A DNA stretch of 43,440 nt from Candidatus Nezhaarchaeales archaeon (GTDB taxonomy: Archaea; Thermoproteota; Methanomethylicia; Nezhaarchaeales; JAWCJE01), in the NCBI GenBank assembly GCA_038853715.1, contig JAWCJE010000017.1, positions 1 to 43,440 on the forward strand, read 5' to 3'. Below are positions 1 to 43,440 of this stretch, piece after piece. The notes below the pieces were generated by a model, which was given only the letters and a program-made list of their open reading frames with translations, ran no database searches and was not told where the DNA came from. Position 1 is the stretch's first letter. Every line of letters begins with the position of its first letter. The position numbers were made by a program, and so were the translations under genes.

Positions 1-903
1 GCGGTTCTCCAGCATTAGCCAGAAGTAAGCTGCAAGCGCCTCATCTAGGGTGCCCAGCTCGATAAGGTCGATAACGCTGAAGGGCTCCTCGCGGAATCTT
101 CTTATACAGAAGGTACTCCCCTTGGGTGAAACCTCACGCTTAAACGTGGCGGCAACTCTATCCTTAGTAGGCAACATAGCGTCCAGTATTGGAAAGGCCG
201 TGGAAATGTGCTTCTGAGCTACATGGGTCAGTTTAATAAGAACGTTATCCAGCGTAGCTTCATTCACTATTCTAAGGTTTGTAGGCATGCTCTCATAGCA
301 GCGGTGCCAAACGTAGACAGGTATACCTATGCCGTTCACGGAGATATCCTCGATTGTCCTGTCATTCATTATTACGTCCAGGGGCCCATAACCAATAAGG
401 TCCCGCTTAAGATAATAGGCGATCCGCTGCCAAGAATCCTCACTTAGGTTTTTAGCGATCCTGTACTTTTTAATTAGCCTTCGGGCCTCAGCCTCTACGT
501 AGGCTTTAGCGTCAACGTCATCGCTTTTAGGAGGTTCAACCTCAAGGCTTAAAATGTCAATAAGCCTGTTGAGGATGTATTGCTCCTTGGGTGAAAGCTC
601 AACCTCTTCAATAAAGTAGGCTTTATCGCCCCCGAGGCTGGGAAGAGATGCAATAGTGACCTTCGCGTAAGGCCAATTAACGGGATAAGAATCTATAACT
701 TGGGCTTCAGGGGGTAACCTCTCAAGAACGGCTGTAGGAGCAGGTGCAGGACCCTCCCTACGCTTAAAAACCCCCTTTAAACCGCTAAACGGGAAACAAA
801 ACAACCTCTTCCCGGCTTTCTCAAGCCTTTCAGACTGCTTAGATCTTTTAAGCCGCTCTGCTTCCCCCTCGGAAGAATTTTCCAGAGCGGACAAATAACC
901 CAC
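1..903 (-). CDS. Type II/IV secretion (type IV pilus) assembly ATPase, N-terminal part, cut by window edge
   Basis: The minus strand is open from about 918 to the left edge, and the gene continues beyond the window. The 301 visible residues match the N-terminal half of archaeal GspE/PilB/TadA-type ATPases, which power pilus or archaellum assembly at the cytoplasmic membrane. Recognisable stretches are LIGYGPLDVIMND, then IEDISVNGIGIPVYV, then FCIRRFREEPFSVIDLI, then a helix LDEALAAYFWLMLENR. The Walker A and B motifs would lie outside the window. I chose GTG at 903 because it is the first start after the in-frame TAA and sits about 30 bases downstream of a TATA-like T-rich element near 928-938, so it may be leaderless. 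The pilin gene lies upstream in the same direction, but this gene has its own promoter element. The family call is firm; the choice of system (pilus, archaellum or adhesion) is inferred from the neighbouring pilin. Confidence 0.85.
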   Translation of the reverse strand, partial: MGYLSALENSSEGEAERLKRSKQSERLEKAGKRLFCFPFSGLKGVFKRREGPAPAPTAVLERLPPEAQVIDSYPVNWPYAKVTIASLPSLGGDKAYFIEEVELSPKEQYILNRLIDILSLEVEPPKSDDVDAKAYVEAEARRLIKKYRIAKNLSEDSWQRIAYYLKRDLIGYGPLDVIMNDRTIEDISVNGIGIPVYVWHRCYESMPTNLRIVNEATLDNVLIKLTHVAQKHISTAFPILDAMLPTKDRVAATFKREVSPKGSTFCIRRFREEPFSVIDLIELGTLDEALAAYFWLMLENR

Positions 904-934
904 CCATAATAAGGTTAAACAGGAAGGTAAATAA

Positions 935-976
935 AAAGATTATGCTTTAATATGCATAAGATATGCATAAGTATGC
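935..976 (-). promoter_or_regulatory. Upstream element copy A: four phased TATGC boxes ahead of the pilus ATPase
   Basis: TATGC boxes begin at 941, 951, 962 and 972, so spacing is 10, 11 and 10 bases, or one helical turn each. Two boxes extend to the palindrome TATGCATA (951-958 and 962-969). The element abuts the TATA-like region of the ATPase promoter (about 928-938) on its upstream side. It matches the element at 1507-1548 at 38 of 42 positions without gaps. The four differences are all C/T or G/A transitions. I infer a cooperative operator or activator site overlapping the TFB-recognition region. No regulator is identifiable from the window. Confidence 0.7.
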
Positions 977-982
977 TTAAGA

Positions 983-1450
983 TTACGGTAACACTATGGT
1001 CTTGGGATACTGATAGCCTGCAGCGGTTTGCAACATTAATTCGATAGTAATACCGGAGGTCGCATTACACGTCAAGAGGTCCGCGTTTGGATTTATACCA
1101 ACTCTTATTGTTTCCGTTTTCCCAGGAACTACCGAACGTGATGTCGGCCAGTATACGTATACAGCCTTTGTCGAATTATAAGGTACTCCGTTAATTAAAA
1201 GATTGGTTAACGTAGCTGGGGAGGATCCCGTGTTTTTAATGGTTAATGTGACGTTCCAGCCTCCATCGGAGGGGTTGCTGATGGCGTAGGCTGCCTGAAA
1301 CTCTATTTTTTCGTATCTTGTGAAAGTCCCTGATAGCCCTAACATCCAGTAGGCTACGGCGATACTCATAACGATGGCTACCGAGACAATGATTATCGTG
1401 GAGATTACTGGACTAACCGCTTTATGGTTCCTTCTAAGTCGATTCAACAA
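983..1450 (-). CDS. Archaeal type IV pilin / archaellin-like protein
   Basis: This is a class III signal-peptide protein, the structural subunit partner of the ATPase downstream. A short basic leader (NRLRRNHKA) is followed by VSPVIST and a 20-residue hydrophobic helix. That is the conserved N-terminus of the archaellin/type IV pilin N-terminal domain family. Cleavage by a PibD/EppA-type prepilin peptidase is expected just before VSP. The rest is a beta-rich, exported domain of about 110 residues with a typical TIKNTGSSPATLTNLLING segment. I prefer TTG at 1450 (or the adjacent TTG at 1447), since GGGTGGG lies just upstream. An ATG at 1540 would add 30 residues and run through the promoter element. 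The gene ends inside the promoter region of the ATPase. Whether it makes a pilus or an adhesion filament cannot be told. Confidence 0.85.
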   Translation of the reverse strand: MLNRLRRNHKAVSPVISTIIIVSVAIVMSIAVAYWMLGLSGTFTRYEKIEFQAAYAISNPSDGGWNVTLTIKNTGSSPATLTNLLINGVPYNSTKAVYVYWPTSRSVVPGKTETIRVGINPNADLLTCNATSGITIELMLQTAAGYQYPKTIVLP

Positions 1451-1506
1451 AATCCCACCCCCATAAGTCATTTTTAACCATAGTAAAACTGGAGGGGCAG
1501 ATATAT

Positions 1507-1548
1507 AAAGATTATGTTTTAATATGTATAAAATATGCATAAATATGC
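1507..1548 (-). promoter_or_regulatory. Upstream element copy B: four phased TATGY boxes ahead of the pilin
   Basis: TATG[CT] boxes begin at 1513, 1523, 1534 and 1544, again spaced 10, 11 and 10 bases. The element directly precedes the pilin TATA box (CTTTATATAT on the minus strand, 1501-1510). The expected transcription start is near 1475, shortly before the TTG start at 1450. The order, orientation and distance to the TATA region are the same as in copy A at 935-976. Two promoters that share only this block are probably controlled by one factor. Confidence 0.7.
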
Positions 1549-1685
1549 AAGCGTGATGGAAAATACCTTTAAAGCTTAGGTTTTACAACTCACGTGCAAC
1601 GCTATAGTTATAATATCCATTTACCCCTTCCGGTAATCGTCCCTCTCGTGAACCGCGTACGAACCTTACGTAAGTGTCTACAGCA

Positions 1686-1895
1686 TTAAAACGCGCCACT
1701 AGCCTCTAGGTAGCTGAGCTTAGCTGTAAGTCTTCTAATGTAATCCTCAGCGTTCAGCATCCTTAAGGCATAACGTTATGTTGCCGCCCTAATCAACGGC
1801 TTAACGATACCGCCTTTCAGGCTTAACGTCTCGGCAAATTCCTTCACGGACACTAGACCCCTAAGGAAGCCCAGAATAGTGCGTCCAGTACCTTA
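1686..1895 (-). pseudogene. Degraded small ORF, family not recognised
   Basis: On the minus strand a reading frame gives ILGFLRGLVSVKEFAETL, then LSLKGGIVKPLIRAAT, an in-frame TAA, then RYALRMLNAEDYIRRL and TAKLSYLEASGAF before a stop at 1686. The pieces look like helical coding sequence with the codon preference of neighbouring genes. There is no usable start, one internal stop, and the upstream end breaks into other frames. I cannot name the family. It could be the tail of a degraded mobile-element or regulator gene, given the tRNA remnant about 95 bases away. The remaining bases from 1551 to 2111 show no intact gene. Confidence 0.35.
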
Positions 1896-1989
1896 CGCGT
1901 CTTCTTCTACAATCTTAGACTTCGTTCTTCACCTCGGCACCTGAAGGATGGAGCCGCGGGAATTTAAAGGAGGGAAAATAAGCGAGTAG

Positions 1990-2029
1990 CGGGCTCAGCG
2001 GGATTTGAACCTGTAACTGCCCGGTTTAC
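1990..2029 (-). pseudogene. tRNA 3'-half remnant (positions 34-73)
   Basis: The 40 bases on the minus strand fit tRNA positions 34 to 73 exactly: anticodon-like GTA, AA, stem CCGGG, variable loop CAGTT, T-arm ACAGG-TTCAAAT-CCCGC, acceptor TGAGCCC, then G. The matching 5' half is missing upstream: no GGGCTCA acceptor strand and no CCCGG anticodon stem. The T stem has two A-C mismatches, as expected after G-to-A decay of a once perfect GCGGG/CCCGC stem. A pseudo-tRNA or an integration scar is most likely. A trans-spliced 3' half is possible but less likely because of the mismatches. Confidence 0.4.
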
Positions 2030-2111
2030 GGTATTTAGTACATTATGAATAACCTTACTTAGCTTAACATAGTAGCATCTAAGGGGAATACTTTAAGATG
2101 AGGACGCGTAG

Positions 2112-3245
2112 TTACTGCTTCCTCCTCCATCCGTATCTCTCGGTGTCGTAGAATGGCCACTTAACCACTTCGGCTTTAAGTGTCCTTCCCCTTACGTTAA
2201 CCTCGAGCATACTTCCCTCCTCAGCGTAGCTAGGAAGGACGTAGCCCATGGCGATGCCCCGCTTTAAAAGCGGTGAGTAAGTACCACTAGTTACTACGCC
2301 GATCCTACACCCATCCTTTAAGATTTCACATCCATCCCTAGGAATACCTGGCTCAACCATTTTCAACCCTATACGTACCTTGGATAAGCCGCGCCTTCTC
2401 TGTTCTATTAGCGCTTCACGACCTATGAAGGAGGCCTTATCAAGCTTAACGGTGAAGTCCAACCTAGCCTCGTACGGAGTGGTATCCTCATTTAAATCGT
2501 GATCGTAGAGGCACATCCCGGCCTCTAAGCGAAGCGTATTACGCGCACCGAGCCCGCAGGGCTTCATCCCTTCATCCCTCCCGGCTTCAAGTAGCTTCCT
2601 CCAGAAGCTAATGGCGGGCTCCGGGCTCGATAGGGGGATTCCCCATAGCATTAACTCGAAGCCATCCTCACCCGTATAACCGCTTCTAGCTATTAACGCT
2701 TTAAGCCCTGCGATTTCAATCCAGCTTACGTGGTAGCGTTTAACTAGGCCTAGATCGAAGCTAGTTAGCTTTTGTAGTACTTCTTGCGCCTTAGGGCCTT
2801 GAACCGCTAGCATGGGGACCTCGTCTGAGACGTCTTCAACCTTAACGTTAAATCCTTTAGCCTGTTCAGCTAACCACCCGTAATCCTTAGCCCTATTACT
2901 AGCGTTATAAACGACTAAGTACTGATGGGGGCTTAACCTGTAAACCGTTAAATCATCCTTAATACCGCCCCTCTGGTTGCACATAACCGTGTAATGTCCC
3001 TGAAGCACGTTTAACTCGGACGGCGCCCTCGTAGTTACATGGTCGAGGAACTCCGCGGCCTCCGGACCCGTTACCAACGACCTACCCATATGGGTTACGT
3101 CGAAAACCCCTACGGCTTCGCGGACGGCCATATGCTCCATTACTATGCCTTCAAACCATAGGGGCATTTCGAACCCGGCGTACTCAACGAGGCGGCCGTA
3201 CTCCTTATGAAAGGGATATAAATGCGTCCTCCTCAAGCCCGACAC
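2112..3245 (-). CDS. gcvT: Aminomethyltransferase (glycine cleavage system T protein)
   Basis: The T protein takes the aminomethyl group from lipoylated H protein and makes methylenetetrahydrofolate (or the archaeal equivalent) plus ammonia. At 377 residues it has the usual family length. It shows the N-terminal RTHLYPFH region, GGIKDD at residues 93-98 containing the conserved catalytic aspartate, and SGYTGEDGFE near residue 190. The C-terminal barrel carries GIAMGYVLP. The start is GTG at 3245; a TTG three codons in is an alternative. The glycine cleavage P, H and L proteins are not in the window, so the gene is isolated. It is divergent from the alanine dehydrogenase-like gene about 100 bases away. 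The family is secure; a paralogous one-carbon role is possible. Confidence 0.9.
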   Translation of the reverse strand: MSGLRRTHLYPFHKEYGRLVEYAGFEMPLWFEGIVMEHMAVREAVGVFDVTHMGRSLVTGPEAAEFLDHVTTRAPSELNVLQGHYTVMCNQRGGIKDDLTVYRLSPHQYLVVYNASNRAKDYGWLAEQAKGFNVKVEDVSDEVPMLAVQGPKAQEVLQKLTSFDLGLVKRYHVSWIEIAGLKALIARSGYTGEDGFELMLWGIPLSSPEPAISFWRKLLEAGRDEGMKPCGLGARNTLRLEAGMCLYDHDLNEDTTPYEARLDFTVKLDKASFIGREALIEQRRRGLSKVRIGLKMVEPGIPRDGCEILKDGCRIGVVTSGTYSPLLKRGIAMGYVLPSYAEEGSMLEVNVRGRTLKAEVVKWPFYDTERYGWRRKQ

Positions 3246-3345
3246 TAAAATACACCGATAGAAACCGTAGGATACTGGCCTTTGAGGTTTACGCTTTGGG
3301 AAACGTTAAATAAAAGTCGCCCCTCAACATCCTTGAGGCTTCTAT

Positions 3346-4347
3346 ATGCGTGAAACCTTAATCCTAACTAGGAAGGACGTGGAAGCCCTACTCGACATGA
3401 AGGAAGCCATAGGGGCTGTGGAGCTAGCGTTTAAGGAGAAAGGCCTTGGAAGGGCTCAAATGCCAGCTAAAATATACTTATTCTACGAGAAGTATGGTGG
3501 CGATCTTAGAAGTATGCCATCTTACTTGGAAAACCTAGACGTTTCAGCAGTTAAAGTCGTAAACGTCCACCCTCAAAACCCGGAAAAGTATGGTTTACCA
3601 ACCGTTATGGCAGTATTAATACTCATAGAGCCAGCTACAGGTTTCCCGCTTACCATCATGGACGCTACGTACTTAACCGATATGCGGACCGGGGCGGCGG
3701 GCGCCGTAGCTGCTAAGTACCTAGCTAGAAGGGACGTTAAAACAGTAGCCTTAATAGGTTCAGGTAGACAAGCCCGAACCCAGCTACTAGGTCTAGTTAC
3801 GCTTTACGGAGGCTTAGAATCCGTTAAAGTCTATAGTATAAGTAAGGAGTCACGCGAAGCGTTCGTAGATGAGGCCATTAAGAAATACCCGAGCGTTAAG
3901 GAGATACGGGCCGTGGGAACAGCTGAGGAAGCGGTTAGAGGCGCTGACATAGTGGTAACTGCTACCCCTTCGAGGAGCCCTATCGTAATGAGCAACTGGA
4001 TTAAGGAAGGCGTACATATTAACGCGATAGGAGCCGACGCACCCGGTAAGGAGGAACTGGATCCGGCGATACTAAAGAGGGCGAAAATAGTCGTAGATGA
4101 TTGGGAGCAGGCATCCCATAGCGGTGAGATAAACGTACCCCTCTCGAAGGGCTTATTAACGAAGCAGGACGTATACGGCGAAATAGGGCAGGTTGTGGCG
4201 GGCTTAAAGCCCGGTAGAACCTCTAACGAGGAGATAACCGTCTTCTGTTCAACAGGTTTAGCCGTACAGGACGCGGTAACCGCTAAGCTAGTTTATGATA
4301 AGGCTAAAAGCAGAAACCTAGGGGTTTGGATGCAGTTAGTCCTTTAA
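3346..4347 (+). CDS. Ornithine cyclodeaminase / mu-crystallin family (archaeal alanine dehydrogenase type)
   Basis: This is an NAD(P)-dependent enzyme of 333 residues, the normal family size. The substrate half has VKVVNVHPQNP near residues 69-79 with a conserved lysine, and TDMRTGAAGA at 111-120. The Rossmann half begins VALIGSGRQAR (134-144). In archaea this family includes alanine dehydrogenase and ornithine cyclodeaminase, with other members acting on other amino or imino acids. Sequence alone does not fix the substrate. The start is ATG at 3346. A perfect hairpin follows the stop, then the BtpA-family gene in the same direction. Confidence 0.85.
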   Translation: MRETLILTRKDVEALLDMKEAIGAVELAFKEKGLGRAQMPAKIYLFYEKYGGDLRSMPSYLENLDVSAVKVVNVHPQNPEKYGLPTVMAVLILIEPATGFPLTIMDATYLTDMRTGAAGAVAAKYLARRDVKTVALIGSGRQARTQLLGLVTLYGGLESVKVYSISKESREAFVDEAIKKYPSVKEIRAVGTAEEAVRGADIVVTATPSRSPIVMSNWIKEGVHINAIGADAPGKEELDPAILKRAKIVVDDWEQASHSGEINVPLSKGLLTKQDVYGEIGQVVAGLKPGRTSNEEITVFCSTGLAVQDAVTAKLVYDKAKSRNLGVWMQLVL

Positions 4348-4348
4348 C

Positions 4349-4378
4349 CCTCGCTTAATGTTAACGCATTAAGCGAGG
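4349..4378 (+). terminator. Perfect 12-bp hairpin just after the alanine dehydrogenase-like gene
   Basis: CCTCGCTTAATG (4349-4360) and CATTAAGCGAGG (4367-4378) pair without mismatch around the loop TTAACG. The hairpin starts two bases after the stop codon, and CTTTATAC follows. Archaeal termination normally depends on T-runs rather than hairpins. It may therefore act as an RNA-stability end, a processing site or a protein-binding palindrome. Confidence 0.45.
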
Positions 4379-4414
4379 CTTTATACTACGGTCAGTTGGA
4401 GCGAAGAGAGTCAA

Positions 4415-5245
4415 GTGGCGGGGCTCATGAACGAACTATTTAAATCCTGGAAGCCCGTCATCGGCGTAGTACACTTACAACCACTACCTGGGGCTCCACG
4501 TTACCAGCCTCCCTTCGTAACGGTCGTAGAGCGGGCTTTAAGAGACGCTAAAACGTACGAGGAAGGCGGCGTTAACGCTATCATACTCGAGAACTTCGGC
4601 GACGCCCCCTACCACCCGGATCGAGTTGGACCTGAAACGGTAGCGGCCATGACCTATGTGGCTTCAAGAGTTAAAGAAGCAGTTAACATACCCATCGGGA
4701 TCAACGTGTTAAGGAACGATGCCTTATCCGCTTTAGCCATTGCCTATGTTGTAGGCGCCTCCTTCATAAGGGTTAACGTCCTCTCCGGGGCGACTATAAC
4801 AGATCAAGGGATCATAACTTCGAAGGCCCACCACCTATTACGCTATAGGAGGTTCCTTGAAGCTTCGGGCGTAAAGGTATTCGCGGACATAAACGTTAAA
4901 CACTCCGTTCAACTACTTCAAAGGCCCTTAGAACTCGTAGCCGAAGAACTCGTGCAGAGGGAGTTAGCCGACGCAGTAATAGTTACCGGCGAGACCACGG
5001 GTAGAGCACCAGGCTTAGAGCAGGTTAAAGCCGTTAAAAAGGTCCTTCCGAATACGCCCGTTCTTGTTGGAAGCGGGGTTAACGAGGAGAACGTACAGGA
5101 GTACCTAAAGCTTTGCGATGGCGTAATAGTCGGCACCAGCTTAAAGACTGGCGGTGCTACAGAGAATCCCGTCGACCTCGCGAAGGTTAAAGCCCTAATA
5201 GCAAAGGCGAACCCCTTAACAAAGCTATCTACTCGTAGATCTTAA
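4415..5245 (+). CDS. BtpA/SgcQ family TIM-barrel protein
   Basis: The 276 residues match the BtpA family, named for a cyanobacterial photosystem I biogenesis factor. In archaea its function is unknown and it cannot relate to photosystems. Key stretches are VIGVVHLQPLPGAPRY near the N-terminus, NAIILENFGDAPY (about 55-67), FADINVKHS in the middle, and LVGSGVNEENVQEYL then DGVIVGTSLKTGG near the end. The last two resemble the phosphate-binding end of a TIM barrel. The start is GTG at 4415 or ATG at 4427. It is convergent with the HEPN gene at 5278. Confidence 0.85.
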   Translation: MAGLMNELFKSWKPVIGVVHLQPLPGAPRYQPPFVTVVERALRDAKTYEEGGVNAIILENFGDAPYHPDRVGPETVAAMTYVASRVKEAVNIPIGINVLRNDALSALAIAYVVGASFIRVNVLSGATITDQGIITSKAHHLLRYRRFLEASGVKVFADINVKHSVQLLQRPLELVAEELVQRELADAVIVTGETTGRAPGLEQVKAVKKVLPNTPVLVGSGVNEENVQEYLKLCDGVIVGTSLKTGGATENPVDLAKVKALIAKANPLTKLSTRRS

Positions 5246-5277
5246 TAACCTCGTAGCGCTAGGCCCGATTAAAAGAG

Positions 5278-5712
5278 TTAAGGGAGCGATTCAATCAGCG
5301 GTTTAAGAGTAGCGTCTATGACGTCTACGTAGCTTTGAACCTTTACGTGAATTTCTTCGGCGTACTTCATAGTGAAGGCTTTACCCGCAGGTATCCCCTC
5401 CCTCTCGTATCCGTAGAAAGCCGGACCTCTAATGGAGGCTAGCTCGGAAACTAGAATCGCTAGCTCCTCGGCCCTCCCGCTGATGTTAGTCGGCAGCTTA
5501 TCCTTATGCCTTAAGAGGGCGTCGCTAACGTCATGGGCGCGCGGATACTCTATGGCCAGCGCCCTAAGGAGGGCTTTAACGGCGAGCTCAAGGGCTTCCT
5601 GCGAACGGCGTATAACCGCTGGCGCATCATTATCCGCGAGCGCCAACCTAGCTTCGTTTAAGCACCGCTTAGCCCTCAATAGGTAGTCGCGTGCCATCTC
5701 TACGTTAATCAA
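5278..5712 (-). CDS. HEPN domain protein, partner of the MNT nucleotidyltransferase
   Basis: This 144-residue, all-helical protein is of the HEPN class often paired with minimal nucleotidyltransferases. The N-terminal helix reads MARDYLLRAKRCLNEARLAL, followed by an EALELAVKALLRAL helix, a YPRAHDVSDALL segment and the IRGPAFYGYE element typical of these HEPN proteins. HEPN proteins in such pairs are usually RNases or act as the toxin, and the MNT partner neutralises them by nucleotide transfer. Its ATG overlaps the stop of the MNT gene by four bases, so the two are translationally coupled. Assignment as a HEPN/MNT toxin-antitoxin pair rests on this order; activity is not shown by sequence. 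Confidence 0.85.
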   Translation of the reverse strand: MINVEMARDYLLRAKRCLNEARLALADNDAPAVIRRSQEALELAVKALLRALAIEYPRAHDVSDALLRHKDKLPTNISGRAEELAILVSELASIRGPAFYGYEREGIPAGKAFTMKYAEEIHVKVQSYVDVIDATLKPLIESLP

Positions 5713-6239
5713 ACCTCCAATACCTCACCGAACCTAATGTCGGGCTTAAGCATCCAGTACCATCCATGCCTACCTCTAACCCTTTTAGCGCCTAGCTCCT
5801 TAAGCCTTTGCTTAAGCTTAGAGAGCTCACCCTCCAAGAAGCCACCCTTATCGTAAATGGTAACGCCCTCCTCAGCTACGTCTAGGAGTATCGGAGGATG
5901 CCTCATGACCTCGTTCGGGGTTAGTATTACCTCGGAGACTAGTATCGGTAGCCCCCTCGAGGATAACTCCTTATAAGCTTCACTGCCTTTAAGCCTACGT
6001 TTAACCTCGGCAGCCTCCCTAAGCCTCGAACCTATATCCTCCTGTAGCCCCTCAATAACGACCAAGAGGTCAACATCGCTACCCTCGCCAGCCTCACCCC
6101 TAACCACACTACCGAAAACCGAGAGCGATACCAACCGATCTCCATATCGATCTTTTAAAATCTCCAAGTACTCATTAATGAGCGGAATGTAATCGTTAAG
6201 ACCAAACAAGCCTCTCCCTAAACCCATACAGGGTTGCAA
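5709..6239 (-). CDS. MNT-type nucleotidyltransferase (HEPN/MNT toxin-antitoxin)
   Basis: This is a minimal nucleotidyltransferase of 176 residues with the polymerase-beta-fold signature GSVVRGEAGEGSDVD: Gly43-Ser44, then Asp55 and Asp57, which bind metal. A C-terminal GWYWMLKPDIRFGEVLEV tail is shared with archaeal MNT proteins that precede HEPN genes. It probably adds nucleotides to its HEPN partner. A TATA-like GATATATTGG lies just upstream on the minus strand, near 6240-6250. The start is uncertain: ATG at 6239, ATG at 6227, or a TTG near 6209 directly behind GGGAGAGG. The same tail survives in a decayed copy near 10748-10957. Confidence 0.85.
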   Translation of the reverse strand: MQPCMGLGRGLFGLNDYIPLINEYLEILKDRYGDRLVSLSVFGSVVRGEAGEGSDVDLLVVIEGLQEDIGSRLREAAEVKRRLKGSEAYKELSSRGLPILVSEVILTPNEVMRHPPILLDVAEEGVTIYDKGGFLEGELSKLKQRLKELGAKRVRGRHGWYWMLKPDIRFGEVLEV

Positions 6240-6466
6240 CCAATATATCTTTACCCTCCCTTAAAGCCTCCAAAACCGATGTCGCGTTTCTACCGATAAT
6301 TGCTTTAAACGGCGTCTTCGAAGTAGGAAGGCCGCATCGCGGAAAACGAGGACCGAGGCCTTCAACGAGCCCACGTATAAACTGGGTAGACAAAGCCCTT
6401 CGAGAACCGAATGCTGATCGAGAGAGGCATCGTTATGCTCCACCGCTTTCAACCAAGTTATTAATG

Positions 6467-6476
6467 GTTTATATAA
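6467..6476 (+). promoter_or_regulatory. TATA box for the coiled-coil membrane protein
   Basis: TTTATATAAG lies at 6467-6476, inside what would be the first codons if translation began at ATG 6464. Transcription should start about 25 bases downstream, near 6496. This excludes the ATG and points to TTG 6509. Confidence 0.55.
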
Positions 6477-6508
6477 GTAGGGAGAGCTTAATAGTTGGTG
6501 TCGAGGGT

Positions 6509-6853
6509 TTGTGGGATTACATCTTAGGTGGCGCTACGGTTTTCGGCGCTATCGTAGCCCTCGCGGCCTGGTACAACGGTAGGATGACTAGGAGGTTTCT
6601 AGCCGAACTGATCGTTAAAGAGGGGGAAGCGACTAGGGAGTTAATAGCCAAGATGGATGAACACTTAACCAAGATGGATGAAAGGTTCGCTAAGATGGAT
6701 GAAAGATTTGCCAAGATGGATGAAAGGTTCGCTAAGATGGATGAGAGGTTCGAAGCGCTACTTAAATCCTTGGAGGCGTATGCTAAAGCGAGCTTAACTC
6801 AGCATGCGGAGATCCTTCAAGCGGTTAAGGGGGGTAAGACTTCTAACCCGTAG
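6509..6853 (+). CDS. Small membrane-anchored coiled-coil protein with heptad tandem repeats
   Basis: From TTG 6509 (behind GTCGAGG) the protein has 114 residues. A single hydrophobic segment (ILGGATVFGAIVALAAWY) is followed by a basic stretch and then a long coiled coil. The core of the coil is five consecutive heptads: KMDEHLT, KMDERFA three times, then KMDERFE. It ends in an amphipathic helix with EALLKSLEAYAKASL. The layout suggests an inner-membrane anchor with a cytoplasmic oligomerising rod. Function is unknown. It faces away from the HEPN/MNT pair. Similar coiled-coil genes occur at the right end of the window (42832-43440). The DNA repeats mean length is likely to vary between strains. 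Confidence 0.7.
   Translation: MWDYILGGATVFGAIVALAAWYNGRMTRRFLAELIVKEGEATRELIAKMDEHLTKMDERFAKMDERFAKMDERFAKMDERFEALLKSLEAYAKASLTQHAEILQAVKGGKTSNP
6650..6754 (+). repeat. Five tandem 21-bp coding repeats
   Basis: Units begin at 6650, 6671, 6692, 6713 and 6734, each opening with AAGATGGATGA. Units 2 and 4 are identical. Each unit encodes one KMDERFA-type heptad, so gain or loss of a unit keeps both the reading frame and the coiled-coil register. Confidence 0.9.
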
Positions 6854-6948
6854 AGCCATCAGGCTTTGCGGTATAAGCCCGTTCCTTAAAGCGTGACCCG
6901 TAATTTTATAGGTGGTTATTGGCTTTAACCGGTTAGCGAGGTATCGCT

Positions 6949-8121
6949 TTGGGCGGCCGACTGGTTGATAGGTTTAACGCTATAGCTTTCAAGGGCGTTT
7001 TGGCCTTAGGCTTCGTTAGTTTTTTCACCGATATCTCTAGTGAGATGTGCTTCAGCCTTCTACCCACCTTTATCATCAGTCTCCCTGGGGCTACTAAAGC
7101 CGTTCTAGGCGTTATTGAGGGGTTAGCGGAAACCCTTAACTACGTTTTAAGGCTGTTTTCAGGTGTTATCTCTGATAGGTTTAGGAGGAGGAAGCCGATT
7201 ATCCTAGCTGGTTATACAGCCTCCAACCTAGCGAAACCCTTCTTTTCAGCGGCTCAAACCTGGGTTGACGCGTTACTAATCCGCGTATTCGATAGGGTTG
7301 GGAAGGGGATGAGAACTCCGCCTCGAGACGCGCTTCTTAGCGAGCTAGCCTCCAAGAAGCGTATGGGTACAATGTTCGGCATCCATAGAACCCTTGACCA
7401 ACTGGGAGCTATTTTAGGGCCAATTCTAGCTTCACTTCTCATAACCCTCGGGCTAACCGCGCGTAGCGCTTTCCTCTTATCCTTAGTACCTGGGTCCATG
7501 GCGATCCTGATCCTATTATTCCTAGTCGAGGAGCGTACCAGTAGGCCTAGCGGAGGCGTAAAAGCGTTAAGAGGCATACGGATAGCTCTTAAGGGTGGCT
7601 TCCTTCAACTTCTACTCGTTGTAGGCGTTTTCTCCATGGGGGCCTTTAATTTCGCCTTCATACTTTTAAGGGCGAAGGAAGTAGGTGTACCTGAAGCCTT
7701 AATCCCAATGGTTTACGCCGTCATTAACGCTGTTTACGTCGCTACCGCGATACCGGCTGGCGCCCTCTTCGATAGGATAGGCGGTGAGAAAGCTTTAGCT
7801 TTAGGCTACGCCCTCTTTCTCCTTTCGTTACTTCTCCTACCACTTAAAGGTGTTCCTTATGCCTTCCTAGTAGCTAGCGTATATGGATCCTACCTAGGCG
7901 TAGTGGAAACCGTTCAAAGGGCTTTAATCCCAAGCTACGTTCAAAGCGATCTAAGTGCTACTGCCTACGGCCTCTACTACCTCATCGTTGGTTTAGCGTT
8001 CCTAGTTGCTAACGTAACTGTTGGAGCGCTTTGGGAGTACCTAGGCTTACTAGCCGTAGTCAGCTATAGCGTAGTAACATCCGCGGTCGCCATCGTAGGC
8101 GCGTTACTCCTCGTAAAATAG
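6949..8121 (+). CDS. MFS transporter, 12-helix
   Basis: This major facilitator superfamily permease of 390 residues is the normal size for 12 membrane helices. The loop between helices 2 and 3 carries the motif A variant GVISDRFRRRKPII, with a related GALFDRIGGEKAL in the second half. A DRVGKGMRTPPRDALLSE segment after helix 4 resembles that of putative efflux permeases of the YxaM type. Substrate cannot be predicted. The start is TTG 6949, with GAGGT a few bases upstream and an ATTTTATAG box near 6903-6911. It is convergent with a second MFS gene at 8276-9427, to which it is not closely similar. Confidence 0.85.
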   Translation: MGGRLVDRFNAIAFKGVLALGFVSFFTDISSEMCFSLLPTFIISLPGATKAVLGVIEGLAETLNYVLRLFSGVISDRFRRRKPIILAGYTASNLAKPFFSAAQTWVDALLIRVFDRVGKGMRTPPRDALLSELASKKRMGTMFGIHRTLDQLGAILGPILASLLITLGLTARSAFLLSLVPGSMAILILLFLVEERTSRPSGGVKALRGIRIALKGGFLQLLLVVGVFSMGAFNFAFILLRAKEVGVPEALIPMVYAVINAVYVATAIPAGALFDRIGGEKALALGYALFLLSLLLLPLKGVPYAFLVASVYGSYLGVVETVQRALIPSYVQSDLSATAYGLYYLIVGLAFLVANVTVGALWEYLGLLAVVSYSVVTSAVAIVGALLLVK

Positions 8122-8157
8122 GATCAGCCAACCGGTATCCCCATCTTTTAAACGCGT

Positions 8158-8186
8158 GGTGAAGTAAGCGTTGAACGCTTCTCACC
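8158..8186. terminator. Hairpin between convergent MFS genes
   Basis: GGTGA (8158-8162) pairs with TCACC (8182-8186), and AAGCG (8166-8170) with CGCTT (8176-8180), leaving a small internal loop and a TTGAA apex. It sits in the 154-base spacer between converging genes, where a bidirectional transcript end is expected. Confidence 0.3.
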
Positions 8187-8275
8187 ATTAACGTTGGAAG
8201 GTAAGGTTATGGCTACCTAGCGGTTCTCGAGATAACCGTTTAAACAGTTATGTTGATAAGGTCGTCCTTACGGTG

Positions 8276-9427
8276 TTATCGCGCTGGTTTCGCTTCTCTC
8301 CATAAACCGATGGGGATTATGGTTAAACCGCTAAGGATAGCTACGATCACGTAAGGTGAAGTAGCCCCGAATAATTCAGCGGTTAACCCCCCGATGAATG
8401 GGCCTACCGTAAACCCTAAACCGAAAAAGGCCTCCACAAACCCTATCATGGTTCCAACTCGCTCCTTCGGAGCAGATCTAGAAGCTACTGAAAGCGTTAA
8501 CGGCGAGAAGATGCCCATAGCGAAGCCCGCTAACACCATTAATACCGCTAAAAACGTAAAGCCCTTCAAGTAGGCTATTCCAAGCATCGAAACGGTTTGA
8601 GCGATTAACGCTAAGCCTATACTTCGATTAGTACCCATCCTAGAGATAACCTCTGACCCTAAGAATGTTATAGTTCTAACGGCTCCTAGTATCGTGAATA
8701 GAACGCCTACCTCAAAGAAGGTAACGTTAATGCTGACCGCGTAAGCGGGGAAGATAGCGTAAATTAAGCCGAGCGTAATACTATAGGTTACGATTACGAA
8801 GTATATCGGCGTAAGCTCCTTCATAGGTGTAGCCCAGCTAGGCTGCTCAACCGTGAACTCCGAGTACTTAGCCTCATACCGTTCCAGTAAGCCGTAGGAA
8901 GCCGTAACGACCGCCATTAACCCTAGGCTGAATGATACCGTAAACAACGTGTTAAAGCCCAGCCCCTCAAGTATCGAGCCCCCAATGAACGGTCCAACTA
9001 GGAATCCGAGCGACCAGGAGAAGCTATACCTTCCCATGGCTTTAATGCGCTCCTCAGCAGTTGTTAAGTCCGTGATTATAGCCTCCGCTATAGGCCACAT
9101 GAACGCATAGGCAACCCCGCTGAAAAGCCTGATAACGATTATATGTAGAACGTTAGACGCGAAGATGAAGAGTAAGGCAATAATGGCGCTACACGAAACC
9201 CCGCATAGGAAGAGGAGCCGTCTACCAAACCTATCGGATAAAGCACCTGTAAACACAGGTAAAACTAGGTAGGGGAACGAGAAGGCGACTCCGATAAGCC
9301 CTAAATCGTAGTATGAAGCGCCAAGCATCTGCGCGTATAATGGGATGAAGGGATTATAAGCGCCAATACCTAACGTGATTAGGAATAACGAGCAGTAAAT
9401 AGGTAGCAACACGCTTTTACCGCGCAT
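8276..9427 (-). CDS. MFS transporter, 12-helix
   Basis: This 383-residue permease has about 12 predicted helices. Motif A is GALSDRFGRRLLFL after helix 2, and a RLFSGVAYAFMWP helix 4 follows. The second half has GFVEAFFGLGFTVGPFIGG, matching GFLVGPFIGGSIL of the first half, as expected from the internal duplication of this superfamily. It may be a drug or metabolite exporter; the substrate is unknown. The start is ATG 9427. The amidohydrolase gene lies divergently about 130 bases away, so the two could share a control region. Confidence 0.85.
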   Translation of the reverse strand: MRGKSVLLPIYCSLFLITLGIGAYNPFIPLYAQMLGASYYDLGLIGVAFSFPYLVLPVFTGALSDRFGRRLLFLCGVSCSAIIALLFIFASNVLHIIVIRLFSGVAYAFMWPIAEAIITDLTTAEERIKAMGRYSFSWSLGFLVGPFIGGSILEGLGFNTLFTVSFSLGLMAVVTASYGLLERYEAKYSEFTVEQPSWATPMKELTPIYFVIVTYSITLGLIYAIFPAYAVSINVTFFEVGVLFTILGAVRTITFLGSEVISRMGTNRSIGLALIAQTVSMLGIAYLKGFTFLAVLMVLAGFAMGIFSPLTLSVASRSAPKERVGTMIGFVEAFFGLGFTVGPFIGGLTAELFGATSPYVIVAILSGLTIIPIGLWREAKPAR

Positions 9428-9557
9428 TTCGCCACGACGCTTTTACATCCCTATTGCAACCTAAAAAACTTAGTAAATTAAGCCTAGATGGAATAGCGTA
9501 AAGTAGATTCTTAGGCAGCTATACGTCTTGCTACCGAGGTAGGCTAACTTTATTAGG

Positions 9558-10571
9558 TTGTTAAAAGCCAGGAGTGGGGAGGAGTTAAGGGCTTTGACCG
9601 TGAAGCTAGGCTCGAGGAGTATAAGCGTTATCGACGTTCACGTTCACCCTAAAATAATACCGATGAATAAGCTAATAGACCCCGAAAGGCTGGTTGAAGA
9701 GATGGATAAAGCCGGGGTTGATAAAGCTGTTCTACTAGCTGTTGAAACGGACCCGGTAGACTTCGATAGGTTTATGGATGAAGAGCGTAAGAAAGAAGCA
9801 TGCTTAGAGTACTACAGGTTTTACCGTCGAAGCTACGCCTACATCCTTGATGAAGGGCTACTCCTATACGAGTTTTCAACGGAGGTTAAGCGGCTACTTA
9901 ACCTCGTTAATACGACGAACGAAGCCGTGAAGAAGTACGTAGATAAGTACCCTGAAAGATTCATAGGCTTCGGCTCCCTTAACCCTAATAAGCCGCGGGA
10001 CTACGTAGATGAGAAGATACGGCTCATAAAAGCCTACGGGTTTAAAGGCATTAAGCTACTACCAACCATACAGTTCTTTAACCCTGAGGACTTAAAGATG
10101 GAGATGGTCTACGAGAAAGCTGAAAAGGAGGGGTTAATCCTATTAATGCATACAGGATGCGACCCTGGGCCTTGGGAGGTGGTATGTTTCTCGCGGGACG
10201 CCAACCCGAAATACTTAGATAAGGTGGCGAGGAACCATCCGAACCTAGTAATAATAGCCGCCCACATGGGTAGCTATAGCGCCTTGGAGCCAGGGATATG
10301 GTTTAACGAGATGGTAACAGTCTTAAAGGGGAATGAGAACGTGTACGCGGACGTTTCAGCGGTGGATGAAGCGTTAATTAAAAGGGCCTTGGAGCTCGGC
10401 GTATCGGAGGACAAAATACTTTACGGCTCAGATTACCCGGCCGTTTCAGGATGGTGTGATACGAGTACCGGTATGGGTAACCCCGTTAAGGCCATATTAA
10501 ACCTAGACGTTAAGGACGAAGTAAAGGAGAAAATACTAGGAGGGAACGCTAAAAGGCTCTTAGGTCTTTAA
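9558..10571 (+). CDS. Amidohydrolase family TIM-barrel metal-dependent hydrolase
   Basis: This 337-residue protein is of the amidohydrolase-2 (ACMSD-like) family, which hydrolyses or decarboxylates small acids and amides at a metal centre. Metal ligands can be placed: HVH (residues 28-30) on strand 1, MHTGCDPG near 200 on strand 5, AAHMGS near 235 on strand 6, and YGSDYPAVSG near 295 on strand 8 with its conserved aspartate. Substrate is unknown. The start is TTG 9558. TTG 9594 lies behind GGGGAGGAG and would remove 12 residues without touching the barrel. Confidence 0.8.
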   Translation: MLKARSGEELRALTVKLGSRSISVIDVHVHPKIIPMNKLIDPERLVEEMDKAGVDKAVLLAVETDPVDFDRFMDEERKKEACLEYYRFYRRSYAYILDEGLLLYEFSTEVKRLLNLVNTTNEAVKKYVDKYPERFIGFGSLNPNKPRDYVDEKIRLIKAYGFKGIKLLPTIQFFNPEDLKMEMVYEKAEKEGLILLMHTGCDPGPWEVVCFSRDANPKYLDKVARNHPNLVIIAAHMGSYSALEPGIWFNEMVTVLKGNENVYADVSAVDEALIKRALELGVSEDKILYGSDYPAVSGWCDTSTGMGNPVKAILNLDVKDEVKEKILGGNAKRLLGL

Positions 10572-10747
10572 GCCTCTTCAAGGATCCTTCATAGTGTTTG
10601 CGACAGCTTAGTTTGAGTCTTACTGTATTCTACCTTTGGTTAAGCCGTAGGGCGATTATAACCCTCCGTAGAAATAAAGGTTTAAACGCTAAGTTTAACC
10701 TATACTTCTAGTGGATTGGAAATAGCGGCTTTTTAACCGTTATAGAT

Positions 10748-10957
10748 ATGGAGCTTAAGGACTTCTTTAAACCCAGGGAGATTACGCCGTTACTTCTAAA
10801 CGTTTATTGGGATGCCGTCGCCCTTCACGATAGGACCGGGGTTATTGAAGGTTTTTAGCAAACGTAAGGCGGAGGATCCTAGAAAGCGGCTTAAAGAGGG
10901 TTAAGGACGGGAAGGCTTAACGTTGGATTTTGCCTAGGCCGTTAGAGGAGGTTAAAA
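10748..10957 (+). pseudogene. Decayed MNT nucleotidyltransferase, upstream of an orphan HEPN gene
   Basis: A frame beginning near ATG 10748 gives ELKDFFKPREITPLLLNVYWD, then AVALHDRTGVIEGF and a stop at 10856. After it, shifted frames give KAEDPRKRLKEG, then a broken tail up to the HEPN start. This is the order of the C-terminal half of MNT proteins (PLLLN, then LHDRTGVI, then the KRLKE region), compare LYDKGGFLEGELSKLKQRLKE-like residues in the intact gene at 5709-6239. The catalytic GS...DxD half is not recognisable upstream. The gene is a remnant with stops and frameshifts. Confidence 0.55.
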
Positions 10958-10961
10958 TTCT

Positions 10962-11396
10962 ATGAGTATTAATCCCCTCGGCGAAGTCAAATACAGGTAT
11001 AGGTTAGCCCTTGAGCATTTGGAAAGGGCTAAGAAACTATTCCTTGCTAAGGACTGGGTTGGAACCATTTTAAGCTCCAAGTTAGCTGTTGAAAACTTCG
11101 CAAAGGCCGTTATAGCCGTCTTTGATGTTCCGACCTGGAGCCATGACCCCTCAAACCAATTGAACGCCTTAATCGATAGGTTACCCGTTAACCTAATTGG
11201 TAGTCTTCAAGAACTCGCGGCTACAGCGAAGGAGATGGTCTCCGAGCACGGTAGAGCGAGTTACGGAGAACCGGCCGAAGGGTTAACGCCAATGGATATA
11301 TACAAGGAGGTTCATGCTGTAGATGCCCTTAAAAAGGCTGAAAAGGCTAAAACGATCAGCGAAAAAGCCTTTAAAAGGCTAAACGTTAGCCTTTAG
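10962..11396 (+). CDS. HEPN domain protein without an intact MNT partner
   Basis: This 144-residue helical protein is of the HEPN class. Its YRLALEHLERAKKLFLAKDW helix is followed by SSKLAVENFAKAVIAVF, THE-like WSHDPSNQL, and GRASYGEP, the counterpart of RGPAFYGYE in the other HEPN protein at 5278. The ATG lies behind GAGGAGG. The upstream MNT gene is decayed. If this HEPN protein is an active RNase, the cell now carries a toxin without its cognate antitoxin. Either the protein has lost activity or another MNT covers it. The C-terminal extension rich in lysine and alanine is unusual. Confidence 0.8.
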   Translation: MSINPLGEVKYRYRLALEHLERAKKLFLAKDWVGTILSSKLAVENFAKAVIAVFDVPTWSHDPSNQLNALIDRLPVNLIGSLQELAATAKEMVSEHGRASYGEPAEGLTPMDIYKEVHAVDALKKAEKAKTISEKAFKRLNVSL

Positions 11397-11419
11397 GAAG
11401 CTTTACTAACCGCCTAACT

Positions 11420-11558
11420 AGCAGTTATACGCTTAAGGAAGGTAAGGTTGTTGAAGATGCTAAACGGCTCGTATCAAGCCAGGGCGTATAACGTTAAGCA
11501 TGGCTACGACGTTGTAGACTTCCTCGAAGCGTATAGGTTGATGCTTCAAAGGGCGTAG
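11420..11558 (+). pseudogene. Frameshifted fragment, unrecognised
   Basis: One frame gives LKEGKVVEDAKRLVSS and stops shortly after. One frame over, it continues ARAYNVKHGYDVVDFL then EAYRLMLQRA, with a stop at 11556. The two halves read as one helical protein broken by a frameshift. I cannot name the family. The order HEPN gene, then helical fragment suggests debris of a small accessory gene cluster. Confidence 0.3.
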
Positions 11559-11901
11559 GATCATACCTAAAGACGGGGAGTTTAAACACTGTTATCTAAG
11601 AGGTTTACTGATGAAGGATTAACAGGCAGCTTAACGCTGCAATAAACCTATACCTTCAGATGTAGGGTCTTACTACAAGCCCAAGGCCCTTCCAAGAGCT
11701 AGTGGAGGCTTGGAGGAGGTCATCCAGACAGAGAAGAAGGCTAATGAAGGCTCCAATGAACTCAGGAGGAGCCCTAGGTTAATGAATCCCCAAAGCTATG
11801 TAAGTCTATCAAAAACTACATAGATCAGAGCCGGAAAGCTTAAACACCTCCTTTAATAGCGTAAAGCGCGGTCATGTAAGCAAAGCTTCTAAATGCCTTC
11901 T
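11559..11901. other. Spacer without recognisable gene
   Basis: Both strands are broken by stops. I see no tRNA, repeat or strong promoter. Short open stretches on the plus strand could be further debris, but none matches a family I know. Confidence 0.4.
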
Positions 11902-12321
11902 TTAACGCTTAACCATGTCGAAGGCATCAAGTACTATCGAGGTAAGCGTCCACGCAGCTAAGAGGTAGACTATCGGCGATACGTCGAGCGAGACGTGAAT
12001 CCGTACACCCTCCTGAATGATGCTGGTTGAAAGTAAACCTCCATTAAGTACCTCCACAAGGATTAGGAGGCCGAGGAGTTTTTTCAGGGCGTTAAAAACG
12101 AAGCTGTAAGCTGTTCCCCTACTGATTGAGGTGATGATGCTAAGGCCTACGAATAATGCGAGGGCGGATAGAACGAGATCGGTACTTACGTACTCAACGG
12201 GAAGCCCTAAGCCCCTAAAGAGTATAGGGAAGAGCATAACGTATACAATGTAGAAGATGCCGCCGTAGATGATTCCTTGTACCACCCTTAAGATTAAGCT
12301 CCTCGGCACCTTCAACATCAC
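11902..12321 (-). CDS. Membrane protein of unknown function, third gene of a three-gene operon
   Basis: This 139-residue protein has about four hydrophobic helices (near residues 13-35, 45-65, 82-98 and 115-132) and a short extracytoplasmic loop before the last. No family is recognised. Its ATG overlaps the stop of the preceding gene by four bases. The basic N-terminus LKVPRSLILRVV suggests an N-in orientation. It is presumably made with the two upstream proteins as a membrane complex. Confidence 0.65.
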   Translation of the reverse strand: MMLKVPRSLILRVVQGIIYGGIFYIVYVMLFPILFRGLGLPVEYVSTDLVLSALALFVGLSIITSISRGTAYSFVFNALKKLLGLLILVEVLNGGLLSTSIIQEGVRIHVSLDVSPIVYLLAAWTLTSIVLDAFDMVKR

Positions 12322-12701
12322 CTTCCAACCTCAAATATTAAAGGGTAAACGTCGCCGATGATGAAATGAGCCCTCAACTTAGCCTCTAATGCTACCTCCG
12401 CAGGCACGATCATCGTGACGTTAAGCGCATCACCCTTCAACATCTTTGAAGCGTAGTTTGACGCCCTCACGCCTCCAATGGTTACCTCCGCGTCTACGTT
12501 ACTAAGCTCCACCGAACCCCCATAGCTAAGCTTAAACGTAAGTTGTACGTGCGTCGTATTATAGTAGCTTGGACTTATCGAGGTGGAGAGAAGAGCTGGG
12601 TTCCGGGTGAACTCATAGATAAATTGAACCATTGGGGATACGAGGAGAACTCCAAGCCCGATGAAGACGAGCGTAATCGCTGTGAAGGCCACTACCTTCA
12701 T
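12318..12701 (-). CDS. Membrane-anchored protein with exported beta domain, second gene of operon
   Basis: This 127-residue protein has one N-terminal hydrophobic helix (about residues 3-25). An exported domain of about 100 residues follows, with alternating hydrophobic strands (HVQLTFKLSYGGSVELSN, VDAEVTIGGVRASNY, DALNVTMIVPAEV), resembling a small immunoglobulin-like or LEA14-like beta sandwich. No family is assigned. It starts directly after the stop of the first gene and overlaps the third. Confidence 0.65.
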   Translation of the reverse strand: MKVVAFTAITLVFIGLGVLLVSPMVQFIYEFTRNPALLSTSISPSYYNTTHVQLTFKLSYGGSVELSNVDAEVTIGGVRASNYASKMLKGDALNVTMIVPAEVALEAKLRAHFIIGDVYPLIFEVGR

Positions 12702-12989
12702 TTAATCACTTTCCTTGCCTCTCCTTTCCCCCTTCATCAATTCAACGCCGTTCCTTAACACTATTGAGCCAACCCAAACCCCAATACCTAGAAACGCGAG
12801 CCTTGCCGCTAGGTTTATTAGGTCGTAGCTCGCTTTTACCAACGCCCTTGCAAGCGACTCATCACTCGGCGTTGGAAGCCCACCGAAGCTTAAGAAGGCG
12901 TGGACGGCGAAGAAGAATGACATCACCAAGAGCACCAATCCGAGCACCAGTAACCCGATTGCGGGTATACTTCTCCAAACCTTACTCAT
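12702..12989 (-). CDS. Small two-helix membrane protein, first gene of operon
   Basis: This 95-residue protein has hydrophobic helices near 10-32 and 58-80 separated by an exported loop (FGGLPTPSDESLARAL). It ends in a charged cytoplasmic tail (MKGERRGKESD). A TATA box (TTTTAAATA, minus strand, 13024-13032) places the transcript start near 13000, ten bases ahead of the ATG. That makes this the first gene of a three-gene unit. Function is unknown. Confidence 0.65.
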   Translation of the reverse strand: MSKVWRSIPAIGLLVLGLVLLVMSFFFAVHAFLSFGGLPTPSDESLARALVKASYDLINLAARLAFLGIGVWVGSIVLRNGVELMKGERRGKESD

Positions 12990-13077
12990 TAGGTATCGCC
13001 GTATTCACCGCCCGTAGAATGCCTATTTAAAAGCTTCGCCTAAATATCGTGATAAAAGCCGTTTTAATGACTTACAG

Positions 13078-13344
13078 ATGGACTACCTGGAAATCCACCT
13101 GGTAGACCGTTTCCTATGGGAAGTAGAGAGAAAATGCTCCTTGAGCATATCTAAGCCGTAGCCGAAGTCGCGGAACGACTTAGTCGAAGGGAAGCCGAAG
13201 TTCAGGCCTCCTACGAACCTGCTTGGGAAGGGTATAAAGCAACAGCGAGGGTGGAAGCCTCCCCAAGGTTAGGGAAGCCTTAGAGAGTCGTAGAGGCTCG
13301 TAAAACGGTTCTTCAGTTAGTAAGCCCTTTCCCTTAGGCGTCCT
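13078..13344 (+). pseudogene. Frameshifted small helical protein gene
   Basis: From ATG 13078 the frame gives MDYLEIHLVDRFLWEVERK and soon stops. In another frame the sequence continues AVAEVAERLSRREAEVQASY, then EGYKATARVEAS, an in-frame stop and RVVEARKTVLQLVS. The consistent helix pattern shows one former gene with at least one frameshift and one stop. The family is not recognised. This fills the spacer between the membrane operon and the alpha/beta hydrolase. Confidence 0.5.
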
Positions 13345-13376
13345 ATGAGCTAGTATCAGGCTTAGGGGTTTCCAGT

Positions 13377-14174
13377 TTAAACCGGTTTAAGCTTTTGCTC
13401 GGCTATGAAGCTCGATAATGCTTCGTTGAACTCGTCCGGCTTCTCGAGCATAACCATGTGGCCCGCCTCCCTTATAACGGTTAGCTTAGAGCCCGTTATG
13501 GTGGAGTGGAGGAAATGGGAGTATTTAACCGGCGTTAATCTATCGAGTTCACCGACTATTATCAAGGTTGGCACGTTAACCTTGATCCTCCCAGCCCTAT
13601 AATCCTCAAGTAGGTCGAACCTGTCGCATATCGATAGATCCTTAAGTAGGAGCTCCCTTCTTTCGAAGAGGAGTTTTTCGGCTTCCTCAATTAGGTTTTC
13701 AAGCCCCTCCTTCACCCCGAAGGCGTAGTCGATGAACATGTTAATGGTTTCCTTCGGCCTGCTTCGTAGCCCCTCAAGTATTTGCGGTAAAACCCGTAGC
13801 CTAGCCCCAGTGCCGATAAGTATTAGCCCGCTAACAACCTCCTTAAAGTTTAAGTAGAGGCTTTGAGCTATAGCCCCTCCTAAGCTATGCCCAGCGAAGA
13901 AGGCTTTACCCACTAGTTTCTCCGCTGCTTTAGCAACGTAGAAGGCGTAATCGTTAACCGTTTTAACGCTAACTTCATCGCTTAACCCGTGACCCGGCAG
14001 GTCAACAGCGTAGCCTCCAACCTCTTTAAGCTGCCTCCACCATAAGCTTCCATCCAACCCTGACCCATGGATGTAGATTAATGGGAGCGGTCTTACACCC
14101 CTAAAAGCTATCTTTACGCTTCCTTTAACGCCTTCAACCTCGACGATCCTTAACCCCGCTAACGTGTTCATCAA
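13377..14174 (-). CDS. Alpha/beta hydrolase
   Basis: This 265-residue protein has the full alpha/beta hydrolase layout. The oxyanion region is IYIHGSGLDGSLWW, the nucleophile elbow GHSLGG, the acid residue lies in GELDRLTP, and the catalytic histidine in AGHMVMLEKP. A cap domain lies between the nucleophile and the acid. Likely activity is hydrolysis of an ester or a similar bond; the substrate is not predictable. The start is TTG 14174 or ATG 14171. It is followed by a saccharopine-dehydrogenase-like gene in the same direction but 116 bases apart. Confidence 0.85.
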   Translation of the reverse strand: MMNTLAGLRIVEVEGVKGSVKIAFRGVRPLPLIYIHGSGLDGSLWWRQLKEVGGYAVDLPGHGLSDEVSVKTVNDYAFYVAKAAEKLVGKAFFAGHSLGGAIAQSLYLNFKEVVSGLILIGTGARLRVLPQILEGLRSRPKETINMFIDYAFGVKEGLENLIEEAEKLLFERRELLLKDLSICDRFDLLEDYRAGRIKVNVPTLIIVGELDRLTPVKYSHFLHSTITGSKLTVIREAGHMVMLEKPDEFNEALSSFIAEQKLKPV

Positions 14175-14290
14175 TCCTTGCCTACCTTTACGCTTCTTAA
14201 CGCGTTAAAAACCTTCTCCTTCAACCTCCCGGATCAATGCTACCGGCGGAACGATCCATAAACGATTAGGTAAAGCAAGTCGAACCCGGC

Positions 14291-15451
14291 TTAAGGCCCC
14301 CTCAGATATACAACTTTATTCTGGAAGGTTATCCCCCACTCATTTAGCCTCGTTAAGAATAGCTCCGTAGGAAGGCCCTCAGGCGGGATAACGCCCGGCT
14401 CCACTTCACCCTTAATCAGCATGAGCGCCGTAACTACCGTAGGCACCGAAACGTCAGCCGAGTAAACCTTAAACCTCCTTAAACACTCCGATACGCTAGT
14501 AGAATTATAAATGACGTGGATAAGTTTTTCGCCGGATTTCTCGCCTTTAACCTCCGCTAGGTAACAGATGAGGACGTCGAGACGCTCGGCTTGCTCGTCA
14601 ATGGCGTCAGCTGGATGCGGAATGAGAGCCATTAAGACGTCCCTCGGCACCACCTTAACGCCTTTAACCTCCACCGGCTTCCTACTGGTTAAACCCATGT
14701 TAATCAGGGTGCCAATGGCTAAGTCTAAGGGTAGCTTACAATCGACATACCTAATACCCTTACCGATAAACCTTGGAAGCGTATATACGGGTTCATAGTC
14801 AACAAGGCAAACCTTCATCGGACCTAAAGGCTCAGGAAAGTGGTACTCCTCAACCCCGGAGAAGAGCGGTAATCGCTCAAACCTACCATCCCTATAAATA
14901 GTGGGTTCTACCTCCCACTCCGAAAGCGCGACCTCCGGACACCAGCTTGGACGCCATACTGGTATAAGTTCCTCTTCAAGCTTCCTCCATCCATGCCTTA
15001 AGCGTACCTCATCCACCCTATCAAGCTCTTCGCTAACGCGTTTTACAGCGGCATTCACAATGAACGGGCCTCCCTGAGTTATTACGGCCGTTAATCCCGT
15101 CTTCTTCCACTTATCGTCGAGCTCCAACTGCTTAAGCGGGTTATCGGAGGCTAAATCCACGTAGTGAGCCCCCCGCTTTAAAGCAACATCCATGATCTTA
15201 AGGTTGAACACCGGCAAAGTAGCGTTAATAACGACATCAACACCCCTTACGACATCGGATAAGCTATCAGTGTCGTCCGCGTTAACCCATCGGGCAACCA
15301 TCCTATTATCCTTCAATCTTTCCACGGCCCGCCTCGCCCTACTTAGGTTGATATCAGCGCAAACAACCTCGGAGACCTCCTTAACCATCGTTAATGTCGA
15401 AGCGATCGCCGACCCTTGAACACCCATACCGATAATGGCTACCTTAACCAT
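14291..15451 (-). CDS. Saccharopine dehydrogenase-like NAD(P)-binding protein
   Basis: The 386 residues begin with a Rossmann fold (VKVAIIGMGVQGSAIAS) and continue with INATLPVFN and the HYVDLASDN motif typical of the saccharopine dehydrogenase/homospermidine synthase family. A C-terminal catalytic domain follows. Archaeal members may act in lysine metabolism, or on carboxynorspermidine or other imine-forming reactions. No partner gene fixes the role here. I prefer ATG 15451, six bases after GGTGG, over TTG 15457. Confidence 0.8.
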   Translation of the reverse strand: MVKVAIIGMGVQGSAIASTLTMVKEVSEVVCADINLSRARRAVERLKDNRMVARWVNADDTDSLSDVVRGVDVVINATLPVFNLKIMDVALKRGAHYVDLASDNPLKQLELDDKWKKTGLTAVITQGGPFIVNAAVKRVSEELDRVDEVRLRHGWRKLEEELIPVWRPSWCPEVALSEWEVEPTIYRDGRFERLPLFSGVEEYHFPEPLGPMKVCLVDYEPVYTLPRFIGKGIRYVDCKLPLDLAIGTLINMGLTSRKPVEVKGVKVVPRDVLMALIPHPADAIDEQAERLDVLICYLAEVKGEKSGEKLIHVIYNSTSVSECLRRFKVYSADVSVPTVVTALMLIKGEVEPGVIPPEGLPTELFLTRLNEWGITFQNKVVYLRGP

Positions 15452-15581
15452 CCTCAACCACCTAAAACGCCTTCACAAACCCGTTTAACCGACGTTCGAC
15501 CCTTCGTAACGGCTTACGGTAAACGAAACCCTTACGGTTATTAAGGATCCTACTACGAGATCCTTAGGTAAGGAAGGTGGT

Positions 15582-17033
15582 TTAACCCTTCGTAACGGCT
15601 AAGGGTACTAGTCTAGCAACCTTAGTCGCGATACCGACGTTATGGCTGACTTCAGCCACGCGGTCGACATCCTTATACGCGTAATCCCATTCCTCAGCTA
15701 ACACCCTTATACTAGCCGCTCTAACCGCGATACCACGCCGCTCTAAATCGCTTTTTACCTCGCTACCGCGTACACGTCGTAATGCGGCCTCCCTTGATAG
15801 TAAGCGTCCTGCGCCATGCGCCGTAGAGGCAAAGCTAAGCTCCATGGCTTTAGGCGTACCGACCAGTAGCCATGAAGCCGTACCCATGCTCCCCGGGATT
15901 AGTACCGGTTGCCCAACACTACGATACTTAGCCGGGACATCCTCATGGCCAGCTGGGAAAGCCCTAGTGGCGCCTTTACGATGTACATAAACCTTCCTAT
16001 AGCCGCCGTCGACCTTATGACGTTCAACCTTACAGATGTTATGCGCTACGTCGTAAACTAGCGTTAAACCGATGGCGTCCGCGCTTTTATGCAAAACTTT
16101 TTCGAAGACCTCCCTAACCCAATGCGTAATACACTGCCTATTAGCCCAGGCGAAGTTCGCTGAGCACTTCATAGCCGCGAAGTAATCTTCAGCTTCACGA
16201 CTAGTGGTAGGCGCACAGGCTAATTCGCGGTCGGGGATCGCGATCTTATACTTATGCACCGCCATCTCCATAACCCTTAGGTAATCGCTACAAACCTGAT
16301 GGCCTAAGCCGCGGCTACCCGTATGGATCATAACGGTGATCTGGCCTTCACCCGTAATGCCGAAGGCTTTAGCAACACGCGTATCAAACACCTTATCAAC
16401 GACTTGAACCTCTAAAAAGTGGTTCCCGCTACCAAGCGTACCAAGCTGTTCAAAGCCGCGATCCTTAGCGCGCCCACTAACCTTACTAGCATCCGCGCCC
16501 TCCATACAGCCCCTCTCTTCACAAACCTCGGCGTCCTCACTCCAACCGTAGCCACGGCTAATTGCCCATTCAACACCCTCCTCCAGTACGCGATCCAGCT
16601 CGGCGCGGCTAATCTTAATACGGCCGGTTGAACCTAGACCTGAAGGTACGTAGTGGTAGAGTGCATCGATTAAATCCTTAACATAGGGCTTAACGTCCTC
16701 CAGCGTTAAGTCGGTACGTAGCAACCTTACGCCGCAGTTAATATCGTAGCCTATACCGCCAGGCGATATAACGCCCTCGTCAGAGTCGAACGCCGCTACA
16801 CCGCCTATTGGAAACCCGTAGCCCTGATGCCCATCAGGTAGGGTTATCGACCACTTATAAATACCCGGTAAGTGAGCGACGTTAGCAGCTTGCTGTAGGG
16901 TTAAATCCTCAATCATTTTCTTAAGGAGTTGTTCATCCGCGTATATACGCGCCGGTACACGCATTCCAGGCTTATATGTTTGAGGGATCTCCCACGTGAA
17001 CACATCGATCTTCTTTAACGGTATACCACTCAT
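15582..17033 (-). CDS. rtcB: RNA-splicing ligase RtcB (tRNA ligase)
   Basis: RtcB joins 2',3'-cyclic phosphate and 5'-hydroxyl RNA ends using GTP and manganese. It is the archaeal ligase for spliced tRNA halves. At 483 residues it has the standard length without an intein. Signatures include LPDGHQGYGFPIGGVAAF, ISPGGIGYDINCGVRLL with the metal cysteine, GTLGSGNHFLEVQ, HTGSRGLGHQ, and STAHGAGRLLSR with the histidine that takes GMP. All are in order. The start is ATG 17033. Confidence 0.97.
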   Translation of the reverse strand: MSGIPLKKIDVFTWEIPQTYKPGMRVPARIYADEQLLKKMIEDLTLQQAANVAHLPGIYKWSITLPDGHQGYGFPIGGVAAFDSDEGVISPGGIGYDINCGVRLLRTDLTLEDVKPYVKDLIDALYHYVPSGLGSTGRIKISRAELDRVLEEGVEWAISRGYGWSEDAEVCEERGCMEGADASKVSGRAKDRGFEQLGTLGSGNHFLEVQVVDKVFDTRVAKAFGITGEGQITVMIHTGSRGLGHQVCSDYLRVMEMAVHKYKIAIPDRELACAPTTSREAEDYFAAMKCSANFAWANRQCITHWVREVFEKVLHKSADAIGLTLVYDVAHNICKVERHKVDGGYRKVYVHRKGATRAFPAGHEDVPAKYRSVGQPVLIPGSMGTASWLLVGTPKAMELSFASTAHGAGRLLSREAALRRVRGSEVKSDLERRGIAVRAASIRVLAEEWDYAYKDVDRVAEVSHNVGIATKVARLVPLAVTKG

Positions 17034-17574
17034 AGCTTCATCTTCTCCTACTTTAAGTCTCCTACTTAAAGACCGCTAATTAAAGCTTATTTCCTTCACT
17101 TAATGCCACCGTTAATTTAACCTCTTAATTGCACTCAACGAACCTTCCTAGTAAATCCACGACCTTCGCGTAAGGTAATAAGGCCTACAAAAGGATCTGT
17201 GAGGAAGCCTAAAACTTTCGTTCCGAGGCGAGTTATCAATTAACTTAGATTCGACGGTACCCCGGTTGGGAGGGGGTTAGGGATAGGCTTAAAGGGATAA
17301 TCTCTCAGCCCATGAGATCATGATGAGGCTAGGGGTAAGGGCTTAAACTCCTTAGGAAAAGATTTCCGGAACCACTTAAACCGCCCAGACCATGACCTCA
17401 TAACTACTACGTCTTAACTATCGGAGCAACTTCTAAGAAAACATCAAAAAATACGTTGAAGCACGAAGGGGATCTAAATATAGGGGAAAGTAAAGGACGA
17501 ACACATTCATCGTCGAGGAAAGCATGGCTTTACGGAAGCTAGCTGATAACCGCATTAACCTTTAGGCTACCTTA
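17034..17574. other. 541-base spacer without intact gene
   Basis: There are short open stretches only. On the plus strand about 48 codons are open near 17394-17535, and an overlapping frame gives RTNTFIVEESMALRKL near 17490-17550. Neither has a good start or a family match. They may be the rest of a transposase-like or other gene. The region 17240-17330 is G-rich but forms no clear structure. No tRNA is visible. Confidence 0.4.
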
Positions 17575-19662
17575 CTAGGCCTTAGTAATTCTACAGAGCT
17601 CAGCTTTTAAACCTGGGAAGCCAACTACTTGGTTCTCCGGTTCTTCACTGGTGAGGATGTTTACGTTGGCTTCAACCCAGCCGTGCGAAACGTTTATGAT
17701 GCCGGGCGCTATATCCTCAGTAGTCTTCACCTTAACCCTTATCCTACCCCTCAAGGTTTCAATAGTTACTAGTTGACCATCGCTTACGCCGTACCTATTA
17801 GCGGTGGACGGGTTAATTTCAGCTAAGGACTCCGGATACTTATCACGTAACCTTTTCACGTTACGTAGCTGCGAGTGCAGGAACCAGATTATTCTTGAAC
17901 CCGTGGTAAGTATAAGCGGGTATTCTTCAGCTAGTTTAGGGTTTGATAAGGGGCTTTCCCTAGGTTCTAAGTGGACGGGTAAAGGGTTATATCCGTATTC
18001 CTCTAAGGTTTTTGAGTATATTTCAACCTTCCCAGACGGGGTTTTAAAGCCAACCTCCTTATACTCATAATAGTTGATCCTTCCGTATGGAACACCTTCA
18101 GGTTTTTCCTCGAGTAGGTATTTAACTGTTAAGCCTGAAGGTTTAAGTACGTAATCCAAGTACTCCTCGATGCTTCTCCAGGGGAAGTACTCCTGGAAGC
18201 CCATTTTAGCTGCTAGTTCAAACCATATCCTCCAATCCGGCCATGAACCCCAAAGCGGCTTAATAACCTCCTTCCTAAGCATTACGTAGGGGATGCCGTT
18301 CACGGTGCCATAGTAATCGCAAAGCTCCATCCGCTCCAGGAAGGAGGAGGCCGGTAATACTAGGTCGGCTAGTTTAGCTGTTTCAGTCATAAAGACGTCT
18401 ACGACGACTAGGAAGTCGACGGCCTCCAAGGCCTCCTTAACCTTCTTAGCGTTAGGCCAGGTTAATAGCGGGTTTGAGGCCGTTACCATTACCATCTTAA
18501 CCGGGTAAGGCTCCCCGCTCAATATGGCGTCAGCGAGTAGCATAGCTTGTCCTTCACCGAAAAGCCTACCCCAACACTCATAGAAGAGCGGGTACTTATC
18601 GGCGCCAAGGGGGCGTTCCTTAATCTTTTCAGGTAACCTTATAGGTGATAAATGGACCCTTGAAGCCCTAACGAAGCCTCCGGGCACATCCACGTTACCT
18701 GTTATCGCCTGTAGAATAGCTATTGCCCGCGCCGTATAGAAGCCTGCAGCTGTCTGATCGAGGGCATTAACCCCTTGAATTATGCAAGCCGGCTTCGCCG
18801 CTGCGAAGGTCCTCGCAGCCTCCCTAACCTTAAAGGCAGGTACCCAAGTTATCTCTTCAACCCTTTCAGGTGTATAGGCCTTTACGTGGTCAACCAGCTT
18901 TTCAAAGCCGAAGGTCCACCGCTCAACGAACTCCTTATCGTATAACCCCTCGGAGGTTATTACGTTAATCATGCCCAAGGCTAAAGCCGCATCGGTCCCA
19001 GGCCGAGGCTGTAGATGTAGAGCCGCCATTCTAGCGAAAGGTATTCGCCTCGGGTCTATAACTATGAGGCTAGCCCCCTTATTAAGGGCTTCCTGTATAC
19101 GCTTAACCCACGGAGGCCTCGAGTGATGAGGATTTGAACCCCATAGGATTACGCATTTAGCCTTTTCAGGCTCAGCTACACAAAACTTACCTAGCGTTAA
19201 TATATACGCTATTATCTGGTTACGGTAACATATGCTTTCAGGCGAAAATACGTTCGGCGAGCCGTAAACATCGTAAAACCTTCTAACAAGGCTAACCGTT
19301 GAATAGCCGCCTAGAAGTATCGGCATACCGATGATGCCTACCACGGATTTAGCGCCATAGTTCTTCGCGTACTCCCTAAGCTTAGAGGAAACATTATCCA
19401 ACGCTTCACTCCAAGTCGTTTCAACAAACCCTTCACCCCTCCTTCTCAACGGATACTTTAACCGATCTGAGGAGTAAGCGTAATCAATCGCCGCTAAACC
19501 CTTAGGACATAAAACCCCCCTATTTAACGGGTGTTCAAGTATACCCTCAACCTTAACCATCTTACCATTATCCACATAAACGTTCATACCGCAGCCGAGA
19601 TAGCATAGTCCGCAGGCTGTCTTAACTATCTTCAAGTGTTTCACCTTTTTTGTAGAACCCAT
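17575..19662 (-). CDS. Molybdopterin-dependent oxidoreductase, DMSO reductase superfamily (formate dehydrogenase-like)
   Basis: This is a 695-residue catalytic subunit. Cys17, Cys20, Cys24 and Cys52 form the N-terminal [4Fe-4S] site. Cys145 in ESICYRNQI is the likely Mo/W ligand. Further motifs are WGSNPHHSRPPWVKR, DPRRIPFAR, RPGTDAALALGM, and a C-terminal molydopterin-binding domain with TTGSRIIWFLHSQLRN and PGIINVSHGW. Members include formate dehydrogenases, thiosulfate/polysulfide reductases and acetylene hydratase. No Fe-S or membrane subunit lies beside it, so the redox partner is unknown. There is no Tat signal, so it is cytoplasmic. The start ATG 19662 lies inside a 50-bp inverted duplication. 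Confidence 0.85.
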   Translation of the reverse strand: MGSTKKVKHLKIVKTACGLCYLGCGMNVYVDNGKMVKVEGILEHPLNRGVLCPKGLAAIDYAYSSDRLKYPLRRRGEGFVETTWSEALDNVSSKLREYAKNYGAKSVVGIIGMPILLGGYSTVSLVRRFYDVYGSPNVFSPESICYRNQIIAYILTLGKFCVAEPEKAKCVILWGSNPHHSRPPWVKRIQEALNKGASLIVIDPRRIPFARMAALHLQPRPGTDAALALGMINVITSEGLYDKEFVERWTFGFEKLVDHVKAYTPERVEEITWVPAFKVREAARTFAAAKPACIIQGVNALDQTAAGFYTARAIAILQAITGNVDVPGGFVRASRVHLSPIRLPEKIKERPLGADKYPLFYECWGRLFGEGQAMLLADAILSGEPYPVKMVMVTASNPLLTWPNAKKVKEALEAVDFLVVVDVFMTETAKLADLVLPASSFLERMELCDYYGTVNGIPYVMLRKEVIKPLWGSWPDWRIWFELAAKMGFQEYFPWRSIEEYLDYVLKPSGLTVKYLLEEKPEGVPYGRINYYEYKEVGFKTPSGKVEIYSKTLEEYGYNPLPVHLEPRESPLSNPKLAEEYPLILTTGSRIIWFLHSQLRNVKRLRDKYPESLAEINPSTANRYGVSDGQLVTIETLRGRIRVKVKTTEDIAPGIINVSHGWVEANVNILTSEEPENQVVGFPGLKAELCRITKA

Positions 19663-19692
19663 TTCAAAACTAGATTTAAATGGACTTAAATC
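19643..19692 (-). repeat. Inverted repeat, left copy (promoter and first codons of the oxidoreductase)
   Basis: On the minus strand this block holds an AT-rich promoter, AATCTAGTTTTGAAATGG and the first six codons of the oxidoreductase. It is repeated in opposite orientation at 20003-20053 with about 43 of 50 positions matching, including 17 identical bases around the start codon. Confidence 0.75.
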
Positions 19693-20002
19693 TTATTTAG
19701 CTTTATGGATTGGGTTTATGAGAAGTTGGTGGAGGTTCTTCGTAAAGGTTTTAAGATGGGCCTTAACAGCCTCGTTTATAGGAGTAGTCCGTTAGACGGT
19801 CTATAACCACTTAAGACATTTAGTTAATTGGCCTTATGCTTAAAGAAGCTATAAGGCACCATCATGGTTGCGTCGAAGGACTTTCTGGTCGTAAGCCTTA
19901 ACCTTCCAAAGGTTAAGAAACACACGCTACTTTAAGAAAGAAGAATGCTACAAAACATCAACACGTATGCCAGAAAACTGCTCAAACATCATCAAAGAAA
20001 AA
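19693..20002. other. Interval between the inverted repeats, no intact gene
   Basis: On the plus strand a 33-codon frame runs from ATG 19705 (MDWVYEKLVEVLRKGF...), and a later open stretch reads RYFKKEECYKTSTRMPENCS before a stop near 20014. Neither matches a family I know. The right part is markedly AT-rich compared with the rest of the window. Confidence 0.35.
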
Positions 20003-20053
20003 GAATTAAATCTATTTTAATCTAGTTTTGAAATGAGTTCTTAGAAAAAAGGT
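20003..20053 (+). repeat. Inverted repeat, right copy
   Basis: It reads GAATTAAATC at the left and AAAAAAGGT at the right, with the same AATCTAGTTTTGAAATG core as the left copy. The copied start codon is followed after two codons by TAG, so it drives no protein. It ends 11 bases before the stop of the CBS gene. Repeat ends to repeat ends span 411 bases (19643-20053), a size compatible with a MITE-like element. I see no target-site duplication. Confidence 0.7.
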
Positions 20054-20064
20054 TGTGGGTGGTG

Positions 20065-20490
20065 TTATGTTTCTGTTTTGTATCCGAGTAGTTGTTCGAA
20101 TATGTTTATGAGTATTCCGTATATGTGGTGTATTGATATTATTCCTAGTGGTTTGCCTTTTTCATCTATTATTGGTAGGTGTTCTATTTTTGTTGTTCTC
20201 ATTTTTCTTATTGCTTCGCTTATTGTTTCTTCTCCTTTTATTGTTATCGGGTTTTCGGTCATGAACATGGTTACTGGTGTATCGCTACTAAGTTTGGAGG
20301 CTGCGTAGGCTAAGTCTATCCATGTAGTGATGCCGATTAGCTTTTCGTCCTCGGTGATGAGGACTACGTCAACCCTTTCATCCCACATTTTTCCAGCTAC
20401 TTCTTTAAGTGTCGCTTTTGATGTAAGTATTGGCGGCGGAGCCCTCATAACGTCCTTAACCTTAACCGGTAGACCAGCGGTAAGCCACAT
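20065..20490 (-). CDS. CBS-domain pair protein
   Basis: This 141-residue protein consists of two CBS domains (about residues 8-65 and 72-135), a module that binds adenosine nucleotides or similar ligands. The first has VKDVMRAPPPILTSKATL, the second MFMTENPITIKGEETISEAI, each ending with the LIGIT/PLGII strand. Such stand-alone proteins regulate enzymes or channels. It lies upstream of the molybdopterin oxidoreductase on the same strand, so a regulatory tie is possible but unproven. Its 3' half uses many AT-rich codons, unlike the neighbouring genes. Confidence 0.85.
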   Translation of the reverse strand: MWLTAGLPVKVKDVMRAPPPILTSKATLKEVAGKMWDERVDVVLITEDEKLIGITTWIDLAYAASKLSSDTPVTMFMTENPITIKGEETISEAIRKMRTTKIEHLPIIDEKGKPLGIISIHHIYGILINIFEQLLGYKTET

Positions 20491-20656
20491 AACACTCCCA
20501 GCCTTAATTAGATAGATGGTAATATATAATCCTCTACCTCATAAAAGGTTTAAAACACTTATATCATAAACGGATTAAAAGCTAAAACCGCCTCAAACTG
20601 GAAAGATAAAGCAACCTACTGTGAGAACGCTCAACCATAAGTAGCCGTCAACTTAG

Positions 20657-20665
20657 GCTTATATA
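20657..20665 (+). promoter_or_regulatory. TATA box of the VOC-family gene
   Basis: CTTATATAG lies at 20657-20665. The expected transcript start near 20688 rules out the GTG at 20668 and supports TTG 20701, which follows GGGGG at 20691-20695. Confidence 0.55.
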
Positions 20666-20700
20666 GTGTGTGCGCTCCCTTCCTCATTAAGGGGGTTTCC

Positions 20701-21168
20701 TTGGCGGAAAACGGTATTTTCCTCGATCACGTAGCCATTCTAGTGAGGGACTTCGAGGAGGCTTTAAGCAGGTTTAAGGTTTTACTCTCGTTAAGTGATG
20801 ACGACATCATAGTGGTTAAGGGGTTCGAGGATAGGGACGACCTACTTGACGTAGCGTTCTTAAACGTGGGTAACGCTTGGATCGAGATACTATCACCGGT
20901 TAAGCCTGACGGCCCTATGGCTAAAGCCTTGGAGAAAAGGGGTGAAGGACTACATCACGTATGCTTCTCCGTTAAGGATTTGGAAGCGGAGCTAAAAAGG
21001 ATTAGCGACGCGGGATTCGAGCTTATCGATAAGGAGCCAAGGGTCGATCGCTACGGCGTTCCATACTTCTACGTTCATCCAAGGTCTACATGCAAGGCCC
21101 TCGTAAGCTTTATCGAAAGATGGAGGAAAACAGGAAAAGACTCATGGAGGCCTCAACCTAAGCGTTAA
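20701..21168 (+). CDS. VOC family protein, methylmalonyl-CoA epimerase-like
   Basis: From TTG 20701 the protein has 155 residues, two beta-alpha-beta-beta-beta modules of the vicinal oxygen chelate fold. Metal-site residues fall in FLDHVAILVRD (first histidine), WIEILSPV (glutamate region) and GLHHVCFSVKDLE (second histidine). The pattern matches methylmalonyl-CoA epimerase, which interconverts R and S forms for the mutase. No mutase genes are in the window. An acyl-CoA dehydrogenase and a decayed acyl-CoA synthetase elsewhere in the window fit acyl-CoA metabolism, but only loosely. A glyoxalase-type role is the alternative. Confidence 0.8.
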   Translation: MAENGIFLDHVAILVRDFEEALSRFKVLLSLSDDDIIVVKGFEDRDDLLDVAFLNVGNAWIEILSPVKPDGPMAKALEKRGEGLHHVCFSVKDLEAELKRISDAGFELIDKEPRVDRYGVPYFYVHPRSTCKALVSFIERWRKTGKDSWRPQPKR

Positions 21169-21496
21169 CATCAGTTCGAAGCCCCTCACCAGCGTGGAGG
21201 TTCAGCCAGTTAATAGGTAAACCTGAACGGTTAAGGGAATCCGCGGCAACCCGGTTAAAACGCGGTATGAGCGTAACTCCATCAGCAGGGTTGAAGCTAC
21301 ACCTCGATACCTCTAGATGATTAGCTTGACCAGCCTTCTTAATACCGTTAAGAAGGATGTTATAAGCCGCGTCGATTAACCTCTTAACCTCGATGGAGAT
21401 GGATGGCCCAACCTCCTCATATACCTGCTTAGCTATGATTAACGCTAGGAACATCATCAATAAGGTAACAGCGACCTCCTCAACCATCAGCTTCAA
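21158..21496 (-). CDS. Small membrane-anchored protein, unknown function
   Basis: This 112-residue protein has one N-terminal hydrophobic segment (VAVTLLMMFLALIIA) followed by an exported or cytoplasmic helical region (SIEVKRLIDAAYNILLNGIKK) and a polar tail. No family is recognised. It starts 15 bases after the half-length MFS gene and its 3' end overlaps the VOC gene on the other strand by 11 bases. It may be a real partner of the MFS half or a chance frame. Confidence 0.45.
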   Translation of the reverse strand: MKLMVEEVAVTLLMMFLALIIAKQVYEEVGPSISIEVKRLIDAAYNILLNGIKKAGQANHLEVSRCSFNPADGVTLIPRFNRVAADSLNRSGLPINWLNLHAGEGLRTDVNA

Positions 21497-21511
21497 GACG
21501 ACCCCGATTAG

Positions 21512-22108
21512 TTATTCTACAGGCGGGTTTTTAGCCTCGTGGCTTAATAGGTTTCTACGAGGCTCCTTTACGTAGAGTAACACAGACGTTAAGCCTACCA
21601 CTATTAGGCACGAGCCCGCTAAAAAGAGGTATTTAAAACCTATATGCTCAGCTAAATAGCCTCCTAGCAGGGGGCCGACGATCCAGCCTACGTACCAGCT
21701 CCTACCATAAACGCCCATAGCCCATCCCCGTTCATGAGCTGGGGTTATATCAGCTATGAAGGCGTAGGCGGAAACACCTAGAGCAGCCCATGAGGCTCCT
21801 TCAAGCGCTTGAACGAGGAAGGCCTGAAGGTAGTCGCCTATGAAGGCGTAAAGGAGGAATGCTAAGGTGAAGCCTAACATGGACATCAGTAGGACCGGCC
21901 TCCTTCCAATCCTATCCGAAATCCTACCTACTAAAGGCGAAATTAAAGCGCCGGAGCTTGAACCAGCCATATATATGAGGCCTATCTGCGCGTAGGAAGC
22001 CCCGATGACTTCGTGAAAGTATAATGATAATACCGAGTAAACCATACCCGAGCATACCATTAAGGGTAGGACTGAAATACATACCAAGTATAGTAGCTTA
22101 CGGTGCAC
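21512..22108 (-). CDS. Half-length MFS protein (six helices only)
   Basis: From GTG 22108, six bases behind GGAGGTG, the protein has 198 residues and contains only the N-terminal six-helix bundle of a major facilitator permease. Motif A (GRISDRIGRRPVLL) follows helix 2, and AHERGWAMGVYGRSWYVG precedes helix 5. It ends in KEPRRNLLSHEAKNPPVE, like the central loop that normally links to helix 7. Full members are about 390 residues, as in the two others in this window. It is either a truncated gene or a half transporter that works as a dimer. No C-terminal half is visible downstream. Confidence 0.75.
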   Translation of the reverse strand: MHRKLLYLVCISVLPLMVCSGMVYSVLSLYFHEVIGASYAQIGLIYMAGSSSGALISPLVGRISDRIGRRPVLLMSMLGFTLAFLLYAFIGDYLQAFLVQALEGASWAALGVSAYAFIADITPAHERGWAMGVYGRSWYVGWIVGPLLGGYLAEHIGFKYLFLAGSCLIVVGLTSVLLYVKEPRRNLLSHEAKNPPVE

Positions 22109-22182
22109 GTAAAGCACCTCCAGCTAAGCAATATAAAACCGTTAAAAGGTTTTCCCCTTAGAGTTAAACTCGGGTGTAAAGC

Positions 22183-22512
22183 TTGACTGAGTACATTCAA
22201 GTAGTAGTTACCACGAGTAGTAAGGAGGAAGCTGAAAGAATAGTAAGAACAACTCTGGAAAAGCGATTGGTAGGTTGCGCCCAGATCATAGGCCCAGTGA
22301 CTAGCACCTACTGGTGGCAAGGTAGGATTGAAGTAGCTGAGGAATGGCTATGCCTCATGAAGTCTAGGTTGGACCTATACCAGGACCTTGAAGCCACTAT
22401 CCACTCGCTCCACTCATATCAAGTACCGGAGATCTTAGCCATACCGGTGGCAACGGGAAGCTCAAAGTACCTTAAATGGCTTGATGAAGTGCTAAAGCGT
22501 AAACCCCCCTAA
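22183..22512 (+). CDS. cutA: Divalent-cation tolerance protein CutA
   Basis: This 109-residue protein has the usual length for the small trimeric CutA family. It contains the full signature: IQVVVTTSSKEEAERIV, RLVGCAQIIGPVTSTYWW, EEWLCLMKSR, and HSYQVPEILAIPVATGS with the conserved YQVPEI. The fold resembles PII regulators. The role in metal tolerance is known from E. coli but the archaeal function is unsettled. The start is TTG 22183, with GGGTG upstream. Confidence 0.95.
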   Translation: MTEYIQVVVTTSSKEEAERIVRTTLEKRLVGCAQIIGPVTSTYWWQGRIEVAEEWLCLMKSRLDLYQDLEATIHSLHSYQVPEILAIPVATGSSKYLKWLDEVLKRKPP

Positions 22513-22532
22513 AAACCCTTTATTTATACGGC

Positions 22533-22556
22533 GGGCTCCTAGAAAACTTGGAGCTC
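22533..22556. terminator. Hairpin between CutA and the MBL gene
   Basis: GGGCTCC (22533-22539) pairs with GGAGCTC (22550-22556), with one G-T pair and a loop of ten bases. It lies between two converging genes. Confidence 0.3.
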
Positions 22557-22619
22557 GGGATGGGTAAGGTTTAAATCTGATGAGGCACGTAAAGCGTACC
22601 GGCACTTTTAAGGTTTAAG

Positions 22620-23522
22620 CTATCTATTAGCCTTAGACCATAGTAGCTTAAATCCGCTCAGTCTAACCGTTACTAGTCCTCGCTTCGCTAGGCTTGATAG
22701 ATGGCCCTTAACCGTTGATGAGACTAGGAGGTATTGAAGCATACTGCTTTCGACCTTAAACTTCGTAGCCACTTCAACGACTACCTCCTCGGTCGGTAAT
22801 GGTATGGTTAACGCTTCAAGTATTGCTTCCTCGATAGCTTTAACCCTACGTATGTAGCATTCTATATGCTTAACTGCCTCCTCCTTCCTCATGATGGGGC
22901 CATGCCCCGGAACCACGAAGCCCACGTTTAACCCAGCTACTCTTTGAGCAGATTCAACGGTCTTCTCGGGATCCGGGTAGAAGGGTATTGGGTGCTTATC
23001 GAGGATCTGCTTAACGAAGAAGGCGTCACCGCTAAATACTACGCCATCCTCGGTTACGATACCCACTTGCCCCGGTGAATGGCCCGGTAAAGCCACAACG
23101 TTAAAGCGATGGCCACCTATAGTTAAAGCGCCCTCGACGATCGGATGGTGGATATAGCAGTTATCGCCCAATAGTAAATGCTTAACCGTGTTATCCTGCG
23201 GTGGATAGGCTAACCCATACATGCTTCTAACGTGGAGTTCAGGCTTCTCGATGAAGGCCACCTCATCTCTCGGAGCGTAGAACTCGGCGCCTACCCGTTT
23301 CGATATGAAGTAGTTACCTCCGCAGTGATCAACATGGCAGTGCGTATTAATCACCGCCCTTACCGTTAACCCCTCCGCCTCTAATACTCGTAGAAGCTTC
23401 CTAGCTACATCCCTACCTAGACCCGTATCGATAACTACGCATCCATTATCCTTAACATGTACGCCTATATTCACAGGCCCATTGAAGGCGTAGCTCCCTC
23501 CAGCTACTTTTACGAGCCCCAC
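22620..23522 (-). CDS. Metallo-beta-lactamase fold hydrolase with C-terminal winged helix
   Basis: This 300-residue protein has the binuclear metal motif THCHVDHCGGN (His61, His63, Asp65, His66), LPGHSPGQVG, SGDAFF and a final VPGHGP. It has a C-terminal winged-helix-like domain (LPTEEVVVEVATKF ... GHLSSLAKRGLV), as in the LACTB2 branch. Family roles include glyoxalase II, RNA processing and ring hydrolysis. Substrate is not fixed by sequence. The start is GTG 23522, with GGAT upstream. It is 13 bases downstream of the unknown gene at 23536, so the two probably form an operon. Confidence 0.85.
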   Translation of the reverse strand: MGLVKVAGGSYAFNGPVNIGVHVKDNGCVVIDTGLGRDVARKLLRVLEAEGLTVRAVINTHCHVDHCGGNYFISKRVGAEFYAPRDEVAFIEKPELHVRSMYGLAYPPQDNTVKHLLLGDNCYIHHPIVEGALTIGGHRFNVVALPGHSPGQVGIVTEDGVVFSGDAFFVKQILDKHPIPFYPDPEKTVESAQRVAGLNVGFVVPGHGPIMRKEEAVKHIECYIRRVKAIEEAILEALTIPLPTEEVVVEVATKFKVESSMLQYLLVSSTVKGHLSSLAKRGLVTVRLSGFKLLWSKANR

Positions 23523-23535
23523 TTCATATCCATCC

Positions 23536-24213
23536 TTAGCGAGGTCTCCTAGCTAAGGCTTCAAGTAAGACTTTCTCGTTAGAGATTTTAACTCCTATAT
23601 CGAAATCTTCCTCTAGGTGGATCCCGAGTTCTTTAAGAGTTCTTTCAGCGTTATCAAGTATTTTCTCAACCTCGTCTTGAGGCAACTCAAAGATGGAGGC
23701 GCCGGCTTCAAGTATAAACAATATTTCACAGCTTAGCGCCGTTAAAAACGGTTCAAACTCTGAATGGAAGATCGCGAACTTAGTTATAGCTCCTCTCTTA
23801 AACGTTGAGAGTACGCGTAAAACCGCGTTTTTAAGGCCCATCTTAAAGAGTAGCCTACCATTAAAATACACGGGTACGTCCCCATCATCCTCCACCCTTA
23901 TATCGATTCCCTTCTCGCAGACCTCTTCAATTACAGCCTTTAACTCGCTAGGCATCTTCTCTATAACCTCGCCGTAGTCACCAACACAATCGTACATGAA
24001 GCCATCCCGCTCAATTCTCCTTATCTCAATATTATGGCTAACCGCTAATAGTACTTTATAACCCATACTCCGCAGCTTCCTCACTAAGTAGGCCTCAGCA
24101 ACTAGGCCAATAACATTACTTCCATCACTATTCCCATACTTACTAAAGAAACCATCAGCAATAGCTAGACCAATCCTCACACCGTTAACCCTAACCTCTA
24201 TAACCGGGATCAT
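23536..24213 (-). CDS. Conserved-looking protein of unknown family
   Basis: From ATG 24213, with GGTGG eight bases upstream, the protein has 225 residues. No hydrophobic segments suggest a membrane protein. An N-terminal beta region (PVIEVRVNGVRIGLAIADGF) is followed by GLVAEAYLVRKLRSMGYKVL, which looks like an alpha/beta unit. A helical C-terminal half carries EKILDNAERTLKELGIHLE. I do not recognise the family. It precedes the MBL hydrolase by 13 bases. Confidence 0.7.
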   Translation of the reverse strand: MIPVIEVRVNGVRIGLAIADGFFSKYGNSDGSNVIGLVAEAYLVRKLRSMGYKVLLAVSHNIEIRRIERDGFMYDCVGDYGEVIEKMPSELKAVIEEVCEKGIDIRVEDDGDVPVYFNGRLLFKMGLKNAVLRVLSTFKRGAITKFAIFHSEFEPFLTALSCEILFILEAGASIFELPQDEVEKILDNAERTLKELGIHLEEDFDIGVKISNEKVLLEALARRPR

Positions 24214-24352
24214 CCCTACGACCACCTTCAGCGATGCTTACAGGAGCGAGATATCGCACTAGCCAAGTTTAAACCCCTGGTTATAGCTTAGCAAGTCCTC
24301 CTACCTTTAAGTCGTAAACGTACCATTTAATCCTTTCCATTGAAATATTCGC

Positions 24353-24517
24353 TTAAGACGTCACAATGAAGCCATTGTACGTTTCAAACCTTCTTAACCA
24401 ACTTAAGGGTTGGTGAAGCCTTGCACCGCATCGCCAGCAAGTGGTGGCTTTCAAGCCATTATACGCTTTACACTTGGAGCATTGTTTATGCGTCTTAAAG
24501 AACTCGGTTAACGACAC
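24353..24517 (-). CDS. Possible 54-residue zinc-ribbon protein or C-terminal remnant
   Basis: The minus strand is open from about 24533 to a stop at 24353. From GTG 24517 it encodes KQCSKCKAYNGLKATTCWRC then GARLHQPLSWL: two CxxC pairs 14 residues apart, with a Gly after the last Cys, as in a zinc ribbon. Such ribbons end transposases and archaeal DNA- or RNA-binding proteins. No strong ribosome-binding site is seen, and TAG closes the frame upstream. It may be an independent mini-protein or the tail of a lost gene. Confidence 0.4.
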   Translation of the reverse strand: MSLTEFFKTHKQCSKCKAYNGLKATTCWRCGARLHQPLSWLRRFETYNGFIVTS

Positions 24518-24861
24518 GTCTTCGTGGTTCTAAGGGCGAGGGGCGTTAACACGAGGAAGAGGTTAAGAAGCTCTTAAACGGGTGATAGTTAAAGCCAGGT
24601 ATTAACAGCATCCTCCAATCGTACGTAAACGGAATACGAAGTCTTAACGAGCATTATAAGGGTATTTAAAACAACAAAGTTCATACTCAAAGACCTTGAG
24701 AAACGTATTGAGGCTTGCTTCCGAGCCTAAAAGCCCCTTAAACCGAAGGCGCCTAGAGTTCGACTTAATTGGGGTGAAAACGCTCTAGTTTAAACCGTGG
24801 AGGACGTCAAAAAGTTTTTAGCTAACCCGTTAAAGGTTGTAGCGTTAAAGGCCGGTGAACC
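24518..24861. other. Spacer upstream of hisG, with degraded coding sequence
   Basis: On the plus strand one frame reads KTTKFILKDLEKRIEACF, stop, then PKAPRVRLNWGENALV, stop, then TVEDVKKFLANPLKVVAL and overlaps the hisG start. The pieces look like one former reading frame with two stops. The family is unknown. No promoter stands out. Confidence 0.35.
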
Positions 24862-25767
24862 ATGCCAACCTTGAAGGTAGCCCTACCGAAGGGTCACCTC
24901 TGGAACGGCGTTAAAACGTTGCTGGAGAAGGCTGGCTACGATCCTAGGGTTGTTAGTGAGCGTTCCTACCTAGTCCATTCGAACGATCCTGAGCTTGAAG
25001 TAAGGATTCATCGAGCTCAGAATATAGCGCCACTGGTTGAAGAAGGCTCATACGACCTGGGGATTACGGGTTTAGACTGGATTCTGGAGACGTCTGCCAA
25101 CGTCGAAGACTTAATGGACCTAGGGGTAGGTAGCGTGAAGATAGTCGCGGCGTTCCCCCAATACTACGGTATTAAGGCTGATGGGGAAGCCTTTAAAAAG
25201 CTCGTTGAGAAGGCGCGAATCGAAGGCAAGGATAGGATTATAGCGGCCTCCGAATACGAAAACCTAACGAGGAAGCTATGCGAGGAGGAACTTAACGGTT
25301 ACCCGTATAGGGTTTTAAGGTCTTACGGGGCTACGGAAACTTTCATCGGCGTAGCAGACCTAATAGTTGATTGCGTTGAAACAGGAGAAACGCTTAAGGA
25401 GAACGGATGGGAGATCGTGCACGTCCTCTTCGAATCGACGGCTAGGGTGATAGCAAATAAGCGGAGCTTAACGGATCCGTGGAAGCGCGATAAGATCGAG
25501 GGCTTCGTAACGCTTTTAAGAAGCGTAAAGGAGGCGGAAGGCATGAAGCTCCTAAAGATGAACGTACCGCCTCACGCTTTAAGCGAAGTAGTAGGAATCC
25601 TACCAGCCATGAAGAGCCCCACCATCTCTAAGCTGTACGGCGAAAACGCTGGCTACGCGGTGGAGGTAGCAGTTAAAAGTAGCGAAGTAATACGTTTAAT
25701 TCCGGCCCTCAAGAAGAAGGGGGCTACCGATATCCTGGAGCTCGACCTTAAGAAGGTTATAAGGTGA
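24862..25767 (+). CDS. hisG: ATP phosphoribosyltransferase, long form
   Basis: HisG condenses ATP and PRPP, the first step of histidine biosynthesis. The 301 residues include the two periplasmic-binding-protein-like lobes (KVALPKGHLWNGVKTLLEKA, DLGITGLDWILE, GATETFIGVADLIVDCVETG) and a C-terminal ACT-like regulatory domain from about residue 220 (GILPAMKSPTISKLY). It is therefore the long, histidine-inhibited form that needs no HisZ. No other his genes are in the window. The start is ATG 24862. The stop overlaps a GTG of the next gene. Confidence 0.95.
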   Translation: MPTLKVALPKGHLWNGVKTLLEKAGYDPRVVSERSYLVHSNDPELEVRIHRAQNIAPLVEEGSYDLGITGLDWILETSANVEDLMDLGVGSVKIVAAFPQYYGIKADGEAFKKLVEKARIEGKDRIIAASEYENLTRKLCEEELNGYPYRVLRSYGATETFIGVADLIVDCVETGETLKENGWEIVHVLFESTARVIANKRSLTDPWKRDKIEGFVTLLRSVKEAEGMKLLKMNVPPHALSEVVGILPAMKSPTISKLYGENAGYAVEVAVKSSEVIRLIPALKKKGATDILELDLKKVIR

Positions 25768-26554
25768 GGCTAAAACGTTAACCCTTAAAGTTAAAGGGCT
25801 CGCTAAGGATTTAGGCGCTAACCTAGTTGGCGTTTGCCCCTCCTTTAAGCTTCAAAAGGATGATGAGGAGCTTGAAAGAATCCTACCTGGCCATCGATCG
25901 CTAGTCGTCGTAGCGGTAAAGCATTCCACTACAGCGTTAAGATCAAGTAACATAAGGGTTAAACAGTACGATACCATCTACGTCTATAGCTTAGTCCAGA
26001 GTATTACGCAGGGGGTAGCACGCCTCCTCGAAGCTGAGGGTTATCGAGCGGTTTCAATACCTTCCGCGCTTCCAGTAGATATGAGTGATAGCAAGCTCGG
26101 CATGATCGGAGACGTGGACTGGAGGAAGGCCGGTGTTTTGGCGGGTATAGGCATATATGGTAGAAGCGGATTACTAGTAACTAAACAGTACGGTCCTAGG
26201 GTTAGGCTTGGAGGTGTTTTAACTAACGCCGTACTCGGCTACGATGAAGGGGTTACGGACTTCAAAGCGGCCATGGAGCAAAGCTGCGGAAGCTGCCATA
26301 AATGCGTTGACGTATGCCCCGCGAGGGCTTTAAAGGGTGATGGAACCATCGATAAGAGGAAATGTATGTCTAAGCTGTTCGAGTACGGTTTTCGGGGGGT
26401 TGCCAAGTTCGTTGAATCCTTAATGGACGCGGACCCCAAATCTAGGAGGAACTACGTTAGAAGCTACGCGTTCAGGGAGATTTGGCAATCCCTTATAACC
26501 GGTTATAACTACTACTGTTGGGAGTGTCAAGCTGTTTGCCCAATAGGCGAGTAA
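25764..26554 (+). CDS. QueG-like double [4Fe-4S] protein with an apparent start-region frameshift
   Basis: The frame is open from 25763 to 26554 and encodes about 263 residues. The opening is KGLAKDLGANLVGVCPSF, the middle RKAGVLAGIGIYGRSGLLVT and PRVRLGGVLTNAVLG, typical of epoxyqueuosine reductase relatives. Two clusters follow: CGSCHKCVDVCPARAL and CWECQAVCPIGE. No ATG, GTG or TTG exists in this frame before 26081, which would remove the conserved first third. GTG 25764, overlapping the hisG stop, enters the frame if one A is added to the AAAA run at 25772-25775. I take 25764 as the true start with a one-base deletion or assembly error. It is shorter than QueG (about 380), so the activity may differ. 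Confidence 0.7.
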
Positions 26555-26674
26555 TGAACCGGCCATCGGCGTTCTCAACGCTTTAAAAGGGATATAAAGG
26601 AAGCCGTTCTTCCTAGTTTAAAACCGAAGCCTTTAAACATAAGTATACTTATCCCCTTTAAGGGTTGAAGGAGT

Positions 26675-27811
26675 TTGGACTTTAACCTATCCGACTCGCA
26701 GAAGATGCTTCAAAACATGGTGAAGGAAATAGCGCTTAAAGAGGTTGCCCCTCGGGCTGCGGAGGTTGATAGAACCGGCTCCTTCCCCCTAGAGAACGTT
26801 AAGGTGCTAGCTAAATACAACTTGCTAGGCGTACCCTTCCCCGTTGAGTACGGTGGGGCTGGAGCTGATATGGTTAGTTACGCGATAACCATTGAGGAGC
26901 TCGCGCAAGTATGTGCAAGCACAGCGTTTATATGCGCCGTTCACGCGGTACCCGCCTTCTGCCTCCAGCTTTCCGGGTCCGAGGAACAGAAAAGGAGGTA
27001 TTTAACGCAGTTAGCTAACGGAAGTAAGCTTGGGGCCTTCGCCTTAACGGAGCCTAACGCAGGCTCGGATGCTGCTGCCATTCAAACCGAGGCAAAGCTT
27101 GAAGGCGACGAGTACGTATTAAACGGCTCCAAATGCTTCATAACTAACGCCGGCTACGCTGATATTTACGTAGTTTTCGCTTCAACCGATAAATCTAAAG
27201 GGGCTAGGGGTATAAGCGCCTTCATCGTTGAGAGGGGGGTTAAGGGTTTAAGCTTCGGAAGAATCGAGGATAAGCTCGGCCTTCGTGGGTCAGCTAACGG
27301 CGAAGTCCTCCTTAGGGATTGTAGAATCCCTAAGGAAAACTTAATCGGAAGGGAGGGTGAAGGGTTAAGGATCGCTCTAGCAGCTCTAGATAGAGCTAGG
27401 ATTGGTGGAGCAGCCCTCGGCGTAGGTATAGCTCAAGCAGCGCTTAACGCGGCTAAGGACTACGCTAAGAAGAGGGTTCAGTTCGGCCAGCCCATAGCCA
27501 ACCTTCAAGCCATACAGTTCATGATAGCCGACATGGCCACCCGGGTTGAAGCAGCCCGCCTTTTAACCTATCGTGCAGCCCGCCTAGCCGATGAAGGGAA
27601 ACGCTTCACTAGGGAGGCGGCTATGGCTAAGCTTTACGCGTCCGAGGTGGCGATGAAGGTTACGGTTGACGCCGTCCAAATACATGGAGGCTACGGCCTC
27701 TCCAAGGACTGGCCTGTGGAGCGCTACATGAGGGATGCTAAAGCCGTAGCCATCATAGAGGGGACGTCGGAAATACAGAGGCTAGTTATAGCTAGAAGTG
27801 AGCTCGCTTAA
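26675..27811 (+). CDS. Acyl-CoA dehydrogenase
   Basis: This FAD enzyme introduces the alpha-beta double bond into acyl-CoA. It has 378 residues, the standard length. In order it shows an N-terminal helical domain, the FAD-binding middle domain with GAFALTEPNAGSDAAAI and CFITNAGYADIYVV, and a C-terminal domain with RVQFGQPIANLQAIQF. The closing VQIHGGYGLSKDWPVERYMR and IIEGTSEIQR carries the catalytic glutamate of the short-chain group. The start is TTG 26675 behind AAGGAG. Electron-transfer flavoprotein genes are not in the window. A role in branched-chain amino-acid or fatty-acid oxidation is inferred. Confidence 0.92.
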   Translation: MDFNLSDSQKMLQNMVKEIALKEVAPRAAEVDRTGSFPLENVKVLAKYNLLGVPFPVEYGGAGADMVSYAITIEELAQVCASTAFICAVHAVPAFCLQLSGSEEQKRRYLTQLANGSKLGAFALTEPNAGSDAAAIQTEAKLEGDEYVLNGSKCFITNAGYADIYVVFASTDKSKGARGISAFIVERGVKGLSFGRIEDKLGLRGSANGEVLLRDCRIPKENLIGREGEGLRIALAALDRARIGGAALGVGIAQAALNAAKDYAKKRVQFGQPIANLQAIQFMIADMATRVEAARLLTYRAARLADEGKRFTREAAMAKLYASEVAMKVTVDAVQIHGGYGLSKDWPVERYMRDAKAVAIIEGTSEIQRLVIARSELA

Positions 27812-27912
27812 ACGCGGAAAACCGTTACGATTAATGCTGTTTAGCCGCCTACGTTATCGCCTCCCTCTTCATCGTCGACGCGTTTACGTCGCCTGGAACA
27901 TAACAATTATTT

Positions 27913-28971
27913 TTAACGCGGTCCATATTGGAAGTATGGTTTTAGCTTTACGGCCGTTGCTTCAGGTGTTTCTACGGAGTAGCGTTCCCACGCCGCGTAT
28001 GGTAGTACCCAGGCTTCGTTGAAGCATGTTGGCTGCGGGCCTGTCCTACCGTTAACCTTTAAGATAACGCTAAAGCTTTTCACTTCTTCCTTTAAGGGTC
28101 CTGATAAAAGTACCCAGTTGAAGCTACGTAGGCCTAAGTCAAAGTAGAACCTTAAAACGTTAGTAAGTCCCAGCGCTAATCCTTCAAGGTCTTCCCCGTT
28201 TAGCTCTAGGAGGTTTGACTTACCGGGTATTATGCAGAGTACCTCCATTAAGTTATTGATCGGGGCGAAGGGGGTTAACCACTCCGTGCTACCTATTTGA
28301 GCTATGTAGCGTTCATTAATCCTCTTTTCAGCCTCCACTAGGTCGAACCAGTAGTTTGAAGCGTTAGCTTCGTAGTACTCCCGGCTTTTATCCATTAATA
28401 ACCGCGTTAGGTAGAAGGGGCGGCTTTTCGCGAATACTTGGATGTGTGGATGGATTAGGGTTGCACCAGCCGGTGGAAGGTAAGCCATGGTTACTAGGGC
28501 GTGCTTAACATCCCCGTAGGTTTTAACTATCCTTTCAAGGCACGTTATACCGGCCTTCAGCCCGTTAACGAAGTGTTCGGCTTTAAACTCGTTTAACTGG
28601 AGGTAGTGTTCACTGGTTAAAGTAATAACTACGTTATGCTCCGCGTGAGCGTAAATATTTGGGAAAGCCACCGCGCTACCTACCATTATACGTCCTTCGG
28701 GTATTATGTTCGGGAGGAATTTAGGCGTCGCCTTCTCTATTTGATCGGGGCAGAAGGGGCATTGAGGCTTCGACCTTTCAACTATACCTTTAACCATTTC
28801 CTCATCTCCAACCAGGAACCTCTTAACATATTCAAACCTCCCCGTAACGGTAGTTTCTATGCCTGTTAACGGGTCGACGCGGTATTCGCATACAGTATAA
28901 TCGGCCTCATACCCCTTCACCGGGTTTAGCATCCAAGCCCTTTTAACCTCCCTCTTAAACTCTAAAACCAC
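27913..28971 (-). CDS. HIT-superfamily nucleotidyltransferase, galactose-1-phosphate uridylyltransferase-like
   Basis: This 352-residue protein resembles GalT. Cys71 and Cys74 in CPFC form the zinc pair. HAEHNVVI lies near residue 108. The catalytic HPHIQVFAKSRPFY at 173-186 has the histidine that carries UMP, and a second half extends through FNWVLLSGPL. True GalT transfers UMP between UDP-glucose and galactose-1-phosphate. Archaeal homologues of this length may act on other sugar phosphates or nucleotides. Its GTG start, behind GGAGGAGG, overlaps the end of the flavin reductase gene by ten bases, so the two are translationally coupled. Confidence 0.8.
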   Translation of the reverse strand: MVLEFKREVKRAWMLNPVKGYEADYTVCEYRVDPLTGIETTVTGRFEYVKRFLVGDEEMVKGIVERSKPQCPFCPDQIEKATPKFLPNIIPEGRIMVGSAVAFPNIYAHAEHNVVITLTSEHYLQLNEFKAEHFVNGLKAGITCLERIVKTYGDVKHALVTMAYLPPAGATLIHPHIQVFAKSRPFYLTRLLMDKSREYYEANASNYWFDLVEAEKRINERYIAQIGSTEWLTPFAPINNLMEVLCIIPGKSNLLELNGEDLEGLALGLTNVLRFYFDLGLRSFNWVLLSGPLKEEVKSFSVILKVNGRTGPQPTCFNEAWVLPYAAWERYSVETPEATAVKLKPYFQYGPR

Positions 28972-29534
28972 TTAGACCTCCTCCTCGGCTTTAATACCTC
29001 GCCACTTATAGTTGTAAACGCATCCAACCCGTAGTGGAGTAGGGTTTTCGCTTTAGTAGGGTTAAGTAATCGATCCTTAAATACGTCTTCGTCAACGTAA
29101 GCGGCTAGAACCACGCCTATAAAGAGGTCATGATCCCCGGTAACAACCTTATTAACGGTTTTACACTCTAAGTGGGCTATACACTCCTTTACGATTGGAG
29201 GTTTAACGGTTTTAGCTGGTAGCAACGTTAAACCCGTTAGTTTTAGCTTATCGGTATCCCTACCGCTTACGGACCCTATTAGGTAGGCCTGATCCATTAG
29301 CTCCACGGTAGGAACGTTAACCACGAATTCGCCAGTCTCCTCAATAAGCCTATGCGAATACCTTTGCGGAGCTATGCTTAAGGCCACCATGGGCGGGTTG
29401 AAGGAGGTAGGCGTAACCCATGCTAGCGTTATGGCGTTCGGGCGGCCATCCATACCGGCGCACGTCACTATTACGACGTTCCTAGGGTGTAGAAGCCTCG
29501 TAGCGTAGCTTAAAGCGTCAACCTTAACCATAGG
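28962..29534 (-). CDS. Flavin reductase-like FMN-binding protein
   Basis: From ATG 29534 the protein has 190 residues. It has the flavoredoxin/flavin reductase split-barrel pattern: LHPRNVVIVTCAGMDGRPNA, LAWVTPTSFNPPMVALSIAP, ETGEFVVNVPT, then SGRDTDKLKLTGLTLLPAK and CIAHLECKT. Such proteins bind FMN and reduce flavins or accept electrons from NAD(P)H. A close paralogue lies at 41270-41824. Its 3' end overlaps the GalT-like gene. TTG 29543 is an alternative start. Confidence 0.85.
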   Translation of the reverse strand, partial: PMVKVDALSYATRLLHPRNVVIVTCAGMDGRPNAITLAWVTPTSFNPPMVALSIAPQRYSHRLIEETGEFVVNVPTVELMDQAYLIGSVSGRDTDKLKLTGLTLLPAKTVKPPIVKECIAHLECKTVNKVVTGDHDLFIGVVLAAYVDEDVFKDRLLNPTKAKTLLHYGLDAFTTISGEVLKPRRRSKWF

Positions 29535-29628
29535 CCTCCACAAGGTTTACGTAAACAACTAGCTTTTAGCCGTTAAAGCTTTTCGGTAAGCCTCGAAGGG
29601 AACTATGTAGGGCTTGGAGGTTTAAAGC

Positions 29629-30399
29629 TTGATGAGCCTCCTGGTTAAGGCTCCTCGATGGCTTGAAGGGGCTGCGGCCCCACGGATTAAGGTGGTGGCT
29701 ACCGATATTGACGGGACGATTACCGACGATAGATTAAGGCTCTCCTTAAAGGCTGTGGAGGCGATTAGGATGTTGGAGGAAGCCGGGTTAAAAGTGGTTT
29801 TAGCCTCCGGTAACGCTCTACCCGTGGTTAGAACGCTAAAAACCTATCTAGGCTGTACCGGGGCTATCATATGCGAAGGTGGAGCTATAGTCGAATACCG
29901 AGATGAGGTTAGGGTTCTAGGTAGTAGCGAGGAGGCTAGGAAGGCTTTAAGGGAGCTTAAGGAGCGCTTCGGAGATAGGGTTCAGGAGACCTGGTCGAAT
30001 AGGTATAGGCTGGTGGATATAGCCTTAAAGAGGACCATTGAGCGTAGCATCGTGGAGGAGGTGGTACGCGGTTATCCGTCGCTTAAGCTTATGGATAGCG
30101 GCTTCGCTTACCATCTAGTTAACCGCTCGGTTAATAAGGGGTTGGGGCTTAAAGTAGCGGCTGAGCTAATGGGGGTAAGCTTAAACGAAGTATTAGCCGT
30201 GGGGGATAGCGAAACAGACTTAGAACTCCTCGAAGTAGCTGGCTTCAGGGTTGCGCTTCAAAACGCGCCTCCAAGGCTTAAGGCGTTAGCCCACCATATA
30301 ACCAGTAAGCCGAACGGTGAAGGCTTCGTGGAAGCCGCTAAGCTAGCGCTTAACGTCGCGGCGCGCAATAATGATGGATCTACGCGGACCCCTCCATAA
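29629..30399 (+). CDS. Phosphoglycolate phosphatase, archaeal HAD type
   Basis: This 256-residue HAD-superfamily phosphatase belongs to the archaeal phosphoglycolate phosphatase branch. Motif I is ATDIDGTIT with the nucleophile and the acid aspartates, motif II VVLASGN, motif III lysine in NKGLGLKVAAEL, and motif IV VGDSETDLELLEVAG. A Cof-type cap lies in between (CEGGAIVEYRDEVRVL). It dephosphorylates 2-phosphoglycolate or similar small phosphates in the cytoplasm. The start is TTG 29629 behind GGAGG, or ATG 29632. Confidence 0.9.
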   Translation: MMSLLVKAPRWLEGAAAPRIKVVATDIDGTITDDRLRLSLKAVEAIRMLEEAGLKVVLASGNALPVVRTLKTYLGCTGAIICEGGAIVEYRDEVRVLGSSEEARKALRELKERFGDRVQETWSNRYRLVDIALKRTIERSIVEEVVRGYPSLKLMDSGFAYHLVNRSVNKGLGLKVAAELMGVSLNEVLAVGDSETDLELLEVAGFRVALQNAPPRLKALAHHITSKPNGEGFVEAAKLALNVAARNNDGSTRTPP

Positions 30400-30419
30400 C
30401 CTACGACTAGTTTAAGCTC

Positions 30420-31250
30420 CTAGTATAGGGCTATGCCGGCCTTAGCTAGTTCATCCTTAACCATCTTTCTAAGCTCCGAGGCTACATAATTGCTTTTCTC
30501 AGGGTTGGTTATGAACGCCGTGATTGTTAGCTCGCTGTACCGGCTAGTTATACCGCTAACGAAGACCTCGGGTGGTGGAGGGTTTGTTAATTCCGCGTAG
30601 CTGGATACTAGGCTTTTAAGGAGGGCCTCGGCCCTCCTTAAATCCTGGTCAGCCCTTATCCTTATAGTGACGCTTAGCTTAGTTAACGTTTTAGGCTGCT
30701 TAGTAACTACGGCCTTCCTTAGGAACTCAAGGTTAGGTACGTGGAGTATACCGTGCTCGGTGGAGATTTGCGTGTAAATCGTACCTACTTCGCGTAGTAT
30801 ACCGGTGTAACCGTTGAACGTCACGATATCACCCTTCTTAAAGGGCTTCTGGGTTAGTACTACGTAGCCTGATAGCGCGTTCTCAAGGATACGTCTAGCG
30901 CTTAAAAGTATCACCATTAGCCCTACGCCCACCATGATTAAAACTAAGTAGTAGGCTCCACCTTCAACCTTAAACTCGGATACCGATATGGTGGCGGCGA
31001 AGGCTAAAGCCACGATTAACGTTAAGCTCTTCCAGAAGGCCGTTACCGCCGCTCCAACCCTAGCTTTAACGGCCACCCTATCTATTAATGGGATTATGAA
31101 GCCCTTTACGACCACGTAGACGGCGATGAACGGTAGGATAACCCTTACGATTAACCATAGGTTTTCAGCACTAAACCACTTCGTCAATTCGCTAAGGCTT
31201 AACCAAGTTGGAGGGGGAGCCTCATAACCTATAAGGGTTAACCACCTCAT
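30420..31250 (-). CDS. MscS-family mechanosensitive channel
   Basis: The 276 residues comprise three to four N-terminal membrane helices, the pore-lining TM3 near GLMVILLSARRILENALSGYVV, and the beta domain PFKKGDIVTFNGYTGILREV with IYTQISTEHGILHVPN. A C-terminal alpha/beta domain follows (LTKLSVTIRIRADQDL). MscS channels release solutes on osmotic downshock. It lies next to trkA and trkH, which handle potassium, so the locus deals with turgor. The start is ATG 31250. Confidence 0.92.
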   Translation of the reverse strand: MRWLTLIGYEAPPPTWLSLSELTKWFSAENLWLIVRVILPFIAVYVVVKGFIIPLIDRVAVKARVGAAVTAFWKSLTLIVALAFAATISVSEFKVEGGAYYLVLIMVGVGLMVILLSARRILENALSGYVVLTQKPFKKGDIVTFNGYTGILREVGTIYTQISTEHGILHVPNLEFLRKAVVTKQPKTLTKLSVTIRIRADQDLRRAEALLKSLVSSYAELTNPPPPEVFVSGITSRYSELTITAFITNPEKSNYVASELRKMVKDELAKAGIALY

Positions 31251-31306
31251 GGAGCGCCGCCGAGCCCTAATAGTTATGGGGAGTATAGCTATTTATCGGT
31301 TTCTAG

Positions 31307-31960
31307 CTAGCCGGCGAATAGCTTTAATACTTCATCGGCGTGTTCTACGGACGATAAAACTATAATCCTCTGCCCCTCCCTAATCGTTAGCTCCTCGCTC
31401 GGCTTAATGAAGCTATCCCCTTCATACACCGCTAGGATTATCCAGTGCGGGGCTAATGGTATCTCCTTAATGGTTTTACCTGCCGCTGGTGAAGTAGCTG
31501 ATATCACTACGTCCATTAGCTTAAAGTTTCCACCAACCGCTAAAAGCTCGGGTAAACCGTAGCTCCTAGTCACCACGGACTCTATGATCCTAGCGGTCAC
31601 TAGCTCGGGGCATACTGCCTTTTCGATTCCTAATGCCTCTACTACGTCGATTAACCTTTCATCGCTAACCCTAACGATTACGCGGGGAACCTTTAGCTCC
31701 TTAGCTAGTATCCCCATTAACACGTTAACCTCGTCCCTATCGGTTACTGCGATGGCTACGTCGGACTTTTCGACCTCGGCCTGCCTAAGGACGTGTAGCT
31801 TAGTTACGTCTCCGGTCATAACTAGAACGTCGGCTTCACGTGAAAGCCTCTTACAAGCTTCCTCGTCCGTATCCATTACGACGACGAGGTTACCCTTCTT
31901 AGCTAACATTTTAGCTAGGTTTCGTCCTACATCGCCAGCGCCCGCGATGAAAACCCTCAA
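31307..31960 (-). CDS. trkA: Potassium-uptake regulatory protein TrkA (RCK domain)
   Basis: TrkA is the nucleotide-binding gate of Trk/Ktr potassium uptake. From TTG 31960, five bases behind GAGGGGG, it has 217 residues: an RCK_N Rossmann domain (RVFIAGAGDVGRNLAKML, VVVMDTDEEACKRL, DVLVMTGDVTKLHVL) and an RCK_C (TrkA_C) domain with SPAAGKTIKEIPL and REGQRIIVLSS. The longer frame to 32020 adds 20 residues with no counterpart in the family. It faces away from trkH; both promoters lie in the 31961-32136 interval. Confidence 0.92.
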   Translation of the reverse strand: MRVFIAGAGDVGRNLAKMLAKKGNLVVVMDTDEEACKRLSREADVLVMTGDVTKLHVLRQAEVEKSDVAIAVTDRDEVNVLMGILAKELKVPRVIVRVSDERLIDVVEALGIEKAVCPELVTARIIESVVTRSYGLPELLAVGGNFKLMDVVISATSPAAGKTIKEIPLAPHWIILAVYEGDSFIKPSEELTIREGQRIIVLSSVEHADEVLKLFAG

Positions 31961-32136
31961 GATAACCCCCTCAAGGATTTGAAGGAAGCCTAAACCCACC
32001 GTAGTATTATGCCCCTCCACCTCAAAAACCTTTTCGCGAGGAAGCCGTAAATCCTTACTTCATAGTATCGAGCGGCTCGTAGACGGTAAAGCTTTAAGAC
32101 CTTTACGCCTTCCCCCTATAGTCTTAGGGGTTAGCC

Positions 32137-33570
32137 TTGGAGAAGGTGATCGGCGTACTACTACGTATAGCTTTAATACTTGGCTTCCTAATGCTTATAC
32201 CTCTACCGGTATCTTACTACTTTAATGAGCCGTTAACGGTTAGGTTTGCCTTCCTAATACCGGCCTTAATCATCATCATCGGCTCGCTAGCTTTAAGCAT
32301 CCTAGTGCCCCTTAGCAGGGAGCTTAGTATTACTGAGGCCTACGTAGCCTCATCCCTAGGCTGGATCCTAACAGCGAGCCTAGGGGCTTTACCCTACGCA
32401 TCTTCAGGCCTCTTAAGCTACCTCGACGCCTTCTTCGAGTCTATGTCGGGTTTTACAACCACGGGTATGACTCTTATCGTGGACGTGGAGCAGACGCCTA
32501 GAAGCATTCTTTTTTGGAGGGCTTTAACCCAGTGGGTTGGCGGCGTCGGAGTCTTAACGTTCTTCATACTCACGTTCATGGTTAGCGGCGTTGAAGCGTG
32601 GCGACTCTATTCCGCTGAAGCTAGGGAGGAGCGCTTTATGGTTAGGGCTAGGGATGCCGTTAAAGCCACGTGGTTAATATACGTATTCTACACCGTTATA
32701 TGCGTAATTGCGCTTTCAGCCGTCGGCTTACCGTTATTCGACGCTATCACCCACGCCTTCACGGCGTTATCGACGGGCGGCTTCTCCACTAGGAACGCTA
32801 GTATAGCCGGATTTAATAATCCAGCTGCTGAAGCGGTACTCGTAGTCTTCATGGTTATCGGAGGGATAAACTTCCGCATACACCACTTAATCCTAACCGG
32901 TAGGTTTAGGAGGGCGTTTCGTAGCTCTGAGCTTAAGCTTTTCATCCTACTGATAGCCTTAACCAGCTTAATAGTGCTAGCCAGCTTAATGGATACCGGT
33001 TTAAGCTTTCCAGAAGCATTAAGGAAAGCGTTATTCCAGGTGGTTTCAATAGTTACCACCACCGGCTACGTAACCACCGATATAACCAATTGGCACCCCC
33101 TACCTAAAGCTACGCTATTAATACTTATGTTCATCGGCGGCGGGCTATGCTCAACGGCCGGCGGCATTAAGGTTTTAAGGCTCCTCATAGCGGTCAAGCT
33201 AGCTTCTAGGGAGCTCGTTAAAACCGTTTTACCACCTGGAACCATTAAGCCGGTTATGGTGGATGGTAGAACTCTTCCAGACGAAGACACCTTAAGAACG
33301 TTAAGCTTCCTCATACTCTACACCCTCTCAATAGTAGTAGTTACGTTAATCGTAGCGTCAAGCGGTTATGGAATTACTGAGGCAACATCAATAGCCCTAT
33401 CAGCGCAAGGAAACGTAGGCCCCACGCTAGCTTCAACCTACGGAATACACCTTTGGACTCCGCCCTACGTAAAGCTCACGTTAACAATAGCCATGTGGAT
33501 AGGTAGACTAGAACTCTTCCCAGTCCTAATCCTACCCTCAAAAACTACTTGGCGCCACCTAATAGGCTAA
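32137..33570 (+). CDS. trkH: Potassium transporter TrkH
   Basis: This potassium-translocating subunit has 477 residues and the normal family length. Four repeated membrane-pore-membrane units are visible. Filter-like segments are SMSGFTTTGMTL (about 105-116), ALSTGGFSTRN (about 210-220), IVTTTGYVTTD (about 305-315) and ALSAQGNVGPT (about 423-433), with the conserved glycines at their centres. It partners with TrkA on the other side of the shared promoter interval. The start is TTG 32137 behind AGGGG. Confidence 0.93.
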   Translation: MEKVIGVLLRIALILGFLMLIPLPVSYYFNEPLTVRFAFLIPALIIIIGSLALSILVPLSRELSITEAYVASSLGWILTASLGALPYASSGLLSYLDAFFESMSGFTTTGMTLIVDVEQTPRSILFWRALTQWVGGVGVLTFFILTFMVSGVEAWRLYSAEAREERFMVRARDAVKATWLIYVFYTVICVIALSAVGLPLFDAITHAFTALSTGGFSTRNASIAGFNNPAAEAVLVVFMVIGGINFRIHHLILTGRFRRAFRSSELKLFILLIALTSLIVLASLMDTGLSFPEALRKALFQVVSIVTTTGYVTTDITNWHPLPKATLLILMFIGGGLCSTAGGIKVLRLLIAVKLASRELVKTVLPPGTIKPVMVDGRTLPDEDTLRTLSFLILYTLSIVVVTLIVASSGYGITEATSIALSAQGNVGPTLASTYGIHLWTPPYVKLTLTIAMWIGRLELFPVLILPSKTTWRHLIG

Positions 33571-33652
33571 ATGGCCGTAGACCCGTAACCGTTCTAGCCG
33601 CTTATTCATCCTTAGGTTTAGTTCTTGGGGTTTGCCTAGCCATGGAGCGCCG

Positions 33653-34141
33653 TTAACGACGAATACCGGTTTTCCTTCGTTTGAAGGTTGCATCGTCGTA
33701 ATATTTCGCTCCTACACATTTCTTTTTGCAGTATTCCTCGTAGGCTTGTCGGCTTAGACTATCAGCCTCCTTATTTTCCTCTCTAGGAATCCATACGAAA
33801 CTTATTTTATGAAACTTCCGTGTAAGCTTTAAAGTTTTTAAGAACGTTTCATAGTAGAGTCCTCCGCGTGCTCGCCATAAACCGTTCATCTGGTTGACGA
33901 GTAATTTACTGTCGGATTTCACCGTTACCTCCTCGTTTTCCCAGCCGCGGTTAAGTATTTCGGTTAAAGCTCTATATAGAGCCGTGTATTCAGCCACGTT
34001 ATTACTCATACCGAGTCCTTCTCCTACAACCCCGCTTCCTACAGAAGCCTTCTCACCGTCTTTGTAGATGCAGAAGCCGAAGGTCGCTACGCCGTAAGGG
34101 TTATAGGGTTCGCAAAGCCCATCGATGTAAACGGTAATCAA
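33653..34141 (-). CDS. rnhA: Ribonuclease HI
   Basis: This type 1 RNase H cleaves RNA in RNA-DNA hybrids, for example at primers and R-loops. The four acidic residues are present: Asp in VYIDGLCEP, Glu in NNVAEYTALY, Asp in VKSDSKLLV, and Asp in NKEADSLSRQA. A cysteine- and lysine-rich tail (EEYCKKKCVGAKYY) extends the C-terminus. I chose TTG 34141, giving 162 residues. A TATA box (CTATAAATG, minus strand, about 34174-34183) lies inside the longer frame that starts at GTG 34195. Confidence 0.9.
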   Translation of the reverse strand: MITVYIDGLCEPYNPYGVATFGFCIYKDGEKASVGSGVVGEGLGMSNNVAEYTALYRALTEILNRGWENEEVTVKSDSKLLVNQMNGLWRARGGLYYETFLKTLKLTRKFHKISFVWIPREENKEADSLSRQAYEEYCKKKCVGAKYYDDATFKRRKTGIRR

Positions 34142-34195
34142 CTCTTTCGCCTCTATATTACTTCGTGAGGCCCCATTTATAGAATACCTTTCCAC

Positions 34196-34573
34196 CTGGA
34201 AGTATCACCGTTCCGTAACCCGTTACCTTGCAGGTAGTAGGTTACTCCCTAGTTTAGCACTTCGCATCTTTAAACTTTTAAGGCTTTAATTTCCCCTTAC
34301 ATCCTTCACCTCGACGATGAATAGTAGGACGCTATCCCGTTAGGGTTTCTAGGGAGGTATTCACGCGGATAGTTACGAAGGATCCCGTAAGAAGCCTTAA
34401 AGAGGTGAGTGGAGGTATGGTTGTAAATCGAGTAACACGGTTTAAGGAGTAAGCTTAAGGCTCCCTACCCTTTAAGCTACGCCCCACTGTTTAATCAAGA
34501 TCCTTAACGCGTCCCCCGTAGCTAATAGGTTTTTAGGCCTCAGCGTATGTAGGCTATTACGGCTGGGCTCCAC
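34196..34573. other. Spacer without intact gene
   Basis: On the plus strand an open stretch reads YPVRVSREVFTRIV then TKDPVRSLKEVSGG up to a stop near 34451. It vaguely recalls a ribbon-helix-helix N-terminus but lacks a start. Nothing else is recognisable. The Lhr start at 34574 has no clear ribosome-binding site. Confidence 0.35.
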
Positions 34574-37429
34574 TTGGGTAACGTCTTCGAAGAGCTTTCG
34601 AAGCCTTTAAGGGATACGCTTAAAAAGTACGGTTACGAAACGCCTACGGAGCCTCAAGAGAAGGCTATACCGCTAATACTTAAGGGTAGGAATACGCTGA
34701 TAATCGCCCCGTCAGGTACTGGTAAGACTGAAGCGGCCCTCCTACCGGTCTTCGACTTATTCCTTAGAAGCCAGGAGCGAAGCCGTGTATCTATCCTCTA
34801 CGTAACTCCGCTTAGGGCTTTAAATAGGGACATACTTAGGAGGATGGCTAGCCTAGCTGAAGACTTAGGGTTAAGGGTTGAAGTCCGTCATGGGGATACT
34901 AGTGTTTCGCAGCGTAGAAGGCAGGCTTTAACACCGCCTCATATGCTGATAACAACGCCTGAAACGCTTCAAGCCATACTACCCGGGAAGCTTATGAGGA
35001 GCCATCTTAAATCCGTGAAGTGGGTGATCATCGACGAGATCCACGATCTAGTATCGGATAAACGGGGTGTTCAGTTCGCGATCGCGTTAGAGAGGCTTAA
35101 GGATATCGTTAAACGCGACTTCCAGAGGATAGGGCTTAGCGCTACGGTTGGATCAGTAGATAAGGTTAAAGGCTTCCTTAAGGGTTCGAGCGGCGACGTG
35201 GAGGTTGTTTACGTACCTGCTTCGAAGGGTTTACGCGTAACCGTCGATCTTCCACAGGTCTCTCACGTGGATGAAGAATACGCTGCTAAACTCTGTATAC
35301 AGCCAGCTATAGCTTCAAGGCTTCGAAGGATCCTAGAGGTAGCTCGACAGTATAGATCAGTGCTCGTATTCACTAACACGAGGGAAACGGCTGAACTACT
35401 AGCTTCAAGGCTTCGCGCCTTAAAGCCGGGCTTCAACGTTAAGGCGCACCATGGATCCTTATCGGTTGAGGAAAGGGTTGAAGCCGAATCGGGTTTTAAG
35501 GCTGGATCAGTTAAACTATTGGTATGCACGTCGTCGCTTGAACTCGGTATAGACGTTGGCACCGTTGACTACGTAGTACAGTACATGAGCCCCCGCCAAG
35601 TTACACCCTTCCTTCAAAGGGTTGGAAGATCTGGGCATAGGGTCGGTTTTACCTCGCTAGGCTCCATAATCCCCACGTCCCCAGACGACATTTGTGAATC
35701 GACCGTGATAGCTAGAATGGCGTTAAAGGAGGAGCTTGAACCCATCGTTATCCACGAGAACGCGCTCGACGTATTAGCCCATCAACTGGTCGGCATACTC
35801 CTAGATAAGGGTAAGGCTAGTATCGACGAGGCGTACCTACTAATTAAAAGGGCCTACCCGTACCGAGGGTTAAGCCTAGAGGACTTTAAAGCCGTAGCCA
35901 AGTTCATGGAGGGGTTGGGCCTAGTTAAGCTTAAAGGCCACCTCCTACGCCCCTCCCCCCGAAAGGCTTGGAGCTACTATTTCGAGAACATCTCCATGAT
36001 ACCCGACGTTAAACGCTTCGAAGTAGTGGATTTAGTTGAACGACGCCCCATAGGCTCTTTAGACGAGGAGTTCGTAGCCTTCAGGGGTCAACGCGGTTCA
36101 ACATTCATCCTCGCCGGTCGCGCTTGGAACTTCGTAGGCGTTGAAGAGGATAAGGTATACGTGGAGCCATCCTCGGACTCAATAGGCGCTATACCTAGCT
36201 GGGAGGGAGAGCTTATACCGGTGCCCTTCGACGTAGCGCGTGAAGTAGGAGCTTTAAGGGGGAAAGTTGAAGAGGCATTAACCAAAGGTCAAAATCCACT
36301 TGAACCCCTCCAACCCCTCCAAGTTACACGGGAGGCAGCGCTTAAGGTAGTTGAAGCAGTGAAGGCTCAATTGTTAAGCGGCGTACCAGTACCAACTGAT
36401 AAGCGGCTAGTCGTGGAGGGTTTAGGGAACTACGTGGTGGTTCACGCCTGCCTCGGCTCAAAGGTTAACGAGTCGTTAGCCATGATCCTAGCAGGCCTCC
36501 TAAGCGGTAAGCTCGGCGCGACAGTTAACTATAGGGTCGACCCGTATAGGATTCTCTTAATCCTACCAACACCCATAGACCCTAAAGCCGTCATGGACGT
36601 AATGCTCTCCATTAAGCCGGAGGAGGTTGAACAACTCCTTGAACCCCTTATAAAATCCTCCAACACGTACTCCTGGAGGCTCCTACACGTAGCTAAACGC
36701 TTCGGCTCCATCAGTAGAGAGGCATCCTTACGCGTAGTTAGAATGCTACCAAAACTATACGAGGGGACGGTAGTGGAACGAGCAGCTAAGGAGGAGGTCG
36801 TCGTGGATAAGCTCGACGTAGCCGGGTTGAAGCACTTCCTAGAGGAACTAGGTAAAGGCTCGCTTAAGGTTGAAGTCCGCGAAGGGAGGCTTGAGGAAGG
36901 CGTTTCCCCGTTCGCCGCTCCAATACTCAATGTATCCGTATTCCACGAGGTAGGACCCATAGGTAAACCGGTAGCCGTGTTGATCGACGTATTAAGGGGG
37001 AGGCTTTTAAGTAGGGAGGTAAAGCTCATATGCATGTTTTGCGGCGGATGGGAAAGCATAGTGAAGGTCGGCAGCCTACCTGACGACGTTAAATGCCCTA
37101 AATGCGGCGCACGCTTCATAGCCGTCACCTGGAAGGGCGATAAGAGTATTAAGCGGGTTTTAAGCCTACGTAGATCCGGTAAGCAACTCTCGAAGCAGGA
37201 CTTGAAGGTGTTAGAAGCCGCTCAACGATCCGGAGGCTTGGTTTTAAGCTACGGTAAGAAGGCCGTGGTAGCTATGGCCGCCCACGGCGTAGGCCCTCAA
37301 ACGGCTACTAGGATCTTAGCTAAACATCGAAGCTCCGAGGAGGAATTCTACCTGGATATACTCGAAGCTGAAAGGCAGTACGCTCGAACCAGGGCCTTCT
37401 GGGATGAGGAACAGCATAGGAGGGCTTAA
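34574..37429 (+). CDS. lhr: Lhr-family superfamily-2 ATP-dependent helicase
   Basis: This large helicase-related protein of 951 residues acts in archaeal DNA repair or RNA/DNA hybrid remodelling. Motifs in order: PTEPQEKAIP (Q motif), APSGTGKT at 45-52 (Walker A), TPLRALNRD (Ia), DEIH at 154-157 (Walker B), LSATVGS (III), VLVFTNTRETAELL (IV), TSSLELGIDVG (V) and QRVGRSGHR (VI). A winged-helix and Lhr-specific region follows. Near the C-terminus are two CxxC pairs (CMFCGG and CPKCGARF) that form a zinc ribbon. The start is TTG 34574. The decayed acyl-CoA synthetase gene begins six bases after the stop. Confidence 0.92.
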   Translation: MGNVFEELSKPLRDTLKKYGYETPTEPQEKAIPLILKGRNTLIIAPSGTGKTEAALLPVFDLFLRSQERSRVSILYVTPLRALNRDILRRMASLAEDLGLRVEVRHGDTSVSQRRRQALTPPHMLITTPETLQAILPGKLMRSHLKSVKWVIIDEIHDLVSDKRGVQFAIALERLKDIVKRDFQRIGLSATVGSVDKVKGFLKGSSGDVEVVYVPASKGLRVTVDLPQVSHVDEEYAAKLCIQPAIASRLRRILEVARQYRSVLVFTNTRETAELLASRLRALKPGFNVKAHHGSLSVEERVEAESGFKAGSVKLLVCTSSLELGIDVGTVDYVVQYMSPRQVTPFLQRVGRSGHRVGFTSLGSIIPTSPDDICESTVIARMALKEELEPIVIHENALDVLAHQLVGILLDKGKASIDEAYLLIKRAYPYRGLSLEDFKAVAKFMEGLGLVKLKGHLLRPSPRKAWSYYFENISMIPDVKRFEVVDLVERRPIGSLDEEFVAFRGQRGSTFILAGRAWNFVGVEEDKVYVEPSSDSIGAIPSWEGELIPVPFDVAREVGALRGKVEEALTKGQNPLEPLQPLQVTREAALKVVEAVKAQLLSGVPVPTDKRLVVEGLGNYVVVHACLGSKVNESLAMILAGLLSGKLGATVNYRVDPYRILLILPTPIDPKAVMDVMLSIKPEEVEQLLEPLIKSSNTYSWRLLHVAKRFGSISREASLRVVRMLPKLYEGTVVERAAKEEVVVDKLDVAGLKHFLEELGKGSLKVEVREGRLEEGVSPFAAPILNVSVFHEVGPIGKPVAVLIDVLRGRLLSREVKLICMFCGGWESIVKVGSLPDDVKCPKCGARFIAVTWKGDKSIKRVLSLRRSGKQLSKQDLKVLEAAQRSGGLVLSYGKKAVVAMAAHGVGPQTATRILAKHRSSEEEFYLDILEAERQYARTRAFWDEEQHRRA

Positions 37430-37434
37430 CCGGG

Positions 37435-38800
37435 ATGGATTGGAACTCTTTATTCGCGCCTAAATCCATAGCGGTAATAGGTGCTTCAAGCGACCCCGAC
37501 AACTTCACTAATCAGTACGTTAAGGCCTTGATCGAACATGGCTTTAAGGGGGACATATTCCCGGTAAACCCTAAGGAAGCGGAGGTTTTAAAGCGTACGC
37601 TAGCGTACTCGACATCCCCGAGGAGGTAGATCAAGCCTTCATAGCGGTTCCACAGACCTCGTAGTGAAGGTACTAAGCGAATGCCGAGCCAAAGGGGTGA
37701 AGGTATGCGTAATATTCACGTCCGACTCTGACTCCATGTCGCCCACGGGCACCTATGGGCTTGGGGAACTCATATCCAACTTCATCAGTAAAGCTGGAGG
37801 CCCTAGGATTGTAGGGCCTAACTGCATAGGGGTTTACTGTTCAAGATCGGGTGTAGCGTTCACCCCCAACTTCCCTAAGGAGCCTGGGAAGGTAGCCTTC
37901 ATATCTCAAAGCGGGGGATTTGCGGCTGAGCTAGGATGGTTTGGAGCTAGGATAGGGCTTCGCTTTAGTAAGATCGTAAGCTACGGTAACGCCGTAGACC
38001 TCGACCTCCCCGACTTCCTAGCGTACTTTAGGGAGGATTCAGATACGGGGGTGGTAGCCGTCTACGTAGAGGGTGTTAAGGACGGCCGTAGAACCTTCAA
38101 GGAGCTTACCGTTAAGAAACCGGTGCTCGTTTGGAAGGGAGGAATTACGGAGGAGGGCGCTAAAGCCGCTCTATCCCATACGCAATCCTTAGCTGGATCC
38201 GCTACGTTATGGAGTACGATGCTTAAGCAGGCTGGCGCCATCCAAGTTGAAAGTTTCGAAGGCTTAGCTTACACCTCCATAGCCTTCTCCTTCTACAAGC
38301 CCCCAGTTGATAATAGTGTCGCTATAGTGTCCGTTAGCGGCGGTGGAGCCGTAGCTTCAGCAGATACCTGTACGCGTGAAGGTTTACTTATAACTCGACT
38401 TAGCGATACCACGATCAACGCGTTAAGAAGGGTGGTTCCGAGGTTTGGAACGAGCATTAGGAACCCAGTTGACGCTCAACGTGGAGCATTAAGCCCCGAA
38501 GCGTGTAGCGAAGTTTTAAGGATCGTTCTTAGCGACTTAAACGTTTCGGCGGTTATCCTCGTTTAAAGCGTTGAATGGAACGTTTTCGTTAATGGCGAGG
38601 GGGCCGTAACGGGAATCGTTAAAGCCGTTGAAGAGACTCAAAGGCTTACTGATAAATCGCTACTCCAAGCTTTTTCGAGGGCCTATGGTTAAAGCTTAAA
38701 GACGCACTTATTAAGCGAGGAGTACCACTATTCCCAAGCGTTAAGCTAGCAGCTGAGGCTTTAGCCCACCTATATAAATACCGCATCCTATCAACTTCTA
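37435..38800 (+). pseudogene. Acyl-CoA synthetase (ADP-forming) / acetate-CoA ligase alpha part, decayed
   Basis: ATG 37435 opens a CoA-binding domain (NSLFAPKSIAVIGASSDPDN) that leaves frame after PVNPKEAEV. The true continuation (SVLDIPEEVDQAFIAVP) is in another frame at about 37592-37655, and the next part (DLVVKVLSECRAKG) in a third. From 37664 a long frame holds GPNCIGVYCS, VAFISQSGGF, and LSHTQSLAGS with the phospho-histidine. It ends in TAA at 38564, after which VEETQRLTDKSLLQAF and, shifted again, GVPLFPSVKLAAEALAHLYKY continue the family pattern to about 38800. At least three frameshifts and one stop are present, so the gene is dead unless the assembly is poor. Confidence 0.85.
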
Positions 38801-38935
38801 GAAGCCGATGGGGAGCCCCTTAGGGATCTTCGCGTTTAGTAAGTTCGCTCAGCGGCTTAATGCCGCATTCCATCCTACAAATAAAGCCTTACTAAACCCT
38901 CCACTTAGCCTAAGGACGTAGGAAGGGATGTAACC

Positions 38936-39346
38936 TTACTTGGTTAAGGCCGTCGTTAAGAGTTTAACGTTTTTAACCCCTCTGATGCTCATTAAGTGAT
39001 CAGCTAACTTACGAATCTCAACGGCTGGCCCCTTACTAACTAAAACCTCTAAACAGTTATTTTCATCTAGGTGTACGTGTAGGCTTGACGTTATTAAGCC
39101 TTGAAACGCGTGCTCTACGTCGAGTAGCTGATCAGCCACCATTCCCTTCCCGTGATCGTACACTAACGATATAACCCCTAAAACGTTATCCCCGCCAGCT
39201 TCCCAAGCATGTTCAACTATGAAGCTACGTATAGCATCACAAATAGCCTGCGACCTCTTCCGGTAACCCTTTCTACGTGCGACCTCGTCAAACTCCTTAA
39301 GTAGTTCAACGGGGAACGATACGCCAGTCCTTACAACTCTCCCCAT
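38936..39346 (-). CDS. nikR: Nickel-responsive regulator NikR
   Basis: This ribbon-helix-helix DNA-binding repressor has an ACT-like metal domain. From ATG 39346 it has 136 residues. The N-terminal RVVRTGVSFPVELLKEFDEV forms the ribbon and helix. His79, His90, His92 and Cys98 fall at spacings 11, 2 and 6, exactly as H76, H87, H89 and C95 of E. coli NikR, so the nickel site is complete. It presumably controls nickel uptake, but no nickel transporter or nickel enzyme is in the window. GTG 39355 is an alternative start. Confidence 0.92.
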   Translation of the reverse strand: MGRVVRTGVSFPVELLKEFDEVARRKGYRKRSQAICDAIRSFIVEHAWEAGGDNVLGVISLVYDHGKGMVADQLLDVEHAFQGLITSSLHVHLDENNCLEVLVSKGPAVEIRKLADHLMSIRGVKNVKLLTTALTK

Positions 39347-39455
39347 ACAGCCCACAAGTATAGAGAAGCCGGGGGCCCTTATTACTATAGCCGTCCATGA
39401 AGGTGGCTTACGGAACCCTATAAGGCGTTAACGGTACGGGTAACACGTGGCAGAG

Positions 39456-40670
39456 TTACTTCCCTAAGAAGTTTATGAGGGAGTCCCTAACGATGGCTAG
39501 ATCCTTTAAGTACACGTACTCGTTAACCCCGTGAGGTCTAGATTCCTTCCTTATGCAGCCGAAGCATACAACCGGGATATTCTTAGCGGCGAAAAATCTA
39601 CCGTCGTTAGCCCCAAGCTCACCAGCCACCGGTAGATCAGCACCGTAAGCCCTACTTGCCGCCTCCCTGAACCGTTTAACTAATGGCGCCTCGGGATCTA
39701 CGTAGTAGCCTCGGCTAAGCTTAAGGTCTACCAGCTCAGCCTCAACCCCAGCCTCCTGCTTTACCGCTAGGAAAAACGCTTTAAACTCCGTTAAAGCGTC
39801 CTCAACGTCCTCATCAGGTAAAACCCTTAAGTCGAACTTAGCCATGGCCTCACCCGGAATCACATTTTCCTTCTCACCGGCCTTAAGCATGGTTATCGAG
39901 AACCGCCCCCAAACCTTGGGAAGCGGAGATCCTGGAGGAGCCGGTAGCTTCGAGGTTTTAGCGGCTCTAACACTCGTATACCTTGAAAGCCTATTCAACA
40001 GGTTTATCAACCCGTTAATCGGGTTAACCACGATATGCGGGTAGGCGGCGTGTCCTTGAACGCCCCGGACAACGATACCTCCGTGAACTATCCCCGAAGC
40101 CCCTATTGATACGAAGTCTATACTCGCGTCAAGTATAATCGCTTCATCACACTTTAAAATCCCCTGGTTAAGTAGGTATCCAACGCCGAACGTACCGCCA
40201 ACCTCCTCATCAGGTGAAGCCACGAACTTAACGTTCACCGACGCTTCACCCTTCAATAACCTTAAAGCCCCTAAAGCGGCAGCTATAGCTCCCTTATCGT
40301 CACAGGCGCCACGCCCATAGGCCTTATCGCCTATAACTTCGAGCTTAAACGGGTTAGTCATCCACCCTTCACCTGGTGGAACTACGTCGTAATGGGTAAC
40401 CAAGGCCACGCTGCTTTTAGCCCCAACGTTTAACTCAGCGATAACGTTCGGCCTAGGCTTACCGTCACCGGCTAAATCCTTAGAGTCATAAACTTCAACC
40501 TCTAACCCTAGCCTCTTAGCCTCATTAACTATGATCCTAGCGCAATCCAAATACCCGGTTTTAACCGTAGCGTCAGTATTAACCCCTACAAGCCTAGCTA
40601 AAAGATCAAGCTCGTAATCCAATCCTACACGCATTACCGTGGGCACCTCCACATCGATGATACTCGTCAT
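39456..40670 (-). CDS. M20 family metallopeptidase / deacylase (ArgE/DapE type)
   Basis: This zinc-dependent amidohydrolase of 404 residues shows THYDVVPPGEGW with the first metal histidine, YGRGACDDKGAIAA with the bridging aspartate, and SPDEEVGGTFG with the catalytic glutamate pair. A dimerisation domain holds VRGVQGHAAYPH, and GELGANDGRFFAAKNIPVV ends the catalytic lobe. Family members include succinyl-diaminopimelate desuccinylase, acetylornithine deacetylase and aminoacylases or dipeptidases. Substrate is not fixed. The start is ATG 40670. Confidence 0.88.
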   Translation of the reverse strand: MTSIIDVEVPTVMRVGLDYELDLLARLVGVNTDATVKTGYLDCARIIVNEAKRLGLEVEVYDSKDLAGDGKPRPNVIAELNVGAKSSVALVTHYDVVPPGEGWMTNPFKLEVIGDKAYGRGACDDKGAIAAALGALRLLKGEASVNVKFVASPDEEVGGTFGVGYLLNQGILKCDEAIILDASIDFVSIGASGIVHGGIVVRGVQGHAAYPHIVVNPINGLINLLNRLSRYTSVRAAKTSKLPAPPGSPLPKVWGRFSITMLKAGEKENVIPGEAMAKFDLRVLPDEDVEDALTEFKAFFLAVKQEAGVEAELVDLKLSRGYYVDPEAPLVKRFREAASRAYGADLPVAGELGANDGRFFAAKNIPVVCFGCIRKESRPHGVNEYVYLKDLAIVRDSLINFLGK

Positions 40671-40877
40671 TCATATTAATAAACGATGCGTAAAGAGGAG
40701 CCCTTAGAAACTAAGGTGAAGCAGCTTACTTCAACGGTTATCGCTACGTGCCTCCTCCGCGTTCGCCTATCGAAAAGCTAAGCCTTTAAGGCTTTTAATA
40801 CCTTAATCCATTCAACCTTATAGGTTGCAAGATGCCGTTCAACCATCCAGTTCATGGGGCGGCGAAGCTTAAAGGCT

Positions 40878-41273
40878 TTAAGCTTTTAGAAGCTTAACCC
40901 TTACCTTTTCCCCGCCTCTAACCCTTTTAAACTCTAACGGGTTGCTTAATAAGCGGCCTATCACACTAACGGGGCTATAAGCCCTTATATCGCTTGGAGA
41001 CGGGCTTACCGGCGTAAGCCCGAAAAATATGCATAACGATGGCTCTTCGGGCCAGTAGGCTATTTCACCCACCTTAACGTTAATCCTCGCGTTTTCAGCT
41101 TCAACGCGTACCGGTATGACGAAGTAAACTTCGTCGCCCCACCTTTCAACTGTACTTTCAAACGGTAAGGCTGAAACTACCGCTTGAGCTGTCTTAGGGT
41201 TTTCTTCAAGTGTTATCTCCCCTATTGCCTTAAGGAAGGAGCCGATCGAAATCTCAATCTTGTAGTTTTTCAA
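40878..41273 (-). CDS. Cyclophilin-like fold protein (TM1367 type)
   Basis: This 131-residue beta-rich protein resembles the TM1367-type cyclophilin-like family. It shows an opening YKIEISIGSFLKAIGEITLE, the TAQAVVSALPFESTVERWGDEVYF region, then VGEIAYWPEEPSLCIFFG and TPVSP. The active-site arginine of true prolyl isomerases is not apparent, so enzyme activity is doubtful. Its ATG overlaps the stop of the flavin reductase gene by four bases. The pair is thus an operon, and the protein may assist or bind the flavoprotein. Confidence 0.75.
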   Translation of the reverse strand: MKNYKIEISIGSFLKAIGEITLEENPKTAQAVVSALPFESTVERWGDEVYFVIPVRVEAENARINVKVGEIAYWPEEPSLCIFFGLTPVSPSPSDIRAYSPVSVIGRLLSNPLEFKRVRGGEKVRVKLLKA

Positions 41274-41824
41274 GGTCGCTCTAACCCCACTTTAAAGCTA
41301 GCTTTAGGTGTAGCGAACAAATCGCCGCCACTATGTAACAACACGTTCGCCTCCTCACTCCAAATCCCTCCTTTAAAGAGTCCCTCCTCAGCGTAAGCTT
41401 CGACCACCTCGCCTACGTAAAGGATGCATTCGCCTACCTTCATGTAGGAGGTTAAGCGGCACTCCAAATGCCCTATGCAGTCCTCAACCACCGGCGGTTT
41501 AACCTTTTTAGCTGGCATTAGCTTTAACCCGGTCAAGGATATCTTATCAACCTTCTTGCCGCTTTTAGTTCCAGCGATCCAAACATGCTTAACCAGGGCT
41601 GACTGGGGTACGTTAACCGTAAACTCCTTAACCTCCTCAATTAAGATGCGCGTATAACCCTTCCTCCATAGAGCTAGAGCGATTAAGGGTGGCTCCTCGC
41701 TTACAGGGGTTATCCAGGAGCACGTCATTACGTTCGGTTTTCCCTCCCTACTTACTGAGCATACGAGGACTACCGGCCTAGGATGGAGGAGCTTAAAGAA
41801 GTGGGGCCTTACGTCCACCTTCAA
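41270..41824 (-). CDS. Flavin reductase-like FMN-binding protein, second copy
   Basis: From TTG 41824, nine bases behind GGGGG, it has 184 residues. It shares the pattern of the 28962-29534 protein: LLHPRPVVLVCSVSREGKPN, TCSWITPVSEEPPLIALAL, KEFTVNVPQSALVK, SGKKVDKISLTGLKLMPAK and CIGHLECRL. It overlaps a cyclophilin-like gene instead of a GalT-like gene, so the two paralogues sit in different operons. Likely a flavin reductase or flavoprotein electron carrier. Confidence 0.85.
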   Translation of the reverse strand: MKVDVRPHFFKLLHPRPVVLVCSVSREGKPNVMTCSWITPVSEEPPLIALALWRKGYTRILIEEVKEFTVNVPQSALVKHVWIAGTKSGKKVDKISLTGLKLMPAKKVKPPVVEDCIGHLECRLTSYMKVGECILYVGEVVEAYAEEGLFKGGIWSEEANVLLHSGGDLFATPKASFKVGLERP

Positions 41825-42043
41825 ACGCGTCAACCCCCTAAGCTAGCTCAACTTGTAAGGCTTTAAATGTTCGGCTTATCAGCTGAAATACCTCGTCCTT
41901 CACAGGTATCGTGGGTCCCAAGCTTTACTACTCATCGAGTTGGTTCCGTTACTTGACGGCTGAGAAGTACATAAAGGACTTTTATGGGAAGCTTAACTTC
42001 CACCTTTAGAAGGCGTAAGCACTCTAGGGTACCGGCTTAAAGC

Positions 42044-42241
42044 CTATACACTTACAACATGCACTGCAACATAGCCATATAACGCGTTACAGTACATCCA
42101 CTTAACGCGCTTAAAATAGAAGAAGGCCCCGCGCTTTATTGTCGGGTCTAAAAGGGCAGTTTCATCGTTCAAGTAATGAAGAAGTCTTCCGCCAAAGTTA
42201 TCACGGCCTCTCCATGCTTCATTCTCTAATACCCTGCGGAG
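42044..42241 (-). pseudogene. Open frame without start, possible gene remnant
   Basis: The 471 bases between 41834 and 42304 hold no intact gene. On the minus strand 65 codons are open between stops, encoding RRVLENEAWRGRDNFGGRLL, then HYLNDETALLDPTIKRGAFF, then YFKRVKWMYCNALYGYVAV. The composition looks like protein coding and ends at TAG 42044. No ATG, GTG or TTG stands near its 5' end. On the plus strand, AEKYIKDFYGKLNFHL near 41961-42009 may be another scrap. No family is recognised. Confidence 0.3.
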
Positions 42242-42261
42242 CTACGTCTTTAAGCTTAAAA

Positions 42262-42270
42262 TTATTTATA
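42262..42270 (+). promoter_or_regulatory. TATA box of the deoxyribosyltransferase-like gene
   Basis: TTATTTATA at 42262-42270 predicts a transcript start near 42292. AGGTG at 42295-42299 then precedes GTG 42305 by five bases, a consistent promoter, ribosome-binding site and start. Confidence 0.6.
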
Positions 42271-42304
42271 GCTTGAATCTAGACGATAGGTTAAAGGTGT
42301 TGAG

Positions 42305-42757
42305 GTGATACCCCTGCTGGTTTTCATCGCCGGTCCCATCCAAGGGGTGGAGGATAAACAGGAATACCGTAAAGTGTTAAAGAAGCTACTGGAGGCGCAT
42401 GGCTATAGAGTAGTGGATCCTTGGGAACGTGAAAAGGTCTTGTATAAGGCTGAAGAACCAGGCTGGTGGAAGGAGGTACCGCCGAGAGACTTTATTAAGC
42501 GCGACCTAGAAGATATAGATCGATCTGACATCCTACTAGCCTACCTCCCATTACTTAGCGCTGGAACCTGCATGGAGCTCTTCTACGCTAAAATGAAAGG
42601 TAAGAGGACCATCGTTATATGTGAGCTTAAAAACCCGAGCCCATGGATACTAGTACATGCCGACGAGTTATACGGATCCATTGAAGAGTTTAAACGGGCT
42701 TTAAGCGGTAAGCCTAGAAGCCTTAGGCCGACAATATGTGGCGAAGCTAACCTTTGA
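42305..42757 (+). CDS. Nucleoside 2-deoxyribosyltransferase-like protein
   Basis: This 150-residue protein has the nucleoside deoxyribosyltransferase fold. VFIAGPIQG forms the first strand and loop. RDFIKRDLEDIDRSDILLAYLP carries the DxxxxxxxD pattern that precedes the active site, and SAGTCMELFYAKMKGK holds the likely catalytic glutamate. These enzymes cleave or exchange nucleoside glycosidic bonds in salvage; some relatives clear damaged nucleotides. The start is GTG 42305 with a good promoter. Its 3' end abuts the broken end of a membrane hydrolase gene on the other strand. Confidence 0.8.
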   Translation: MIPLLVFIAGPIQGVEDKQEYRKVLKKLLEAHGYRVVDPWEREKVLYKAEEPGWWKEVPPRDFIKRDLEDIDRSDILLAYLPLLSAGTCMELFYAKMKGKRTIVICELKNPSPWILVHADELYGSIEEFKRALSGKPRSLRPTICGEANL

Positions 42758-42844
42758 AACCGCGTACGGTAAAGCCTTTCTAAGCTCTACGCCGAGGAGG
42801 GCTAAGACAACGAAGGGAACTAAGAAGTGGATTAGCGGTTCCAT
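42758..42844 (-). pseudogene. 5' fragment of a membrane-bound metal-dependent hydrolase gene
   Basis: ATG 42844 opens MEPLIHFLVPFVVLALLGVE then LRKALPYAV. This closely resembles the N-terminus of archaeal DUF457/YdjM-type membrane-bound hydrolases (an MEPL-H start and a first hydrophobic helix). After about 28 codons the similarity ends and the frame runs into the antisense of the deoxyribosyltransferase-like gene, stopping about 46 codons in. The rest of the gene is gone, which marks a rearrangement or deletion breakpoint near 42760. The ATG overlaps the end of the coiled-coil frame at 42832, as expected in an operon. Confidence 0.5.
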
Positions 42845-42998
42845 CTCGATTCCCTAACGAGCGTCTCAAGTATGGTCGTAAGCCTGTTTGATATCTCCCC
42901 ATACCTGCCCAGTATGAGCTTGAAGTTTTCATCCGCCCTCTTTGCGAGCTCCCTGAACTCACCCCTGAAGTCCTTAAATTCTCCTCATTGATGGCCAT
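42832..42998 (-). pseudogene. Small coiled-coil protein gene with one-base frameshift
   Basis: ATG 42998 opens MAINEEN, and one frame over the sequence reads FKDFRGEFRELAKRADENF then KLILGRYGEISNRLTTIL and ETLVRESRWNR to TAA at 42832. Adding one A near 42977-42980 joins them into a 55-residue helical protein. Hydrophobic residues keep a heptad-like rhythm. A TATA-like CATTTAAAC (minus strand, near 43015) suits a leaderless ATG 42998. It may be a real pseudogene or a base-calling error. The translation of the other frame (serine- and arginine-rich) is not protein-like. Confidence 0.6.
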
Positions 42999-43120
42999 AC
43001 CAACACCACTAGTGTTTAAATGGTCAGCCATAAAATTCTCTGAAGCAAAAAGTACATTGGAGTAGTTAAGCATTAAACTTGCCTTTAAAGTGTTATAAAA
43101 AGTTAACTATTTGGAAACTG

Positions 43121-43440
43121 CTAGGAACCTTTAGATTCTGTACGGTTAGCGTTGCGCCTCTCGCGAATGAACTCCTCTATCAGCTTTAGAAGGCCGTTAA
43201 CAGTCCTCGTAAGCTCCTCCCTAGTTCTAACGAGCTCAGAGGATATAGCGTCATACCTCTTAGCCATCTCCTCAAAACTCCTATTCATGTCAACGCGCAT
43301 TTCCCTAACTTCACCACGAACGCCCGCAACTTCATCCTTCAGATCCTTGCGCATATTTTGAACGTCGACACGTAGACCGCCAAGGTCCTCCTTAAGGTCC
43401 TTATGCATATTTCGAATATCGCCGCGTAAACCGCTTAAAT
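43121..43440 (-). CDS. Coiled-coil protein with 18-residue repeats, cut by window edge
   Basis: The frame is open from the right edge to TAG at 43121, so the gene starts outside the window. ATG 43408 is internal, because LSGLRGDIRN upstream of it continues the repeat. Three 18-residue units are visible: GLRGDIRNMHKDLKEDLG, GLRVDVQNMRKDLKDEVA and GVRGEVREMRVDMNRSFE. A helix follows (SSELVRTREELTRTV ... LLKLIEEFIRERRN). No membrane segment is present in the visible part. Long coiled coils of this sort serve as scaffolds or tethers; the function is unknown. It resembles in style the KMDERFA protein at 6509-6853 and the frameshifted neighbour at 42832. Confidence 0.7.
   Translation of the reverse strand, partial: LSGLRGDIRNMHKDLKEDLGGLRVDVQNMRKDLKDEVAGVRGEVREMRVDMNRSFEEMAKRYDAISSELVRTREELTRTVNGLLKLIEEFIRERRNANRTESKGS
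43271..43432 (-). repeat. Three 54-bp coding repeats
   Basis: Units occupy 43432-43379, 43378-43325 and 43324-43271. The first two are most alike at protein level (GLR-D--NM-KDLK). More units may lie beyond the edge. Confidence 0.65.

Follow-up and report, generated by a model that had tools for sequence, protein, structure and literature searches.

The window, that is, the whole stretch of 43,440 nucleotides analysed here, begins with two minus-strand genes for components of a type IV pilus. The first to be read (983-1471) codes for an archaeal type IV pilin that matches Pilin_N (PF07790, E 3.8e-5) and is the sole match to this family in the genome; its ATG start lies at 1471, and an alternative start would be the TTG at 1450 or 1447, located after the Shine-Dalgarno-like sequence GGGGGTGGG. 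The second (1-903) codes for the pilus assembly ATPase and is truncated by the contig end, which leaves the 301 N-terminal amino acids; the remainder of the gene was searched for in the assembly and was not found. The product of 1-903 is 68-73% identical to orthologues from the same order, whose full-length versions match T2SSE (E 1.1e-36); in those genomes a T2SSF gene comes next. No archaellin (PF01917) was found in the genome, which is archaeal by its gene content, and Rfam gave no match within window positions 1-3000. Judging from its position, the minus-strand sequence TTTATATAT (1501-1509) would be the TATA box of the pilin gene, and TTTTTATTT, at 929-937 on the same strand, probably acts as the TATA-like region of the ATPase gene. 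The latter forms, together with positions 938-939, the minus-strand T-run TCTTTTTATTT, which could end pilin transcripts.

Each of these core promoters is preceded by a copy of a 42-base block, on the minus strand at 935-976 for the ATPase (GCATACTTATGCATATCTTATGCATATTAAAGCATAATCTTT in the transcription sense) and at 1507-1548 for the pilin (GCATATTTATGCATATTTTATACATATTAAAACATAATCTTT), the latter copy including the first three bases of the pilin TATA box. The copies align without gaps and share 38 of their 42 bases, and the differences, located in the transcription sense at positions 6 (C/T), 17 (C/T), 22 (G/A) and 32 (G/A), are all four transitions. This identity is far above chance: no other 42-base stretch on either strand of the window matches one of the blocks at more than 27/42, and random AT-matched pairs of 200-bp promoters reached at most 28/42, with a mean of 23.7 (2000 trials). 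Every block contains four TATG[CT] boxes, which start at 941, 951, 962 and 972 in one copy and at 1513, 1523, 1534 and 1544 in the other, the spacing being 10, 11 and 10 bp in both. Recalculation reproduced the blocks and boxes as the first-pass annotation had reported them, as well as their location immediately upstream of the TATA regions of the pilus ATPase and the pilin. The palindromes that it had described are also present in both blocks, with the correction that the ATPase copy carries two TATGCATA and the pilin copy one TATGCATA (1534-1541) plus TATGTATA.

Since both target genes lie on the minus strand, the functional reading is that of RCATA boxes followed by a TATA box. In this direction boxes 1 to 4 occupy 972-976, 962-966, 951-955 and 941-945 in the ATPase copy and 1544-1548, 1534-1538, 1523-1527 and 1513-1517 in the pilin copy. 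All of them fit WRCATA, and the third box of the pilin copy is exactly TACATA. In both promoters the four WRCATA boxes span from 3 to 44 bases upstream of the TATA region, and the distance from block to TATA is identical. The mean box spacing of about 10.3 bp aligns the sites along a single face of the helix, and box 4, only 3 bases from the TATA box, overlaps the BRE position.

This geometry allows two ways of reading the boxes. In the transcription sense both blocks also contain the dyads GCATA-YT-TATGC and GCATA-TYT-TATRC, and there is a real, if minority, possibility that both promoters answer to a dimeric regulator from a different family (Lrp-type, MarR/ArsR-type or ribbon-helix-helix), with the block as its operator. 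Such a regulator would read the overlapping inverted repeats GCATA-N2/3-TATGC and repress by covering the BRE. The position of box 4 over the BRE could equally mean repression, and the sites of Lrp-type regulators in archaea are imperfect inverted repeats of 13-17 bp (PMC6396743). The blocks resemble the operators of that type (Ptr2, Ss-LrpB) in having multiple sites upstream of the BRE, and Ptr2 activates through TBP recruitment (PMC5512572), but the 13-17-bp palindromes exceed the 10-11-bp period found here. Moreover, box 4 has no inverted partner, and box 3 of the pilin copy has a G-to-A change that destroys the dyad but leaves the direct RCATA box intact. As both differences located inside boxes preserve RCATA and one of them disrupts the pilin-copy inverted repeat, a reading as direct boxes is favoured and, with the exact TACATA box, an activator of the EarA kind.

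EarA activates the archaellum in Methanococcus and Pyrococcus and recognises TACATA; four copies of this motif adjoin the BRE of the Methanococcus fla promoter on its upstream side, and transcription is abolished when they are removed (PMC5512572, PMC6396743). The suggestion of the first-pass annotation that no archaeal operator of such a form had been described was therefore incorrect, its description of the element itself being right. In Thermococcales one to three copies of the EarA motif are found at a fixed distance from the BRE (PMC10665913). Like the four-site EarA operator of M. maripaludis, the blocks present several 6-bp TACATA-type sites immediately upstream of the BRE/TATA, and both serve type IV filament genes, the EarA operator acting on the archaellum operon; the match concerns the number, sequence and position of the sites, not their exact spacing. 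They differ in that most of the boxes are GCATA instead of TACATA, in that the element is present twice, and in that it precedes the genes of a type IV pilin and of the pilus ATPase rather than an archaellin gene. With these targets, and with no PF01917 member encoded, control of an archaellum (fla/arl) operon does not apply. The element is EarA-like by its working principle and is not an archaellum operator by membership; it belongs to a known kind, and what is new is its target and its lineage. The ArnR/ArnR1 system likewise has cis-elements ahead of a type IV filament gene's core promoter: two of them, 15-bp inverted repeats TCGAC-N5-GTCGA, precede flaB of Sulfolobus acidocaldarius, and ArnR binds pilus promoters as well (PMC6396743). 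The blocks differ from these boxes in sequence and symmetry, and the sequence TCGAC-N5-GTCGA is absent from both.

As for the regulator, none was found. Winged-helix genes placed beside an archaellin gene in another record (L180) were tried as proxies for EarA and gave only a weak match (E 0.005) to an ArsR-like gene in the genome. They were discarded, because the archaellin promoter in that record is devoid of a TACATA array, which makes its winged-helix neighbours poor proxies. A Methanosarcinaceae archaellin promoter (L179, about 7930-8000) contains TATACATCTTATACATTAAAG, with two TACAT sites 10 bp apart that form an EarA-like pair. A NikR-type nickel regulator is encoded at 38936-39355 of the window, on the minus strand (NikR_C, E 8.3e-29), and no link between it and the blocks was found.

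The specificity of the pattern was examined throughout the assembly (1.55 Mb, 30 contigs, 95% complete), a scan that had been proposed with the first description of the blocks. Exact matches to the four-box pattern were two, namely both blocks at the pilin and ATPase promoters, and the exact three-box pattern likewise matched both blocks only, with no match for the control pattern. The next distinct places for the four-box pattern appeared at 2-3 mismatches, a tolerance at which the reversed control also gave two matches. A genome-wide regulon was rejected, given that the exact three- and four-box matches are confined to the two blocks. These results support the view that both promoters share an operator-like element whose boxes are helically phased and which was found nowhere else in the assembly; further copies might lie in the sequence that the assembly lacks.

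It had been anticipated that relatives keeping the promoters without the block would speak against an operator, and this was found in part: the block is absent from the orthologous pilin-ATPase loci of three genomes of the same order, which keep the order pilin then ATPase, with a gap of about 20 to 97 bases between both genes. Among 398 genomes of the phylum, scanned with up to 2 mismatches, exact matches occurred in this genome only, the weaker ones being inside genes or at non-pilus sites, and in 295 genomes of another archaeal phylum (that of a Methanosarcina record, L053) matches stayed at chance level. No such box array was present at pilus promoters in the sampled genomes of both phyla (398 + 295). 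The absence of the array from these promoters, that of the block from the same-order loci and that of archaellin from the genome all count against the EarA-like reading; the promoter context of two functionally linked genes, pilin and pilus ATPase, counts in its favour. With a looser pattern applied to all genome contigs, the matches listed were mostly unrelated bacterial loci, and the TGCATA or AACATA arrays that a scan of IMG/VR found, on 8 contigs, were unrelated. In five of the IMG/VR contigs (L216, L217, L218, L220 and L221) one and the same gene, of unknown function and 176 amino acids (134 as read in L221), is preceded at a distance of 85 bases by an identical tandem array of TGCATA. 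A four-box ACATA array is common to two Heimdallarchaeota genomes (L083, about 4028-4062; L097, about 3390-3424), where it is flanked by a small gene and an aconitase/LeuC-like gene. In the same-order relatives the pilin is immediately preceded by a gene with a TackOD1 domain (PF18551, E 1e-15 to 1e-17 in L014 and L016; L014 3115-3783, L016 3083-3763 and L015 1-684); this position is empty in the window.

The two blocks lie in the same orientation on either side of the pilin gene, as direct repeats. The differences between them affect spacers (2 of 16 bases) and boxes (2 of 20) to about the same extent, which points to recent copying rather than to long selection on the boxes alone, and, as spacers are conserved as much as boxes, conservation by itself does not single out the latter. 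This distribution suggests that one promoter was recently copied, and since the pilin-ATPase gap of the relatives has no block, an ATPase promoter with the operator seems to have been added locally. A more extreme view would deny the array a dedicated regulator and ascribe the similarity of the blocks to recent duplication, either of a 42-bp promoter segment or as direct repeats on both sides of a pilin cassette. The shared orientation, the even spread of the differences and the absence of both copies in the same-order relatives agree with it, but the similarity ends at functional edges, box 1 on one side and the TATA region on the other, and the four phased boxes within one copy are themselves unique in the genome; we regard this explanation as improbable. 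Further upstream, window positions 1989-2026 (minus strand) hold 38 bases that share 84% identity with the 3' end of the genome's tRNA-Trp gene (L225, 1444-1540), with no tRNA gene called there, and the stretch 1560-2100 is free of ORFs and apparently decayed. Both may be the relic of an attachment site of an integrated element.

The two copies, their geometry, their position and their uniqueness in the genome are direct observations. On how they work, we give roughly even chances to the block being a promoter-proximal operator, present in two copies, for the EarA-like activation of pilin and pilus ATPase together. A sequence-specific protein would occupy three to four WRCATA sites along one face of the DNA, spaced by one helical turn, and would directly abut the BRE/TATA. 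The blocks sit where TFB- or TBP-recruiting activators of archaea are typically bound, just ahead of the BRE/TATA (PMC5512572), and activation here would most likely proceed by aiding the binding of TFB or TBP, as EarA does at archaellum promoters, so that pilin and ATPase would be switched on together. The differing TATA boxes may place pilin output above that of the ATPase, the pilin box presumably being the better one and setting the pilin:ATPase ratio. As to origin, the pilin promoter element was probably duplicated to give the ATPase copy.

To our knowledge, little is known on how pili are switched on in archaea outside a few model species. That a lineage outside the archaellum-bearing Euryarchaeota co-regulates its type IV pilus via an EarA-like phased TACATA/GCATA operator, duplicated at adjacent promoters, is a tentative proposal that we hold to be rather doubtful. 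The element is short, well defined and confined to one pilus locus, and hence a ready bait for its regulator; it would test whether EarA-like control reaches the type IV pili of other archaeal lineages. If true, the proposal would carry this operator logic over to archaeal type IV filaments at large.
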